Shown here piece after piece: positions 1-64,000 of a stretch of DNA of 64,000 nucleotides. Positions within the stretch are counted from its first letter, which is position 1. Each line of letters starts with the position of its first letter. The notes under the pieces were generated by a model. The model saw nothing but the letters and a program-made list of their open reading frames with translations, was not told where the DNA came from and did no database searches. The DNA is taken from assembly GCA_019044685.2 (NCBI GenBank), contig JAGTXX020000008.1, positions 310,001 to 374,000 on the forward strand, read 5' to 3'. The translations under genes and the position numbers were made by a program. Source of the stretch: Nannochloris sp. 'desiccata'. Taxonomy: Eukaryota; Chlorophyta; Trebouxiophyceae; Chlorellales; Chlorellaceae.

Positions 1-2235
1 GATACCCGGTCGGCGGCGCTGGTGGATGGGTACCTGTCCGATTACCACAAAATGGAAGCAGGAGTGCGCCAAGGATGTCCCTTGGCTCCCTTACTATATC
101 TGCTTATCGCTCAAGCCGTGCTTTCATGGCTTAAATCAAAAGGTATAGGCATCACAGTGCTCTCTGAGCTCTTGACTGCTGGTCAGCACGCCGATGACTT
201 GAAAGCCTTGCTCGAGGGACCTGAAGAAGTCCCTACATTTATTGTTGCAATGAAGATCTTTGCCATGGCTACTGGTCAACATATGCTGCCAGCTAAAACA
301 AAGCTTCTCCCCATTGGGAAGGTTCCTGAAGTCCCCTTGCCTGAACAAATTGAGGGTCTCCCTGTAGTATCCTCAGCAAAAGCATTGGGTCTCACTTTCT
401 CAGCCTATACTGGAGAGGTCTCGGTGGACTGGTCTGAAATGATAAAGAAAGTTCATGAACGAGTTAGCCGTATAGTTAAATGCAAGCTCTCTCCTTTTGG
501 CAGAGCCTTTGCAATGAATGGATATGCCCTTAGTCGCATTCTATTTGCAGCCCAGTTTGTGGGACTGCCGGCGGGCACCCAGCTGAATTATTTGCAAAGC
601 ATGATTGCAGCAGCGGTTGATAGTGGCACGTGCCTGCGACTTCCTGGTGAAACTGGACCTTCTCAACGACACTTTACCCACGTCAGTAAAGAATTATTGG
701 TTGGTCATCCCAAACATGGTGGAATGGGCCTTATGGACCTACCAACACATATTACTTCCATGCATCAAAAATGGGCTTGCCGCCTCCTCACAGGCAATGC
801 TAATTGCCCCTGGATCAAGCTGGCTAGAGCCGTTTTATCTAATATTATTGATAGATCTGAAACCTCTAATCGTACTCCCTACACAGCCCCGAGGCTTCAT
901 TTTCTCTGTGCTATTTTGGAAGGATTAGATACCTATTTCTCTCCCAGAAATGGCCATATCCCCCTCTGCTTAAGACAGATGGCTGATGCGCTCGCAGCAT
1001 TACCTCCTCTTAAGATAGTAGCAAGCCTGGTCCCTGGCCCTTGGTGTTCTAATACTCCCATCTGGAGTAATCCTATATTATTGGATTCCACAAATCAGCC
1101 TTTGGAAAGAGGCACTTCTGCTTTGAATCCTCTTAATGGTCGCGGCATCGCCTCCCTTGGCGATTTGTTGAAAGCACGGATGGAGCTGGAGGCAATCAGC
1201 CCGGAACAATTCTTTAGAACCTGGAAGGACTTAACATACCCTGGGAGACCGAATGACTGCCCTCTGGATTCTCTCCCCCATAAAATTTTCTTCCAACATA
1301 GAACTATTCCAGCGGTGGCGGCTATTCTTGATGCTGCCATAGTGGAGATGGATCAGAAGCTTCCTGTTGGTTGGTTAGATGCAGCTCAATATCCTGGTAC
1401 AGCTCTGGTCTCGGATACTGAAGATCTTATCCTTTCAAGCATGGGCTGGACCTTTAAGAATCGTAAAATTTTGTTGAAGGGATTCTCGGTGAAGATGGGC
1501 ACTATACTGCAGGTTACTCAGCGAGAACCCCCTCAAAAGGCTAAGATGGAAGAATTTGCCAAATTAGTATCAGAAGATACACCATTGCAGGCTGTTCAGC
1601 GGATGTTTGCGCGCATTTGGCAATTGCCCTGTGATGGCAATGACCTCGCCCCGCTGTGGTACTTGGTTTTAAATGGATGTGCTACTGCTGAACGCATGAA
1701 TTCATTAGCTAATCTCCCTTGTGGATGCCAAACATGCAATGGACCTACGCGTTTGCATGCTTTCTTTGACTGTCCTATAGTGCAGCCTCTGCTGCAATCA
1801 ATTCTAAAACAGCTTCAAGGAGATGGAACCTCCCCGCTCTTATCTCTCCAGCGCAACCATATTTGGTTGGCTGCTAAACCAATCACCAGCTTGCATCAAG
1901 GGATTTGGGATATAGTAGTTGTATTCACTGTCAAATCAATGGAGGCTGCGAGAAGAAACTGGACTGATCGTGCTCTTAAAGCACAACAACGCAAGCGTCA
2001 GCCACGAAGGTCGTCGAGAGCTGCTGGTTCTAGACACAGGCCTCCTATGCCCCCAGGGCCAGAAATGATTACTTCAGTCGGCGCAGTTGCTCTGACTGAA
2101 TTTTGGGGGTGCTTGACAGATTTTATTGCTATCAAAACTCTTCCCTCCCAATGGCTCTCTGTGGTGCCACTGGATCACCCATTCTTCCACCCAGATCCTG
2201 AAAGACGGACCTGGGTTATCTCTCGTCAAGAATAA
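1..2235 (+). CDS. LINE ORF2, reverse transcriptase C-terminal part (partial)
   Basis: The frame is open from base 1 to the stop at 2233-2235. It enters inside the RT domain: GVRQGCPLAP is the conserved fingers/palm block, and HADD near base 190 is the catalytic YxDD-equivalent with both aspartates. A long thumb/connection region follows. Near residue 570 a Cys/His cluster (CGCQTC, then H and C) resembles the zinc-binding tail of LINE ORF2 proteins. The last 60 residues (FWGCLTDF, then DHPFFHPD) match the ends of the ORF2 proteins at 2542-2739 and 13448-17761. The frame is uninterrupted, which suggests a young insertion. Confidence 0.9.
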   Translation, partial: DTRSAALVDGYLSDYHKMEAGVRQGCPLAPLLYLLIAQAVLSWLKSKGIGITVLSELLTAGQHADDLKALLEGPEEVPTFIVAMKIFAMATGQHMLPAKTKLLPIGKVPEVPLPEQIEGLPVVSSAKALGLTFSAYTGEVSVDWSEMIKKVHERVSRIVKCKLSPFGRAFAMNGYALSRILFAAQFVGLPAGTQLNYLQSMIAAAVDSGTCLRLPGETGPSQRHFTHVSKELLVGHPKHGGMGLMDLPTHITSMHQKWACRLLTGNANCPWIKLARAVLSNIIDRSETSNRTPYTAPRLHFLCAILEGLDTYFSPRNGHIPLCLRQMADALAALPPLKIVASLVPGPWCSNTPIWSNPILLDSTNQPLERGTSALNPLNGRGIASLGDLLKARMELEAISPEQFFRTWKDLTYPGRPNDCPLDSLPHKIFFQHRTIPAVAAILDAAIVEMDQKLPVGWLDAAQYPGTALVSDTEDLILSSMGWTFKNRKILLKGFSVKMGTILQVTQREPPQKAKMEEFAKLVSEDTPLQAVQRMFARIWQLPCDGNDLAPLWYLVLNGCATAERMNSLANLPCGCQTCNGPTRLHAFFDCPIVQPLLQSILKQLQGDGTSPLLSLQRNHIWLAAKPITSLHQGIWDIVVVFTVKSMEAARRNWTDRALKAQQRKRQPRRSSRAAGSRHRPPMPPGPEMITSVGAVALTEFWGCLTDFIAIKTLPSQWLSVVPLDHPFFHPDPERRTWVISRQE

Positions 2236-2541
2236 TTTGTATTTTTGAACTTTACATTTGTTATTGATGGGTTATCAAAGTATCTCTGGTTATCCATCAC
2301 TTTTCTTGAGTTAAAATGTAGGGTTTTGCCTTTTGCTCATTACCGCCAGGTATGGTGGTTGGTGGCGTTTTGCATATTCACCGCCCCATGCTTTTGTTAT
2401 TGGGTTTGCTAACCTCAATTCTAGACTCTTGTCTTTTTTCTACTTTTTATACATTCCCATGTTATAGGGAAGCCTGCGAGTCACTTGACTCTCTCACCAG
2501 GGCGGTGGGACTGGGCCACATGTAAGATCCTCAATCAATCA
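1..2541 (+). mobile_element. LINE, family C copy 1 (3' part, runs off window start)
   Basis: This is the 3' portion of a non-LTR retrotransposon that continues left of the window. It holds the end of the reverse-transcriptase ORF (1-2235), a 3' UTR, and a TCAATCAATCA tail at 2531-2541. TGTAA lies ten bases before the tail. A second copy at 18174-20643 is almost identical. The right end falls inside the last coding stretch of a different LINE (2542-2739), so this copy inserted into an older element. Confidence 0.9.
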
Positions 2542-3213
2542 AAAAAGCCTAGAACAGCTCTAGCAGCCTCGGTGGGTGTTCGAGCTTGTGCTCAGTTTTG
2601 GGCAAACATTGCTAGTTTTTGTGGCCATAATTTAGCTCCTAGAGCATGGCGTGGCCAAGTGTCCCCGACACACCCCTTTATATCTTTTAATACAGACTCA
2701 GAAAAGTGGAATTTAAACCGCAGCTCTGGGTCTGGATAACTTTGTAGCTATTTATAATGGCAAATTTTAATTCTTCATCTTCGCCACCGCCGCCACCGCT
2801 CCTTCTCCTCCCCCTCCTTTACCCTTGGGGGCGGTCTCGGCATGGTCACTCTGGGCTGAGGTGTGGTTTAGGTGTGTGATGCTATAGCTATTGCTGAAAG
2901 CTAGGTGGCAGTATTGCGTCTCACCAGCCTGAGGCAGTGCAGCTGGGGCAGAGCACTCTATTCCCTGCCGCCCCTCTCCCAAAATTTATTTTTTCTAAAA
3001 TATTCAAATACACTTTTTTCTGTTACTGGACTTTCAGTCCTGGCCTGTGCTTCTGCATTCTGAAATTTCTTTTAGAAAGCCTTGGTTTCGTGTATGTATG
3101 TCATTTATCTTGCATTTGTGTTCTGCAGCACCAAGCTGGGGACTTATAAGAGTTTTATAGACGCCGCCAGCTGGCGGTGCATGGCTATGTAACCCACAGT
3201 AAAGTAAAGTAAA
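2542..3213 (+). mobile_element. LINE, family D 3' fragment
   Basis: Directly after the tail of copy 1 the sequence codes (frame ending at the TAA 2737-2739) for about 65 residues resembling other LINE ORF2 C-termini: AQFWANIASF, then THPFISF. A 3' UTR follows and ends with ATGTAACCCACAG plus three GTAAA-type repeats at about 3198-3213. It is the 3' end of a separate LINE family whose upstream part lies on the far side of the copy 1 insertion, outside the window. Confidence 0.7.
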
Positions 3214-3294
3214 GTTGAAAAAAAAGCCTTTTCAAAATTCTAAAGTACAAGTAAGCAAGAACGCACCCATCTAGTGGGGCCCTCCTTTCCTGAG

Positions 3295-4757
3295 ATGGCC
3301 CCTCCCAGGAGCAGCAGCCTTGCTTGGCAGGCATTGTCAGATGTTTCGTCGAAAATTTTGACAACGGTTATTTTCAGCCATCGAGTCCTCCAGGGACTTG
3401 ACGAGGCTGAGAATTGTAGTAGAATAGAGAAATTGGTGGGAGAAACGCTTCAGGCGGCCGCCACCAATATTTTAGAAAATGCGGTTACAGATCAAGATCT
3501 GCGCGTGAAAAGCACTTTTGTTGCTAAAAGCAAAGATAGCCAGCCGATTGCGGTTAGATTGACTGTTAACCTTCTCACAGAGGCGGCGGTTAAACTCTTA
3601 GATGCTATTCCCAAGGTTGGAAATCAAATAGCAACCCCCGACGGTGACATGCTTCACCTGAAATGGCCGGATCGCCCGATTACTGAGGCTTTCCTCATTA
3701 CCAACGTGCCTTCTGGCATTAAGGTAGATAGTATTCAAGAGCATATGAAAGAAAAATGGGACCTGGAGACTCTGTCCCTGGGATACGCTCCCACTCGCGG
3801 ATCCCCCGGCCTCTTCCACGCTCATACGCTCCTTGGTGTATTTAAAGGCACCAAGTTTCCTGCCCAAATCGTAATATCTGGTATGCCTGGTGCCCCTGGT
3901 ACTCGTAAGATGTCTTTCCGTCGTATTACGCTGCCTCCACCACCACCACCATCACCGCCACCTCGACCTGAGGCTGGTAATACCACTCATCTTAATACTG
4001 CAACACTTGCTCCAACTCTGGCTGCTGTCGTTGCACAAGGAAAATTTAGGAAACTGTCTACAGCGGAGAAGGCAGTACTGAATTACCTTGTAAATTCTGA
4101 TACTGCGTCTAGGTATCATGCGGCTGATACCGAAGCAGCAGCTGCAACAGCAACAGCTACAGCTACAGTAGCAGCAGCACAGGGTGGCACCGCCGCTGTT
4201 TTGACCGAGGAGGCAGGAAAGGCTGGAAACCAAGCCAATACTGGTCAAGCTCGAATTGATGCGAATGAAGATGAAATTCAAAGCATGGGGGAAGGCAGAC
4301 AACCGCCGGGGGCGACTGAGGAACAAATGGCGGCTGAAAGAAATCAAGGAGAGTCTGGCGATGGCGGTCAAGAAAATAACCCAAACGGTCAAGTAAATGA
4401 TCAAAGGGATGAAAGTGAACGCGAATCTGGAGTTACAACAGAGCCAGAAGACTCTGAAACTGCTGATGAGATCGTGACAGGCGATAAAGAAGGTCAGAGG
4501 GAAGCTCTATCCCCTACTGCGCGAGGCGCTGCCGATGTTGCTGGTGTATCGGCTGCCGTTGCCGGTAATGTTGCATATGGTGAACAAGAGGAGGTAGATA
4601 TAGTGGAAGACTTCCAAGTAGTGCAAAAACAAAAGCAGCGCCATACTGAAGCTAGTGATCGCCGTTTACAGCTACTCACCCGGGTCCAAAGCAAAGAAAA
4701 AGTCTCTGCAGTGGCCAAGCAAGCGGTTCAATTAATGCAATATAACCCTAACCTAGC
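3295..4757 (+). CDS. LINE ORF1 (gag-like protein), family E, 3' truncated
   Basis: The ATG at 3295 opens a frame with no stop until 4911. Residues about 60-200 resemble the ORF1 protein at 12071-13405 (block around LKWPDRPITEAFLI against IKLSWENRIGKYYRLL), so this is a gag-type ORF1. A proline run follows at about 3931-3965, then Ala/Thr-rich and acidic low-complexity sequence. No ORF2 follows, so the element is cut at its 3' end, which is unusual for LINEs. I end it at 4757, because beyond that the DNA is the antisense of a spliced gene; the true break may be a few tens of bases away. Confidence 0.6.
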
Positions 4758-5383
4758 TCAATTAATTTTCATCGAGACACTGTCTGTCAGGCCGTCCTCG
4801 CTATTTTGGCCAGTTTCTAGGCTGGAGGTGCCATCAGTGGACAGTCGAGACAGGGGTTGCCGCCGGTCCAGCACCACCTGCAGGCCCATAAATTCAATTC
4901 TTAAGTTGTAACCTAATCTAATGTCTTTAAATACAACATTTTCTGATTAAAAGCTTATCGTCACTAACCTGAACAGGAGATATATATGAATCGCTATTTT
5001 GGCCAGTTTCTAGGCTGGAGGTGCCATCAGTGGACAGTCGAGACAGGGGTTGCCGCCGGTCCAGCACCACCTGCAGGCCCATAAATTCAATTCTTAAGTT
5101 ATAACCTAATCTGATGTCTTTAAATAAACCATTTTCTGGTTAAAAGCTTATTGTCACTAACCTGAATAGCAGCAATATATGAATCGAGGTCTGAGAGCAA
5201 CTTGCTCAGAAATTGAACATTAGCTCCAACGAGCACAAGGTCCTTCCTTGAAAGATGTTCTAGGCCAGATTCAATAATCTTCTTGAAGGCTAGAATGTTA
5301 TCCTTTATTTCCGCATGCTCTTGATGGCACTTTGAAGCTAATTGCTTTATTGAAATATCTTTAACAGTTTCAGCTGAAGACAT
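4758..5383 (-). CDS. Unrecognised 147-aa protein with tandemly duplicated exon
   Basis: I do not recognise the family. Exon 1 is 5162-5383 (ATG at 5383, 74 codons), exon 2 is 4969-5070 (34 codons), exon 3 is 4758-4877 (39 codons and TGA). Both introns are 91 nt, begin GTTAGTGAC, end CTGCAG and sit in phase 0, and the frame stays open throughout. Exon 1 is helical, with heptad-like Leu/Ile spacing, so it may form a coiled coil. Exons 2 and 3 start with the same 25 codons (VVLDRRQPLSRLSTDG onward) because a 193-bp intron-plus-exon unit is duplicated (4801-4993 and 4994-5186). Exon 3 then diverges to an acidic tail ending SMKIN. It could be a small adaptor subunit; that is a guess. Confidence 0.6.
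4801..5186. repeat. 193-bp tandem duplication (two copies)
   Basis: 4801-4993 and 4994-5186 are head-to-tail copies of equal length. The 77 exon bases next to the 3' splice site are identical between copies. About ten differences fall in the intron and in the last bases of the exon. Each unit carries one complete intron plus exon of the minus-strand gene, so the duplication keeps the reading frame. Confidence 0.9.
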
Positions 5384-5875
5384 ATTTATTTCAAAGAGAT
5401 CATTACCATTCTGTTACCGATATATCTGAACTCTATAAGTTTACAAGAAATTAATTAAAGACACCATTGGAATTATAAGGTTTAAGAGAGAATTGGTGAT
5501 AGCTGTACGTCAGACGGTCTGGAAGGCTTTTCTATGCTAACGCATTGCTAAAGCTACTAATTATCAAGTTCTAATGCCGCTAGTATCAAGAAATAAAATT
5601 CTGTATGACGCCGGAAGTGCTTGAAAGCAGAAGGTGAAGGTGACTTATTGCAATCTTCTATGGCGATGCAAACCTTTAATTCACTTCCTTATTAGAGAGG
5701 CTTTTTGCGACAATTTCTGGAGTTCATCTAGATAGCTAATTAAACCTCCAATTAAAATAGTTTAAATGTGGTGCAATTATCTTATCGCCGTGACTATTGC
5801 CCTTCTTTGATTTTGCGGCGGTGGCGGTGAATTTGGCAGCAGTGGTTTGGGCGTTTCTGGCCAGCCTTTCTCTTG
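5384..5875. other. Intergenic, no gene seen
   Basis: AT-rich DNA between the start of the minus-strand gene ending at 5383 and the ATPase pseudogene. It should contain that gene's promoter. I see no convincing coding or RNA feature. Confidence 0.5.
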
Positions 5876-7085
5876 CCACAAGGAATGCATCAGATTCAGT
5901 CATTGCAAGCAAGATATTGGAGAATGCGAACAACCTTTTGGAAGGGCCGGAAAATATTGTCACGAAGATCAACTGTTAGCTTGCCATCTCGCACCACAGG
6001 CTCGGATTTTATTCGCAATGCCAAGGGAGGTTCCATTCCGGATCCACCAGACAGCAACGACCTTTTGCTCAAAGTATTTCGCAATTTATTAAATGAGACT
6101 GCATGCCTGTGCTCCTTTGCAGGAGCAATTTCCCTCAACACAGTTTTGTAGTCTACAACTCTTATGTCCACGCTGCCGGGGACCGGCTGCCATTGGTTGG
6201 GAGATCTTCAGGCCAGAGACCTTTCTTCACCCCATCTTCAGGAACCATGGCTGCCCTCTCTAAACCCTTCTTCCGGCTCCTCTTAACTTTTTCATGCTTT
6301 GCACATCGTTCCAGCAACCCAATGTTTCCACCACATACTTCATACACCTGGGGCCACATGTCGATTTGCTCCCATCTTTTCAAAATATCAGACAGTGGCA
6401 ACGGCGCATCTCCACAACGTACGAGGCTCTTGACAAACTCCTTGGCTTCATCGCTGTTGGCCAAATCTCCAGCCACTTCCAAGTATACTGCTCGTCTTTG
6501 ACACCCTATGCAAGGCAAATGGATTTTTAAAAGATAAGAAAGCATGGAGGCGGGAATATGTCTATTCATTGCTGTGAACAAAAAAAGAAAGTCAGGTAGC
6601 TTCTAACAATGCATCCCTTAGCCTACTATAAGATTTGTTTACTGCGTACCATTCTCAAGCCAATCAACCAGTAACTATTCAGAAGATGCCAGCACAATGT
6701 GCCCCATACCTTCCTATTTTGTCGCCCACACAAAAAAATCAAAAATGTCTTAAAGCTGCGTGTGGCAAGGATCATCGCGTGTATAAAGGTCGAAATAGGT
6801 AAGCATGAGATTGAAGTGGACAACTGAAAGATCAGGAGGCTCCTTCGAAACTTACTGTTTTGCCGCAACTCTGGGGCCCTACCAGAACAAACACATCTTT
6901 AAATAATTCGTCCTTTAAAGCCGAGCGTGATCTAGCTGCAACAGAGGCCCTTGCACGAAGACGAGGTCTCAAATTACCAGTCAAACAGATCCTCTTATAC
7001 CTATGGTCGCTATCTCTCAGAGTGGAAGCGGGTAAAGGAGGGAGCCCCTTTGCCGCCGAAGCCGACGGGGTCAGGAAAGCTTGTT
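5876..7085 (-). pseudogene. P-loop ATPase pseudogene (relative of the genes at 42227 and 44684)
   Basis: Reading the minus strand from about 7085, remnants of all three exons appear in order. Exon 1 ends at 6870 in a Walker A (GPQSCGKT) with the same GTAAGTTT donor. Exon 2 keeps only its end (about 6650-6785: DDPCHTQL-like stretch, LASSE, then stop). Exon 3 (about 6490 down to 5880) includes IDMWPQVYEVCGGNIGLLER and DYKTVLREIAPAKEHRHAVSF. Most of exon 2 with Walker B is deleted. There are frameshifts near 6470 and 6160 and stop codons near 6155. It is clearly dead but retains long identical DNA stretches with the live copies. Confidence 0.85.
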
Positions 7086-8126
7086 AAGTTGCTTTCTTGT
7101 AAAACCCGGTGCTGTAAAGGTGCGAGTTGCTTAAGCTTTTTTTGTCCAGTTCTCTTTAGTGGGAAAAAGTTAGAGTTACATATTTTATTTTTATTTATCT
7201 GCTGAATATTAATTTTTTATACGACTTTATCTGAATGATTTTTGATGTCACCGCTGCGGATAGAGGTGGCAGCGTCTCACGTCGGCTGCCGGCCCGAGTT
7301 AGCGTGGACAATATTAGCAGACGTTAAAATGTAACTTCCTTCCTTCCTTCCTTCCTTCCTTCCTTCCTTCCTTCCTTCCTTCCTTCCTTCCTTCCTCTGC
7401 CCGCGATCATCTTGACGTGGAACGTTCCTCGTAGAACAGTGCTATGCCTCAATTGAGTAAATCCTCCTCCTGCAAGCACCTACAGATAAACTTGCAGATA
7501 AATATTTCGCTAAAACAGTCGTGGCCGGCAGCAGGTGCAAACTTTTCTGTAACCTGCAAAGCTATCTTAACTATCTCAAGCTTTTCGTTACGGAAATTCC
7601 GTTACTATAATTGTACCAATCGGTGGCAAAAACTTTCCCCACTCATTTTTTGTCAGTTACCTAACTCAAATGGCAGTTGAGCCAACTACCTGTGATCAGA
7701 TGTTGAGTTTCTGTGTAATGAACCATCTTCAGTGATATTATCAGTGTTTTTATTAGTCGGCGATTCGCCGGGATTGGCCGAAAACGCTCGCCGAAAGAAT
7801 TTCGAAGCCTAGAAATAAATAATATTGCCACTGCATTTATCCTGCCGCAGCCCAAATTTTCAGTGGGTTTCTGATTTCTGATTGTTTTGTCTTTTCTATG
7901 CAAACACTAGTTTCACAGGCGCCCCTCCAGACTTTGAAAATTGAGAAATAGAGGCATTCAAAAGCCCAGTGGAAAAAAAAGTTGAAAAGAAAACTGCTAT
8001 TTTTATTTTTTACAGTTAAGGTACGGAGCGGAAAATAGTTCTCACGTACTAGCGTAGACTAAGAATTAAATAAAATGAGTTTGTAGTCCTTAATAGTTCA
8101 AAATAAATAGTTTTCAAAGAAATCAG
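7086..8126. other. Intergenic, no gene seen
   Basis: Apart from the TTCC repeat I see no supported gene. Short open frames lack family features. Confidence 0.5.
7336..7396. repeat. (TTCC)n microsatellite
   Basis: About 15 uninterrupted TTCC units. Confidence 0.97.
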
Positions 8127-9098
8127 TCAGCAGTGGTGTGTATGCTTGAAAATTTCAAGGGCCGTCTCCTCTTCAATCAATGCAAATTCTATGCATTTAT
8201 AGCCATCACATCCCCAGTGATTTCTTTCTTTATGAAAAATATGAAACTTTGCTTGGTTTGCATGCTTGAAAAAGTCTTCAATTACTGGAAAATCAAGGCT
8301 ATGAAGCTCTATCTGAATTTGACCAACGCGGTATCGACCTAGAATGACGTCATCAAAAATTAGTTTAAAAGCAGCCCATTCACATCCTTCACAATCAACC
8401 TTGAGGATATCAATTTTTCTACCATCATGTGCAAGTCGAGTGCGCATTTCCACCAGCGTAAGCAAAGGATTGTGTGTATTTGTATAAGGATTAAAAAATG
8501 TAGTGCCTGAAGAAGGATCACCTCGAAGACCCCACGCATGATAATGCACTCCTGAAGCGGTGGCATTTCCTTCCCAGGTGGGGGTATCTCCTGTAGGATC
8601 GAAAGTGTGAATTTCACACCCAACTGTATTGAGGCTTTGTTCAAACGTCAAGTCGCCGTTCGAGCCTACCGAGTAAACAAGGCAAGAGCGGAAGGAAAAA
8701 TAACTATTTAGACTACCACATACAAATTTCCCCCCATCTCCAAACTCGTTTCCTACACGCTGCTCTATATGGCAATTCCAGCTTGGTTCAAAAGGATCGT
8801 ATTTAGCTTTCATATCAACAAAAAGTTCAAGATGAGTAAGAACTTCTGCACGGCGATTTAGAGCCTCGTCTCTCATATCAATTTTCTGTTGCCACAGAGC
8901 ATTGCAGCCTTTACTAACTATTTCTGATGCATTAGATCTTAGACGTTGCACGAATACCAGTAAAAAGAGGAGGAGAGATACGAATATGGGGATGGTTAGC
9001 AGCTCCTGTTGCTTATGCCGTAAGCGGGGGCAGTCAACTTCGGTGCTAATCTCCCAGCAACTTCCTTCTGGTGAGGCTCTTGAGTTTGGGACAGTCAT
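8127..9098 (-). CDS. FkbM/METTL24-like methyltransferase, membrane anchored
   Basis: A single-exon 323-residue protein (ATG 9098, stop 8127). Residues about 34-51 (IPIFVSLLLFLLVFV) form one N-terminal transmembrane anchor, so a type II endomembrane protein is likely. The rest matches the Methyltransf_21/FkbM-like families: CLVYSVGSNGDLTFEQSL is the SAM-binding glycine motif (VGSNGD), IHTFDPT follows, and IDILKVDCEGCEWAAF is the hallmark LKxDxEGxE block. A Cys pair lies near the C-terminus (HWGCDGYKC). Substrate unknown; relatives are often O-methyltransferases on sugars or lipids. Confidence 0.8.
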   Translation of the reverse strand: MTVPNSRASPEGSCWEISTEVDCPRLRHKQQELLTIPIFVSLLLFLLVFVQRLRSNASEIVSKGCNALWQQKIDMRDEALNRRAEVLTHLELFVDMKAKYDPFEPSWNCHIEQRVGNEFGDGGKFVCGSLNSYFSFRSCLVYSVGSNGDLTFEQSLNTVGCEIHTFDPTGDTPTWEGNATASGVHYHAWGLRGDPSSGTTFFNPYTNTHNPLLTLVEMRTRLAHDGRKIDILKVDCEGCEWAAFKLIFDDVILGRYRVGQIQIELHSLDFPVIEDFFKHANQAKFHIFHKERNHWGCDGYKCIEFALIEEETALEIFKHTHHC

Positions 9099-9485
9099 TT
9101 TTTATTGTTACAAAATTTGAAACAATTTGTTTAAAGGGTGAAGCTTGTCGTTGTAATTGGGACAATTTTCGTTTCGAGGATTCAGGCAATAATGATTAAC
9201 TTAAACTTAGTAGTATTTATTTAAGAGAGCAAAAGCAAAAGCTAGCAATAATTCGTCCGTTTGTGAAAATTTTGGCTGTATTATCAATCAAATCAAAGGA
9301 TTTTATATGGATTAATCAAAGAATTTTTATGCTGGCGGGGTCTAACCAACACTCTATGTATCGAAAGCAGCCGCCATGCGAGCTTTCGTTGTATATACAA
9401 CATAATGGACTCTAATTTTCTTCACAAAAACTAATTAAGCAGGAGACATGCCGCCTTCCGAAAGCTTTTGAGATGGTATCTGCAA
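9099..9485. other. Intergenic, no gene seen
   Basis: Upstream region of the methyltransferase gene up to the LINE target site. Nothing else supported. Confidence 0.5.
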
Positions 9486-11143
9486 GGTGAGGAAAGTTGA
9501 GAGGAACTTATCACTGTTGCTGATGATCTGCACTGTGGGACTAAAGCCAGGGTGAGATGGCGTGGCCACCGCTCTAATGAATTCCCGACCTCGTCGGGTG
9601 TCCAACAAGGCAGTGCTGCCTCTAATCCAGAATGGAACTTGGTAGCTGATGTGCTCACAAGGCAGATCCAGGAAGCTGTAGAACCCAATGGTGGCATCCA
9701 GTTGTACTCAAAGGCAACGTCCCGTTCGCTCACGCTTGGCAGTGCTCCGCTACCTGATTCTATTATCATTAAAGTCCTTATGCTTTTGCTTGCGGATGAT
9801 ATATATTGCATCTTTTTCAAAGAATGAGGCTGAGTTGGATTTCCTTCTGCAAAGAATTAATGAGGTATGCACTCGATGGGGACTAAAAGTCAGTATTGCC
9901 AAAACCAATATTTTGGTTATTGCTGGCGGTGAAAGGCCACCTGACCCACGCGTTAGCCTAAATGGCGAAGAAATCAAAGTGGTTGAGCACGCTAAGTACC
10001 TGGGCTCCTGGTATAGTAATAATGGATCAATTGAAAAAGAAATCAATGTCCGTGTTGGTGCAGCATGGGGCGCTGGTCGTAAACTAGGCCCTATTTTACG
10101 AGCCAAAAAGGTGAGCATTAAGTCTAAGGTCCACATGTACCAGAGTTTGGTGCTACCAATTCTGACATATGGAGCAGAGTCCTGGCCCTTGACTACCGCG
10201 CTAACAGCTAAACTTGAGCACTATCATCAGTGCCAACTCCGAGCTATTCTCGGTCTCAGCTGGAGAGACATGGTATCGAATAAAGAAGTGCATGAACGAT
10301 TAAAAACTGTATCTATGGAAGAATGTTGTAGACGCCAACGAATGCTTTGGATGGGTCATGTCGTTCGGATGCCTGACAACCGCCTGCCCAAGATACTTTT
10401 ATTCGGCCAAATGGAGGGCCACCGGATTCGGGGCAGAAAACTGAGTTTGCGTCGGCTGTATGAAAAGGATATTATGGAGTTAAAAGGCGGGTTCCCTGAT
10501 GGACTAGACTGGTATGAACTAGCCAGTGATCGGAAAATCTGGCCAAAGTTTGTTATGCGTGAGCCCCTGGCGCAGCAGCCAGCAACAGAATCAAATGGTC
10601 TCCAAACCACAAATGGTCTCCAAACCGCCTCTGCTGCTGCTGTCGATGCAAATACTCATGCTGATGGTAATGTTCACCCTGTCAGCCAGCCGCCCAGCAC
10701 TGCACCTTTGAGAAGAAGCAGCAGGATAATTGAAAGGATGGGTCAAAGCCTGTCCACCCCCTTGAATGCCCCCTTGACCTCTTCTAGTGGACAGCCAAGG
10801 CGGAGTAATCCGTCTTCGCCATACATTGGGAGACCTCGGGGGCGTCCCCGTGGGTCCGGAAGAGGAACTGGCGCCTACATGCCTACTGGGAATAGCAGAG
10901 GACGTCCTGTGGGTAGTAAGTCTAAGCGTCACGGTTTTTAATCATGTTCCTCTCTGAGGCGGTGAATATTTTGTGGCGTCGACGGCGTTTTTGGCTGTGT
11001 TTTTCCATATTCCTATCTTAAAAGAACTGTTTTACAAATATATTTTCTCTATTATTATCTGAATCAGTTTTCTGGCAGCAGAATATATTCATATATTAAA
11101 GGCTGTAAAGAGAGAGAGAGAGAGAGAGAGGTGAGGAAAGTTG
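9486..11143 (+). mobile_element. LINE, family F, 5'-truncated, with target-site duplication
   Basis: The insertion occupies 9500-11129 between direct copies of GGTGAGGAAAGTTG at 9486-9499 and 11130-11143. Its 3' end is a (GA)n tail starting near 11108, preceded by TGTAA. The same 3' end occurs as a short second insertion at 41895-41965. The left end enters in the middle of the RT domain, the usual result of incomplete target-primed reverse transcription. Confidence 0.93.
9552..10941 (+). pseudogene. LINE reverse transcriptase fragment, frameshifted
   Basis: The frame ending at 9827 holds the RT blocks SSGVQQGSAAS and LLADDIY (catalytic ADD). The protein then continues in another frame, to 10941, so there is a frameshift near 9800-9830. 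The downstream part has LPILTYGAESWPL and RRQRMLWMGHVVRMPD, typical of the C-terminal region of RTE/CR1-type LINE proteins. It ends in Arg/Gly/Pro-rich repeats (RGRPRGS, SRGRPVGS) resembling AT-hooks. This copy cannot make an active polymerase. Confidence 0.85.
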
Positions 11144-11585
11144 CCACGTCAGCCGGCTGGTCTCCCAAGGCATAGTACAAGGAAAAGTGTAGATAGCAAT
11201 GAATGTGGCGGTATGACCCTAGTTACGGTAGCGTGTGGAAGATAGATAGCATACATTCGTGTTTTCAATAAGTGATAGAGGAAAGAAAAAGTTTGTTGGT
11301 AAGAGTTTTACCTACCCAAGATAGTGGCGGTTGCGGGGCTCTTTCCAAGTTGATAAAATTTACAGCAATGCATAGGCCAGAGAGTAGCTGCGTAGTGACT
11401 GATTGCTTCCAGATGATATCTGTTGAGGTGTGTAGTAGTGAATATGCTGCTTTCTAGCAGTGTACAGTCAAGACGACCAGCGGTGAAGGTGCTTTGATTT
11501 ATAAATGGTGTGCAAATCGACCATTGAATGCTGGAAAATGTTCTCGACCTTGCGTAGACGGTAGCTATAGTTTAAAAGAGGAAAA
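11144..11585. other. Intergenic, no gene seen
   Basis: Flank of the LINE insertion. A 61-codon open frame at 11272-11457 has no recognisable feature. Confidence 0.5.
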
Positions 11586-11709
11586 TTGGAATCTTACGCG
11601 ACTACCAATTGCGCCACGAAGCCTAATAAGAATAGGGCATTATTTATTATTTACTATGAAATAATTATGCTATTGACCTCGGCAGGACTCGAACCAGCAA
11701 CCTTAAGAT
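11586..11709 (-). tRNA. trnW-CCA: Candidate circularly permuted tRNA-Trp(CCA) gene
   Basis: On the minus strand the 3' half (11709-11674) precedes the 5' half (11623-11586), with 50 AT-rich bases between them. Joined 5' half to 3' half, they give a 74-nt cloverleaf. The acceptor GGCTTCG pairs with CGAGGTC at 7 of 7 positions (two G-U). The D region is TGGCGCAATTGG (A-box like). Anticodon stem TAAGA/TCTTA pairs 5 of 5, loop TTCCAAA gives anticodon CCA. Variable loop is AGGTT, T loop TTCGAGT (B box GGTTCGAGTCC), discriminator A. The D stem has one mismatch and the T stem one T-T. Bases before the 3' half (TTGGA) can pair with TCCAA of the anticodon loop, as in a splicing bulge-helix-bulge. A T4 run follows the 5' half, fitting Pol III termination. 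A decayed or unrelated arrangement is possible but would not explain the matching stems. Confidence 0.75.
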
Positions 11710-12070
11710 AAATCCAAGATGTCGGCTCAAGGTCGCTTTTGTCCCGTAGAATAAGATATGAACTTTTCAGAAAATCGAGCCCCCCGGTGCCTATACTCAA
11801 AAAAACATAGAGCGCAACCAATTCCCTCTAGCTTTGAATCATGTCCTCGATCCACGGAGTTTTATTAGCTTTCGCGAGCTTTTAAAATATTTTGGCATCA
11901 AAGATTGATCATCAAAATTTCTGGAAATCACTGTATATCAAGTGCGCACCACCTACAATATTACTATCAATATTAAGGATTAGGGTTATAAGCGTGCTTG
12001 CCTGCTTTACCCCTGTTTCGTTCGAAAAAAATAAATAAAAAAATTATCAAACCCCTTGCCGTCAGTCGTC
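11710..12070. other. Intergenic and leader of LINE family A
   Basis: No gene seen. The left end of the LINE lies somewhere here (perhaps after about 11950), but I cannot place it. Confidence 0.4.
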
Positions 12071-13405
12071 ATGCCCCCCATGAAGCTTAAAGCTACACCA
12101 AGCCTCTATACTAGCGAAGGAATCTCTCCTTTACCTATAGTAGTGGCAACAACCAAAGCTTATGCTCGGAAAAGCCTCGTTGACCAGGCTGCAGCATTTA
12201 CTGCTGTCGTCGCCCGCTCTCTCGAAGACGTAGTGCGGCGTAACCCTGATTTCCCTCGAGGTCTAAACGTCCGCGACTGCTTTCAAGAAGCTGCAACTAA
12301 AAGCACTGCAAATGGATTCTTAATAGCTAAGTTTACTATTGTTAACCCAGCTATTATAGCCTGTATCGCACAACTTACTGACTCCTCCCCGTTGCTGCCC
12401 ATCAAGGAACCCAACCCCGGGTTTATTGAAATCAAGCTCTCCTGGGAGAATCGTATTGGTAAATACTACCGTCTTCTGGACGTACCGCAAGGTCTCTCTG
12501 TTGAAGGGCTTGTTAATTCTATTAATAGCCTCCTCCCTTGCAAATACGTAGATACCCACAAAGGACCCGGTGGCTACCCTGTGGTTGCCCAACATGTTGT
12601 CGAATTCACCGTTCCTTCTGCTCGGGATATCCCTCCTGAATTCACTCTTCCTCATCAACTTAGAAACAAAAAAGCCTACTCCGTCAGAGTGCTTCATGTG
12701 CCTACTGTTGACAACAAAATCGCCAACGGCCTTGCCAGGGTACCTCTTGTTGAATGGATGGACACTCATTCTGCTCCAACCTGGCATTCTGGATCTCCCA
12801 TTTCTCAAAATGGTGCCAGTTTTGCCCGCCAAGCACCCCTTACCCCTGCTGGTCCTTCTGCTTGGAAGAGCGGAAAAGCGGTCAAAAATGATAATTCTCC
12901 AGCACAAATCGCTCACCAGAACTTTCTTAATGCGCGCAACAAACAACACCTCTATCAAAATAAGCTTGCAAACAATGAGAAAGCTGCAGTTGCTAAAAAA
13001 GCAGCAGAAGAGCGCGCTGCTGCTGCGGCTGCGGAAGCCGCTGTTGTTGCTGCCCAAAAATTAAAGGCAACAGTAGCAAAAGCCAAAGCAGAGTCTGAAG
13101 CGTATGTTAGACAGCTTGTTATGAATTCTATCAGTGCAGCCTTTGAGAGGCATGCTCCGGAAGAAGCAGCAGCTATTAAAGCAGCGGCCGCTGCTGCCGA
13201 TGCTGCTGCTGCCGATGCGACTGCTGACAAAATTGAAGCCCTCCGTCTCCAAAGAAGCAAACGTGTCCGAGCTGATTCTGACCAGGATGAAGATGAAGAT
13301 GTAGATGATGGTGACAATACCCGTATGCTTGATGCGGACACATCGAAGAATGACTCCAAGAAAGCAAAGGAAGCCGATATCCCGTCGCCCATGGTGGTAG
13401 CTTAA
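12071..13405 (+). CDS. LINE ORF1, gag-like RNA-binding candidate
   Basis: 444 residues from the ATG at 12071. No zinc knuckle is visible. Residues about 60-220 form a globular region shared with the ORF1 at 3295 (around IEIKLSWENRI and LLDVPQGLSVEGLV). Residues about 285-400 are an Ala/Lys/Glu-rich probable coiled coil, suitable for trimerisation. The C-terminus has a short basic patch (SKRVRADSD) and a strongly acidic run (DQDEDEDVDDGD). By analogy with LINE ORF1 proteins it should coat the element's RNA; that is inferred from position and the ORF2 behind it. Confidence 0.75.
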   Translation: MPPMKLKATPSLYTSEGISPLPIVVATTKAYARKSLVDQAAAFTAVVARSLEDVVRRNPDFPRGLNVRDCFQEAATKSTANGFLIAKFTIVNPAIIACIAQLTDSSPLLPIKEPNPGFIEIKLSWENRIGKYYRLLDVPQGLSVEGLVNSINSLLPCKYVDTHKGPGGYPVVAQHVVEFTVPSARDIPPEFTLPHQLRNKKAYSVRVLHVPTVDNKIANGLARVPLVEWMDTHSAPTWHSGSPISQNGASFARQAPLTPAGPSAWKSGKAVKNDNSPAQIAHQNFLNARNKQHLYQNKLANNEKAAVAKKAAEERAAAAAAEAAVVAAQKLKATVAKAKAESEAYVRQLVMNSISAAFERHAPEEAAAIKAAAAAADAAAADATADKIEALRLQRSKRVRADSDQDEDEDVDDGDNTRMLDADTSKNDSKKAKEADIPSPMVVA

Positions 13406-13447
13406 ATCTGAATCTTTGATGATTTCAGTAAACACTACAGTCTTCTA

Positions 13448-16400
13448 ATGTCTTCAAATCCTACTGTACTCAAAATAGGCAGCCATAATATACGTGGCGG
13501 CCTTATTCAGAATAATCAAGTTTCCCCAAAAGCTCAAGCTCTAGCATACTTTTGGGCAGCTCAACACCTAGATATCATTTTTATCCAAGAACATAAAGTT
13601 GCTGATTTCTTCATGATTAGCAGTCTTTGCGGAGGACCTTTACGCCCTTGGAAAGCCTATTTTAATCACCATAAACCTACATCTAGTGGCAACCCAAGTT
13701 GTGCGATTTTCATTCGCCGTCGTCTTATTAGTTCCAACCTTATCAAGATTCAAGAAAACTCTCTTAGTAAATCTAGCAATGGCCGCCTTATTTCACTTAA
13801 TATAACTTGGGGTGGCCATCGTCTTCAGCTCGCTTGCATGCATTTGCCCAACACACCTGCAGAGCAGCGAGATTTTATTGACACCCTTTTAGTTCCACTA
13901 GCCAATACTACCAACGGCAATTCTTTGCATAGAAAGATATGGGGAGGTGATTTCAACTTTGTTCACAACCCTAGCCTTGATAGAATCCAACGTGTTACTG
14001 AAAATGGAGTTACAACGCTGCAACGACCAATGATTACGACAACTCCTATTGGCACCCTTTGGTCTACTCGTTTCTCCAATCTCTGTGACTTATATCGTCA
14101 AAAGCACCCTACTAGTCGAGATATGAGTCGTTTTGATCCTGTCTCTACCTCAGCAGGGCACGGCGGTAGCGCCCGCCTTGATCGCTTCTATATTTCTGAC
14201 TCGTTGGAGTCCTCTAGTCCTTACTCTCGCCCATGCAGCACCACTATAGTCCCTAATACGATCTCTTCTGACCATCTTTTAGTTACTATGGATTTAGTCG
14301 CGCGAGTTTCTACATCTCTTCCTACACCTGCCCAAGCGCCACCCCGTTGGCGCAAGCGGCGTCGCTACAAACTTATGTTTAAACACGTACCTTCTTTAGT
14401 TGAAGAATATGAGACTAAATTAGTCTTTCTCTTCAGTCAAGCTCCCTTAGATCAACGTCAGCTACTTGAATGGTACCCTAGCTTCAAGCTGCAGTGGACC
14501 AACCTTATCGTCGAAACAAATATAAAATATTGTTCGCTGCGAAATGCTGCCCCTGCACATACTACAGCTGATTTGCAACTTGCCTTCTCTCACCTACAGG
14601 CAGCTTCAAATGCCGAGCTATCGACAGTCTTGCAAACGTACACAGCTGCACATCAAGCCAATACTACTGCTATTGCTGTCTACAGTTCAACTCATTCTGC
14701 TCTATTGGCTCGATATAATATTCATGAAAATGAAGTCCCCAACAAGAACCTCACACATTGGATTGCACCATGTTCTCATACAACTATTCAAGCAATTAAA
14801 TCTCCCTCTGGACAGCTGGTTACTAACCCTGTCCGTTGCGCGAATATCTTTGCGAAAAAATTTGCCGCCGTTAGTAGCCTCCCGGCAACTAGTACTGCTG
14901 CTCAGCAAGAAGTCTTAACTTATTTAGAACAATCAAATCTACCTAAAATAGATGCAGCAGAAGCGGCTATCCTTGGTAGTGGTGTTGTGACAGTAGAAGA
15001 AGTCAATTCTGCTATTAAACACACCCGCCCCGGCACTGCTCCTGGCACTGATGGCATACCTATTGCCTTTTACCACCTTAGCAGAACAATTCTAGCTCCG
15101 CTCTTAGCAAAAGTATATAGCGCTGCTCATTCTATTAATGACGCTCCAGCATCATTCTGTTTAGGTGCTATCTCACCTCTTTACAAACTTGACCCCACTG
15201 CTGGCGACCTCACCGACACTCAATTTTATCGCCCGATTACATTATTGGATGTCGACTACAGGATCCTAGCCAAAGTTTTAGCTACCCGATACAAACCCAT
15301 CATGCCTAAAATAATTCATCCTAGTCAATCTGCTTTCATATCTGGCAGAAATATTGGTGACTGCAACTGGCTCCCCCAATTTCTTGCCCCGCTGCTAGCA
15401 CGCTCTGGTCAGTCAGCAGCACTCCTTCTGTGTGACATTGCTAAAGCATATGATACAGTTGATAGAGAATTCTTATGGCAAATTATGGCTCTTATGGGTG
15501 TTGGAGACGATTTTTTAAAATGGATGAAACTCCTTCACCGCAACACAAAAGCGTGTGCTGTCGTCCGAGGTTACCTCGGCGACGCGGCCAGCATCCTTGC
15601 TGGAGTACGACAAGGCTGCCCTCTTGCGAATATGCTCTTCTCCTTCGTTACTCACGCCTTGATTCTCTTTTTACAACCTCTAGAAATTGGTATCAAAATC
15701 AATAATAAAGTGGTTCCAAATACTTTATTCGCCGACAATTTACGCGCTCTTGCGGCTCTCTTTGAGAACTACCAATGCCCCAAAGCAACACAGTTACTCA
15801 ACGCTCTGGTCATTTTTGGAAACGCCTCCAACTTACGTCCCTCTGTACCAAAGTTGGAGTGCTTATTGCTTGGAGCTATTCCAGCAAATACTCCTTCCAC
15901 TGTCACCAGCATCGGCAATTTTAAGTTAGTACCGCTAGCGCGCTCCCTTGGCCTACAGCTCCCTGAAGGTACAGCCTTTCCTTCAAACTCATGGGATCTT
16001 CTGGCAACCAAATTTGACAAGAGATGCAAGCTTATCAGTCAATGTGGCTTATCCATGTTTGGCAGAAGCAGAGCTATCTCTAGCTACAGTAATTCAGCTC
16101 TCTACTATGTAGCTGAACATGCCCCACTTCCCACTGCGGCTGTTCTCAGTAGACTTTCAAAAACTACCTCCAACCTCATTAACCGAAATGTCGGTCCAGT
16201 AGCTCCAGGACGTGGTTTCTATGGGATTAAACCAGCAGCACTAGCTGGTCCACCAACAAAAGGCGGCTTCGGCCTAATTCCTATTGAATCACACATAGTT
16301 GCTCGTCATGCTAAAGTTGGTCTCAGGTTATTATTTGATCCAGCTGATGTTACTTGGATCCATCTTGGTCGCCAACTCCTCGCAACCACATGTCCTTTCC

Positions 16401-17761
16401 GTGACCATGGTGGTGGCAATTCGCGTCTGGCGGCTGTGTCCTTCCCGACCTCGGTTGACCCAGCAACTTTACCTAGTCCTCTTTCTTTCCTTTTGAAAGC
16501 GCTTTACCAATTACCCCCCCTGATTGTCAATCCCTCCTTAGCTCCAGGGCCCTGGTGTTATGGAGTACCTCTGTGGAATAATAAATTCATTGTCGCCACC
16601 AACCCCGCCACCGGCACTTCTCTTGGCACAAGTTTGAATTCTTTAGATTCCGCAGCTGGATTTTACTCTACAGTGTCAACATTACATACAATTGGTGATG
16701 CATTAACTTGCTATGGTAGACTAAGCGCTATTCCTCTTAATTTAGCAACTAGTCAAACACACGCGTTGTACCGAGCAGTTGCAAATGACTGTTTTGGACC
16801 AGAAACTTCTGGAGTTTGGACTAACCCTAATAGCAGTGGTTTACCTGAACTATCAATTGCAAAACCTCGCCTCTTTGCTCTATTAAAATCAATTCGACCA
16901 GATTGGCTGAGCGCTGCTCATTCTCTCCTTGCCGAAGACGAACACGCACCTGTTCCAGCTCCAAAACCATCAATGGACGATGCTTTATCTATTCTCCTTG
17001 GTAATCTTGGCTGGATGCAAAATCAAAAATTCATTCCAACAGCTGAGTATACAGTAAAATGGGGCACCCGACAACATTTTGAGACCACGGCGGCGTTCAC
17101 CGCTCAACTCAACAAGTTTAAAAATTTCACTCATATTGCTACTCCTGTTGGAAATGACACCACACGCCTTCAAAGGCTTTATTCTGCTTTTAAACGAGCT
17201 TGGTATATCCGTTGGGATCGCAAGCACACGGAGATATTATGGCTCTTGGCACATGATGCTCTGCCTACAGCAGCACGCCTTCACACAACAGACACGTGCT
17301 CCTGCTGCCCTACTATCACCACCCCAGGCCTTCTTCACCACTTCTGGTCTTGCTCTGTATCTGAAGCTATTCGAAATGAATTTTGGCAGCAGCTCAGCTC
17401 CTTAGAAGGCTTCTCTCAAAGTACCCTCCGCCGCCACCACCTTTGGCTCTTGGAATGTCCGCTTCCCTCCTTCTACCAACCGCTCTTGCCCGTGGTTGCT
17501 CTGGCTGCCCTCAATGCAATGGATTCTGGACGTAGATCTCTATTTCGTTTATCACGTAACAGCTCTACAGCATCCATCCCCACTGTCGAACGAGCGGCTA
17601 TCCGCAATGGCATTGCCGCTTTTTGGAAGCTCCTTGCCCAATTTGCAGCCAACCCACAAGCCCCTCAACGATGGTCCTCTCTCCCTGAAGACCATCCAAT
17701 CATCCACTGGAACTCTACTGCAGCAAAACTTGAGCTGTCACCCAGGCTATTGCAGCCATAA
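13448..17761 (+). CDS. LINE ORF2: AP endonuclease plus reverse transcriptase
   Basis: 1437 residues. The N-terminal exonuclease-endonuclease-phosphatase domain (about 5-285) shows IGSHNIRGG, FIQEHK, WGGDFNFV and SSDHLLV, the expected catalytic Asn, Glu, Asp and Asp-His. The RT domain (about 560-830) has FYRPITLLDVDYRILAKVLA, SAFISGRNIGD, LLCDIAKAYDTVDREFLW (first catalytic Asp) and AGVRQGCPLANMLF. The catalytic box reads FADN (residues 761-764) rather than FADD. Near residue 1290 a Cys/His cluster (CSCC, then HHFWSC) forms the zinc-like tail. The frame is intact, but the lost aspartate makes present activity doubtful. Confidence 0.92.
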   Translation: MSSNPTVLKIGSHNIRGGLIQNNQVSPKAQALAYFWAAQHLDIIFIQEHKVADFFMISSLCGGPLRPWKAYFNHHKPTSSGNPSCAIFIRRRLISSNLIKIQENSLSKSSNGRLISLNITWGGHRLQLACMHLPNTPAEQRDFIDTLLVPLANTTNGNSLHRKIWGGDFNFVHNPSLDRIQRVTENGVTTLQRPMITTTPIGTLWSTRFSNLCDLYRQKHPTSRDMSRFDPVSTSAGHGGSARLDRFYISDSLESSSPYSRPCSTTIVPNTISSDHLLVTMDLVARVSTSLPTPAQAPPRWRKRRRYKLMFKHVPSLVEEYETKLVFLFSQAPLDQRQLLEWYPSFKLQWTNLIVETNIKYCSLRNAAPAHTTADLQLAFSHLQAASNAELSTVLQTYTAAHQANTTAIAVYSSTHSALLARYNIHENEVPNKNLTHWIAPCSHTTIQAIKSPSGQLVTNPVRCANIFAKKFAAVSSLPATSTAAQQEVLTYLEQSNLPKIDAAEAAILGSGVVTVEEVNSAIKHTRPGTAPGTDGIPIAFYHLSRTILAPLLAKVYSAAHSINDAPASFCLGAISPLYKLDPTAGDLTDTQFYRPITLLDVDYRILAKVLATRYKPIMPKIIHPSQSAFISGRNIGDCNWLPQFLAPLLARSGQSAALLLCDIAKAYDTVDREFLWQIMALMGVGDDFLKWMKLLHRNTKACAVVRGYLGDAASILAGVRQGCPLANMLFSFVTHALILFLQPLEIGIKINNKVVPNTLFADNLRALAALFENYQCPKATQLLNALVIFGNASNLRPSVPKLECLLLGAIPANTPSTVTSIGNFKLVPLARSLGLQLPEGTAFPSNSWDLLATKFDKRCKLISQCGLSMFGRSRAISSYSNSALYYVAEHAPLPTAAVLSRLSKTTSNLINRNVGPVAPGRGFYGIKPAALAGPPTKGGFGLIPIESHIVARHAKVGLRLLFDPADVTWIHLGRQLLATTCPFRDHGGGNSRLAAVSFPTSVDPATLPSPLSFLLKALYQLPPLIVNPSLAPGPWCYGVPLWNNKFIVATNPATGTSLGTSLNSLDSAAGFYSTVSTLHTIGDALTCYGRLSAIPLNLATSQTHALYRAVANDCFGPETSGVWTNPNSSGLPELSIAKPRLFALLKSIRPDWLSAAHSLLAEDEHAPVPAPKPSMDDALSILLGNLGWMQNQKFIPTAEYTVKWGTRQHFETTAAFTAQLNKFKNFTHIATPVGNDTTRLQRLYSAFKRAWYIRWDRKHTEILWLLAHDALPTAARLHTTDTCSCCPTITTPGLLHHFWSCSVSEAIRNEFWQQLSSLEGFSQSTLRRHHLWLLECPLPSFYQPLLPVVALAALNAMDSGRRSLFRLSRNSSTASIPTVERAAIRNGIAAFWKLLAQFAANPQAPQRWSSLPEDHPIIHWNSTAAKLELSPRLLQP

Positions 17762-18173
17762 ATTCACCTCATCTTCACCAGCACCGTTATTTTTCCACTT
17801 TTCATTTTCTCTTTTACTACTTTTTCCCTCTCTTTTCCTCCCTTTTTTCTTCATCCCTTTTTCTACATGTCTTCTTGGTGCTTTCTACTAGCCTCCGCAT
17901 CTCGGACTAGCAGATGTTTTTATTTTTTGGTTGAAAACTTTCAGTTACCGTATCACCGCTGCTGGCATTTTCTTTTTCCTTTGTTGACCAGCAGAATTAT
18001 TGTGACCTAAATTGGTGCCTATTAATAGTTCATTTCACGTTGGTTTACTTTTCTTATGTCAGGCTTTGATTAACTGTTTCGTCTCGCCTCTTTTCTGTCT
18101 CCAGGTAGCCTATTCATATGTCAACGCTCCAGAGGAGCTTAATCATGTAACCCCTTCAGTTCAGTTCCGGTTT

Positions 18174-20643
18174 AAGGATGTCCCTTGGCTCCCTTACTAT
18201 ATCTGCTTATCGCTCAAGCCGTGCTTTCATGGCTTAAATCAAAAGGTATAGGCATCACAGTGCTCTCTGAGCTCTTGACTGCTGGTCAGCACGCCGATGA
18301 CTTGAAAGCCTTGCTCGAGGGACCTGAAGAAGTCCCTACATTTATTGCTGCAATGAAGATCTTTGCCATGGCTACTGGTCAACATATGCTGCCAGCTAAA
18401 ACAAAGCTTCTCCCCATTGGGAAGGTTCCTGAAGTCCCCTTGCCTGAACAAATTGAGGGTCTCCCTGTAGTATCCTCAGCAAAAGCATTGGGTCTCACTT
18501 TCTCAGCCTATACTGGAGAGGTCTCGGTGGACTGGTCTGAAATGATAAAGAAAGTTCATGAACGAGTTAGCCGTATAGTTAAATGCAAGCTCTCTCCTTT
18601 TGGCAGAGCCTTTGCAATGAATGGATATGCCCTTAGTCGCATTCTATTTGTAGCCCAGTTTGTGGGAATGCCGGCGGGCACCCAGCTGAATTATTTGCAA
18701 AGCATGATTGCAGCAGCGGTTGATAGTGGCACGTGCCTGCGACTTCCTGGTGAAACTGGACCTTCTCAACGACACTTTACCCACGTCAGTAAAGAATTAT
18801 TGGTTGGTCATCCCAAACATGGTGGAATGGGCCTTATGGACCTACCAACACATATTACTTCCATGCATCAAAAATGGGCTTGCCGCCTCCTCACAGGCAA
18901 TGCTAATTGCCCCTGGATCAAGCTGGCTAGAGCCGTTTTATCTAATATTATTGATAGATCTGAAACCTCTAATCGTACTCCCTACACAGCCCCGAGGCTT
19001 CATTTTCTCTGTGCTATTTTGGAAGGATTAGATACCTATTTCTCTCCCAGAAATGGCCATATCCCCCTCTGCTTAAGACAGATGGCTGATGCGCTCGCAG
19101 CATTACCTCCTCTTAAGATAGTAGCAAGCCTGGTCCCTGGCCCTTGGTGTTCTAATACTCCCATCTGGAGTAATCCTATATTATTGGATTCCACAAATCA
19201 GCCTTTGGAAAGAGGCACTTCTGCTTTGAATCCTCTTAATGGTCGCGGCATCGCCTCCCTTGGCGATTTGTTGAAAGCACGGATGGAGCTGGAGGCAATC
19301 AGCCCGGAACAATTCTTTAGAACCTGGAAGGACTTAACATACCCTGGGAGACCGAATGACTGCCCTCTGGATTCTCTCCCCCATAAAATTTTCTTCCAAC
19401 ATAGAACTATTCCAGCGGTGGCGGCTATTCTTGATGCTGCCATAGTGGAGATGGATCAGAAGCTTCCTGTTGGTTGGTTAGATGCAGCTCAATATCCTGG
19501 TACAGCTCTGGTCTCGGATACTGAAGATCTTATCCTTTCAAGCATGGGCTGGACCTTTAAGAATCGTAAAATTTTGTTGAAGGGATTCTCGGTGAAGATG
19601 GGCACTATACTGCAGGTTACTCAGCGAGAACCCCCTCAAAAGGCTAAGATGGAAGAATTTGCCAAATTAGTATCAGAAGATACACCATTGCAGGCTGTTC
19701 AGCGGATGTTTGCGCGCATTTGGCAATTGCCCTGTGATGGCAATGACCTCGCCCCGCTGTGGTACTTGGTTTTAAATGGATGTGCTACTGCTGAACGCTT
19801 GAATTCATTAGCTAATCTCCCTTGTGGATGCCAAACATGCAATGGACCTACGCGTTTGCATGCTTTCTTTGACTGTCCTATAGTGCAGCCTCTGCTGCAA
19901 TCAATTCTAAAACAGCTTCAAGGAGATGGAACCTCCCCGCTCTTATCTCTCCAGCGCAACCATATTTGGTTGGCTGCTAAACCAATCACCAGCTTGCATC
20001 AAGGGATTTGGGATATAGTAGTTGTATTCACTGTCAAATCAATGGAGGCTGCAAGAAGAAACTGGACTGATCGTGCTCTTAAAGCACAACAACGCAAGCG
20101 TCAGCCACGAAGGTCGTCGAGAGCTGCTGGTTCTAGACACAGGCCTCCTATGCCCCCAGGGCCAGAAATGATTACTTCAGTCGGCGCAGTTGCTCTGACT
20201 GAATTTTGGGGGTGCTTGACAGATTTTATTGCTATCAAAACTCTTCCCTCCCAATGGCTCTCTGTGGTGCCACTGGATCACCCATTCTTCCACCCAGATC
20301 CTGAAAGACGGACCTGGGTTATCTCTCGTCAAGAATAATTTGTATTTTTGAACTTTACATTTGTTATTGATGGGTATCAAAGTATCTCTGGTTATCCATC
20401 ACTTTTCTTGAGTTACAATGTAGGGTTTTGCCTTTTGCTCATTACCGCCAGGTATGGTGGTTGGTGGCGTTTTGCATATTCACCGCCCCATGCTTTTGTT
20501 ATTGGGTTGGCTAACCTCAATTCTAGACTCTTGTCTTTTTTCTACTTTTTATACATTCCCATGTTATAGGGAAGCCTGCGAGTCACTTGACTCTCTCACC
20601 AGGGCGGTGGGACTGGGCCACATGTAAGATCCTCAATCAATCA
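18174..20643 (+). mobile_element. LINE, family C copy 2, 5'-truncated
   Basis: Identical to 71-2541 apart from scattered substitutions and a one-base deletion in the 3' UTR. Homology begins at AAGGATGTCCC (18174) and ends with the TCAATCAATCA tail (20633-20643). It begins where the family A LINE ends. I found no clear target-site duplication. Confidence 0.93.
18185..20338 (+). CDS. LINE ORF2 fragment, reverse transcriptase C-terminal part
   Basis: The frame is open to the TAA at 20338 and carries the same HADD box and C-terminal region as the ORF at 1-2235. I found only four amino-acid differences (IVAMK/IAAMK, LFAAQ/LFVAQ, GLPAG/GMPAG, AERM/AERL). It has lost everything before the RT palm, so it is not functional on its own. 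The open frame reflects youth rather than use. Confidence 0.85.
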   Translation: MAPLLYLLIAQAVLSWLKSKGIGITVLSELLTAGQHADDLKALLEGPEEVPTFIAAMKIFAMATGQHMLPAKTKLLPIGKVPEVPLPEQIEGLPVVSSAKALGLTFSAYTGEVSVDWSEMIKKVHERVSRIVKCKLSPFGRAFAMNGYALSRILFVAQFVGMPAGTQLNYLQSMIAAAVDSGTCLRLPGETGPSQRHFTHVSKELLVGHPKHGGMGLMDLPTHITSMHQKWACRLLTGNANCPWIKLARAVLSNIIDRSETSNRTPYTAPRLHFLCAILEGLDTYFSPRNGHIPLCLRQMADALAALPPLKIVASLVPGPWCSNTPIWSNPILLDSTNQPLERGTSALNPLNGRGIASLGDLLKARMELEAISPEQFFRTWKDLTYPGRPNDCPLDSLPHKIFFQHRTIPAVAAILDAAIVEMDQKLPVGWLDAAQYPGTALVSDTEDLILSSMGWTFKNRKILLKGFSVKMGTILQVTQREPPQKAKMEEFAKLVSEDTPLQAVQRMFARIWQLPCDGNDLAPLWYLVLNGCATAERLNSLANLPCGCQTCNGPTRLHAFFDCPIVQPLLQSILKQLQGDGTSPLLSLQRNHIWLAAKPITSLHQGIWDIVVVFTVKSMEAARRNWTDRALKAQQRKRQPRRSSRAAGSRHRPPMPPGPEMITSVGAVALTEFWGCLTDFIAIKTLPSQWLSVVPLDHPFFHPDPERRTWVISRQE

Positions 20644-21245
20644 GTTTTTTGGGCTAAATGCTCTTTTTCGCCTTAATTCGAGCATCTACTAAGTAATCAA
20701 CCCTTCTGAAAACCAAAGGATGACTCAAATCCTCAAATCTTTGAGAATGTACCATCCTTACGGCCATCTCACAAATCTTGTTTTAATAAGGGCACTGACT
20801 ACTTCTGTTATCTACTTTCACATCTGTTACGAATAAGATTAGTAAGCATAAAGTGACAACGAAAGTTTTTACTGGGATGACCCTCCAATTGAAAATTAAC
20901 TAAAAGCGGTAAGACTGATAGTGCCCCTCGAGAAGTGAACACAAGATCATCCAGTAGCAACGAAACTAGTACAAAAGGAGAGAGAAGATAAGGCAAAACA
21001 TGGTGATAGTAGCAAGCGCACAGCAGCTCACATAGCGGAGAGACCTTAAACTGTTGGAGGCACCGCACCGACGTCAGCGGCTGATACAGAATGTACTTTG
21101 GAAATGATGCAGGCAGCTTCTAGTTGGTTGATGTGCAACTGACTTCTTGTTCATAAATCTCATAATTTTTACAGAGACTGGAAGCAAATAACAGAGTTTG
21201 TTTTGCCCGACAGTCCAGATTTTATTAATCACAACCCACAAACTT
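20644..21245. other. Intergenic and 3' UTR of anthranilate synthase
   Basis: No gene seen. On the minus strand a TGTAA element (TTACA on the plus strand near 21169) lies about 75 bases after the anthranilate synthase stop. Confidence 0.5.
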
Positions 21246-23231
21246 TCAAGTTGAATCCTGTTTGACAAATGCTTGCTCTGCAAGGTCAATTGCTCTACCC
21301 AAAGCTGCTGCTTTATTCACAGTTTCCTCAAATTCACTCTCTGGAACAGAATCTGCCACCAAACCTGCTCCAGCTTGCAAATGCACAGTCCATTCCTTGC
21401 GTGGAGTAGCACTGCTGTAAGAGTATAAAGCATCACGACCAGCAGTTGGAATCACCATCGTGCGCAAAGCCAGAGCCATATCCATTCCACCAGTAAATGA
21501 CACATGTCCAATACCACCACCATATGGTCCACGCTTCGACGCTTCCAAGTCATCAATAATTTGCATAGCACGCACCTTGGGAGCACCAGACACGGTGCCA
21601 GCAGGAAGTGCAGCTCGTAATGCATCCCAACAATTGAGTTCAGGCAGCAGCTGGCCAGTAACAGTTGACGATATATGCATCACATGCGAATACCGTTCCA
21701 CTTCCATTAGCTTTTCTACAACCACAGTGCCCGTCTTGCTGACTTTCCCAACATCGTTGCGACCCAAGTCAACCAACATGACGTGCTCAGCACATTCCTT
21801 CTGATCGGCAAGCAGCTCAATTTCCAATGCAACATCTGCTTCATCGGTGTCACCTCGGCGACGAGTTCCTGCTAAAGGGCGATTGGTCACAGTGCCATCT
21901 TCACCAACACGACAAAGAATTTCTGGACTCGAGGAGACGACAATTGCTCCTCTAGCTTGAAGGTAGGCCATGTAAGGTGAAGGATTCACTACTCTTAAAG
22001 AGCGATATATTTCAAAGGGGTCTGCAAATGTACGACGCTCAAATCGTTGTGATAAGACCAGCTGGAACACATCACCAGCCTGGATATGTTCTTTTGTTGT
22101 CGAGACTGCATCTAGAAATTGTTCTTTTGTCATATTGGATACCTGTGGCACAGAAGGACGCTCGGAAAGCGAGAGAGAAACACTTGCTTTAGAAAGCTGA
22201 GGTCCATTCTCAGATGAAAGCTTGGCTGCAGTCTCTTCAACACGATGTCTGCCGTCAAGGTAGGCTTCTTCAAGACAAGCATGGTCATCAGTATTGACCC
22301 AGGCAACAATATAGGCTAGCTTTGTAGCATGATCAAATAATACAGACTCTCTATATAAAGCCAAGTGCAAATCTGGCAAATTACGGTCGTCAGGTGGTGA
22401 AGATTCAAATGGCAGCTTTCCAGCATACACATATCGAACAGTATCATATCCACAATAGCCAACCCACCCACCAGTAAACACTCGAGGGAGCCCTTCTACT
22501 AAAGAAGGTTTCCACTTTTTAGAATGCTCAATAGGAATCTGCAAGGGGTCTGTAACGTCAGGTAGTGTTTGTCTGGTGCCAAGACGGTGATCCAGGACGT
22601 GGACGTGGCACCCATGAGCAACAACCTCTACTGTAGGATGAGCTCCGACAAAAGAATAGCGGCCTTGCTGGCTACCATTCACTACAGATTCGAACAAGAA
22701 GGACGGTGCATCGCGATCATCTTCCTTGACCAAGCAACGATAAGCCAGCACTGGCGTGAGCTGGTCGGCCATAAGGCGCTCGTAGACTGGAACAAGGTTA
22801 CCTCGGCTTGCCGCCGCTTTAAATCTTATAAATTGTTCATCAGTGCCTAATGAATGAGTATCTGTTGCTGTGACATAAATAGGTGCTCTTCCTGCAAGAG
22901 GGAAAGGGCAAATGACAGCAGTCAGACGGGCAGATGTTCAGCGGCGGAAAAAATAAGAGTAAAGCAAAAATGTGCGCAATGCGGATAGAGCCCCCTCTCA
23001 GAGTAATCTTTTATGACTCAATTTACGCATACCTGGCTTTGTCGATCTTAATTGTGCTTTGGAAGCTCTCGACATAAAAATTCTCCCTGAACTGTTGATG
23101 GCAATATATGAAGAATTATCACTTAATGGGGTCCCATGCACTCTCCGCGTTTGGTGAAACACATTAGGGACTCTTGAGATACCCTGCTCACGTGCCCGTG
23201 CATGCAAGGAGGCTGCACGGGAAGCCCGCAT
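21246..23231 (-). CDS. ASA1: Anthranilate synthase component I, plastid targeted
   Basis: Converts chorismate and ammonia/glutamine to anthranilate, the first committed step to tryptophan. Two exons: 23033-23231 and 21246-22891, joined in phase 1 across a 141-nt intron (donor GTATGCG, acceptor TTGCAG), giving 614 residues. Exon 1 encodes an Arg/Ser/Ala-rich leader (MRASRAASLHARAREQG) fit for a plastid transit peptide. The catalytic part shows FLFESV and GRYSFVG (tryptophan feedback site region), RRRGDTDEAD, HVMLVDLGRNDVG, GTVSGAPKVRAMQIIDD and GPYGGGIGHVSF of the chorismate-binding fold. The glutaminase subunit is not fused and must be encoded elsewhere. Confidence 0.95.
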
Positions 23232-24044
23232 GTTTTTGCAGGTTTTATGATCTTCGTTTCTAGGGAGGCAAACCCAGATATGAACAACTGAGACAAATTC
23301 ACAACAACAATGAAGCGGATGATGCGTGTTTTCAAAAATTAAGACTTTACAGCCAATGGCCTCGCTTTTCAATTTTATTCAGCCCCGCTCCGGTTCAATC
23401 CGGGCTATTAGGCTAGGCTGAAAGACTGCTAAGCTCAAAAGTGGTGTTGAAGGAAATTTATAGCTATTCAAACTAGCAACACAAATTTCGAGGTTGCTTT
23501 CAAACGTCTTCTACAGGGTATCTGTGGCCTGATTGTATATAGCTGCCGTTAAATATTCACTTGCGGCGCCCTTTTCCTCTAGGCTCAGTCAATAGTTGGC
23601 CCATTTTATAAATTAGCATTTAAAGATAGCCGACAACACGCATTTGCGTCCTACCCCTAGTAGAGGGGTATTGTGATCCTAATTAAGAGATTTGTCTAAT
23701 ATTATTATTGGCTGAAACTGCTGAGTTTCCTGGGAGGGTCGGAACCGCCAAAAGTTGAAAGAAAGAAATTTAAGTGAACCCAAGACAACCCACCTGTCTT
23801 CTTGGGAGGAAAAAAGAAACTTTGTTTTTGTCTTTCTTAAATGACAAAAAAATTCTTCGCAACCCAAGTCAAAGCGAACCCTCGTTGAACTGACTGACAG
23901 AATTACAAAAAACAAGTGCTAACATTTTCAAAGTTCATTTCACTATTATTGCAGCAAGCACAGTCAAAGTTAGTATAATTTTTTTTTCAGAAGAGTCTAT
24001 TAAGGTCAATATTCGGTCATATTTGGCTTGATTCAGCCTCATCT
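23232..24044. other. Intergenic, no gene seen
   Basis: Upstream of anthranilate synthase. A stretch near 23385-23405 resembles a tRNA T arm (CCGGTTCAATCCGGG), but no other tRNA parts are present. Confidence 0.5.
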
Positions 24045-24618
24045 TTAATTGCCAAAAAGGCGGCGAACACGGTGCAGCACACCTTCGGTTTGGCTCAATC
24101 TCCTGCCATAAGCCTGGAGTAACTCCCGTTCAGAGCCCTCTCCTTGGAGACGACGACCATATGACTGGAGCAACTGGCGCTCGGAGCCACGTTCTGCAGA
24201 AGCATTGGCGGCACTAAAAATGCTGGCTACCAAAAGAAGTGCAACTAGGAGCAAAGCGGAAACCTGCATACATAAAGTTCCATTCCCTATGTTAGGAACA
24301 CTATTTTGTGACATCATTGAAATAAAACTTTTAATCCAGCCCGCAATCCTAGCAACGCAGAGTTGGTTACTCCTTGCTGCCCTCACTTTTCCTGCCCTCA
24401 TTTTTGTTAAACAGTCTGTTCGGCGCTTGGAGTCACAAGGAATATTATAAACACGCGAAATACCACTAAATAACTAGCCTCCTTCGACGGCTAGGGAGAA
24501 ACTACCAGGCGAGCATTCTGCCAGTGCCAGTGCATTTATATTTGTCTAACCTGTCTACTGCGGAGTAAAATAAAGTGCTGGTCTTCTATTCTTGATTGGA
24601 GCAATATCTTACCTTCAT
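24045..24618 (-). CDS. Small secreted repeat-peptide precursor (74 aa)
   Basis: Unrecognised family. Exon 1 (24613-24618) encodes only Met-Lys, followed by donor GTAAGA. The intron (24264-24612) ends TGTATGCAG. Exon 2 (24045-24263) starts with Val, giving MKVSALLLVALLLVASIF, a clear signal peptide with probable cleavage after AANASA. The mature part has two tandem 17-residue units, GSERQLLQSYGRRLQGE and GSERELLQAYGRRLSQT, then a tail ending HRVRRLFGN. Each unit contains Tyr-Gly-Arg-Arg: a dibasic site preceded by Gly, the arrangement used for amidated peptides. Between units most codon changes are synonymous, so the protein appears selected. The alternative without the tiny exon has a hydrophilic leader and would not be secreted. 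A small wall or antimicrobial peptide is also possible. Confidence 0.65.
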
Positions 24619-25043
24619 GATTATAATTTTGTAATGTCCTCTTGCTAGAACAGATTACAAGATTAGCAAAATGGGCAGGTTCTTCGTCAACACCAAAAGA
24701 GGGAGAAGACAGGCAAGTTCTTGACGAGGAACAAGCAAACGGCAGAAATTAATAAATAGTGAGATACGTTATCAGGGAAAGGAAATCTTTTACATGGCGT
24801 CCGACGGTCAAGGTTGATTAAGTTTGAGAGAGCTTTCCTGGGTCTTTAAAATTGACGCCAAAGTGAGTCGTCTAGAGCCAGAAAAGAAAAATCTGATCAA
24901 GAAATGTCATTTTCAAAAATAGTCTAGCACTAGAGATACTGCCAGGACTCCGGTTTGACCTCCGAACGCGCTCAACTTTGAAAATTCACTTGGAAATTCG
25001 CCCTTTTTTGCCCTTGTTATAAACACTCTTAAACCCAAGCACC
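24619..25043. other. Divergent intergenic region
   Basis: Separates the secreted-peptide gene (minus) from V-ATPase subunit E (plus) and should hold both promoters. No specific element recognised. Confidence 0.5.
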
Positions 25044-26016
25044 ATGAATGACACCGAAGTCAATAAAACCATTCAACAGATGGTCAGGTGCGTCAAAAAT
25101 TCGGCGCTTTTTATAGCTTGAGAAAGGAGACGGTTTTGATCCATTGCCCGTCTCCATTGCCCGCCAAAGTGAAAAAAACCTTTAAAGCCAATCTGAGGTT
25201 CTTTTAAAAGGCTAACCATAATGAACTTCTGATTCGCAGATTTATCAAACAAGAAGCGGAGGAGAAAGCAAGTGAAATAATGGTTGCTGCCGAGGAAGAG
25301 GTACGACAATTATTGAAAGAAGATGTTCATAAACCAAGAAGGGCGGGGGGACATTTTTTATTTCTGAATATAATGTGGTTCGAAATGATTTAACCTTATC
25401 CACCAACGGTTTGCAGTTCAACATAACGAAATTGCAGCTTTTGGAAGCTGAGAAGGCCAAGGTGCGGAGGGAGTATGAACGCCGGGAGGGTGCGACTGAA
25501 GTTAAAAAGAAAGTAGAATTTAGCAAACAGCTCAACGAATCACGACTTAAACTTTTACAAGCTCAAAATGACGCTGTGAGGGCTATTCAAAAAGATGCCC
25601 AGAAACGATTAGGAGCTCTTTCTAACGATCAAAGCGCCTATGGTAGCCTGCTACAAGGTCTTTTGGTAGAAGCTGTGTTTAAGCTGGATGAACCGAAAGT
25701 GAAAGTGAGGTGCCGTGAAAGTGATAGCACTCTCATCCGCACTGTAATTCCACAAGCTGCTTTATTTTTTGAGCAGCAATATAGCAAAACAGCCCCAGCT
25801 GTAGAGTTGGATGAGCAACATTCACTGCCACCTGCGGCAGCACAAGGTGGCTTTGCTGAGGAATTTGATACCTGTGCAGGAGGTCTGGTAGTAACTTCAG
25901 CTGATGGTCGCATTGTTTGCTCTAATACCTTGGATGATCGACTGGCAATCGCTTATGGCGGCAATCTGCCTTCAATTCGGGAAATGCTTTTTGGAACAGC
26001 TTCTTCTTCAAATTGA
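25044..26016 (+). CDS. VMA4: V-type proton ATPase subunit E
   Basis: Peripheral stalk subunit of the V1 sector that links the catalytic head to the membrane part of the vacuolar proton pump. Exons 25044-25087, 25240-25300 and 25417-26016 join in frame to give 234 residues, close to the usual 226-235. The N-terminal helix reads FIKQEAEEKASEI, matching the conserved start of subunit E. KAKVRREYERREG and FSKQLNESRLKLLQAQND continue the long stalk helix. The C-terminal globular part has GGLVVTSADGRIVCSNTLDDRL, the family signature (GG-V-S-DG-I--NTLD-RL). TGTAA elements follow the stop. Well supported. Confidence 0.95.
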
Positions 26017-26145
26017 TCGACTCATTTTTGCTTTGTTTTGTTTTATAATGTGCTTGCAATCCTGCTACAGGCAAATGTAGATTATGTAATTGTAGAAATA
26101 AATAGACTTTGGTGAGCTTGTTGTGATTGATTTTGCTTTACAAAT

Positions 26146-26175
26146 AGCCAGCCAGCCAGCCAGCCAGCCAGCCAG
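26146..26175. repeat. (CCAG)n microsatellite
   Basis: About seven CCAG units between the convergent 3' ends of the V-ATPase E and PGK genes. Confidence 0.9.
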
Positions 26176-26250
26176 TAAAACGCAAGAAATAAAAATATTC
26201 ATCAAATGCTTTTGGCAATAAACAAAGCAGGAAAGAAAATGAAAATGAAT

Positions 26251-28094
26251 TTAAGCCTCGTTAAGAGCAGCGACACCAGGCAAGACCTTGCCCTCAAGGA
26301 GTTCAAGGGAAGCACCACCACCGGTAGAGATATGGCTCATCTTATCAGCCACACCAGCCTTCTCAACAGCAGCGACAGAGTCACCTCCACCGATGATGGT
26401 AATGGCATCAGTCTTCTTGGCAAGAGTGTCAGCAATGGCAAAGGTACCCTTGGCAAAGGCTTCCATTTCGAAAACACCCATAGGCCCATTCCAAATAACA
26501 GTCTGGCAATCAGCAAGAGTTTCGTTGAACATGTCAATAGACTTGGGTCCAATATCGAGACCCATCCAGCCATCAGGAATGGCATCGGCATTGACAACCT
26601 GGGTAGCAGCGTCAGCAGCAAACTGTGGAAAGAAAGGAGAATTGGAGAAGTCAGAGAAAAATGCAACGATACTTCTTCCGAAAGATAATAGTTTAAGTTA
26701 AAATGCACTAGTCAGTAAATTTTAATTAATTTACCTTGTCAGCGACAACCACGTCCACAGGGAGCACAAATTCAACACCCTTGGCCTTAGCCTTGGCCTC
26801 AAGCTCCCTGGCAAGGTCGAGCTTGTCCTCTTCAACGAGAGAAGAACCGACAGCCATGCCACGGGCCTTGTAGAAGGTGAAGATCATACCACCGCCCAAA
26901 ATAATCTTGTCGCAACTGCCCAAGAGGGACTCAATGACGCCAATCTTAGATGACACCTTGGAACCACCAACAATGGCAGCAAAGGGACGCTTGGGTTTAG
27001 ATACAGCCCCATCCAAGTAGTCCAACTCCTTCTGGAGCAAGAATCCAGCGACAGAAGGGCTCAAGTATTTGGTGACACCTTCAGTAGAGGCGTGAGCACG
27101 ATGAGCAGTACCGAATGCATCATTGACATAAAGATCAGCAACGGAAGCAAGCTTCTTGGCGAACTCAGCCTCATTCTTCTCTTCTTCCTTGTAGAAGCGG
27201 ACGTTCTCAAGCAAAAGCACGTCACCGTTGGACATGGCCTTCACCTTGGACTCAACCTCGGGGCCAATGCAGTCATCGGCCTTGACAACCTTTTTGCCAA
27301 GGAGCTCAGAAAGACGGGGCACAAGAGGAGTAAGACGGAACTTATCTTCAGGTCCGCTTTTAGGGCGGCCCAAATGAGAAGTCAGCACTACCTTAGCACC
27401 ATTATCACTGAGATATTTGAGAGTAGGGATGGCAGCACGGATACGGGTGTCATCAGTGATGTTCAAATCACCGTCAAGGGGAACCTGAATAAAAATTGCA
27501 GTACTTCTTTTTATATTCAATATCTTGCCATCAATTGGACACTAAAATACAGGAAAGATATGCGCAAAATCACAAGGAAGAAGGGGAAAATCCTCTCCGC
27601 CCAAAATCACAAGGTTTAATACTTACGTTGAGATCAGCGCGGACAAAGACGACCTTGCCCTCAAGATCAGCCTTGCTCAAGTCACCAACAGACTTCTTGG
27701 CCATGGTAGCGACAATGCGAGAGCCTTTGCCCTGCAAACAAAAGGATAAGCAAGGAAGGAGAAATGTCAGGTGACCGGGTAAATAGAGCATAGTACCCAT
27801 AGATTGACTACACTTGTCAAGATCGCTTCAATATAGATTGAAGGTGGGCGATCTTGATGCAAATGCACCACAGATCTGACCCATTTCGGGTCCATCAATA
27901 GTAAAAAATCAACCCACCTGCACAGTGGCCACACGTCCAGCAACAGCCTGAGCAAAGGAGCGCTCCGTCTTGGCGAAAAGAGAGCCCTTGGCAATGCCAG
28001 GTCTAGCCATAGCAACTGCACGGGGAGTGCGAGCAGCGTTTTGGGCCACGACAGGGGCGGACACTCCAATTTTGGTCATAGATGCAGCAACCAT
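26251..28094 (-). CDS. PGK1: Phosphoglycerate kinase, plastid form
   Basis: Interconverts 1,3-bisphosphoglycerate/ADP and 3-phosphoglycerate/ATP in the Calvin cycle and glycolysis. Four exons: 27918-28094, 27627-27731, 26735-27484 and 26251-26622, all phase 0, giving 467 residues. The first about 65 residues (Ala/Arg/Ser rich, few acids) are a plastid transit peptide; the mature protein starts near [16 protein letters not shown]. Signature parts are [66 protein letters not shown] and [13 protein letters not shown]. The sequence is of the green-lineage plastid type. A second in-frame ATG six codons upstream (28112) is a possible start. Confidence 0.97.
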
Positions 28095-28432
28095 TTTGCA
28101 CAATCGTTTCACCAGCAGATCGCACAGAAGGCTCTATGAATAGTGAATTGCGAGTTTTTGAAAGAGAGTCGATCGATGCGGATGGATGGAAGTAATAGCG
28201 AAGCATTCCGCATTCAGGGTCTGAGAAGATAAGAAAATGCTTTCTATCTTCATTCGGAATGGCAGTGCAACGACCCCCAATTGAGATTGCATCTTATAAT
28301 AGCAAAGCTTGGGCTTCTACAACCTCTTCCCCTACAATAGAGTACGCTCTTTTGACCGGTAACACACATTCATGCATTATTACATTATTAAATGCGGGAA
28401 GGAACTCAAAGCAACACTGAGTGAGTATAACT
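28095..28432. other. Intergenic, no gene seen
   Basis: PGK 5' region and 3' flank of the next gene on the same strand. Nothing further supported. Confidence 0.5.
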
Positions 28433-29766
28433 TCATTCCTTTCCTGGAGGCTTCTGCACTTCTTGCTTTTCCAACAACGCCATAAATTCTTGGTTATAAA
28501 AGCCAACTTTATTTAATGAGTTCACTATATTGCTCAGTTCTGTTGCCTGAAACTCCCCAAGTCTCTCAGGGATTGTATGGTCGGTCAAAGCATTCAAAAA
28601 TTGATTATGGCACACTCCTAATTCCCCCAGTGCCGCCACCATGTTGATCAACACCTTGGGGCTCACTTCTCCTAATTTACTCACCATAGCATCAAGTAAT
28701 TGACCAAGAAGCCGTTCGTCTTCGCATCCTAACCGAACAGTTGCTGTCACCAATTTCGCAAGTGCTTCTCCAGCTAATCTATCTGGACTGGCAGCTACCC
28801 TTGCTAACAACTCGTCTAAAACTTCAGAATCAGAGCAGCCTACTTGAGAGTAGGCATCTACAATGCTTGCTATTGCATCCCCTCGATCCAATGCTGCCTC
28901 TTTTAGCAGAAGCTCTCCTGCATGCTGCACAATTGACACCAAATCTGGGTGGCAGAAGTTGGATTGAGAAAGTGCATATACTACATCAGCAACATTTTCC
29001 GCACTAAATTTCTCTGGAAATGCGCTCATATGGCTCACTACCCCTTCTAAAAGTTCATCATCGTAATATTGCATAGAACCAAAAGCACGCAAGGTGTGAC
29101 CAAGCATGTCCCCACTAAATTCATCTAAACGAGCCAACACTTGGTCGGCAGTAGCATCCTTGAAGGCCACAGAATACGCTCGTAACTCGGCAAGGCTTTC
29201 TACAACGCTGCAAAGGTCAGCTGGAGCAAGACTGGGCAGGCCACGCACAGCAGCTCCCACCAATGCCTCCCGAAATGAAGAATCAGTTGCCGCTGTCACT
29301 GCAGCAGCACGAGCCACAGCAGGAAGACCCGAAGGATCCAAGGCTTCCAACATCGGGGTTACGCCTGCAAGATCCGATGCAGAATCAGCAGCTAAAATCC
29401 GCTGTGCTAAATCAGCCCCTGGAGCGCTTGAACCAAATGGCCGATGGAAGACTATTGAACTATTTCCAGATTTAAATGTTGTAAACGTTGCAAATCCGCT
29501 TAAATTCTCAGCAAACGCTTTGTGAGGGAGCAACGGCGACGCCATTGACGCTCCAACAACAAGTGAGCTGCAGGCGTCATTGGGAGCTCTTAAGAGTAAT
29601 CTAGGCAATTTAAAGCCTCCTGCAGGAATAAAACAACAATGCCCAATCAGTATGTGCGCTCTTAAGATTTTATTCCCCTGCTGAACAGGTTCAAACCCAA
29701 AATTGAAATGCCCTTACCAAATAGGGTTTTACAGCGCTCTGAGAGTAACTTCGTTGTTGAACGCAT
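28433..29766 (-). CDS. Organellar helical-repeat protein (HPR/FASTK-like)
   Basis: Exon 1 is 29718-29766 and exon 2 28433-29619, joined in phase 1 over a 98-nt intron (GTAAGG to CTGCAG), giving 411 residues. The first exon yields MRSTTKLLSERCKTLF, a basic amphipathic leader suited to mitochondria or plastids. From about residue 130 the protein is a series of paired helices of roughly 37 residues, each with a pattern like L--a-v-alg-lg--d--ll (GHTLRAFGSMQYYDDELL, VADVVYALSQSNFCHPDLV, IASIVDAYSQVGCSDSEVL, INMVAALGELGVCHNQFL). This is the heptatricopeptide/FASTK-type repeat found in organellar RNA-binding proteins. No RAP domain is seen at the C-terminus. RNA binding is inferred. Confidence 0.7.
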
Positions 29767-30564
29767 ATTCCAAAGCTAAAAACTCCTTAATTCACCAAGC
29801 TGCTGTGAAGGTCTGAGGAGTTAACTGACAATTGCTTGAATTGTTCAAAAGGTGTTTAAAAAGTAGTAACTGCTTGAATTTCACACCAAACCCAAAGACA
29901 AGGAGCAGCGATATACCAGGTACCGATGTTGGTGTAATATATAAGTTTGGCTCAAAGGTCCAAAGCAACCATTGCATACAATGCCGTGGAAACCTTATGA
30001 GACAAAGCCTATAAAATTGGGAGGATAAACGGGTTTAAGCAACAGAAATTTGAAGAACCACATATGAGTAACTTATTGCACTGTTCTCAGCTTTAAATGT
30101 TTAAGCACAAAAATTAATGAGCACGACGGCGCCCTGAAAAAACCCTCCGCAAAGCTGGACATGTCTACTCCTAACCTCTCAAAGCTTGGCTTCGCTGCTA
30201 CACTTCGCAAAAGTAGCTTCAAGTTTACTCTATGAATACCATCAAGATAAAGATTATGAATCTAAAACATATTTTACATTTAATCGACCTCGTGTTGCAG
30301 CTATAATGACACCGCTCACCAATGCTTTTTATGTCTACTTGCTCTTCAAAATGAAATTGTAAAGTTAAATATCCTTTGCTTCCTTTCTCCCCTTTAGCAC
30401 AGTCACAATCTTACATATCGGCAATAGAATCAGGTGCTCGTTTGAACTTCAGGGCAAGGTGCTGGCAAGCTGCTTAATATCATGCACATGCGTGCTCGCA
30501 ATTGGCCTATAACTAGAAATAAAAATAGAAATCTATAAAAGTAAACAAATTTATATTTACTGCT
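29767..30564. other. Intergenic, no gene seen
   Basis: Contains the promoter side of the helical-repeat gene and the 3' UTR of eIF4A; TTACA at about 30413 (TGTAA on the minus strand) lies about 150 bases after the eIF4A stop. Confidence 0.5.
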
Positions 30565-32036
30565 TCAAATAAGATCAGCAATGTTGGAAGGAAGTTCCTC
30601 AATGACAGTATTGTAGAACTTTTGAATATCCTGCAGCAAGCGTTCATCGTCTTTGGTGACAAAGTTGATAGCTACTCCTTTGCGGCCAAAACGACCAGAG
30701 CGACCGATACGATGGAGATAGTTTTCAGGATTGTTGGGGAGATCATAATTGATCACCAAAGATACTTGCTGCACATCAATGCCACGGGCCAAAAGATCAG
30801 TTGTGATCAACACACGGGATGAACCAGAGCGGAACTCACGCATGATGACATCACGTGTGTTCTGATCCATATCACCATGAGTAGCAGAAACTGTGTGATC
30901 ACGCTCACGCATCTTGTCAGTGAGCCAGTCCACTTTGCGGCGAGTGTTTGCGAAAATAACAGACTGCGTGATGGCCAAAGTCTCGTAAAGATCGCAAAGG
31001 GTATCCAACTTCCATTCCTCGCGATCAACGTTGACATAAAACTGCTTAATACCTTCTAAAGTAAGCTCATCACGCTTGACAAGAATACGCACAGGCTTGT
31101 TCATGAACTTGCGAGTGATTTCCAGTGCTTCCGGGGGAAGAGTGGCCGAGAAGACACCCACCTGGATTTTAGGAGGCAGCAACTGGAAAATATCATAAAT
31201 TTGGTCCTTGAAACCACGGCTTAACATTTCATCGGCCTCGTCAAGAACAAACATTTTAATCTGGTCCGCTCTTAAAGCCCTGCGACGAAGCATGTCATAA
31301 ACTCGGCCGGGTGTACCAACAACCACGTGGACACCAGACTGCAATATACGCGTATCCTCGCGTACAGAGGTACCACCAACGCAAGCGTGGCACTTCACGC
31401 TGAGGTAATCGCCCAAAGCGCGCATAACTTTTTCAATCTGCTGCGCCAACTCACGGGTGGGCGCCAGCACAAGGGCCTGGCACTCCATCACGTTGTAGTC
31501 CAAATTCTGCAAAATACCAGCGCAGAATGTGGCAGTCTTGCCCGTTCCAGACTGAGCCTGCTGGATAACATCCAGCCCTTTTCCAAAAGGCACAATACCT
31601 TTCTGCTGGATGGCGGAAGGCTTTTCGAAACCTACAAGAAATCATTTAAATGAAAATGATTAATCTCAAGAACTAAACATCAAGAAGCTAAACTCCTGCA
31701 AGCGGTAGATTATATAACAATCATGATTTAGAGTACGCACCATAGGCATAAATACCGCGCAAGAGGTTCTCATGCAGGTTCATTTGATCAAAAGATTCAT
31801 AGCTCTCAGTCCACTCGGTGTAAAACTCATTGCCCTCAGACATACTGCAATTGGTATGAAATTTTAGTAAATCGCGTGTAATAGCTTCTAAACACGAACG
31901 AAAAGAAACAGTAACAACCAAACAATGCATAATTTTCGAATCCTTTAGACCCAGCCCGCCCTTTCAGCCTGACTTACACTTCCTGCATCTTCTGGTCGAA
32001 GGCACGAGCGTCATACGCATTTTGTTCTCCGGCCAT
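30565..32036 (-). CDS. EIF4A: Translation initiation factor eIF4A (DEAD-box RNA helicase)
   Basis: ATP-dependent RNA helicase of the eIF4F complex that unwinds mRNA 5' leaders. Exons 31978-32036, 31741-31844 and 30565-31631 join in frame to 409 residues, the family length. The order of motifs is complete: [13 protein letters not shown] (Q motif), AQSGTGKT (Walker A), [54 protein letters not shown] and [13 protein letters not shown], ending NIADLI. Exon 1 carries an N-terminal extension ([15 protein letters not shown]). A second ATG at the start of exon 2 is a less likely start. Confidence 0.97.
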
Positions 32037-32779
32037 GATCAATAACCTGCGAGTTTGATATAATTTAATTTTCAACTTTGACTGAAATTTATAGGAAATG
32101 GCGGCGGGTAACAACAACCGGTCCTTTAATTTACCTTGTTAAATGTGCTGAACAAGACTGTTTGGTTAATAACCAAAAAAGAGCTAGTCTAGTGAACGCC
32201 GCCCTTGAAAAGCTGGCTGCTGTTGCTAAATTTTGGCGAAGGTTTTTACCCTGGAGCCTTTTTTTTCAAATTTTAGGGTCCCAAAAGGTTTGAAGACGGT
32301 TCTCTACTTAATGTGTTTTATGTTTTGGTGTTACTCCAGGCTAGCAGTGAAGGTGCCTCCTATACAAAAAGGTTGAATCATTCACGGCATCCACTAGCAG
32401 GGGCTCTCTTCCTGCAAAGTGCCTCAAAGTCTCTACAGACGAAGCTATGGCACCGCTCTTGAGCCCCGAAGGAGCAGTTGGTTTGGAGCCTTGTTAACGA
32501 TATCTAAGAATCCATTAAAATACATTAATAAGATGGGCGAGTTTTGCATGAGATGAATGAGAGAGTCTTTTTCTGCTCTCAGATCCCCAGTATTGGCTGC
32601 CTAATGACGTCACGCACTTGTGACTCCTCCTGCTGCGCTTTCTTGGTTCATTTCATGTCATGCACTAAAAAGGAAAACTTAGATCAATTACAACTAGAAT
32701 TACGCTATCTAGTTTTACATCGTTTTGCTTAATGCCCCAGCAACAGCAAACTAAAGAATGGTATAAAAAATATTAAAAG
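32037..32779. other. Intergenic, no gene seen
   Basis: Holds the eIF4A promoter and the 3' flank of the kinase gene. Short open frames only. Confidence 0.5.
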
Positions 32780-35700
32780 CTATTTGCTTGGATTCGAGCT
32801 GCTTCCTGCTACATGCCCCTCAAAACTGTCAGTTGCACTATCTATTACCCTTAGAGGAACATCTGTCTGTAATGGGGCTACCTTGATAGGTGGTAAAGCG
32901 GCTGCAGCTGGCATATCAAAGGGGCTCATCGCAATTTCACCAAATGGACTCGGAGGGACGTTCACTGTAGCAGCAGCAGCAGCAGCAGCAATGGTGGGTG
33001 CTTCATCAAAAGGGCTTTTTAATGGTACAGCAGCGCCTCCAAAAGGTCGGCAAATCGCTGGAGCATATTGATCATTGCTCGTTGGAACAGAAACAGGCAG
33101 TTCCTGCTCTACATTAGTTTGGGATAGGTTCTCTTCTGAAAGCATAGGAGCTGCGTGGCCGCCTTCCGAACCAAGGCCAACAACAATCTTTCTCAACATA
33201 GCAATAATTTGATCAAAGCCAGGCCTATCTTTCGGGTTTTGTGCCCAGCAAGCTTCCATCAGGGTCACATAATCAGCATACCCTGGAAAGTCTCCACCTC
33301 GAAGTGTTGGAGAAGACGGGTCAGGTATCTCAGGGCGGCCACCTTTCTCACCGACTGCAAGTATTATTTGAAATTGCGTCAACTGCTCAAAAGGCAGCTC
33401 CCAAGTAGCTAATTCCCACAGAATAATACCAAAGGCATATACATCACCGCTTGCTGAGAAATCACGTGAATGAATTACTTCAGGAGCTTGCCATCTAGGG
33501 TTATTAGCAGCCACGGAAGAAGCAACTGATGGAGCTTCGGATAAGCGGCTCAAATTAAAGTCGGTTACTTTAGCACGCCATTGACCATCTACTAGAAGAT
33601 TGGGACTTTTTAAATCACGGTGAATAACATGAGGTTTATGGGAATGGAGATACAGCATTCCTTTGGCAGAGTCCATAGCTAAACCCAAGCGTCGGGGCCA
33701 ACTTAATTGTTGTGCTAACACCGGGTCATTACGTGCAGATCTGAGTAAATCATACAAAGAACCTCGAGAACAGTATTCTGTCACAATACAGAATGGTTCT
33801 GGGCAAATCCCCATAAATAGAATTACGTTTGGATGCCGCATATTTACCATTAAAGCTACTTCCCTCTCTAGTGTTTTTATGGCTTCACCAGCCGCATTGG
33901 TGCCGACTTCTCCAGCTGAAGGCAGGCCCAACGCAGACAAAGAAGACAACATCTTGATGGCTACGTCAGTTTCATGCCACCTTCCCAAATAAACTTGGCC
34001 AAACGCACCTTCACCGATGACACGAGTAAGAGTTAAATCAGAATATTCAATCTGCCAGCGCGAAGCATCATCAGAGAATTTTAAAGCTCCAGCTGGCGTT
34101 GTTGGCCGTGGTGCGAAAGGTTGTGAGGACACTACTGGCACATCTTGAGGGTCAAATACACGAAGAGGCCACTGTTCTTGAATATTTGATGGTTCGCTGA
34201 TAGTAATACCTCCCCCTTCGGCGGCTGAGCGTAAAGCTGCAGCTGGCCAAAAGACAATGCTTGCATCATAAGCAACAGTGACAACTCCAGAGGGACCAGA
34301 TTCCATTGCACTAATTCCAGAACTGTACAACAATAAATAGAGAAAACAGTATGAGGAACAGAAACAAGTAAAAACAGACGGTAATAACTTGAAAAGTGAA
34401 GTAAAATAAAATCTTCTTGTCTATTCTAAATGTGTAAACGACTCACTCGGCCACTTTAATCTCTCCTTTCCTCAGCTTCACTTGAGAAACTGAACCATCC
34501 ACAAGTGTCACGGCTAAAGCGGACTGACCGCGAGGGTGTGGCACGGCTTGCACTACTAGACGTCCGTCAAGGTGGGAGCTGCATATAAGGCCCATTGGAG
34601 CATGCACAGCAACGGCTGTAATTGGCGATGCATCACCTCCAATACGAAGAAGTGGGCATAGCATGCCTCTCGCGTCCCCCCAAACTTGAATAACTCCATT
34701 TCCATGTCCAGTTAGAAGTTGCCATGTTTGTGGTAGTTCTGTACTCCTAAAAGCTATTGAGCTCTCAAGGTTGCCAGACGCACCGGAACTTAGAGAAGAT
34801 GCCGGATCTGGGGAAGTGGTGACCCTGACGATAGGGGAGACAATTAGCATAGAAAGTGCAGCACCTAGGAGATGTAAAGAAGAAATAAAGGAATACATCT
34901 TTGGTGTGTTAGAAAATAAAATCAAACAGCTTTCTATACACACACAACAGCAACACCATACTCTGCTTTCAATACTCACCAATAGATTTTAAATCATGTT
35001 TTTTCAGAAATTCTCCACGCTGTGTCCATTCTCGTAAGCATACAAACGCAGCTGAACCTCCAGCAGTCCATACACGACCTACGGCAGCTGCCAAAGACGT
35101 TACAGGACCCTCGTGGGCCTTTTCCTTTGCACGCAGATTCCGCACCATTTGACTCACCGGATCTGCAAGGCATAGGAAATTATTTGATAAAAAAGATGTG
35201 TTTAATTGAAAATAAGACACTTTTTCAATTTAAAAACCCCCCTTTTATCTTACCTATATTAGCACTGGCAGATCTTTCTGGGACCCCCGCCCCGGTATGG
35301 CGCAAGTGTCGATGCAATTGAAGCTCAAAGCCACTTATTCCAGAACCCGCGATGAACCCTAATCTCCTTACATCTCCTTTTTCTGAACCCACCCAGACCA
35401 TCCCAGTTTCATCAGAGGTAATAACACGTACTGAGGAAGAGCATGCACGAGCGCCAGCACAAAGAGCCTTCTTTTCATCTTCTTTCCAAGCAATCACTGC
35501 TCCAGAGCGATGCCCAGACCATAGAATGCCTCTACTGTCTAAATGCATTGTTGTCACTGCACCTTCAGTCTTAATGCTGTCAGCTTGTTCTTCAATATCG
35601 GATGACAAATTATAGATCACCATCTTGTCGGCCCCAAACAGCCGAGTAATATAAAACCAGACACGACCGCTAACATTTCTCCAATCTTCGTTTGCTTTCA

Positions 35701-36331
35701 ACGGTACAAATTTCATAGAAGTTATTGTTTCTTGGCGGGAAGCTTTACGTAAACGTTTAGCCTTTCCAAAAAGGTCGGCTTCAACCAAGAACGCTCCAGG
35801 CTGAGGGGATTTATTTACAATAGACCTCCCGTCATTATCTTGCATCGCAACCTCCCTTGAAACTCCTTTACTCAGTATACTTTGAGAATCTAAAGATTCC
35901 ATTGGGGACTGGGATCCGGCAGAACTGGGAACAAAGTCTGCAGCCTCTGTGCCTCGGTTGCGACTACAAAGTTCTTTATTTCGTATTTCGGCTGCTATGG
36001 CTTGCAATTCCATCCTTCTATCACTCAAGTTTAATCCACCATTAATACACGGCGTAAAAAGCGCTGAAAACAGCCTTTCAAATCCAGTTTTCTGCAAACC
36101 TTGTCTCTGCACTTCGGTGGCGGCATGATCCACTGTCAAGCAAAAGTTCGAACACAGCCGTTTTTGCAATTCTATTTCACCTTCCATCACTTCAAGTTCG
36201 TTTAAAACTCGTTTGGCTAAGGTAAGCAGTTCTTCAGAACATCTGCTCGGAGATCTTGCTGCTTGAATTATTGTTTCCAGTTTACTAAGCTTCAGCTGGC
36301 CAGCGGCCAAAAGAGCTTCTTTAGTTTCCAT
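32780..36331 (-). CDS. WD40-like repeat plus TKL (Raf-like) protein kinase
   Basis: Four exons: 35254-36331, 34980-35162, 34447-34864 and 32780-34322, joining in frame to 1073 residues. The first about 240 residues are helical. Residues about 230-540 contain beta-propeller-like units (MHLDSRGILWSGHRSGAVIAW, VRVITSDETGMVWVGSEKGD, WQLLTGHGNGVIQVWGD, LICSSHLDGRLVVQ). The kinase domain (about 610-880) has GEGAFGQVYLGRW, VAIKML, HRDLKSPNLLVD and APEVIHS-DVYAFGIILWEL. The motif that is normally DFG reads DFN, giving DFNLSRL. The C-terminal tail is low complexity with a poly-Ala run. Domain order suggests a sensor propeller controlling a kinase; no substrate can be named. Confidence 0.85.
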
Positions 36332-37011
36332 GACAGAAGAGTTTTAAAAGCTTCCTTTTAACTACTAATTGATCTCCTGATCTTCAATTTCAATCAATTC
36401 AATCGAGCAAAAGTTGAGGACAAGAACGATGGCGCAACTGTCTGCGCTCGGCTGCTTTCACCTCCTATCAAATGTTAAAATTCACGAAATTAAGGAGATC
36501 AATTCTTTTGGATGAAAAATTTATGTTCCGAGTTCTATAATATATTTTTCTCTCAGCGGGCGGTGCCGCTCATAGTACTTACTTGGTATTTTCAAGTCAG
36601 TAGTACGCCGTTCCTCCTTATTGGCTGTAGTCAAATTTTTGCAACGTGCAATTAGAAGTTTTGTTATACCCATACATTACTTTCCGAAAGTTCATATATT
36701 TTGAAATCAACAAAGTATATCGTAGGGTCCTGACTCAGACACCCTAGGCGTGAGATGCTTCTATAAAGATAAATTGTAGAACCCTAAATAAAGACAAAGT
36801 AAAGAGCATGAGTGAAAATAAAAAGTGAGACCCTTCTCGAAAGCAAAAAAAGAATTATATTGTATTCATTAATTATCAGATATTTAGAAATAAGAAGGAC
36901 GCTTCTCGAGGGGAAAAAGAAAGAACTAGAATGTGCTTTACTAACGTATACACAAAAACGAAGATTAAAGTTGGCTTGAAAAAATAAAAGAGATTACCTA
37001 GGTAGTCTATT
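36332..37011. other. Intergenic, no gene seen
   Basis: AT-rich region upstream of the kinase gene and downstream of the poly-Asn gene. Confidence 0.5.
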
Positions 37012-38409
<1,398 letters not shown>

Positions 38410-39929
38410 TGTCTGCGTCGGAGCTTGTAGTTCCTGGACAATTTTGCTTCAGCATCCAAAGGAGTGCTTGCCAGCGCCCTTTGCACCACAGGCCACCGGG
38501 CATGCAACTCAGCAAAACTTTCTACCTTGTCAAGGCTCACTAGCAAACGGGAGAGCCCATTGCCACCAAGCGCGGCTACGTCTTGAACAGGAGCTGCCAA
38601 CGCACTTCCTTGCGTTGGCACATAGGCAGCAGGAGGCCATTGATCATAGGGAAACGCACCATACAAAGCCTGAGGTGGCCACGGCGCCGCTCGCTGCTGC
38701 AGGAGCAGCTGCTGCAACTCGATTACTTGCCTCTGGGATCTAATAACTTCCTCCCTGAACTCTCCTACCAGCTGCATCTGCTCGCTGCTGCTGCCTGAGG
38801 CCTGCTCAGAGTGGCATTGAGAGGCTCTGCTTGGCATTTTCAGCAACTCGTCGATGGCCTCAGCATAGGAAGTTTTCACAACACGCACAAACGCTTGACC
38901 ACACATCTTGGCGTCTTCTGAGGCATAGGGGAGCTCTGAAGCCAACAGAGGGCATGGCACTGGAAAGGCATTGCCCTCCATCATGGTCTTCTGCACAGCC
39001 AACAACTCAGCAAGGGAGCTCTCTCCATAGTGGGCGACCAGCACGTGCTTTGCAAAGATCTGAAACTTGTCCAACAGAGGGTGGTTGCTCGCTGCAGCTT
39101 CCCACCCACCGTTTTCGAAGCCAGCGATGGCCCAGAATGCTTGAAGTCTAAACAGAGCGCAATAGGCACCGTATTCAAAGACGTAGAAGGCCAAATTCTG
39201 CAGCAACAGTTGGATCATGTGCTCTCTTGCCAGCAAGTAATCACGTGCACCTTCGTACTCTGCCGCCTGCTGAACGTATTTGCCTACCTGCTCTCTGAGC
39301 CGCACCATCCAAGCTTGTACAAACAGCTGGTAGACATTCGGGCAGAGCTGCAGAGGGTCTACTCTGGTGCGAGGCACAGTATAGACCTCTCCTTGGGCAA
39401 AACCAGCAGCAGCTTCCAGCGCAGGCAAGGCAGCGATGGAGGTTTTGGAGGCGTAGCTTCGCTGCATCTGGTCGTTGAGATTCCATCCCATCAGGGTCGC
39501 TGTCTGGTACGATAATACATCTTCAGAGAGCAAGGTAGTGCAGAGTGAATTGCGACCAAGGTGACCAACAACCACCTTCCGCAGCTCTGCTTCCTTCAAC
39601 AACGACCTCAGACTGCTGGTAATTTGGCCGATTTTCACTTCTGTAGCCTTGCCCTTGGCCAGAAAACCATACTCCAGCCACCCCAGAGGGTCTGACTCGG
39701 CTGCAAGAGCAGGTTCTGACTCGCGGTAGACACCAGCAGCCTGTGCAGCAGCGACGGTGCCGTGCAGCATGCAAGAAATGTGTGCAAGGATATCCCGGCC
39801 ATGAGCCCAGCCGTAGAGGTAGTTATAGCTGAGGTCAACGAACGCGAGGTGGCCATGGGTATCAAGCAGCGGATCTCTGTATTGCAGCATGGCGAGGTCC
39901 CTCAGCATCGAGCCACTATCGTGCTTCAG

Positions 39930-41237
39930 CTAAGCATCGAGTGAAAACCCAAGCAGATATCGGGTAGTGCCGTCGTGTTTTGTATGGACAGTGAGCTTCA
40001 TTCCAAAGAATCTGAGGTGAGGCAAGATTTCGCTGCGGTTACCCCTCGACATCAGAAAACTCAGGCCAGCTACGGAGAGCAGGATGGCATCCAGCTCTCT
40101 CAATGGGCTCATAACGGCTTGGACTTGCTTGATTTCAGCGACGGTAATAAGCTTTGCTTGAGTATTCTTTTGAACAGCTGCGACGCGCTTGTTTGGATGA
40201 GCGTAGCCCCTCCACTTCTCCACCAGCAGCTTCCACGCACTCCCACCGTTGGTGCATTTGTTTTCAATGGCAATCAGGGTGTCGTTTTTGAATTTTTTGG
40301 TCACATCGGCGATTGGGCGTTGCTCCGCCGGGACCCCTAGCTGGATGGCTACAAGGCGGGTGAGAGCAGACTGGAAGACACTCAATGTGTCAGAAGGGTG
40401 CCTCACAGTACCAGCATCGACTCCAGATTGGAGAATCTTGTCAACGGAAGTAGCAATACCCTCGTAGGGCAGCACGAGGGCTGTGGTTACAAGAGGCTGG
40501 TGAGCCCCGGTGACTCTGTTTATTGCATTCAAGTAGTTGGTATTTGTTGAGAATGGGAGCTTTCCAAACCACTCTGCGCACACCCTGTCAACAAGATACC
40601 GGTGCAGAGGCAGCGTGAGGTCTTTGTACTGCAAATAGACCCCAGTATCAAGCAAATTGGCGTCGACCAGCTGCTGGGGGTCGGCGTCCAGATTGCCAAG
40701 GAAGGCAGCGGGAATTTTGGCCAACAGGTTGAGAAGAGTTTGGTCTGAGAGGCGCTTGATGTCTTCTGCGCTCAACTTCGGCCCATCGCCCAGCATGAAC
40801 TCACGGACAGCAGCACCGAGGTCAGGAAGAGCTGGGAAGCCGGGGATAGCAAGTGCAGTAGAAAGGTCGTCGTGTTCCACCTCCTCCTCCTGCTCCTGCT
40901 GCTGCTGCTCCTGCGCAGGCTGGACCTCGGCGACATGTTTCTTCGAAGGACGTCCTCTTACAGGCTTGATAACGGCATATTCTGCGAAGGATGCAGGGGT
41001 TTTATCTCCCCTGCGAGGTCTTTGCCGTCCCTGCAACAACAACAGCAAGGTCAGTAAAAAAAGTATGATCAAAGCATCGCTCAAGGAGAATAAAAACGTA
41101 CCTGTGCCTTCAACAGAAGGCAATTGTGCTTTAGGAGACTGTCCAACAGGATCAGAGGGCCTTGAATGGGGTTCAGTTGCTGTGGGCAAGACCCCGGGCT
41201 GAGATTCAACACCAGCGGTGGCTACGGCAGGCTCCAT
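39930..41237 (-). CDS. Tyrosine recombinase, N-terminal part up to in-frame amber
   Basis: 435 codons ending in TAG at 39930-39932. An AT-hook-like basic patch (GRPSKKH) and a Gln/Glu-rich run lie near residues 90-125. A helical core-binding-like region follows (residues about 190-380). The catalytic half starts at LSFLMSRGNRSEIL, with Arg401 as the candidate first catalytic arginine, followed by LTVHTKHDGTTRYLL, a beta hairpin with a Lys where these enzymes keep their active-site lysine. A GTACG...TTGCAG stretch at 41031-41101 looks like an intron, but removing its 71 nt would break the frame, so I leave it in. Confidence 0.55.
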   Translation of the reverse strand: MEPAVATAGVESQPGVLPTATEPHSRPSDPVGQSPKAQLPSVEGTGTFLFSLSDALIILFLLTLLLLLQGRQRPRRGDKTPASFAEYAVIKPVRGRPSKKHVAEVQPAQEQQQQEQEEEVEHDDLSTALAIPGFPALPDLGAAVREFMLGDGPKLSAEDIKRLSDQTLLNLLAKIPAAFLGNLDADPQQLVDANLLDTGVYLQYKDLTLPLHRYLVDRVCAEWFGKLPFSTNTNYLNAINRVTGAHQPLVTTALVLPYEGIATSVDKILQSGVDAGTVRHPSDTLSVFQSALTRLVAIQLGVPAEQRPIADVTKKFKNDTLIAIENKCTNGGSAWKLLVEKWRGYAHPNKRVAAVQKNTQAKLITVAEIKQVQAVMSPLRELDAILLSVAGLSFLMSRGNRSEILPHLRFFGMKLTVHTKHDGTTRYLLGFSLDA

Positions 41238-42226
41238 GCTGCTCGAGGAGGAGGCTGCTATGCGTCAAACTTTGAATCAGCGTGCTCAGTGAACCCTGGC
41301 CTATTTCATGCACTGCAGGTTTAGCGCGCGTGGCAGCTCCTTCATGGTTGGAAGCTGCTGCAGCACCGGCCAAGAAAGGTGCCAGATGATGCTTTGCTTT
41401 GAAGAAATGGTGATATAAAGCCAGTGCAACTACGTGTTAGCAAGGGATTTGATACGCACGGGTATTCCATCAATAGATGACAGAGTAGCACTAGGTCTCG
41501 AGGTTCCTGCATCCGCTGCTGCTAGTATACAAGCTGGCAGCAGTGGTGGCGAGAGGGCGGCGGGAGCGGCGAATAGAAACAGGCTGGATTTTCTCAAGGC
41601 AGCAGCGATTCAGCCAAAAGAACAACGACCGCACCTGGATACCCAACCAGCTGATGCAGACGCTCTCATGGTGTGGGTGCTGCTAATCAGGGGTGCAGCA
41701 GGCGATCAGGAATCGCCTGAGCGATCATCAACATGGTGATCAGCGCAGCACTGGTGGCGAGCAGGCTGCTTCAGCCTGTCACAAAAAACATGCTCTTATC
41801 TTCCTTTTGCAGAATTGCTTAAAAAAACAAAAACAAAAACAAAGGACCCCGGTGAGAGGTGACTAAAGGGCTGAAACTGGTTGGCTTGCGCCATTTATCT
41901 GAATCAGTTTTCTGGCAGCAGAATATATTCATATATTAAAGGCTGTAAAGAGAGAGAGAGAGAGAGGCTTGCGCCATCTGAGAATTTGCTAGAAAATTCT
42001 CATACACCAGCTAGTTGCCCTATTTTAAATGGTGTTTAAATGCAAGTTACCTTCAAGGCTTGGCGCTTTCTTGATTTCTCCCACAACTCGCGAATAAATC
42101 AACGTTAATTGAGCATGTTGTCGTTGTCAAATATTAAAATAATCCTAAGAAACCTTCGTAGAGATTCCCCCTGCTGATTCCCCGCCGACTCTTTGGCCAA
42201 ATATTGCGATCCAAACATCTCTGGAG
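41238..42226. repeat. Upstream segment of ATPase array, copy a
   Basis: From about 41340 this resembles 44003-44683 and 46463-46980. Shared blocks are the AAAGCCAGTG region, a stretch with ATCAGGAATCGCCTGAGCGATCATCAA (a 22-base near-palindrome within it), and TTTGCAG-AATTGCT. Copy a is interrupted by a small LINE insertion (41895-41965). No convincing gene; the 101-codon frame at 41434-41739 is not conserved in the other copies. Confidence 0.75.
41883..41977 (+). mobile_element. Very short LINE family F insertion with target-site duplication
   Basis: 41895-41965 repeats the last about 71 bases of the LINE ending at 11129, including the (GA)n tail. It is flanked by GGCTTGCGCCAT at 41883-41894 and 41966-41977. 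A textbook extreme 5' truncation. Confidence 0.95.
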
Positions 42227-43885
42227 ATGCTGGCAGGAAAAGGTTTTACTATCTCGAAGCCTAGGGCTGTTCCAAGCCGAACTTCACCTCCTCAGATTGG
42301 ACAGAAGGTCTGCTTAGCTGGAAGTCTGCGACCTCGTTTTCAGGTCACGGCGTCGGCTGCAGCTAGATCATCATCGGCTGTTTTTGGCAAGATTTTTAAT
42401 AGAAAGGAAGAGCTTGCCGCTCTCAATGAAGTGTTTGATGATAGTCCAAGTGAGCTGCTTATTGTATTAGGGCCCGCGAATTGCGGCAAAACAGTAAGTT
42501 TTTCAGAAGCCTCTTGATCCTTTTGTTGCGGAACTCATCTTGTGCTTGCTGATTTCAACCTCTCTCCACACTTTGCGTCTAAATGTTACACCCATATCCA
42601 TGCAGAAACTACTTCAAGAAGTTAAGAAAGATAGGGAGTTTGCTCAAGCTGTAATAGGTGAAGGCCCTCCTCCAATTCTCTACCTGGACTGTCGTGGAAA
42701 AGATATCAGCTCTCCCAAGAAATTTGCGAACGCCATTAGGCAGTTGGTCATTGGAGATGTAGGTCTTAAGAATTGGTGGGCGGGTATCAAGATTAAACTA
42801 CCTGGGTTGGAGCTAGACTTGGAGACAATATTCGAGCAAGCAGCTGGCGAACCGCCAATGGAGTCCATCATCGACTCTTTGACCACATTCTTAGAAGCAA
42901 CGCGTCCATTGCCTTATAAACCCGTCATTATCATTGATGAGGCCAACAAATTAATGAGATGGAGCGATGATCCTGGCCACATAGAGCTTAAAAACCTTCT
43001 TGATTTTTTTGTACGGACGACGAAACAGGAGCACCTGGGACACTTTGTGCTGGCATCTTCTGAATCGTTTGTGATTGATTTTCTTGAAAAGGGTAAGCTG
43101 AAAAAGTGTCTCAAACTAGCAATGGTGTATTGTTGGAACCTACCTACTTGTTTATTTATTTGCCTTTTTTCCCCACCGTTGCTCCTTCACCTCATATGCT
43201 TTCTTTTTCTTTTTCTTTTTTTAAATTCTTCCTTGCAGAGGGTCTTCACACCAAGCAATACGTCACCCAAGAAATTGGAGACTTGGCTACCATCGATGAA
43301 GCTAAGCAATTTATCGAGAGCCTCACGCTGTGTAAGAAGGCACCGCCGACTTTCTTTGATACGACAGAAAATGGAGAGCAGATTGACATGTGGCCTCGGG
43401 TGTATGAAGTATGTGGTGGAAACATTGGGTTGCTTGAACGATGTGCAAAGCATTCGAAACGTCTCAAGAGCTGGGAGAATGGTTTGGAAGAGGTGAGCAG
43501 GGATCTTGAAGGTGCAGTGAAGAGGGGTCTCTGGCCTGGAGGGTTTTCAAGAGCTGGTGGTAGTCGGCCCCCGGCAGCTTGGACAAAAGAGAATTATAAA
43601 ACTGTGTTGAGAGAAATCGCCCTTGCAAAGACGCACAAGCATGCAGTCTCTTTTGACAAACTGGAAGATGCAGTGGGCGAAGCCGCGCTATTGTCAATGG
43701 TGGAATGGAACCTCGTGGCGCTGCGAAGAAAATCTCGCTGGGCTAAGGATTTGCCTGCGACGCTCTTTGCTGACCTAGATGATAATAAACTGGTGACAAT
43801 GCCTTCTCCTGCAGAGTTGTATTTTGTATTGAAGATGTATGAAGCTGGGAAGCTTGATGCAGCACCTCCAAATGATGATAAATAA
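42227..43885 (+). CDS. P-loop ATPase of archaeal-ATPase/STAND type, copy 1
   Basis: Exons 42227-42493, 42606-43092 and 43239-43885 join to 466 residues. The first about 55 residues are rich in Ser, Arg and Ala and low in acids, so organelle targeting is likely. FNRKEELAALNEVF followed by LIVLGPANCGKT is the start and Walker A of the archaeal-ATPase family; VIIIDEAN is Walker B; HFVLASSESFV is the sensor-1 strand. The C-terminal third (VCGGNIGLLERC, then LSMVEWNLVALRRK) looks like the helical/winged-helix part of that family. No partner domain is fused, and the function is unknown. TGTAA follows the stop by about 90 bases. It has an adjacent paralogue and a dead relative at 5876-7085. Confidence 0.8.
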
Positions 43886-44683
43886 AGAAAGAAAAGTTTT
43901 AGTTTTTCCCTTTACTCTGTTTGTTACCACTTTCTCTGCTTGTACTTTTTGTTTTACAGATTAAATTGTTTGAATGTAAGTGTATAATGGCATAGTCCGT
44001 GAAGGAGGCAGGGTTTTTATCTCCCCGGCGAGGAATGTTCAGTTGGCGGTGAAAATGCGTTTCTCACCAAAATGAGATAGAAAGCCAGTGTAGCCGCGTT
44101 TGAGCAGGGCAACTTGCTGCATATGGGTGGTGCAACAGTATATGAAAGCGCAGCGCTGATTGCCGGAGGTTTGTCTACCAAACTGGCGCTCTTTAGATAG
44201 CTTGGAACCACTGGTGGCTTGAGGGCGGCGGGAGCGGCGGTGGAAACAAGTGGGATTTGCTCATGGCAGCAGCGACTCGGCCAAGAGGAGAACGAGCGCA
44301 GCTGGATATTCAACGAGCTGATGGCAATAATTTGATATCGTAGATGCTGCCACTCAGGGGTGCAGACGCAGCGAGTGATCAGGAATCGCCTGAGCGATCA
44401 TCAACTTTATGATCAACGCAGCATTGGTGGTGGCGAGCAGGCTGCTCCAGCCTCTCGCAGATATTTAGTATACATTTCTCTTTGCAGGAATTGCTCAGAG
44501 GGGCGTTTAAATGCCAGTTCTAGGGAGGCCTCGCTTTCTTGATTTCTCCCCACATATCAACAATAAATAACATTAATTTGTCATTGTCAAATATTAAAAC
44601 CGTAGAAAACCTTCGTAGAGATTCCCCCTGCTGATTCCCCGCCGACTCTTTGGCCAAATATTGCGATCCGAACATCTCTGGAG
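43886..44683. repeat. Upstream segment of ATPase array, copy b
   Basis: 3' UTR of ATPase copy 1 followed by a segment homologous to 41340-42226 and 46463-46980. At 43990-44032 it also matches about 40 bases of the recombinase ORF (40970-41022: GGCATA, GAAGGA, TTTTATCTCCCC, GCGAGG in order). No gene seen. Confidence 0.75.
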
Positions 44684-46346
44684 ATGCTGGCAGGAAAAGG
44701 TTTTACTATCTCGAAGCCTAGGGCTGTTCCAAGCCGAACTTCACCTCCTCAGATTGGACAGAAGGTCCGCTTAGCTGGCAGTCTGCGACCTCGTTTTCAG
44801 GTCACGGCGTCGGCTGCAGCTAGATCATCATCGGCTGTTTTTGGCAAGATTTTTAATAGAAAGGAAGAGCTTGCCGCTCTCAATGAAGTGTTTGATGATA
44901 GTCCAAGTGAGCTGCTTATTGTATTAGGGCCCGCGAATTGCGGCAAAACAGTAAGTTTTTAGGAAGCCTCTTGATCTTTTGTTGCCGATCTAATTTTGTG
45001 CTTTGCTTATTTCAACCTCTCTCCACCCTTTGCGTCTAAGCGTCTAAACTTTTTATCCATGTTCATGCAGAAACTACTTCAAGAAGTGAAGAAGGATAGG
45101 GAGTTAGGCCAAGCTGTAATAAGCGAAGGCCCTCCTCCTATTCTCTACCTGAACTGCCGTAAAAAAGATATTAGCTCTCCGCAGCAGTTTGCGAACGCCA
45201 TCAGGGAGCTAGTCACTAAAGATGCAGCTTTTGGCAAATGGTGGCAGGCTTTCAAGCTTAAACTCCCTAACATGGAGGTAGATTTGGGGAAATTGTTCGG
45301 GCTGGCAGATGACACAGCGCCTATGGAATCCATCATCGCCTCTTTGACCAAATTCCTAGAAGCCGTACGCCCTATGCCTTACAAACCAGTTATTATCATT
45401 GATGAAGCCAATGTGATGATGGATTGGCACGACGATCCTGGCCACACGCAGCTTAAAGCCCTTCTTCGTTTCTTTGTTGCGACGACTAAAGAAGACCATC
45501 TGGGACACTTTGTGCTGGCATCCTCTGAATCGTTTGTGATTGATTTTCTTGAGAAAGGTAAGCTGAGAAAGTGTGGACTAGCAATGGTGCAATGCTAGAA
45601 TCTATCTACCAGCTTATTTATTTGACTTTTTTCCTACCCACCATATCTCCTTCACCTCATGCTTTCTTTTTCTTTTCTTTAAAATTTCTATTTGCCTTGC
45701 AGAGGGTCTCCACACCAAGCAATACGTCACCCAAGAAATTGGAGATTTGGCTACCATCGATGAAGCTAAGCAATTTATCGAGAGCCTCATGCTTTGTAAG
45801 AAGGCACCGCCGACTTTCTTTGATACGACAGAAAATGGAGAGCAGATTGACTTGTGGCCTCGGGTGTATGAAGTATGTGGTGGAAACATTGGGTTGCTTG
45901 AACGATGTGCAAAGCATTCGAAACGTCTCAAGAGCTGGGAGAATGGTTTGGAAGAGGTTAGCAGGGATCTTGAAGGTGCAGTGAAGAGGGGTCTCTGGCC
46001 TGAAGATTTAATTGTCCCAACAAGTGGGAGCAGCCGTTCCCCAGCAGCGTGGACGAAAGAAGATTACAAAACTGTGCTGAGGGAAATTGCAAAGACGCAC
46101 AAGCATGCAGTCTCGTATGATAAACTGCGGAATATGGTGAGTAAAAAGGCGATATTGTCAATGGTGGAATGGAACCTCGTGGCGCTGCGAAGAAAATCTC
46201 GCTGGGCTAAGGATTTGCCTGCGACGCTCTTTGCTGACCTAGATGATAATAAACTGGTGACAATGCCTTCTCCTGCAGAGTTGTATTTTGTATTGAAGAT
46301 GTATGAAGCTGGGAAGCTTGATGCAGCACCTCCAAATGATAAATAA
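44684..46346 (+). CDS. P-loop ATPase of archaeal-ATPase/STAND type, copy 2
   Basis: Same three-exon structure as copy 1: 44684-44950, 45071-45557 and 45703-46346, giving 465 residues. Exon 1 is nearly identical to copy 1 (one amino-acid change seen, CLAGS to RLAGS). The start of exon 2 and its end are also conserved, but residues between them (around LVTKDAAFGKWWQAFKLKLPNMEVDL) differ strongly. Walker A GPANCGKT and Walker B VIIIDEAN are intact, so the copy should bind ATP. Exon 3 alternates between near-identity and a divergent patch (EDLIVPTSGSSRS). It is a tandem duplicate with a mosaic pattern. Confidence 0.8.
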
Positions 46347-47318
46347 AGAAAGAAAGAAAAGTTTTAGTTTTTCCCTTTACTCTATTTGTTACCACTTTCT
46401 CTGCTTGTACTTTTTGTTTTACAGATTAAATTGTTTGAATGTAAGTGTATAATGGCGTAGTCAACTAAGGAATCAGGGGTTTTATCTCCTCAGCGAGGAA
46501 TGTTGTGTTGGCGGTGGAGGGGCGGTGGAAATGTACATCTCATAAAGCTGGGGTAAAAAGCCAGAGTAACCGAGTCTGAGCAAGGCAGCTCACTGCATGT
46601 GGGTGATGGAGCAGTAGATGAAAGCGTGGTGCTGATTGCCGGAGGTTTCTCCACCAAACTGGTGCAGCTTGGCAGCCACCGGGGCCTGGCGGGCGGTGGG
46701 AGCGGCAGTGGAAACAAGTGGGATTTGCTCATAGCAGCAGCAACTCGGCCAAGAAGAGAACGAGCGCAGCTGGATATTCAACGAGCTGATGTCGATGATT
46801 TGATATCGTAGATGCTGCCACTCAGGGGTGCAGACGCAGCGAGTGATCAGGAATCGCCTGAGCGATCATCAAAATTGTGATCAGCGCAGCATTGGTGGCG
46901 AGCAGGCAGCTGCAGCCTCTCGCAGATATTTAGTATACATTTCTCTTTGCAGGAATTGCTCAGAACGGCGTTCAAAGCCATCTCCCAGTCTTTCTCCCAG
47001 CCTTCTCCCAGCCTCGCTTTCTCATCTCCCACCTTCTCCCACCGTGCCACGGTGACTGTGTCACACAGAATTTTGCACCTCGGCTCGTCAGCTTAAATTA
47101 AAGCGCTGTGTGCTACTTGTAGATACTAGATTAAATCCCACAGCTACATTAAATCATACAAAATATATTGTAACGTCAAGGTTCCGTAGAAAAGCCTCTG
47201 GGTTCGTATTTTTCGAGAGATAAAAAAATTTAATTAATCCCAACTGTGTCGCTTGTTGGGGTAAAGGACACGTTATTTGCAGACTTGTTTTGGGTATCAA
47301 ATACAATCTTCTATAATA
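46347..47318. repeat. Upstream segment of ATPase array, copy c (orphan)
   Basis: Third copy of the upstream segment (about 46463-46980), again with the recombinase-like block at 46450-46497 and the ATCAGGAATCGCCTGAGCGATCATCAA stretch. No ATPase gene follows; unrelated sequence leads into the EDR2-like gene. This marks the right edge of the array. Confidence 0.75.
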
Positions 47319-49896
47319 ATGAGCATCTCATCAATGCTCACGCCAGGTGGACGTCATCGCAAGACGAAAAGTGGAATTCCAATCGATGAACTGCCAATAC
47401 TTCAGGGTTATTTAGCCAGGTAATATAAATGCCAGAGCCTGTGCAGTTATCTTTCTTCGGTATTCAAAAAATAAATACGTAGCATTTGCGGTCACAGAGG
47501 ACGCTTACTCTGATCAGCTTTTCTCTTCCAATTAATTAATCTACAGAGAAAGCACCGTCATTGAACGCCTCTTAAACAAGCGCTATGCCAAGCTCTACTC
47601 AACTACCTTTGCCACCTACCGCAAAGACAATGACGACTCTCCATCTAAAGTATGGCCCATCACTAAAACAGTCACTGTAACCCCAGTAGAGGACCATGAA
47701 TACCATCTCCGCCACGCCAACACAAGCACGCTGTGGGCAGTCGCTGCAGGTGCTTATGATAAAAAACACATGTGGGGTTTCACAGTCAACTGGTCTGCGA
47801 CTGTAGGTGGCCCAGATAAACTCCCACTTGCATTTGAATCAAAAGATGAAGCAGAGGAATGGCACGTAGCCTTTTCCGAGGCGATTTCAAAAGCAGCTTT
47901 GAGACCTTCGGTATTAAGAACTGTTTCCACTGCTGGTTCAGATGCTTCTACGAGCAATCTAGACTTTTCTAGCTCATTCCAGTCACGTGGTAGCGCGTTA
48001 GATGAACAACAGGTGCTTGCTGCTGCTGCAAGAGATCAGTCAAAACCTTCTTCACCTTCATTAGCTGGTGGGAGCAATGGCATTGACGAAAATGGGGGTG
48101 CACCTCCGCCACCAAGAAAAATCCGTGCCTGGGCATCTGTCATGCATATCAATGGCATTTCTGTCTATGTAGAAGAACAAGATGAAGCAAAGGAAGGTGG
48201 CGCAGTTATGGTGTCTGCTGTCGTACGTGCTCCTCCCGTAGATGTCTTTCGATCGCTAGTACAAGTACGTAGATCAGATGGGTTGGGTATCTTTGCAGGA
48301 GCTAGGACGGTGGAAGTAATTGACGCGAATACTCAAGTAGTAGCACAAAACTGGCAAGGTAGTGGTATTGTAGGTAGTATATGTGCACCGAGAGAAATGG
48401 TACTGCTCAGAACTTGGCGTAAAGATGAAGATGGTACGTATATAGTCCTTTATCAGTCTACCAACCATCCATCAATGCGGAGAGCACAAGGATGGGGGTG
48501 GCGCACTCCTGTCCGCGTCAAAGTCCAAGCAGCTGGTTTTACAATCGCTCCCTTGTTACCGCAGTACACTATAGCTGGAGAATCACAAGAATCTTTGGTA
48601 ACATTAGTGTTAAAAGCGGATTTAGGTGGTTTTTTAAGCGGTGCTACTTTGGGAGGTCGATTGGCGACGCCAGTGGCGGGACATGCATTGCGAAGTATGT
48701 TGGAACCAGTAGTAGCCTCTATTGTAGTCTTGCGTGATAGAGTTGAACAAAACAGGTTTGTGGTACGACCATTAACAGTAGCAAAGGATGCAGAGACGCA
48801 AGAACATGATGAGCAAGTAGAAAAACAACGAAGAAAGTTTGGACATTCCAAAACTTTGTTATTTAAGAGTACTCAACCATTGGCATTAGAGCAACGACAA
48901 GCTGCAGAACAGCTGCGATCAAATAGGCCTGCTGCGGAGTCACTGGTTCTTGATGCCGGTGCGATTGGAGCGAAAGGAACTGCAAAAGTGACGCCAACAA
49001 CTCCAGTGATTGTTGCTGCAACGACCGAGGAAGAGGAAACTGCAGCTCAAGTCATTGCAGGCACACTTGCCGCTGCTGTAGCTCCTGCTGCTGGAGCAGC
49101 TGATGCTGATGCTTGGGCTATTGCGGGAAGTTGCCCTAAAGAGTATTGGTTATCACCAGGCAGCTGTGGCTTTAAAGTTCGTGGAGCAAACTACCTCATT
49201 GACCACAAGAAGATTCTTGGTGCACCTCCCATGTTTGAACTCGTTGCTGTTGATTTACTCGAATTAGAAGAACCTTTGTTCCATATATGCCAACATTTAC
49301 CATCTGTACGTCATAGTCCTGCTCCATTCTTATTCTGCGTTCAAATGATGGTGCCTTCTTCACCTCCAGTGAGTCTTGTCAGCACCTGGGCGGCGCCAAT
49401 GCCCTTGATGGGAGCAGACCCAGCAGACCTTATTTCTCAGTTCGAAAAAGAACATGGCCCGTGTCCTGATAATGTCTCTTCATTTTTCCGTTCTTTTACT
49501 GAGTTTTTAAGTGGAGACGGCCCTGAAGCTGATAAACTACGCAATGCACGGTTTAAATTAATTCCAAATATCTCGCAAGGCAGTTGGATAATTAAACAAA
49601 GTGTGGGCACCACGCCTGTTATTCTAGGACAGAAATTACGCACGAAATATTTCAGAGGAGACAGATATTTTGAAGTGGACGTTGATATTGGTGCGAGTAG
49701 TGTTGCTGCTTCTATAACGAATTTAGTTTGTGGAGCAACAAAGTCGTTGGCGGTGGATCTTGGGATACTGTTGGAGGGCCAGATTCCACAGCATTTGCCT
49801 GAACAGCTGGTGGGGACTGTACGGTTGGATAAATTGGATTTGAAAAGTGCATGCTATTTTGATGAGTCGTCTGGAAGACTTATGGAGAGAGATTAA
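47319..49896 (+). CDS. EDR2-like protein: PH, START and DUF1336 domains
   Basis: Exons 47319-47419 and 47547-49896 join in phase 2 to give 816 residues. The PH domain covers about 28-185 (LQGYLARE, KRYAKLYSTTFATYR, ending DEAEEWHVAFSEAI). A START-like lipid-binding domain follows at about 255-455 (VVRAPPVDVFRSLVQ, WKDEDGTYIVLYQSTNHP). The C-terminal DUF1336/EDR2_C domain (about 600-815) begins EYWLSPGSCGFKVRGANYL and includes LVSTWAAP and NISQGSWIIKQSVGTTPV. Plant EDR2 binds phosphoinositides at endosomal/Golgi membranes and restrains defence-linked cell death; here a lipid-sensing role is inferred by family only. Confidence 0.92.
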
Positions 49897-50131
49897 GAAA
49901 GGAGATGAGGAGATGCGGGCTCAAGGGAAAGAGAGAGGGCGCTGCTGCTTTCTGGCGTTGCATTTCAAGGGAGTTTGAAATGTTGTTTGTAACCTCTGTT
50001 TATGGCTCTTTATATCTATGATATACTGTTTAATATATACACAAAGCTACCGATTAATAGAGGAGATTCAATGACATTCAAGTGCCTAGTGAAGACCAAG
50101 ACAAAAAGTATCTATGTATTTTTTTAATCCT

Positions 50132-50886
50132 TCACAGAGAAAAGTTGAGTTTCCCCTTCCATGAGGTCTTTGCATCTTCCTCCAAAGCTTCCTCCATTGC
50201 TGCTAGGGGATTCTCAACATTCCAAATACTACCTAATAGCGCTGCACCGGCGAAACCCATCTCTGCCAACTCTGAAAAAACAGAGGGCGTTGCTCCTGTT
50301 GTGGTGTGACAAAGACGGAAAATAATTGAAAATGTTTAGGCTCTTGAATATGCATTGAAACCTCATAAAGTAGATTTGAAAACACCATTCTATTAATAAT
50401 CTACAATTAAACTTTACCTCCTAAAGCCACCACTGGATACCTACTCTTGCTTACAAACTGAGATAGTACTTCTCTATTGGCAATCTTGGCTCCAGGCCCA
50501 TACCCAGTCTTTGATATACTTTCATAAATAGGAGATAGAAAGCAATAGCCTACATCACCTCGATCTACTAATAAATCTTCAGGATTGTGGAAGCCTAGAC
50601 TGACTGTTTGAGTAGGTGAGGGTGCAGTTATGAGGTCTCCGGGAATTTGACGTTCTCGGTAATAAACGCCGCCCAGACAGAATTTCTGTGAAAGCTCATG
50701 AAAGTCGTGGAGAGTGATTCTATTGCGATATTCGGGGGAGATATGTTGAATGTAAGCGTCATGTGCTTCCAGAGATTGCCCTGGTTTGCGTAGATGAACT
50801 TTTGGTAGGCCTAGGTTGAGCATTGCGTTGAGAAAAAGATGCTCACTCGGTAGAGTCACAGGAGGGGTGATGAGCACTATAGGCAT
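50132..50886 (-). CDS. TenI/ThiE-like thiamin-phosphate synthase family protein
   Basis: Exons 50418-50886 and 50132-50295 join in phase 1 (donor GTAAAG, acceptor CAACAG), giving 210 residues. The TMP-TENI barrel signature appears as VHLRKPGQS near residue 30, HDFHEL, GDVGYCFLSPIYESISKTGYGPG (phosphate-binding loop of the ThiE/TenI fold) and VVALGGGATPS. The compact form starting PIVLITPPVTLPSE is the kind I associate with Bacteroidetes TenI-like proteins rather than with the bifunctional plant TH1 enzyme, so a bacterial origin is possible. ThiE couples HMP-PP and thiazole phosphate; TenI aromatises the thiazole. I cannot tell which applies. No obvious transit peptide. Confidence 0.8.
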
Positions 50887-51149
50887 TCGATTGTTTTGGT
50901 TACCTATCAGATGACTATAATATAGAGTTTTATTGAAAAATAGGCCTTAGCATGAACATATATTTGGCATATTTACAGTCGAGAGCATATTAACAGTCGA
51001 AATGGCCGAGGTGATGGCGCTATAGCTTTTCACTTTTATGCGTTAGCTTGAAGGACTCTGGCATATATAAACTATCAATAATCGTTATACAAAGGACAAA
51101 ATTCCTAGCAATGGTTCATTAATCATTTTTTATCTGATCAAAAAAAAAA

Positions 51150-52555
51150 ATGCCACGAGGAGATGATCTAGCGTTGAAAACATTCAGCGCTCTAGCGTTC
51201 TTTCCCTGCGCCGTAGCATACTTCAACATCAAGGATGATAGAACTCGTTACTCTATTTTAGTTAGTGCTGTTGTCAGTGCCTTGGGCTTCATGGCCACCA
51301 AAGCAATCATTCCCATGATCAAGGCACGGACTTTGAGAGCTGGTCTCTCCGGAAAAGATATTAATAAGAAGGGCAGCGAAGCAGGAGAGAAAGATATCCC
51401 GGAGTCCGTCGGTCTTGCTCCAGGCCTTGTGTTTTTGGTAAGTTATTATACGTCATTTTAATACGCAAATGAGGCTACCGAGATCAGCGGCAGCGGCATC
51501 AAGATAAATATGAATATTAATAAATAATATGAATGAACAACTCTTCTGAACTTTTGTCCATTTACTTACAGGTCTGTATTATATTATTCCAGCAGCTTCA
51601 TTATTATGACGTAGCTTCTGTCATTCATAGCTTCACCAACGGAAACGGAGGCAGCAGTAGAGGCAGTATCTTCTCCCTTTCCGCTCTTCGCAACATCGAT
51701 TACCAACGCGTTACAGACGCATGGCTGGTCGATTACAACGCAGCATTAGCTACGATATGTTTCATGCTCTTTCTAGGTTTTGCTGATGATGTTCTAGATA
51801 TTCCTTGGAGAGTGAAACTTGTCTTACCTGCATTGGCGTCTCTCCCGCTTTTGACTGCTTATTCAGGAGGCACTGGAGTTATCGTTCCAAAACCTTTACG
51901 TGCCTTATTACCTCTACCTTCGTATCTGGAGCTCGGGGTGTTGTATAAAGGCTATATGGTGGCTTTAGTGATCTTTTGTGCTAATTCAATTAATATCTTA
52001 GCAGGCATCAACGGCCTCGAGGCGGGACAGACATTTGTAATCTCCTGTGCTGTGTTTTTACACAATTTAGTCATGCTCGGTGGCCCAGCTGGCCAGTACC
52101 CAGATATACGTGATGGACACTTGTTCTCTGCCTACCTTATGTTGCCTTTAGCTGCTACTACTCTAGGCTTACTTCATTTTAATTGGTACCCTTCTCAAGT
52201 TTTTGTGGGCGATACGTTTACCTATTTTGCAGGCATGACGTTGGCAGTAGCTGGGATATTAGGTCACTTTAGCGAAACATTGCTTCTATTCTTTGTACCT
52301 CAAATCTTTAATTTTGTATACAGTGTGCCCCAGCTATTTAAACTTGTGCCATGCCCCCGCCACCGCTTGCCCCGCTATGACCCAGCCACTGGGCTGTTAC
52401 ACAGCACGCCTAATATGAATCTAGTTAATTTAACTTTACGAGTGTTGGGCCCATGCAGTGAAAGGGCGCTGTGTATAAAATTATTGACCTTGCAAGTGCT
52501 GTGCTGTGTTTTGGCGTTTGCAGCTCGCCATCTACTGGCCCCTTTTTATAAATAA
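51150..52555 (+). CDS. ALG7: UDP-GlcNAc:dolichyl-phosphate GlcNAc-1-P transferase
   Basis: Catalyses the first step of N-glycan assembly on dolichol phosphate at the ER, the target of tunicamycin. Exons 51150-51437 and 51572-52555 join in phase 0 over a 134-nt intron, giving 423 residues. Key motifs are [17 protein letters not shown] (catalytic DDxxD-type), [30 protein letters not shown] and [11 protein letters not shown] near the C-terminus. About ten hydrophobic segments match the family. The stop lies about 120 bp from the stop of a truncated RPAC1 copy on the other strand. Confidence 0.95.
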
Positions 52556-52763
52556 GGGTTTTGTTTTGTTTTTGTTGAAGGAGTGGAATATAACTGAATA
52601 CCTTTGAATTTTGTAGTTTATCAATTACAGCTTATGATGTAATATAGTAATATACTATTTTGAGTAGCCTCTTCTACTTGTAGTCAACGCTTGTTCGAGG
52701 GAACTTGGCCAAACCCTCCAAAACTTTATCACATTTTGACACAATGCGATCCACAGCTTCTTT
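52529..52763. repeat. Direct repeat, left copy (ALG7/RPAC1 3' junction)
   Basis: Matches 58919-59157 with few substitutions and a 4-bp difference (CTACTTG against CTACCTACTTG). It contains the end of ALG7 and the 3' end of RPAC1. Here ALG7 is intact and RPAC1 is broken; in the right copy the reverse is true. Confidence 0.95.
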
Positions 52764-52943
52764 CAAAAAAACTGTAGAAGTGGGGGCTTTGTACTTTCTT
52801 GCAGCAAGGTTTAGGTAAGCCTCAAGATATCTATCAATAAGAATACTTATTCTAAAATAATAATTTTCAACGTCACTTGCAAGGCCAGGTATAGGGCCAG
52901 CTGCCGCTAGAATTCCTACCCAAAAGCAACATATATCGAAATA
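52674..52943 (-). pseudogene. RPAC1 C-terminal remnant in a chimeric open frame
   Basis: The last 30 codons of RPAC1 (FLKEAVDRIVSKCDKVLEG, ending VDYK) are present. Upstream, at 52763, the match to the intact gene stops, but the frame stays open for 60 more codons. That stretch (IDRYLEAYLNLAARKYKAP) resembles DNA upstream of intact RPAC1 at about 60912-60985 (IDRYFEAYPNLAAKKEKAP). The arrangement looks like a deletion that fused an upstream segment in frame to the RPAC1 tail. Confidence 0.8.
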
Positions 52944-53159
52944 TTAGGTCGGCAATGTGCGCTGAATTATCTCACAGCTCACCTCATGGAAATTTTGCTC
53001 ATTAGGGCAGTTTGTGGTGAGAGCCGTGTGGCGGCAAAGTAAGCGGGAGCAGAAGAATATCAGTGAACCAGCCTACTGCTAGCAAAATGCTGTCATCACT
53101 GGAGTGGCCGATCGATATGAACGTAGAATACTCTTTATCATGCGGCAGGCACGTCTCCA

Positions 53160-53990
53160 TTGCCACTGACCACAGCACGTTAACTTAGCTGTGGGGCAGT
53201 AGATGAAATTTAGGAAGCTGTGAAAGTTAAAAGCGGCAGTCTTCTTCCATGGATGACTTCCGTCAGTTGTGTGGCCTCCCCTGCGTTGCCGGTGCAATTG
53301 ATGACGTTCTTGGAGCTTAGGAATTCTATGGGAGAATTCGCTGACCGTTATTGGAACTATATGAACAAGGTAGCTATCGTGCTTCTTGCGGTCGTTGACC
53401 GCACCAGGAAGATCACATTCATTGGTGCTGGTCGCCCTTCCAGCGTTGGGGATGCTGGAGCCTTCAAAGCTTGCGAATTAAGTGATATTTTGGACTCTGA
53501 AATCGCTTTACCTGCTGAATCCAACGTATATAGAATAATATATAAAATAACATTCAGGAAGTGAGGTAAGATCTTATAAGAGGGGATAGTGTGTGGGCTG
53601 CTTTTTCAAAAGTCAACCGGTACAGCTGCTGGTCTCAAATCCTTTTGGAAAACTATATATCTAGAGCCTGGATTAACTTCTAGAAGTAGAGAGAGGGCCC
53701 AGCTTACCAGCTGCATTGCACTGTCTTATCTGGGCTTTCCTTCTGACATGCCATGGCAGCTTTTCCTTGCTGACGTGGCTACTGCCTGATGTGCTTTGCA
53801 TAGTTATTATGAAGTTCTCCGCTTGGACCAGTATTTTCCCACAGGATAATGATCCTTACTTGGAGGAAATTGAAGAGGCAGCTGTTGTTGCTGCCCAGCC
53901 AGCTGCGAGGACAGCGTTGACCAATTACTTGGTTGTTTCAAGGGAGTTGATCAACGACATCCCTCAAGTTACCCTGTTGGTTTTTTTTTT
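53160..53990 (+). pseudogene. PIF/Harbinger-type transposase remnant
   Basis: Near 53282 one frame reads CVAGAIDDVLGA, close to the CVGAIDGTH block with the first catalytic Asp of Harbinger DDE transposases. After a frameshift another frame (53350-53490) reads VAIVLLAVVDRTRKITFIGAGRPSSVGDAGAF, matching the second block of that family. The following 400 bases contain only short frames. Dead and heavily mutated; ends not found. Confidence 0.65.
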
Positions 53991-54472
53991 TTTTTTTTAA
54001 TTTTCGATAGACACAAAAATGCATGCATCAGTGAATTATGGGTGTAAGACCATCCAACTCTCTTCTTTACTCTTCATAGATAGTATTAGTAGTTACACAG
54101 TGGAAAAAAAAAATAAACAGTGAGGTTAGACGATCACCTCTTTTATTTAATCGCAGGTAGAGAAGAAATGGTTGCATGTAGAAAGCAACGTGTATGAAAG
54201 TTAGATAGCTCTTTATCTGATTTTGGGAAGAAAAGTATTCACAGAAAAGTATTGTATCTGTCCTTGAGGTACAGAAAACGTATTGACGCCGTTCTCGGCG
54301 CATGACAAAAAAAAAGGAAATAAACAACTGCAAGCCGCTTCAGTTTTGTGGGTGGGCTTGACGTTCACACTGGTGACTTCTCATGATCCCTTGAGTCACG
54401 TTACGTTACTTTTGTTTTGATTTTTTTTTCGCTCGGGCGATTAGAGCTCCTAGAGCTTGTTCTTGAAAGTAA
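53991..54472. other. Intergenic, no gene seen
   Basis: Begins with a T18 run (about 53981-53998) and continues into the 3' flank of the FN3 protein gene. Confidence 0.5.
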
Positions 54473-57269
54473 TTACAGCAAAAAGGCATTGATATCAGCC
54501 CAGTGCACATCGTAGGTGGCACCCTTGCAGCACTTGTTCTCAGGGTTTGTAGCTGTATCCTTGTTGCAGTAAGTAGCGGGAATGCCGCTGAATCCAGAGC
54601 ATGGATTGACCGTTTGAATGAACACTTGCAGCTGAGTGGTTGTGGTACTTGGACTAGTTACAGAATAGGTGCCAGCCAGTTTTCCATTAAAGTAGTACTT
54701 AAACTCCGTCGTCGCACCCACAGAGACTTCTGCGGAAAATGTATTCCATTGGTTGATTAGAATAGGGTGATCATCTGGGGACAGTGTTTTCGTACCTACA
54801 GTTGGGTTCCATTCCCAAAAGTGAACATATTGCTGGGGATTGACGGCAGGGTCGGCGACGGCAGGGGTGTCGTCAGAAGGAACGTTGCTGAAGCCGCTTA
54901 TGGCAAAGTACCCTTGGTCGCTGTAATTGATGGGATTGAATAGGGATGCCCATATAGAAAACTTCCTCCAGGTGGTGGAGTCAGTAGGGTCAACATCATC
55001 CTTGAATGCCTGGGGGATGAATACATTTCCAGAGATGGTCCAGATCGACCCAGGAGTCACAGTAGCACCATAAGCGTAGACGCGGCCTTGTGTGTTGTAG
55101 AAACTTGTACTCTTCAAGTCTGCTTCCACAATACCGGTCTGGAGGACGTTTTCTTTTCCCTCAAAGCTGATGCCGGCTTCATTCCAGACGGCGGGAGCCG
55201 TGCGATCTAGGCGCCAAAAACCTAAAGTTTGTTCGGGAGTTGTGGCTCCGGCGGGAGGAATAGGATAGCCAACAGCTGTGGAGCGTTCCAACAGCTGTGC
55301 GGTGGTAAATTCAGACGAATCCAACGACCAGGGGCCAGGTCCAGAGATAATAGTCGTAGCCCGCACACGGCATGTGTAGGTCTCACTAGAGGAGAACCCT
55401 TCGATGGTTACCGGACTGCTCGCAGCGGTGGCGATTACTTTCGTTCCCGTGGTTGGTGTGCACTCTACCTTGAAAGTGCAGCCGTTGCATGGAACGGGGG
55501 CTATCCATTCCACCGTGCGGTGCAGTGGCTGGCCAGGGGCTGGGGAAGTGGTCACTCCTGTTGGTGCTGGTGGTGGGACTTCGAAAGGTGTTGATGGTGC
55601 AAAAAGACCCAGGCCAGCAGCATTGGATGCAGCCACAGAGCAGATGTAAACCTTTCCAGGGACCAAGGGCTGGGTGCTTCCAGTGCCAATGGTAGCTTGT
55701 AAGGTGCTGGCAGAGGCTGTGGTCTCTCGGGCAGCAGCAGAGTCTCCTGGCGAGGTTTGACAACGAACAGTATACGACAAGACATCAGCAGTTGCAGTCC
55801 AAGTTACGAGACGCAGCAAAGCCTGTTCAGAGACAGGGAAGGTTTGTACATTATTGGGAGGAGGTGGTGGTAATGGAGGTGGTGGTGATGGGGAAGGAAC
55901 CGGGACCGGAACCGGAACGGGAATAGGAACAGGAACAGGAGTAGGCGAGGGGGCCTCGGGAGTAGGAGAAACGGTTTCAATAACTGGACCAGATTCGGGC
56001 GAAGGCGAAGGCAAAGGAAGGGGATCAGGAGAGGGAGAACTAGGAGGAGATGAAATAGGTGCTAATGGTGGGAAGCTCAGAGGTGTTGGCGGGAAAAATA
56101 AAGGAGTAGGTGACGGCGGTGACGGTACCGGGACTCCTGGAGGTAAAGGTGGCGACGGCGGTGATGGGGTCTCTGGTACAGAAACTTCATTCTGCACCTC
56201 CTCGACCTTCAAAGTAGTTACAGGTCCCACTTCAACCAGTATTTGGTTTATTTGTTCAGGTTCTTGCAGCGTAGCAGTGAACTGGGTAGCTGTCGCCTGG
56301 ACCTCGTCCAAAGACAAGTTGCCAGTCCCTTCAGCAGAGTCAACAAGGAACGTAATGGTGCCACTTGCAACAGTGCCATTGGAAGCCGGTGTCTCCTGAA
56401 GAAGACTACGACGACGACGAGCCCCAGCTGCCGCAATGGCATATTGGAAGGAGCACTCCAAGTTTTCGGGCGGGTAGTTGATGCTAGAGGTCAAGGCTTG
56501 GCAAATGGTTCCAAGGAGTTCAGGCGTGAAGTCTTCTGGAGTCAATGTAGGAAATAACAATACAAATTGGACTTCTGGGACATTTACCACAACTTCCGGA
56601 ACTGGAGGTGGAGGTGGAGTTGGAGGCGAGAATGCAGGGATAAGCTTGAAGACAGGTCTCTTTTTGCCAGTGGCGGCGGCAAAAAGGCTGAGTGTTTTGG
56701 AGCACGTAGTTCCAGAGCGAACTGGCCCGAGATATTTCTTGGCGTTCTTGGATGGACATTTATCTCTGCTTTCCAGCACGATGGTATACGTTCCTTGCCT
56801 GGCACTCACAGCAATCAATGTCCACGTCAATGCACCGCTCTTGGCGACATGCACCTTCCCAGACTTGCAGTCTGGGCTGGATCCCAGTTTCGCTGGGCAG
56901 CATTTGGCACGATCAACTGCTGAAAACGTGTAGATGCTCTCGTCCTTACTATTTCTTGACTGAACATCCCAGAGACTAGCCTGATTGATTAGATTCTGGG
57001 CTTGAAGAGACACCAAACCAGGGTATTCCTTCGCTTTGGATTTGTAGCTCAGAAATCTCCCGTTGCATGGTCCACCATCAATGGATTGAATTTTGTAGTA
57101 ACCAGGAGTCAGGTTTGCCTCTGCGATGAAAAATGTTGGATACTATCAGCCATCTGGGTACCATGATTGGGTAAATTTAGTAGGGCATATTAAAGAATAG
57201 GGTGCTCTTACCGACACTATGAACTACCATATAAAGATAGACAGCGACTACAGGAATCAGAAACCTCAT
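54473..57269 (-). CDS. Secreted proline-rich protein with FN3 and lectin-like domains
   Basis: Exons 57212-57269 and 54473-57120 join in phase 1, giving 901 residues. Exon 1 encodes a signal peptide (MRFLIPVVAVYLYMVVHSV). Residues about 20-170 form a Cys-containing beta-rich domain (GYYKIQSIDGGPCNG, CCPAKLGSSPDC). Then comes a region with RRRRSLLQE, a motif common in algal extracellular proteins. A long Pro/Ser/Val spacer with PPP and SPSP runs follows (hydroxyproline-rich type), then two FN3-like domains (about 485-665) and a C-terminal lamin-G/lectin-like domain with a Cys cluster (CSGFSG, CNKDT, NKCCKG). A cell-wall or matrix protein is likely. Confidence 0.8.
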
Positions 57270-57904
57270 ATTCTAGGAAATCTAGGGTGTGAACCTAAAT
57301 TTGACGATTAAGATGGGAACCCGAGCCAGCCTGCTTGTGCTGTTGTCGCAACAGCCTCAACCACTAAAATGCTACTGTCAACCTCTAGATTTAGCAGCCA
57401 ACAGCTGCAGTAACAAAGAAATGTTGGTATAGGCGCAAAACCCTACCATTGATATAAAATGGTACCTGCCAATTAGCAGCTAGAACAAAAGCTGACGAAG
57501 AGGAAGCTTCCAAAGGCAGGCCAGTGCATAACGCAGCCCGGGCTATATGGTTAGGCAAGACTATTTACCACATTTTGCTCTATTGATATCCTAGAAAGCA
57601 ACACAGAATAGTAGTAAGGAATGATCTGCATGCCTTCCTTCCATTTCATCCCCGCCACCGGTACCGCCAATGCCGTTGCGACGTGGCCCACTACATTTTC
57701 TTTTAATATTATGCATTTTTAAGGGTTGAAAAAGAATTATATGCCACCGCTAACGAATTTGAAGCTGGATTGAAAGGCTTTTGCCATCCGCGCAGGTGAT
57801 AACCCAAAGCCGTCGAAGTCAATGGCATCGGGGACGGAAAACAAAAAATTGCTCTCTTTTGTGGCGTTCCACACCCTACCGCCACCTTCATTATTATTAA
57901 TTAG
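57270..57904. other. Intergenic, no gene seen
   Basis: Upstream region of the FN3 protein gene and left flank of the LINE remnant. Confidence 0.5.
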
Positions 57905-58294
57905 CCTTTATTTGCAACTCTATCATACTTAACTATATTAATTGAAGCTATTTGGTTAATAGCAGGGCTGTGTCTACAGGCATTAGCAACATTTAGAACT
58001 GGTTCACATAATCTAATGATAGAGGCAGGTAGAGCAATGGGTCTGGAGTGGAGCGAACGGCACTGCCCCTTTTGTAAACCCACCTTCGAGGTGGTGGAGG
58101 ATGAGGCACATATGTTATTTGACTGCCCTATCTACTGTACCATTAGATCATCGTCCTCTATTTTGTTTGCTAATATTACCAATGGATCAGTAAGAGACTT
58201 CTTGGCACAGGAAGATCAGGCGTCGGTCGGTGAATATTTAAAGGCATGCTCAATACAACGCAGGGAGGAGCAAGAAACATTGGTGGAGGGGTGA
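57905..58294 (+). pseudogene. LINE ORF2 C-terminal remnant (zinc-binding tail)
   Basis: The open frame reads FRTGSHNLMIEAGRAMG, RHCPFC, EDEAHMLFDCPIY and KACSIQRREEQ. This matches the zinc-binding tail found after the RT/connection domains of a widespread LINE group (pattern RTG-H-L-IE-GR ... C--C ... DE-H-LF-CP-Y). No RT domain precedes it. It is another family than A, C, D and F. Confidence 0.7.
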
Positions 58295-58918
58295 CTGGGT
58301 AACGGAAAGGAATGGCAGGGGATAGGAATGGGCTTTGGAGATTATGGTGCACTGCTCTGAGCTCCCACGTGACGGACCCTGGTCCACAGCATGCACAGCA
58401 GCAAGGAGGACGGTGCTGCTGATAAAAAAAATCAACGCCAGTTAGATAGAAAAATAAAGACAAAAGCATTAAATTTCTACCTTACACTAATATAGAAAAA
58501 ATATGACACGTGCTGCAAAGGGAGCAGCTGCTTCATCTATCAGCTGGAGCTGCAGGTAGCAGCTGACATGCGGCTCTTGATCTGGTTCAAGTTAGGATTG
58601 ATCTCAGGCATAAATATGAAGCGCAGTCTCTGCACTGCAAAATGGCTGATTTGCGTATAAAGTGATATTACATCGAGGCAGAAATAAGGCATTAAGATTT
58701 ACTGAGCACTTCAAGCCAGCTTCAGTCATGGTGCAGTTGCCGCCGGAGGCGGAGCAGAGCTCCTTGCATGCCACAAGGCGCTAGCGTAATGGCAGAATTG
58801 TCTTTTCTTGCGATCCTTCACCACCGATTTAACGATTTAACTCCAAAAATACCCCCCTGGGAGTAAAATCGGCCGTGGTGGGCTTATATTTCTACCCCCC
58901 TACTTTTGCCTGAATCTG
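58295..58918. other. Intergenic, no gene seen
   Basis: Between the LINE remnant and the right copy of the ALG7/RPAC1 repeat. No supported feature. Confidence 0.5.
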
Positions 58919-59157
58919 CATCTACTGGCCCTTTTTCATAAATAAGGGTTTTGTTTTGTTTTTGTTGAATGAGTGGAATATAACTGAATACCTCTGAATT
59001 TTGTAGTTTATCAATTACAGCTTATGATGTAATATAGTAATATACTATTTTGAGTAGCCTCTTCTACCTACTTGTAGTCAAAGCTTGTTCGAGGGAACTT
59101 GGCCAAACCCTCCAAAACTTTATCACATTTTGACACAATGCGATCCACAGCTTCTTT
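58919..59157. repeat. Direct repeat, right copy (ALG7/RPAC1 3' junction)
   Basis: Partner of 52529-52763. It begins with the last codons of ALG7 (CATCTACTGGCCC) without the rest of that gene and continues into the intact RPAC1 3' end. Confidence 0.95.
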
Positions 59158-60549
59158 AAACAGTTCATGAGGTCTCCACGCACCAGTAGATTCAATTGTA
59201 AATATAAAGTGATCTTTGCATTTTCTTAATTGAATATACGGCGACCATTCAGGCTCACCGGACATCCTTCTGACTTTCTCTAAAACATTTCCATGCCGCC
59301 GTGCGTCATCTACCTCTACAACTCCACCTGAAGCGACTGTAATCAACCCTGGAAGCTCAGATTCAAGTTTTTTCGCTACATCTAAAGGAGGCTGTTCTAG
59401 CAATACAACTTCAGGAACCAGGCGATACCAAGTAGTTGCTACTGGAGACCATTTCGCATGCTCTTCACCTACCCCCTTAATACAGTGACATTCCAACTCA
59501 ATTGCTTGTCCAGGACGGAGCTTTGCTATCAATATATCGTCATGCACTGGACCCATCATTTCAAACATCTCCGATTGACTCGTCTCAAATGCTGGAGTTG
59601 CTGTCTCCTCTGGCATTTCAGAACCATTAGGAAGCCATACGAGCTGACTAGAATAGACCTTTTCGTTTTCAATAGTGCCATCAGGTAGCTTTTTACACTC
59701 TACTTTGAGTTTCATAACGATCGTGTTGCGTTCAGTGGCGGTCTCATCAGTGGCCTTGAAATCAAAAAGACGAGGGTCAACATTAAGAGGGATAAGACCA
59801 AGACGGTGAGCTAAGACCTCGTCTTGGATGATTGAGGTGTTGTTGACAATAAAAACATGCTCTATAGCCATGGTAGGGATCTCTGCTATCATGATGCGGC
59901 GCAAAGTGTTGGCCATCTGTAGTTGAAGGGAATGACGTGATAGTGTGAGGTGAGGGTGGGTGTAAAAGACGTGATATATAGAGAAATTTCAGAGCGGAAT
60001 TTACTTAATAGGGTAAGTATATTGGTAAATAACCGTATGAAGCGAAGTTCTTGGGTTATTTCAAGCTTATTTCAGCGTTTTTAACACCTCTGTGGGCACC
60101 ACCGCCACAGCAACAATTTTGAAGGAAAATATACTCTTACCGCACAGCTAATGCCTTTTACTTCAAATTCCATGTCATGGTTCTCATACTTGGTGACTTC
60201 GATGTTTACGCTCTGCTTGAAGTTGTCTAATTTAAAAGAGCTATCTACGCCTGGAAGTGTGGTGCTGGCCAGTGAGGAGCTTGTCTGCAAAATATTTGCG
60301 ACGGTGGAATAGATGTCGTCAGATGAGAGTGCATGCTTATTATAGGCAAATTGAAAATGTGGGGAAATATCAGCAGAATTTGATACAGTCACTTACATTG
60401 TAATTCATATCACTTGAGCATATAACTCGGGTTGCTTGAATTTGCAATCGCTCAGCAAGAGCTACATCCGTGACACCCAAGCCACTTGACGCAGCGGAAC
60501 CATCTGATCTTCCAGCTGGCTTCGATTTCGTCTTCTTTTCTTTCACCAT
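59068..60549 (-). CDS. RPAC1: RNA polymerase I and III subunit RPAC1 (AC40)
   Basis: The alpha-like subunit shared by Pol I and Pol III that pairs with AC19 to nucleate assembly. Exons 60397-60549, 60141-60284 and 59068-59916 join in phase 0, giving 381 residues. The N-terminus is basic (MVKEKKTKSKPAG). MEFEVKGISCAMANTLRRIM spans an exon junction and is the conserved dimerisation motif. IPTMAIEHVFIVNNTSIIQDEVLAHRLGLIPL is the RPAC1/RPB3 signature. The C-terminal helix reads FKEAVDRIVSKCDKVLEGL. A truncated second 3' end lies at 52674-52763. Confidence 0.95.
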
Positions 60550-61443
60550 TGTATCAAATTTTTATTTATTTGTAAGCAAAATGTGTTGCGTTGTATAATC
60601 AGCAATTGCAAGCCTTTCAAACTTTGCGAGCCGCAATTCAAGAGCTTGTCTGAGACTCGATGGCTGTTTTGAATATGCTAGGCAGTCGATTAGAGCCTGG
60701 CTTATGATGGGCCTGAACTTTTGGCGCGCTCTCGCGTTTCAAATCAAGCGAATTGTCATTTTCAAGAGCCCACTTCAAATAAAGAACAAATAACATAATA
60801 TCGATGCTTACGCAATAGTTCCGGAGAAGATGGTGGCCTGGAACCAAGTGCCTCGGTATATTGAAGCTCAGCCTGGCTCTCAAAATTGTTTTGCGATCAA
60901 GAAATTTGTAGGCTGGGGCTTTTTCCTTCTTTGCAGCAAGGTTTGGGTAAGCCTCAAAATATCTATCAATATTAATACACGGCGAAAAGCAATGAGGGTG
61001 CTGTAGAATCTGAATTTTGGCTATTATTTCTTATGCTTGTCCGTGACCGCCATCCCCCGCTGTTGCAGTTCTACTTTGATTAATGACCCTAGCTCAGCAT
61101 CATCCTTTGCTGGTAAGTGATACTAGTTATTTTCTTTTATTATCTAGATACTCGGAAGTTAAGCTCCTACAACTTTGGCAGCGAATTCCGAAGTTTAATT
61201 TGCACCGACCTCACTTTTTGCAGCGGCAGCATATACAGCGGCAGTCATTCTATGGGTTATGGCTGCGCAGGCAGCTTTAGCAATTGGGGAACGCAAACCT
61301 ATATGGTAAGTCTAAGCTGTACTAATTATAAAAGACGGCGTGCGAGGAGAGGCCGGCATCAACAGCTCCCCGAGTGTCCTGTGTGTCGGGGTGGGCTGAA
61401 AATCTGAGAGTTTGCCAGCACCGAGCAGGTCTCTCCAACTTAA
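60550..61443. other. Intergenic with unresolved exon-like stretches
   Basis: On the minus strand about 60985-60638 is open and reads IDRYFEAYPNLAAKKEKAP, then RHLVPGHHLLRNYC before a GTAAGC donor-like site. The first part matches the chimeric frame at 52764-52843. On the plus strand near 61205-61308 a Gly/Ser-rich stretch (GSHSMGYGCAGSFSNWG) lies before a GTAAGT site. Neither could be built into a gene. Confidence 0.35.
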
Positions 61444-62610
61444 ATGCTAGAATCAATGTCGCAACCGAAGAGCGGTGTATTTCCTTTTGTGGAGTGTGTT
61501 TGTACAAGTTTAATTTTTAAAATGTACTATTTACTAATTAATAAATGCAGGGATGCCTTGAGTGAAGGGCAGCGTAAGCTGTTAGGAATGGGCCCCTTAG
61601 TCTTACTTCTGATGATGGCAACATTTTTTTTAATGCGCAGACGGCATAAATATAATGAACAAATTTATTTGCCTATATGGCGGGACATGAGTACGACTGA
61701 TGAGAGTGCTATTGCAGAAGTCATTTCTTACATACCTAGTCTTTGGGAAATGGATTGGAGAATGCACATAAAGGAATATCAAAAGGATCCATGCAAAAAG
61801 ATGTTGCAACGACTAGACGTTGAGCGTTCAGCGGAATTCTTGGCTAGTTTAACCAACTGGAGGTTAAGCTCGCAGCCGCTCCTTTCAGTGGAGGATTTTA
61901 TACCTCATGACATCTTTTCCTATTTTCTTGTTCAGAAGAATCAAAAACTATTGAAGATTGCCATAGAGCCATTAGTAGGGTATTTCCGACATCCGTATGC
62001 CATCAGCCAGTGCACTCCTCAAGGTCAGAACACAGTTCATGTCCTTGATCTTTCTTATCTCGTGTTTAGAGGGATGTCACTTGATGCGTTCAACGCCCTT
62101 TATCCTGGAAGAAAATATCTGATTGATCTTGGTATAAATGGTCCAAATAGAAGCCTTCTGTGGTTTCAAGAGAGATATAATAAAATGGGCATTGAGTTTG
62201 ATGAAGTATGGGGGTGGGAAAAGAGGGAGCTAGACCCTCAAAGCTTTTGGAGATATGTCCCATCATCAATTTACTCAAAACTGCACTTCATGAACGTGGC
62301 GGTTGATCTAAATTTTGACGAGCGGCATCCCTTGGAGGTAATAAGGAATCTTTACAAGGATGGAGACTACGTTGCTCTAAAATTAGATATTGATAGTCCT
62401 GGCTTTGAAGAGATTATTGCTGACCGTATCTTGGACGATCCTGAAATTTTGAAGATATTAGGAGACTTTTATTATGAAATGCATTTTGGGGCCCCATATT
62501 TCCCCTACCACAACATTCCATCCAACGATTCTATTTACAACATGGAGAACGTTATGGCATTCTTCGTGCAATTACGCGATAAAGGTCTCCGAGCTCATTA
62601 CTGGGTATAA
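61444..62610 (+). CDS. Membrane-anchored methyltransferase-like protein
   Basis: 388 codons from the ATG at 61444. The start is uncertain: AAATGCAG at 61543-61550 may be a 3' splice site, with earlier exons upstream. After MGPLVLLLMMATFFLMRRR, a single transmembrane anchor followed by basic residues, comes a soluble domain. KYLIDLGINGPNRSLLWF resembles a SAM-binding glycine loop, DEVWGWE the end of strand 2, and YVALKLDIDSPGFEE the LK-D-(E) block of FkbM-like methyltransferases, with Asp-Ser in place of the Glu-Gly. GDFYYEMHFG ends the core. The changed motif makes activity uncertain. TGTAA occurs about 30 bases after the stop. Confidence 0.65.
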   Translation: MLESMSQPKSGVFPFVECVCTSLIFKMYYLLINKCRDALSEGQRKLLGMGPLVLLLMMATFFLMRRRHKYNEQIYLPIWRDMSTTDESAIAEVISYIPSLWEMDWRMHIKEYQKDPCKKMLQRLDVERSAEFLASLTNWRLSSQPLLSVEDFIPHDIFSYFLVQKNQKLLKIAIEPLVGYFRHPYAISQCTPQGQNTVHVLDLSYLVFRGMSLDAFNALYPGRKYLIDLGINGPNRSLLWFQERYNKMGIEFDEVWGWEKRELDPQSFWRYVPSSIYSKLHFMNVAVDLNFDERHPLEVIRNLYKDGDYVALKLDIDSPGFEEIIADRILDDPEILKILGDFYYEMHFGAPYFPYHNIPSNDSIYNMENVMAFFVQLRDKGLRAHYWV

Positions 62611-62699
62611 ATAGTTGACAAGCATTGTTGCGGATCACTAATGTAAAATACCTTGAGCGTTCTGGACCAGTAGCTACCTATAGGGCGTAGATTTAAGCA

Positions 62700-62880
62700 T
62701 TTGAGTGTAATTGGTGACGCTTTCGCATAAAGATATAAGCCCAGAGCTTGGATTGCTGCTGAAGCTAAACACTATGGGGTACCTCCAGAAGTCTTTTGGA
62801 CTCGCTGACAAGCAAAAGTGTGTTACCGTTGTGGCAGCGATCAGCACAGAGCTGACAAGGATTTGACTAAGCCCTGTTCG
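62700..62880 (+). pseudogene. CCHC zinc-knuckle fragment of a mobile element
   Basis: One frame reads PRAWIAAEAKHYGVPPEVFWTR, a stop, then KVCYRCGSDQHRADKDL followed by KPC: a C-x2-C-x4-H-x8-C knuckle as in retroelement gag or transposon proteins. The frame is broken and short. Confidence 0.45.
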
Positions 62881-63916
62881 GTGTCCCCAAACGGGGGAAC
62901 CCAGTAGTTTCTGCCACTGCAGAAGGTACTGGGAAGCATAAAATAGATTTAGATAATTCCTGCAAGCAAGAAGGTCGGGAAGGAAGATATGAGCATGGCT
63001 GCTCTACAGGCAGCGCCAGCGGGCAGTGGCAGCAGTGCGACAAGAGAACGCTGCAGGCATGGGTCGCGCAAGCGCAAATCCGGGCAGGATCCTGCTGAGA
63101 GGAAAAAATGATAATGGACCGCTACCAGCTGACGTCGGTAGATTACGACGCTCGACAGGGCCGTACAGCCTGTTTCAGCAGTGGCATGACGGGGCACTTC
63201 ACCGGAAGTTCCCGCAGACTAAAACTGGCTCTGCTCCGAGAGGGGGAGTCACTGGAACCCCACACGCAGGACACAGTAGCTTTCTTGGGACGCGGCTGCT
63301 GGGCACAGCCAAATGGGTCCCTGCTCCAGCGGCTCGTGCGTAGCTGTTGGAGGGTACCAGCAGAGGAAGAAAGAAATTCCTGGCTGGGTAAATGTGCGCA
63401 AACAGAAAAAGAGGCCGAGTTGCAGATACGGTACTGAGGGTACTGCAGCGTTAGGTCGATCAAGGTACGAAAATGCAAGTCGTGGGGATGTCTGCTGAGC
63501 AAGATCCAGATATGGGAGTTCCTGTTCACAGCAGTGCAATACGATGCCATCGCGGCACAGATTCTGGCCCGTGTTGGGCAAGGCCAGAGCAAGCTGATGC
63601 TATTTGAAGGTAAATTTGGAAACAGATTCGTGCCCTTCTTATTGCTCAAGAGGCCTTTGATGAGCGTGGCGCTCGGCTTTCATTTATTTGTAGAAAAGTA
63701 GCGGACACGAAGCTCGAATTTGCAAATTGCGGGTGGGTCATGAGAGGTTGGTTTTACTCTGAAACGCGACGGGCCTACAAAGGGCGCGCGCGTTTCAGCC
63801 GGCTCGTGTGCGCGCCATAGGGAACGAAAAGCAATCCTGTGTTTTACAACAAGTTCAATGGCCTGCGTGTTGAGAGGCTATACGACCTTGAAAATTGGCA
63901 GTACGATGCGTCCAAG
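62881..63916. other. No gene recognised
   Basis: GC-richer than its neighbours, with overlapping open frames on both strands (for example 63108-63437 plus, 109 codons). No family signature. It lies between mobile-element pieces and is probably element-derived. Confidence 0.35.
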
Positions 63917-64000
63917 GTCAACAACTCAGCAAGGGAGCTCTCTCCATAGTGGGCGACCAGCACGTGCTTTGCAAAGATCTGAAACTTGTCCAACAGAGGG
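63917..64000 (-). mobile_element. Second copy of the tyrosine-recombinase element (partial)
   Basis: From about 63917 to the window end the DNA repeats 39000-39077 (AACAACTCAGCAAGG and onward), in the same orientation. It corresponds to the middle of the recombinase C-terminal ORF. The junction with unrelated sequence on its left shows this copy lacks the part that codes the C-terminus. Confidence 0.9.

Follow-up and report, generated by a model that had tools for sequence, protein, structure and literature searches.

We conclude, with a probability of roughly 0.93, that the locus at positions 11709-11586 on the minus strand of the window is a functional, circularly permuted nuclear gene for tRNA-Trp(CCA), with its junction between positions 37 and 38 (type II of Soma). 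The window is the whole 64,000-nucleotide stretch of DNA analysed here and corresponds to C8:310001-374000 of an assembly of 21.55 Mb in 18 contigs. An earlier note had interpreted 11586..11709 as a permuted working gene; the sequence data support this interpretation and the coordinates hold, and the strand, which the note left unstated, is minus. Together with the Trp gene, 26 permuted tRNA genes were resolved in this genome.

When the minus strand is read 5' to 3', the 3' half of the tRNA (positions 38-73, ATCTTAAGGTTGCTGGTTCGAGTCCTGCCGAGGTCA, 11709-11674) comes first and comprises the anticodon-stem 3' strand, the AGGTT variable loop, the T arm with the B box GGTTCGAGTCC, the acceptor 3' strand and the discriminator A. 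A 50-nt spacer without a T4 run (11673-11624) lies between the acceptor 3' and 5' strands, followed by the 5' half (positions 1-37, GGCTTCGTGGCGCAATTGGTAGTCGCGTAAGATTCCAA, 11623-11586), which contains the acceptor 5' strand, the D arm (A box), the anticodon-stem 5' strand and TT-CCA-A. Directly after the 5' half is TTTT, a Pol III-type terminator (11585-11582). Thus, the sequence confirms that the 3' half is located upstream of the 5' half on the same strand, 50 nt away, and that a T4 run follows. The leader from -1 to -8 (TTGGATTT read 5' to 3', 11717-11710) includes TTGGA (11717-11713), which pairs with TCCAA at positions 33-37 as had been proposed, together with a TT that precedes the inferred cut site. 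In this helix positions 33-37 pair with -4 to -8, and 32:-3 is T.T. The junction sequences could, as judged from these pairings, form a bulge-helix-bulge.

The two halves fit each other as described in the earlier note: the anticodon stem has 5/5 pairs (TAAGA/TCTTA), the acceptor stem has 7/7 including two G.T pairs, and the anticodon CCA lies within a seven-base loop of the rejoined tRNA. Two flaws were not mentioned there: the T stem contains one T.T mismatch, and the D stem has three pairs in the ARAGORN cloverleaf. Despite these, the rejoined sequence is a canonical tRNA (U8, A14, G18G19, U33, TTC loop and stems). ARAGORN found no tRNA in the window as it lies, nor in window 8001-16000 when introns of up to 300 nt were permitted. 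Rfam likewise returned no tRNA for the window at the gathering threshold or for 8000-16000 at E ≤1, as expected because the Rfam tRNA model is colinear. When the halves were rejoined in the order 5' half and 3' half, ARAGORN reported tRNA-Trp(cca) and drew the cloverleaf.

We built a covariance model, R1, for 37/38-permuted tRNAs, trained on six colinear tRNAs of the same genome that were re-ordered in silico, plus the Trp gene. The sole R1 match in the window was the Trp locus (60.4 bits, E 7.9e-18), a score that is partly by construction because the Trp sequence was in the training set. A structure scanner, independent of R1 and written after the first R1 matches, gave one match in the real window and none in 40 dinucleotide-shuffled windows. 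The tRNA-Trp locus is not a chance arrangement. A comparison with viral contigs yielded six stretches with 16-base exact matches, none of which was a permuted tRNA (best R1 score 14.4 bits), and a 23-base piece had no match among the other genome contigs compared.

The gene lies in a duplicated segment (11122..11785) that shares 99.2% identity with L023:1-665 (C8:551000-551664) across 665 aligned positions. When the rejoined 74-nt tRNA was compared with the whole-genome DNA, six half-matches were obtained, all of them permuted; they correspond to the locus in the window and to two copies in inverted arrangement (an inverted pair) at C8:551465-552682. No colinear tRNA-Trp was found by this search or among the candidates scored at the loci examined, and thus the scan for an ordinary tRNA-Trp(CCA) that had been recommended came back empty; the case for its absence is strong but not absolute. 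The inverted pair belongs to a palindrome near the end of contig C8 (L023, C8:551000-553200; centre at L023:1067/1068), the second arm of which bears scattered single-base insertions. This palindrome is probably a fold-back assembly artefact, and therefore the real Trp loci probably number two. The copies differ by substitutions at window positions 11763, 11734, 11728 and 11129 and by an indel at 11210. The two loci agree in full over both halves and the spacer, and the permuted order is kept at both. The two loci are recent duplicates and do not represent independent conservation.

The copies part exactly after CCCCCC at window position 11785. Past this CCCCCC, the contig-end copy continues with a poly(A) tract and then with DNA identical to window 3239-3595. 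With introns permitted, ARAGORN also proposed on the contig-end copy a tRNA-Thr(tgt) interrupted by a 107-nt intron (L023:554-753, minus strand), which borrows the 3' half of that Trp copy. The proposal was absent from the window copy, where the flank differs (8001-16000 tested by ARAGORN), and we judged it probably spurious.

A decayed, rearranged tRNA pseudogene or a tRNA-derived repeat, in which the pairing of the halves was kept by chance, could be suspected from the duplication of the locus, from the LINE-like element that adjoins the tRNA-Trp (ORFs 12056-17761) and from an ORF at 22-2235 with a weak reverse transcriptase match. However, the DNA search gave permuted copies only, without a working colinear source, and the two loci have the same exons and spacer but different flanks. 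Further, the terminator and the junction helix are intact, and the layout is common to 25 other tRNA genes. We therefore regard a pseudogene or repeat as very unlikely. An assembly error, either a fold-back or a mis-join that permuted a colinear Trp gene, would have a precedent in the palindrome at the contig end (C8 ~551000-553200) with the single-base insertions in its second arm; the chance of this is negligible, since that palindrome lies elsewhere, each Trp half is single in the window, and 26 permuted genes on 13 of the 18 contigs have a consistent 37/38 junction with spacers of 5-73 nt (550 nt in total).

Protein comparisons identify the host genome as that of a Chlorella-related trebouxiophyte green alga. 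The anthranilate synthase encoded in the window is 76-77% identical to those of Micractinium, Parachlorella and Chlorella, and the V-ATPase subunit E is ~60% identical to that of Micractinium; these are the nearest named relatives, and in both comparisons closer proteins carry no species name.

An Rfam tRNA search of the genome gave ten tRNAs above the cut-off, all of which ARAGORN confirmed as colinear. We then used B-box patterns as a guide to further loci. All 141 occurrences of GGTTCRANYCC in the genome were examined. AGTTCRANYCT occurs at 122 places, of which 20 were examined in addition to two (Gln and Tyr) already in the set; CGTTCGANYCG occurs at 10, one of which was examined; and TGTTCRANYCA occurs at 154, none of which was examined on that basis. 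These last patterns were covered in part at most, so both the permuted and the colinear class lack tRNAs whose T stems are unusual. Candidate loci were screened with R1 and the structure scanner, both tuned to the 37/38 type only.

The 26 permuted genes represent 26 anticodons and 15 amino acids: Asn GTT, Gly TCC and GCC, Arg TCG, CCG, TCT, ACG and CCT, Ile AAT and TAT, Tyr GTA, Lys CTT, Phe GAA, Met CAT, Glu CTC, Cys GCA, Thr TGT, Ala AGC, CGC and TGC, Leu CAA, AAG and TAA, Ser GCT and AGA, and Trp CCA. ARAGORN assigned a tRNA with the stated anticodon to every rejoined gene (26/26), and to none of them (0/26) when they were left unjoined with 60-nt flanks. The R1 scores of 24 genes ranged from 33.9 to 65.8 bits, including Ala TGC and Leu TAA (51.7 and 42.7 bits), the halves of which were delimited by hand. 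Arg CCG (L077) and Thr TGT (L128) scored only ~22 bits, no better than the halves of colinear tRNAs (up to 21.3 bits), and these two rest on the scanner and ARAGORN.

Nine colinear nuclear-type genes were found, six of them with an anticodon-loop intron: Val TAC, Gln CTG, Met CAT, His, Pro TGG, Pro AGG (L166, with a 49-nt intron), Asp, Ser TGA and Ser CGA. We take the colinear Met CAT to be initiator-like, and we read as Ser CGA the gene that ARAGORN labelled Pro CGG. Two colinear Ser(GCT) genes (L004 and L005) have one and the same sequence on different contigs and are presumably organellar; the nuclear-type Ser(GCT) is permuted and located at L084. Within the 141 GGTTCRANYCC B boxes, there were 21 permuted tRNA species compared with six nuclear-type colinear and two organelle-like ones. 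Permuted genes thus account for 26/35, or about three quarters, of the nuclear-type tRNA genes found in a survey that is incomplete for both classes, and several expected anticodons were absent from both classes within the loci surveyed. Permutation looks like the rule in the genome surveyed. Permuted genes were described as rare in the earlier note; they are indeed known from Cyanidioschyzon and some small green algae, but with 26 resolved genes they are not rare here. We consider it likely that most nuclear tRNAs of this alga, including its only tRNA-Trp, are permuted with a uniform 37/38 junction, and that circularisation by the splicing machinery would be their default route of maturation.

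Several loci were kept out of the 26, among them the other Trp locus with its palindromic counterpart. L111 (C11:1726.9k) is Leu-like, with permuted order and 7/7 acceptor pairs, and its anticodon arm was not resolvable; it may contain an intron, have another type of junction or be a pseudogene. L054 (C5:482.9k) has a Pro-like 3' half with no matching 5' half within 3 kb, and an Ile with a 122-nt intron proposed there by ARAGORN was not trusted. L177 is 5'-half-like with no 3' half nearby.

Tandem arrays of colinear, intron-bearing tRNA genes would also place a 3' half before a 5' half if they were read out of phase, and tandem duplication of a tRNA with an intron is among the plausible ways in which permuted genes could have arisen. 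A possible sign of such an array is seen at the Thr locus L128, where a second B-box-like element lies just upstream. In all 26 loci, however, each half is single in the DNA examined. Further, ARAGORN was blank for the 26 genes with 60-nt flanks when introns of up to 120 nt were allowed, as it was at the permuted loci among L025-L173 and in window 8001-16000 with introns of up to 300 nt. We give this possibility almost no credence. The second B-box-like element at Thr(TGT) L128 (C16:207.1k) is located 40 bp upstream, in the leader, and is perhaps the remnant of a tandem duplication.

All 26 permuted genes had a run of T4 or longer within 30 nt of the trailer's start, whereas such runs occurred in 6/26 leaders (-30 to -1), in 11/26 stretches from +40 to +70 and in 0/26 spacers. 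For the junction, we counted Watson-Crick pairs between positions 32-35 of the 5' half and the leader in nine registers across the 26 genes. The register from 32:-3 to 35:-6, which was picked after inspection of the leaders and is thus partly post hoc, with the neighbouring registers as controls, gave 58 of 104 Watson-Crick pairs, compared with 36.4 +/- 3.7 for shuffled partners; none of 20,000 shuffles reached 58. The remaining eight registers showed no clear excess, except for a weak one at 32:-9 (288/20,000 shuffles). The pair 32:-3 alone was formed in 18 of the 26 genes (C-G in 12 and T-A in 6), a count reached by 34 of 100,000 shuffles. In a table of 168 cells the three largest excesses were 34:-5, 32:-3 and 35:-6, and the largest was matched anywhere in the table by 8 of 1999 shuffles. 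When the longest helix within a wide stretch was scored instead, the excess was weak and was reached by 209 of 5000 partner shuffles. We take 32:-3 to be the exact register of the anticodon-intron pairing in eukaryotic pre-tRNA splicing. Anticodon-intron (A-I) pairs are mentioned in passages of a 2014 review (PMC3978253).

Upstream TATA motifs (-70 to -10) were not enriched in the 26 genes (6/26, compared with 4/26 and 9/26 in two control stretches). To our knowledge, an upstream TATA is not a defining trait among green algae. For Cyanidioschyzon merolae, passages of the review report a TATA-like element upstream of most permuted genes (PMC3978253).

In the minimum-energy fold of a longer Trp transcript, the leader paired with the 3' half instead, and the fold of a shorter transcript was no better than those of shuffled sequences (z -0.35). 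In these models, thermodynamic folding adds no support to the Trp junction. The leader segment GCGACCTTGAG (11726-11736, minus strand) can base-pair with a part of the 3' half, CTTAAGGTTGC (11707-11697), so that the 3' half might be engaged in an alternative hairpin of a regulatory or inactive RNA that is not a tRNA precursor. Within this segment the Trp copies differ at two positions, and in each case a G.U pair preserves the pairing, but two changes are few, and the start of transcription may exclude 11726-11736. Further, neither the whole-genome DNA search nor the candidates scored revealed another source of tRNA-Trp. We consider such a hairpin RNA to be highly improbable compared with a tRNA precursor.

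In the published pathway, as described in passages of the review, a bulge-helix-bulge is cut, the product is ligated to a circle and the spacer is removed, possibly via RNase P and tRNase Z (PMC3978253). The sequence elements that this pathway needs are present at the Trp locus, and from the published pathway we infer a circular-intermediate route for its transcript, including transcription, circle formation and the action of each enzyme. A Pol III transcript would run in the order leader, 3' half, spacer, 5' half and trailer and end at TTTT. The anticodon stem and the helix between positions 33-37 and the leader would form a bulge-helix-bulge, in which the SEN endonuclease would cut after 37 and before 38. 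A ligase would then join the exon ends into a circle, the 50-nt spacer would be removed from the acceptor loop by RNase P and tRNase Z, and CCA would be added. The splicing endonuclease that had been predicted for this genome is encoded there: the PF01974 profile had two matches in the genome, and the two proteins resemble solved chains of Sen2 (best E 5.3e-35) and of Sen34 (best E 1.5e-10), which makes them SEN2-like and SEN34-like candidates for the catalytic subunits. A ligase, RtcB, is encoded at two loci, one on C11 and one, in two pieces, on C14.

Permuted tRNA genes are already known as a kind. The tabulated set in the 2014 review comprises 34 genes, among which there is no Trp; the highest share in a single genome is 11 of 43 (PMC3978253). 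A close likeness described in its passages is to the prasinophytes Ostreococcus and Micromonas (Maruyama 2010, tabulated in Soma 2014), in which the permuted genes are green-algal nuclear genes, nearly all of type II (37/38) with an hBH-type bulge-helix-bulge and spacers of 11-64 bp. The table gives 3-6 such genes per species, of the isotypes Ser, Cys, Leu, Arg, Asn and iMet only and without Trp (PMC3978253), in contrast to the 26 genes for 15 amino acids here. Cyanidioschyzon merolae, for which the review describes a demonstrated circular RNA intermediate (PMC3978253), shares the 3'-half-first order and the downstream T run, with spacers of 7-74 nt. Unlike in the genome surveyed here, however, 11 of 43 genes are permuted in C. 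merolae according to these passages, with junctions at four positions and many introns of atypical form; in the present survey every resolved junction is 37/38 (the only type sought), and the permuted genes outnumber the colinear ones found. In the archaeon Thermofilum pendens, the permuted sequence is likewise joined at a splicing-endonuclease motif, but the junction is 59/60 and two genes are described in the review (PMC3978253). Two further permuted Ser genes are reported in passages on the Amorphochlora nucleomorph (PMC4494063).

Auxenochlorella UTEX 250-A (2025) is also a trebouxiophyte green alga with permuted tRNA genes, which according to main-text passages were found after the tRNAscan-SE set had proved incomplete (PMC12636532). 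It may match the richness in permuted genes seen here, as those passages give no number. No further report of permuted tRNAs in trebouxiophytes was found by title or start of abstract in a search that covered few subscription journals. What is apparently new is a tRNA-Trp gene in permuted form, of which the 2014 table has none, and a share of permuted genes that seems to be a majority. This share appears to exceed the published figures compared, with the Auxenochlorella number outside the comparison.

A tRNA set that is mostly permuted offers a natural setting in which to study why permutation arises and persists, how Pol III reads genes in which the B box comes first, and how RNase P and tRNase Z handle circles. 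It also cautions that most tRNA genes of such algae can escape a standard tRNA finder, because ARAGORN recognised 0/26 permuted genes as they lie. The junction rule obtained from the survey (32:-3 onward) is usable for finding permuted genes in other genomes.

The LINE-like element next to the Trp locus (window 12056-17761, plus strand) consists of two ORFs, of 449 and 1437 aa, and carries endonuclease (Exo_endo_phos) and reverse transcriptase domains. It begins ~350 bp from the tRNA-Trp gene, on the opposite strand.
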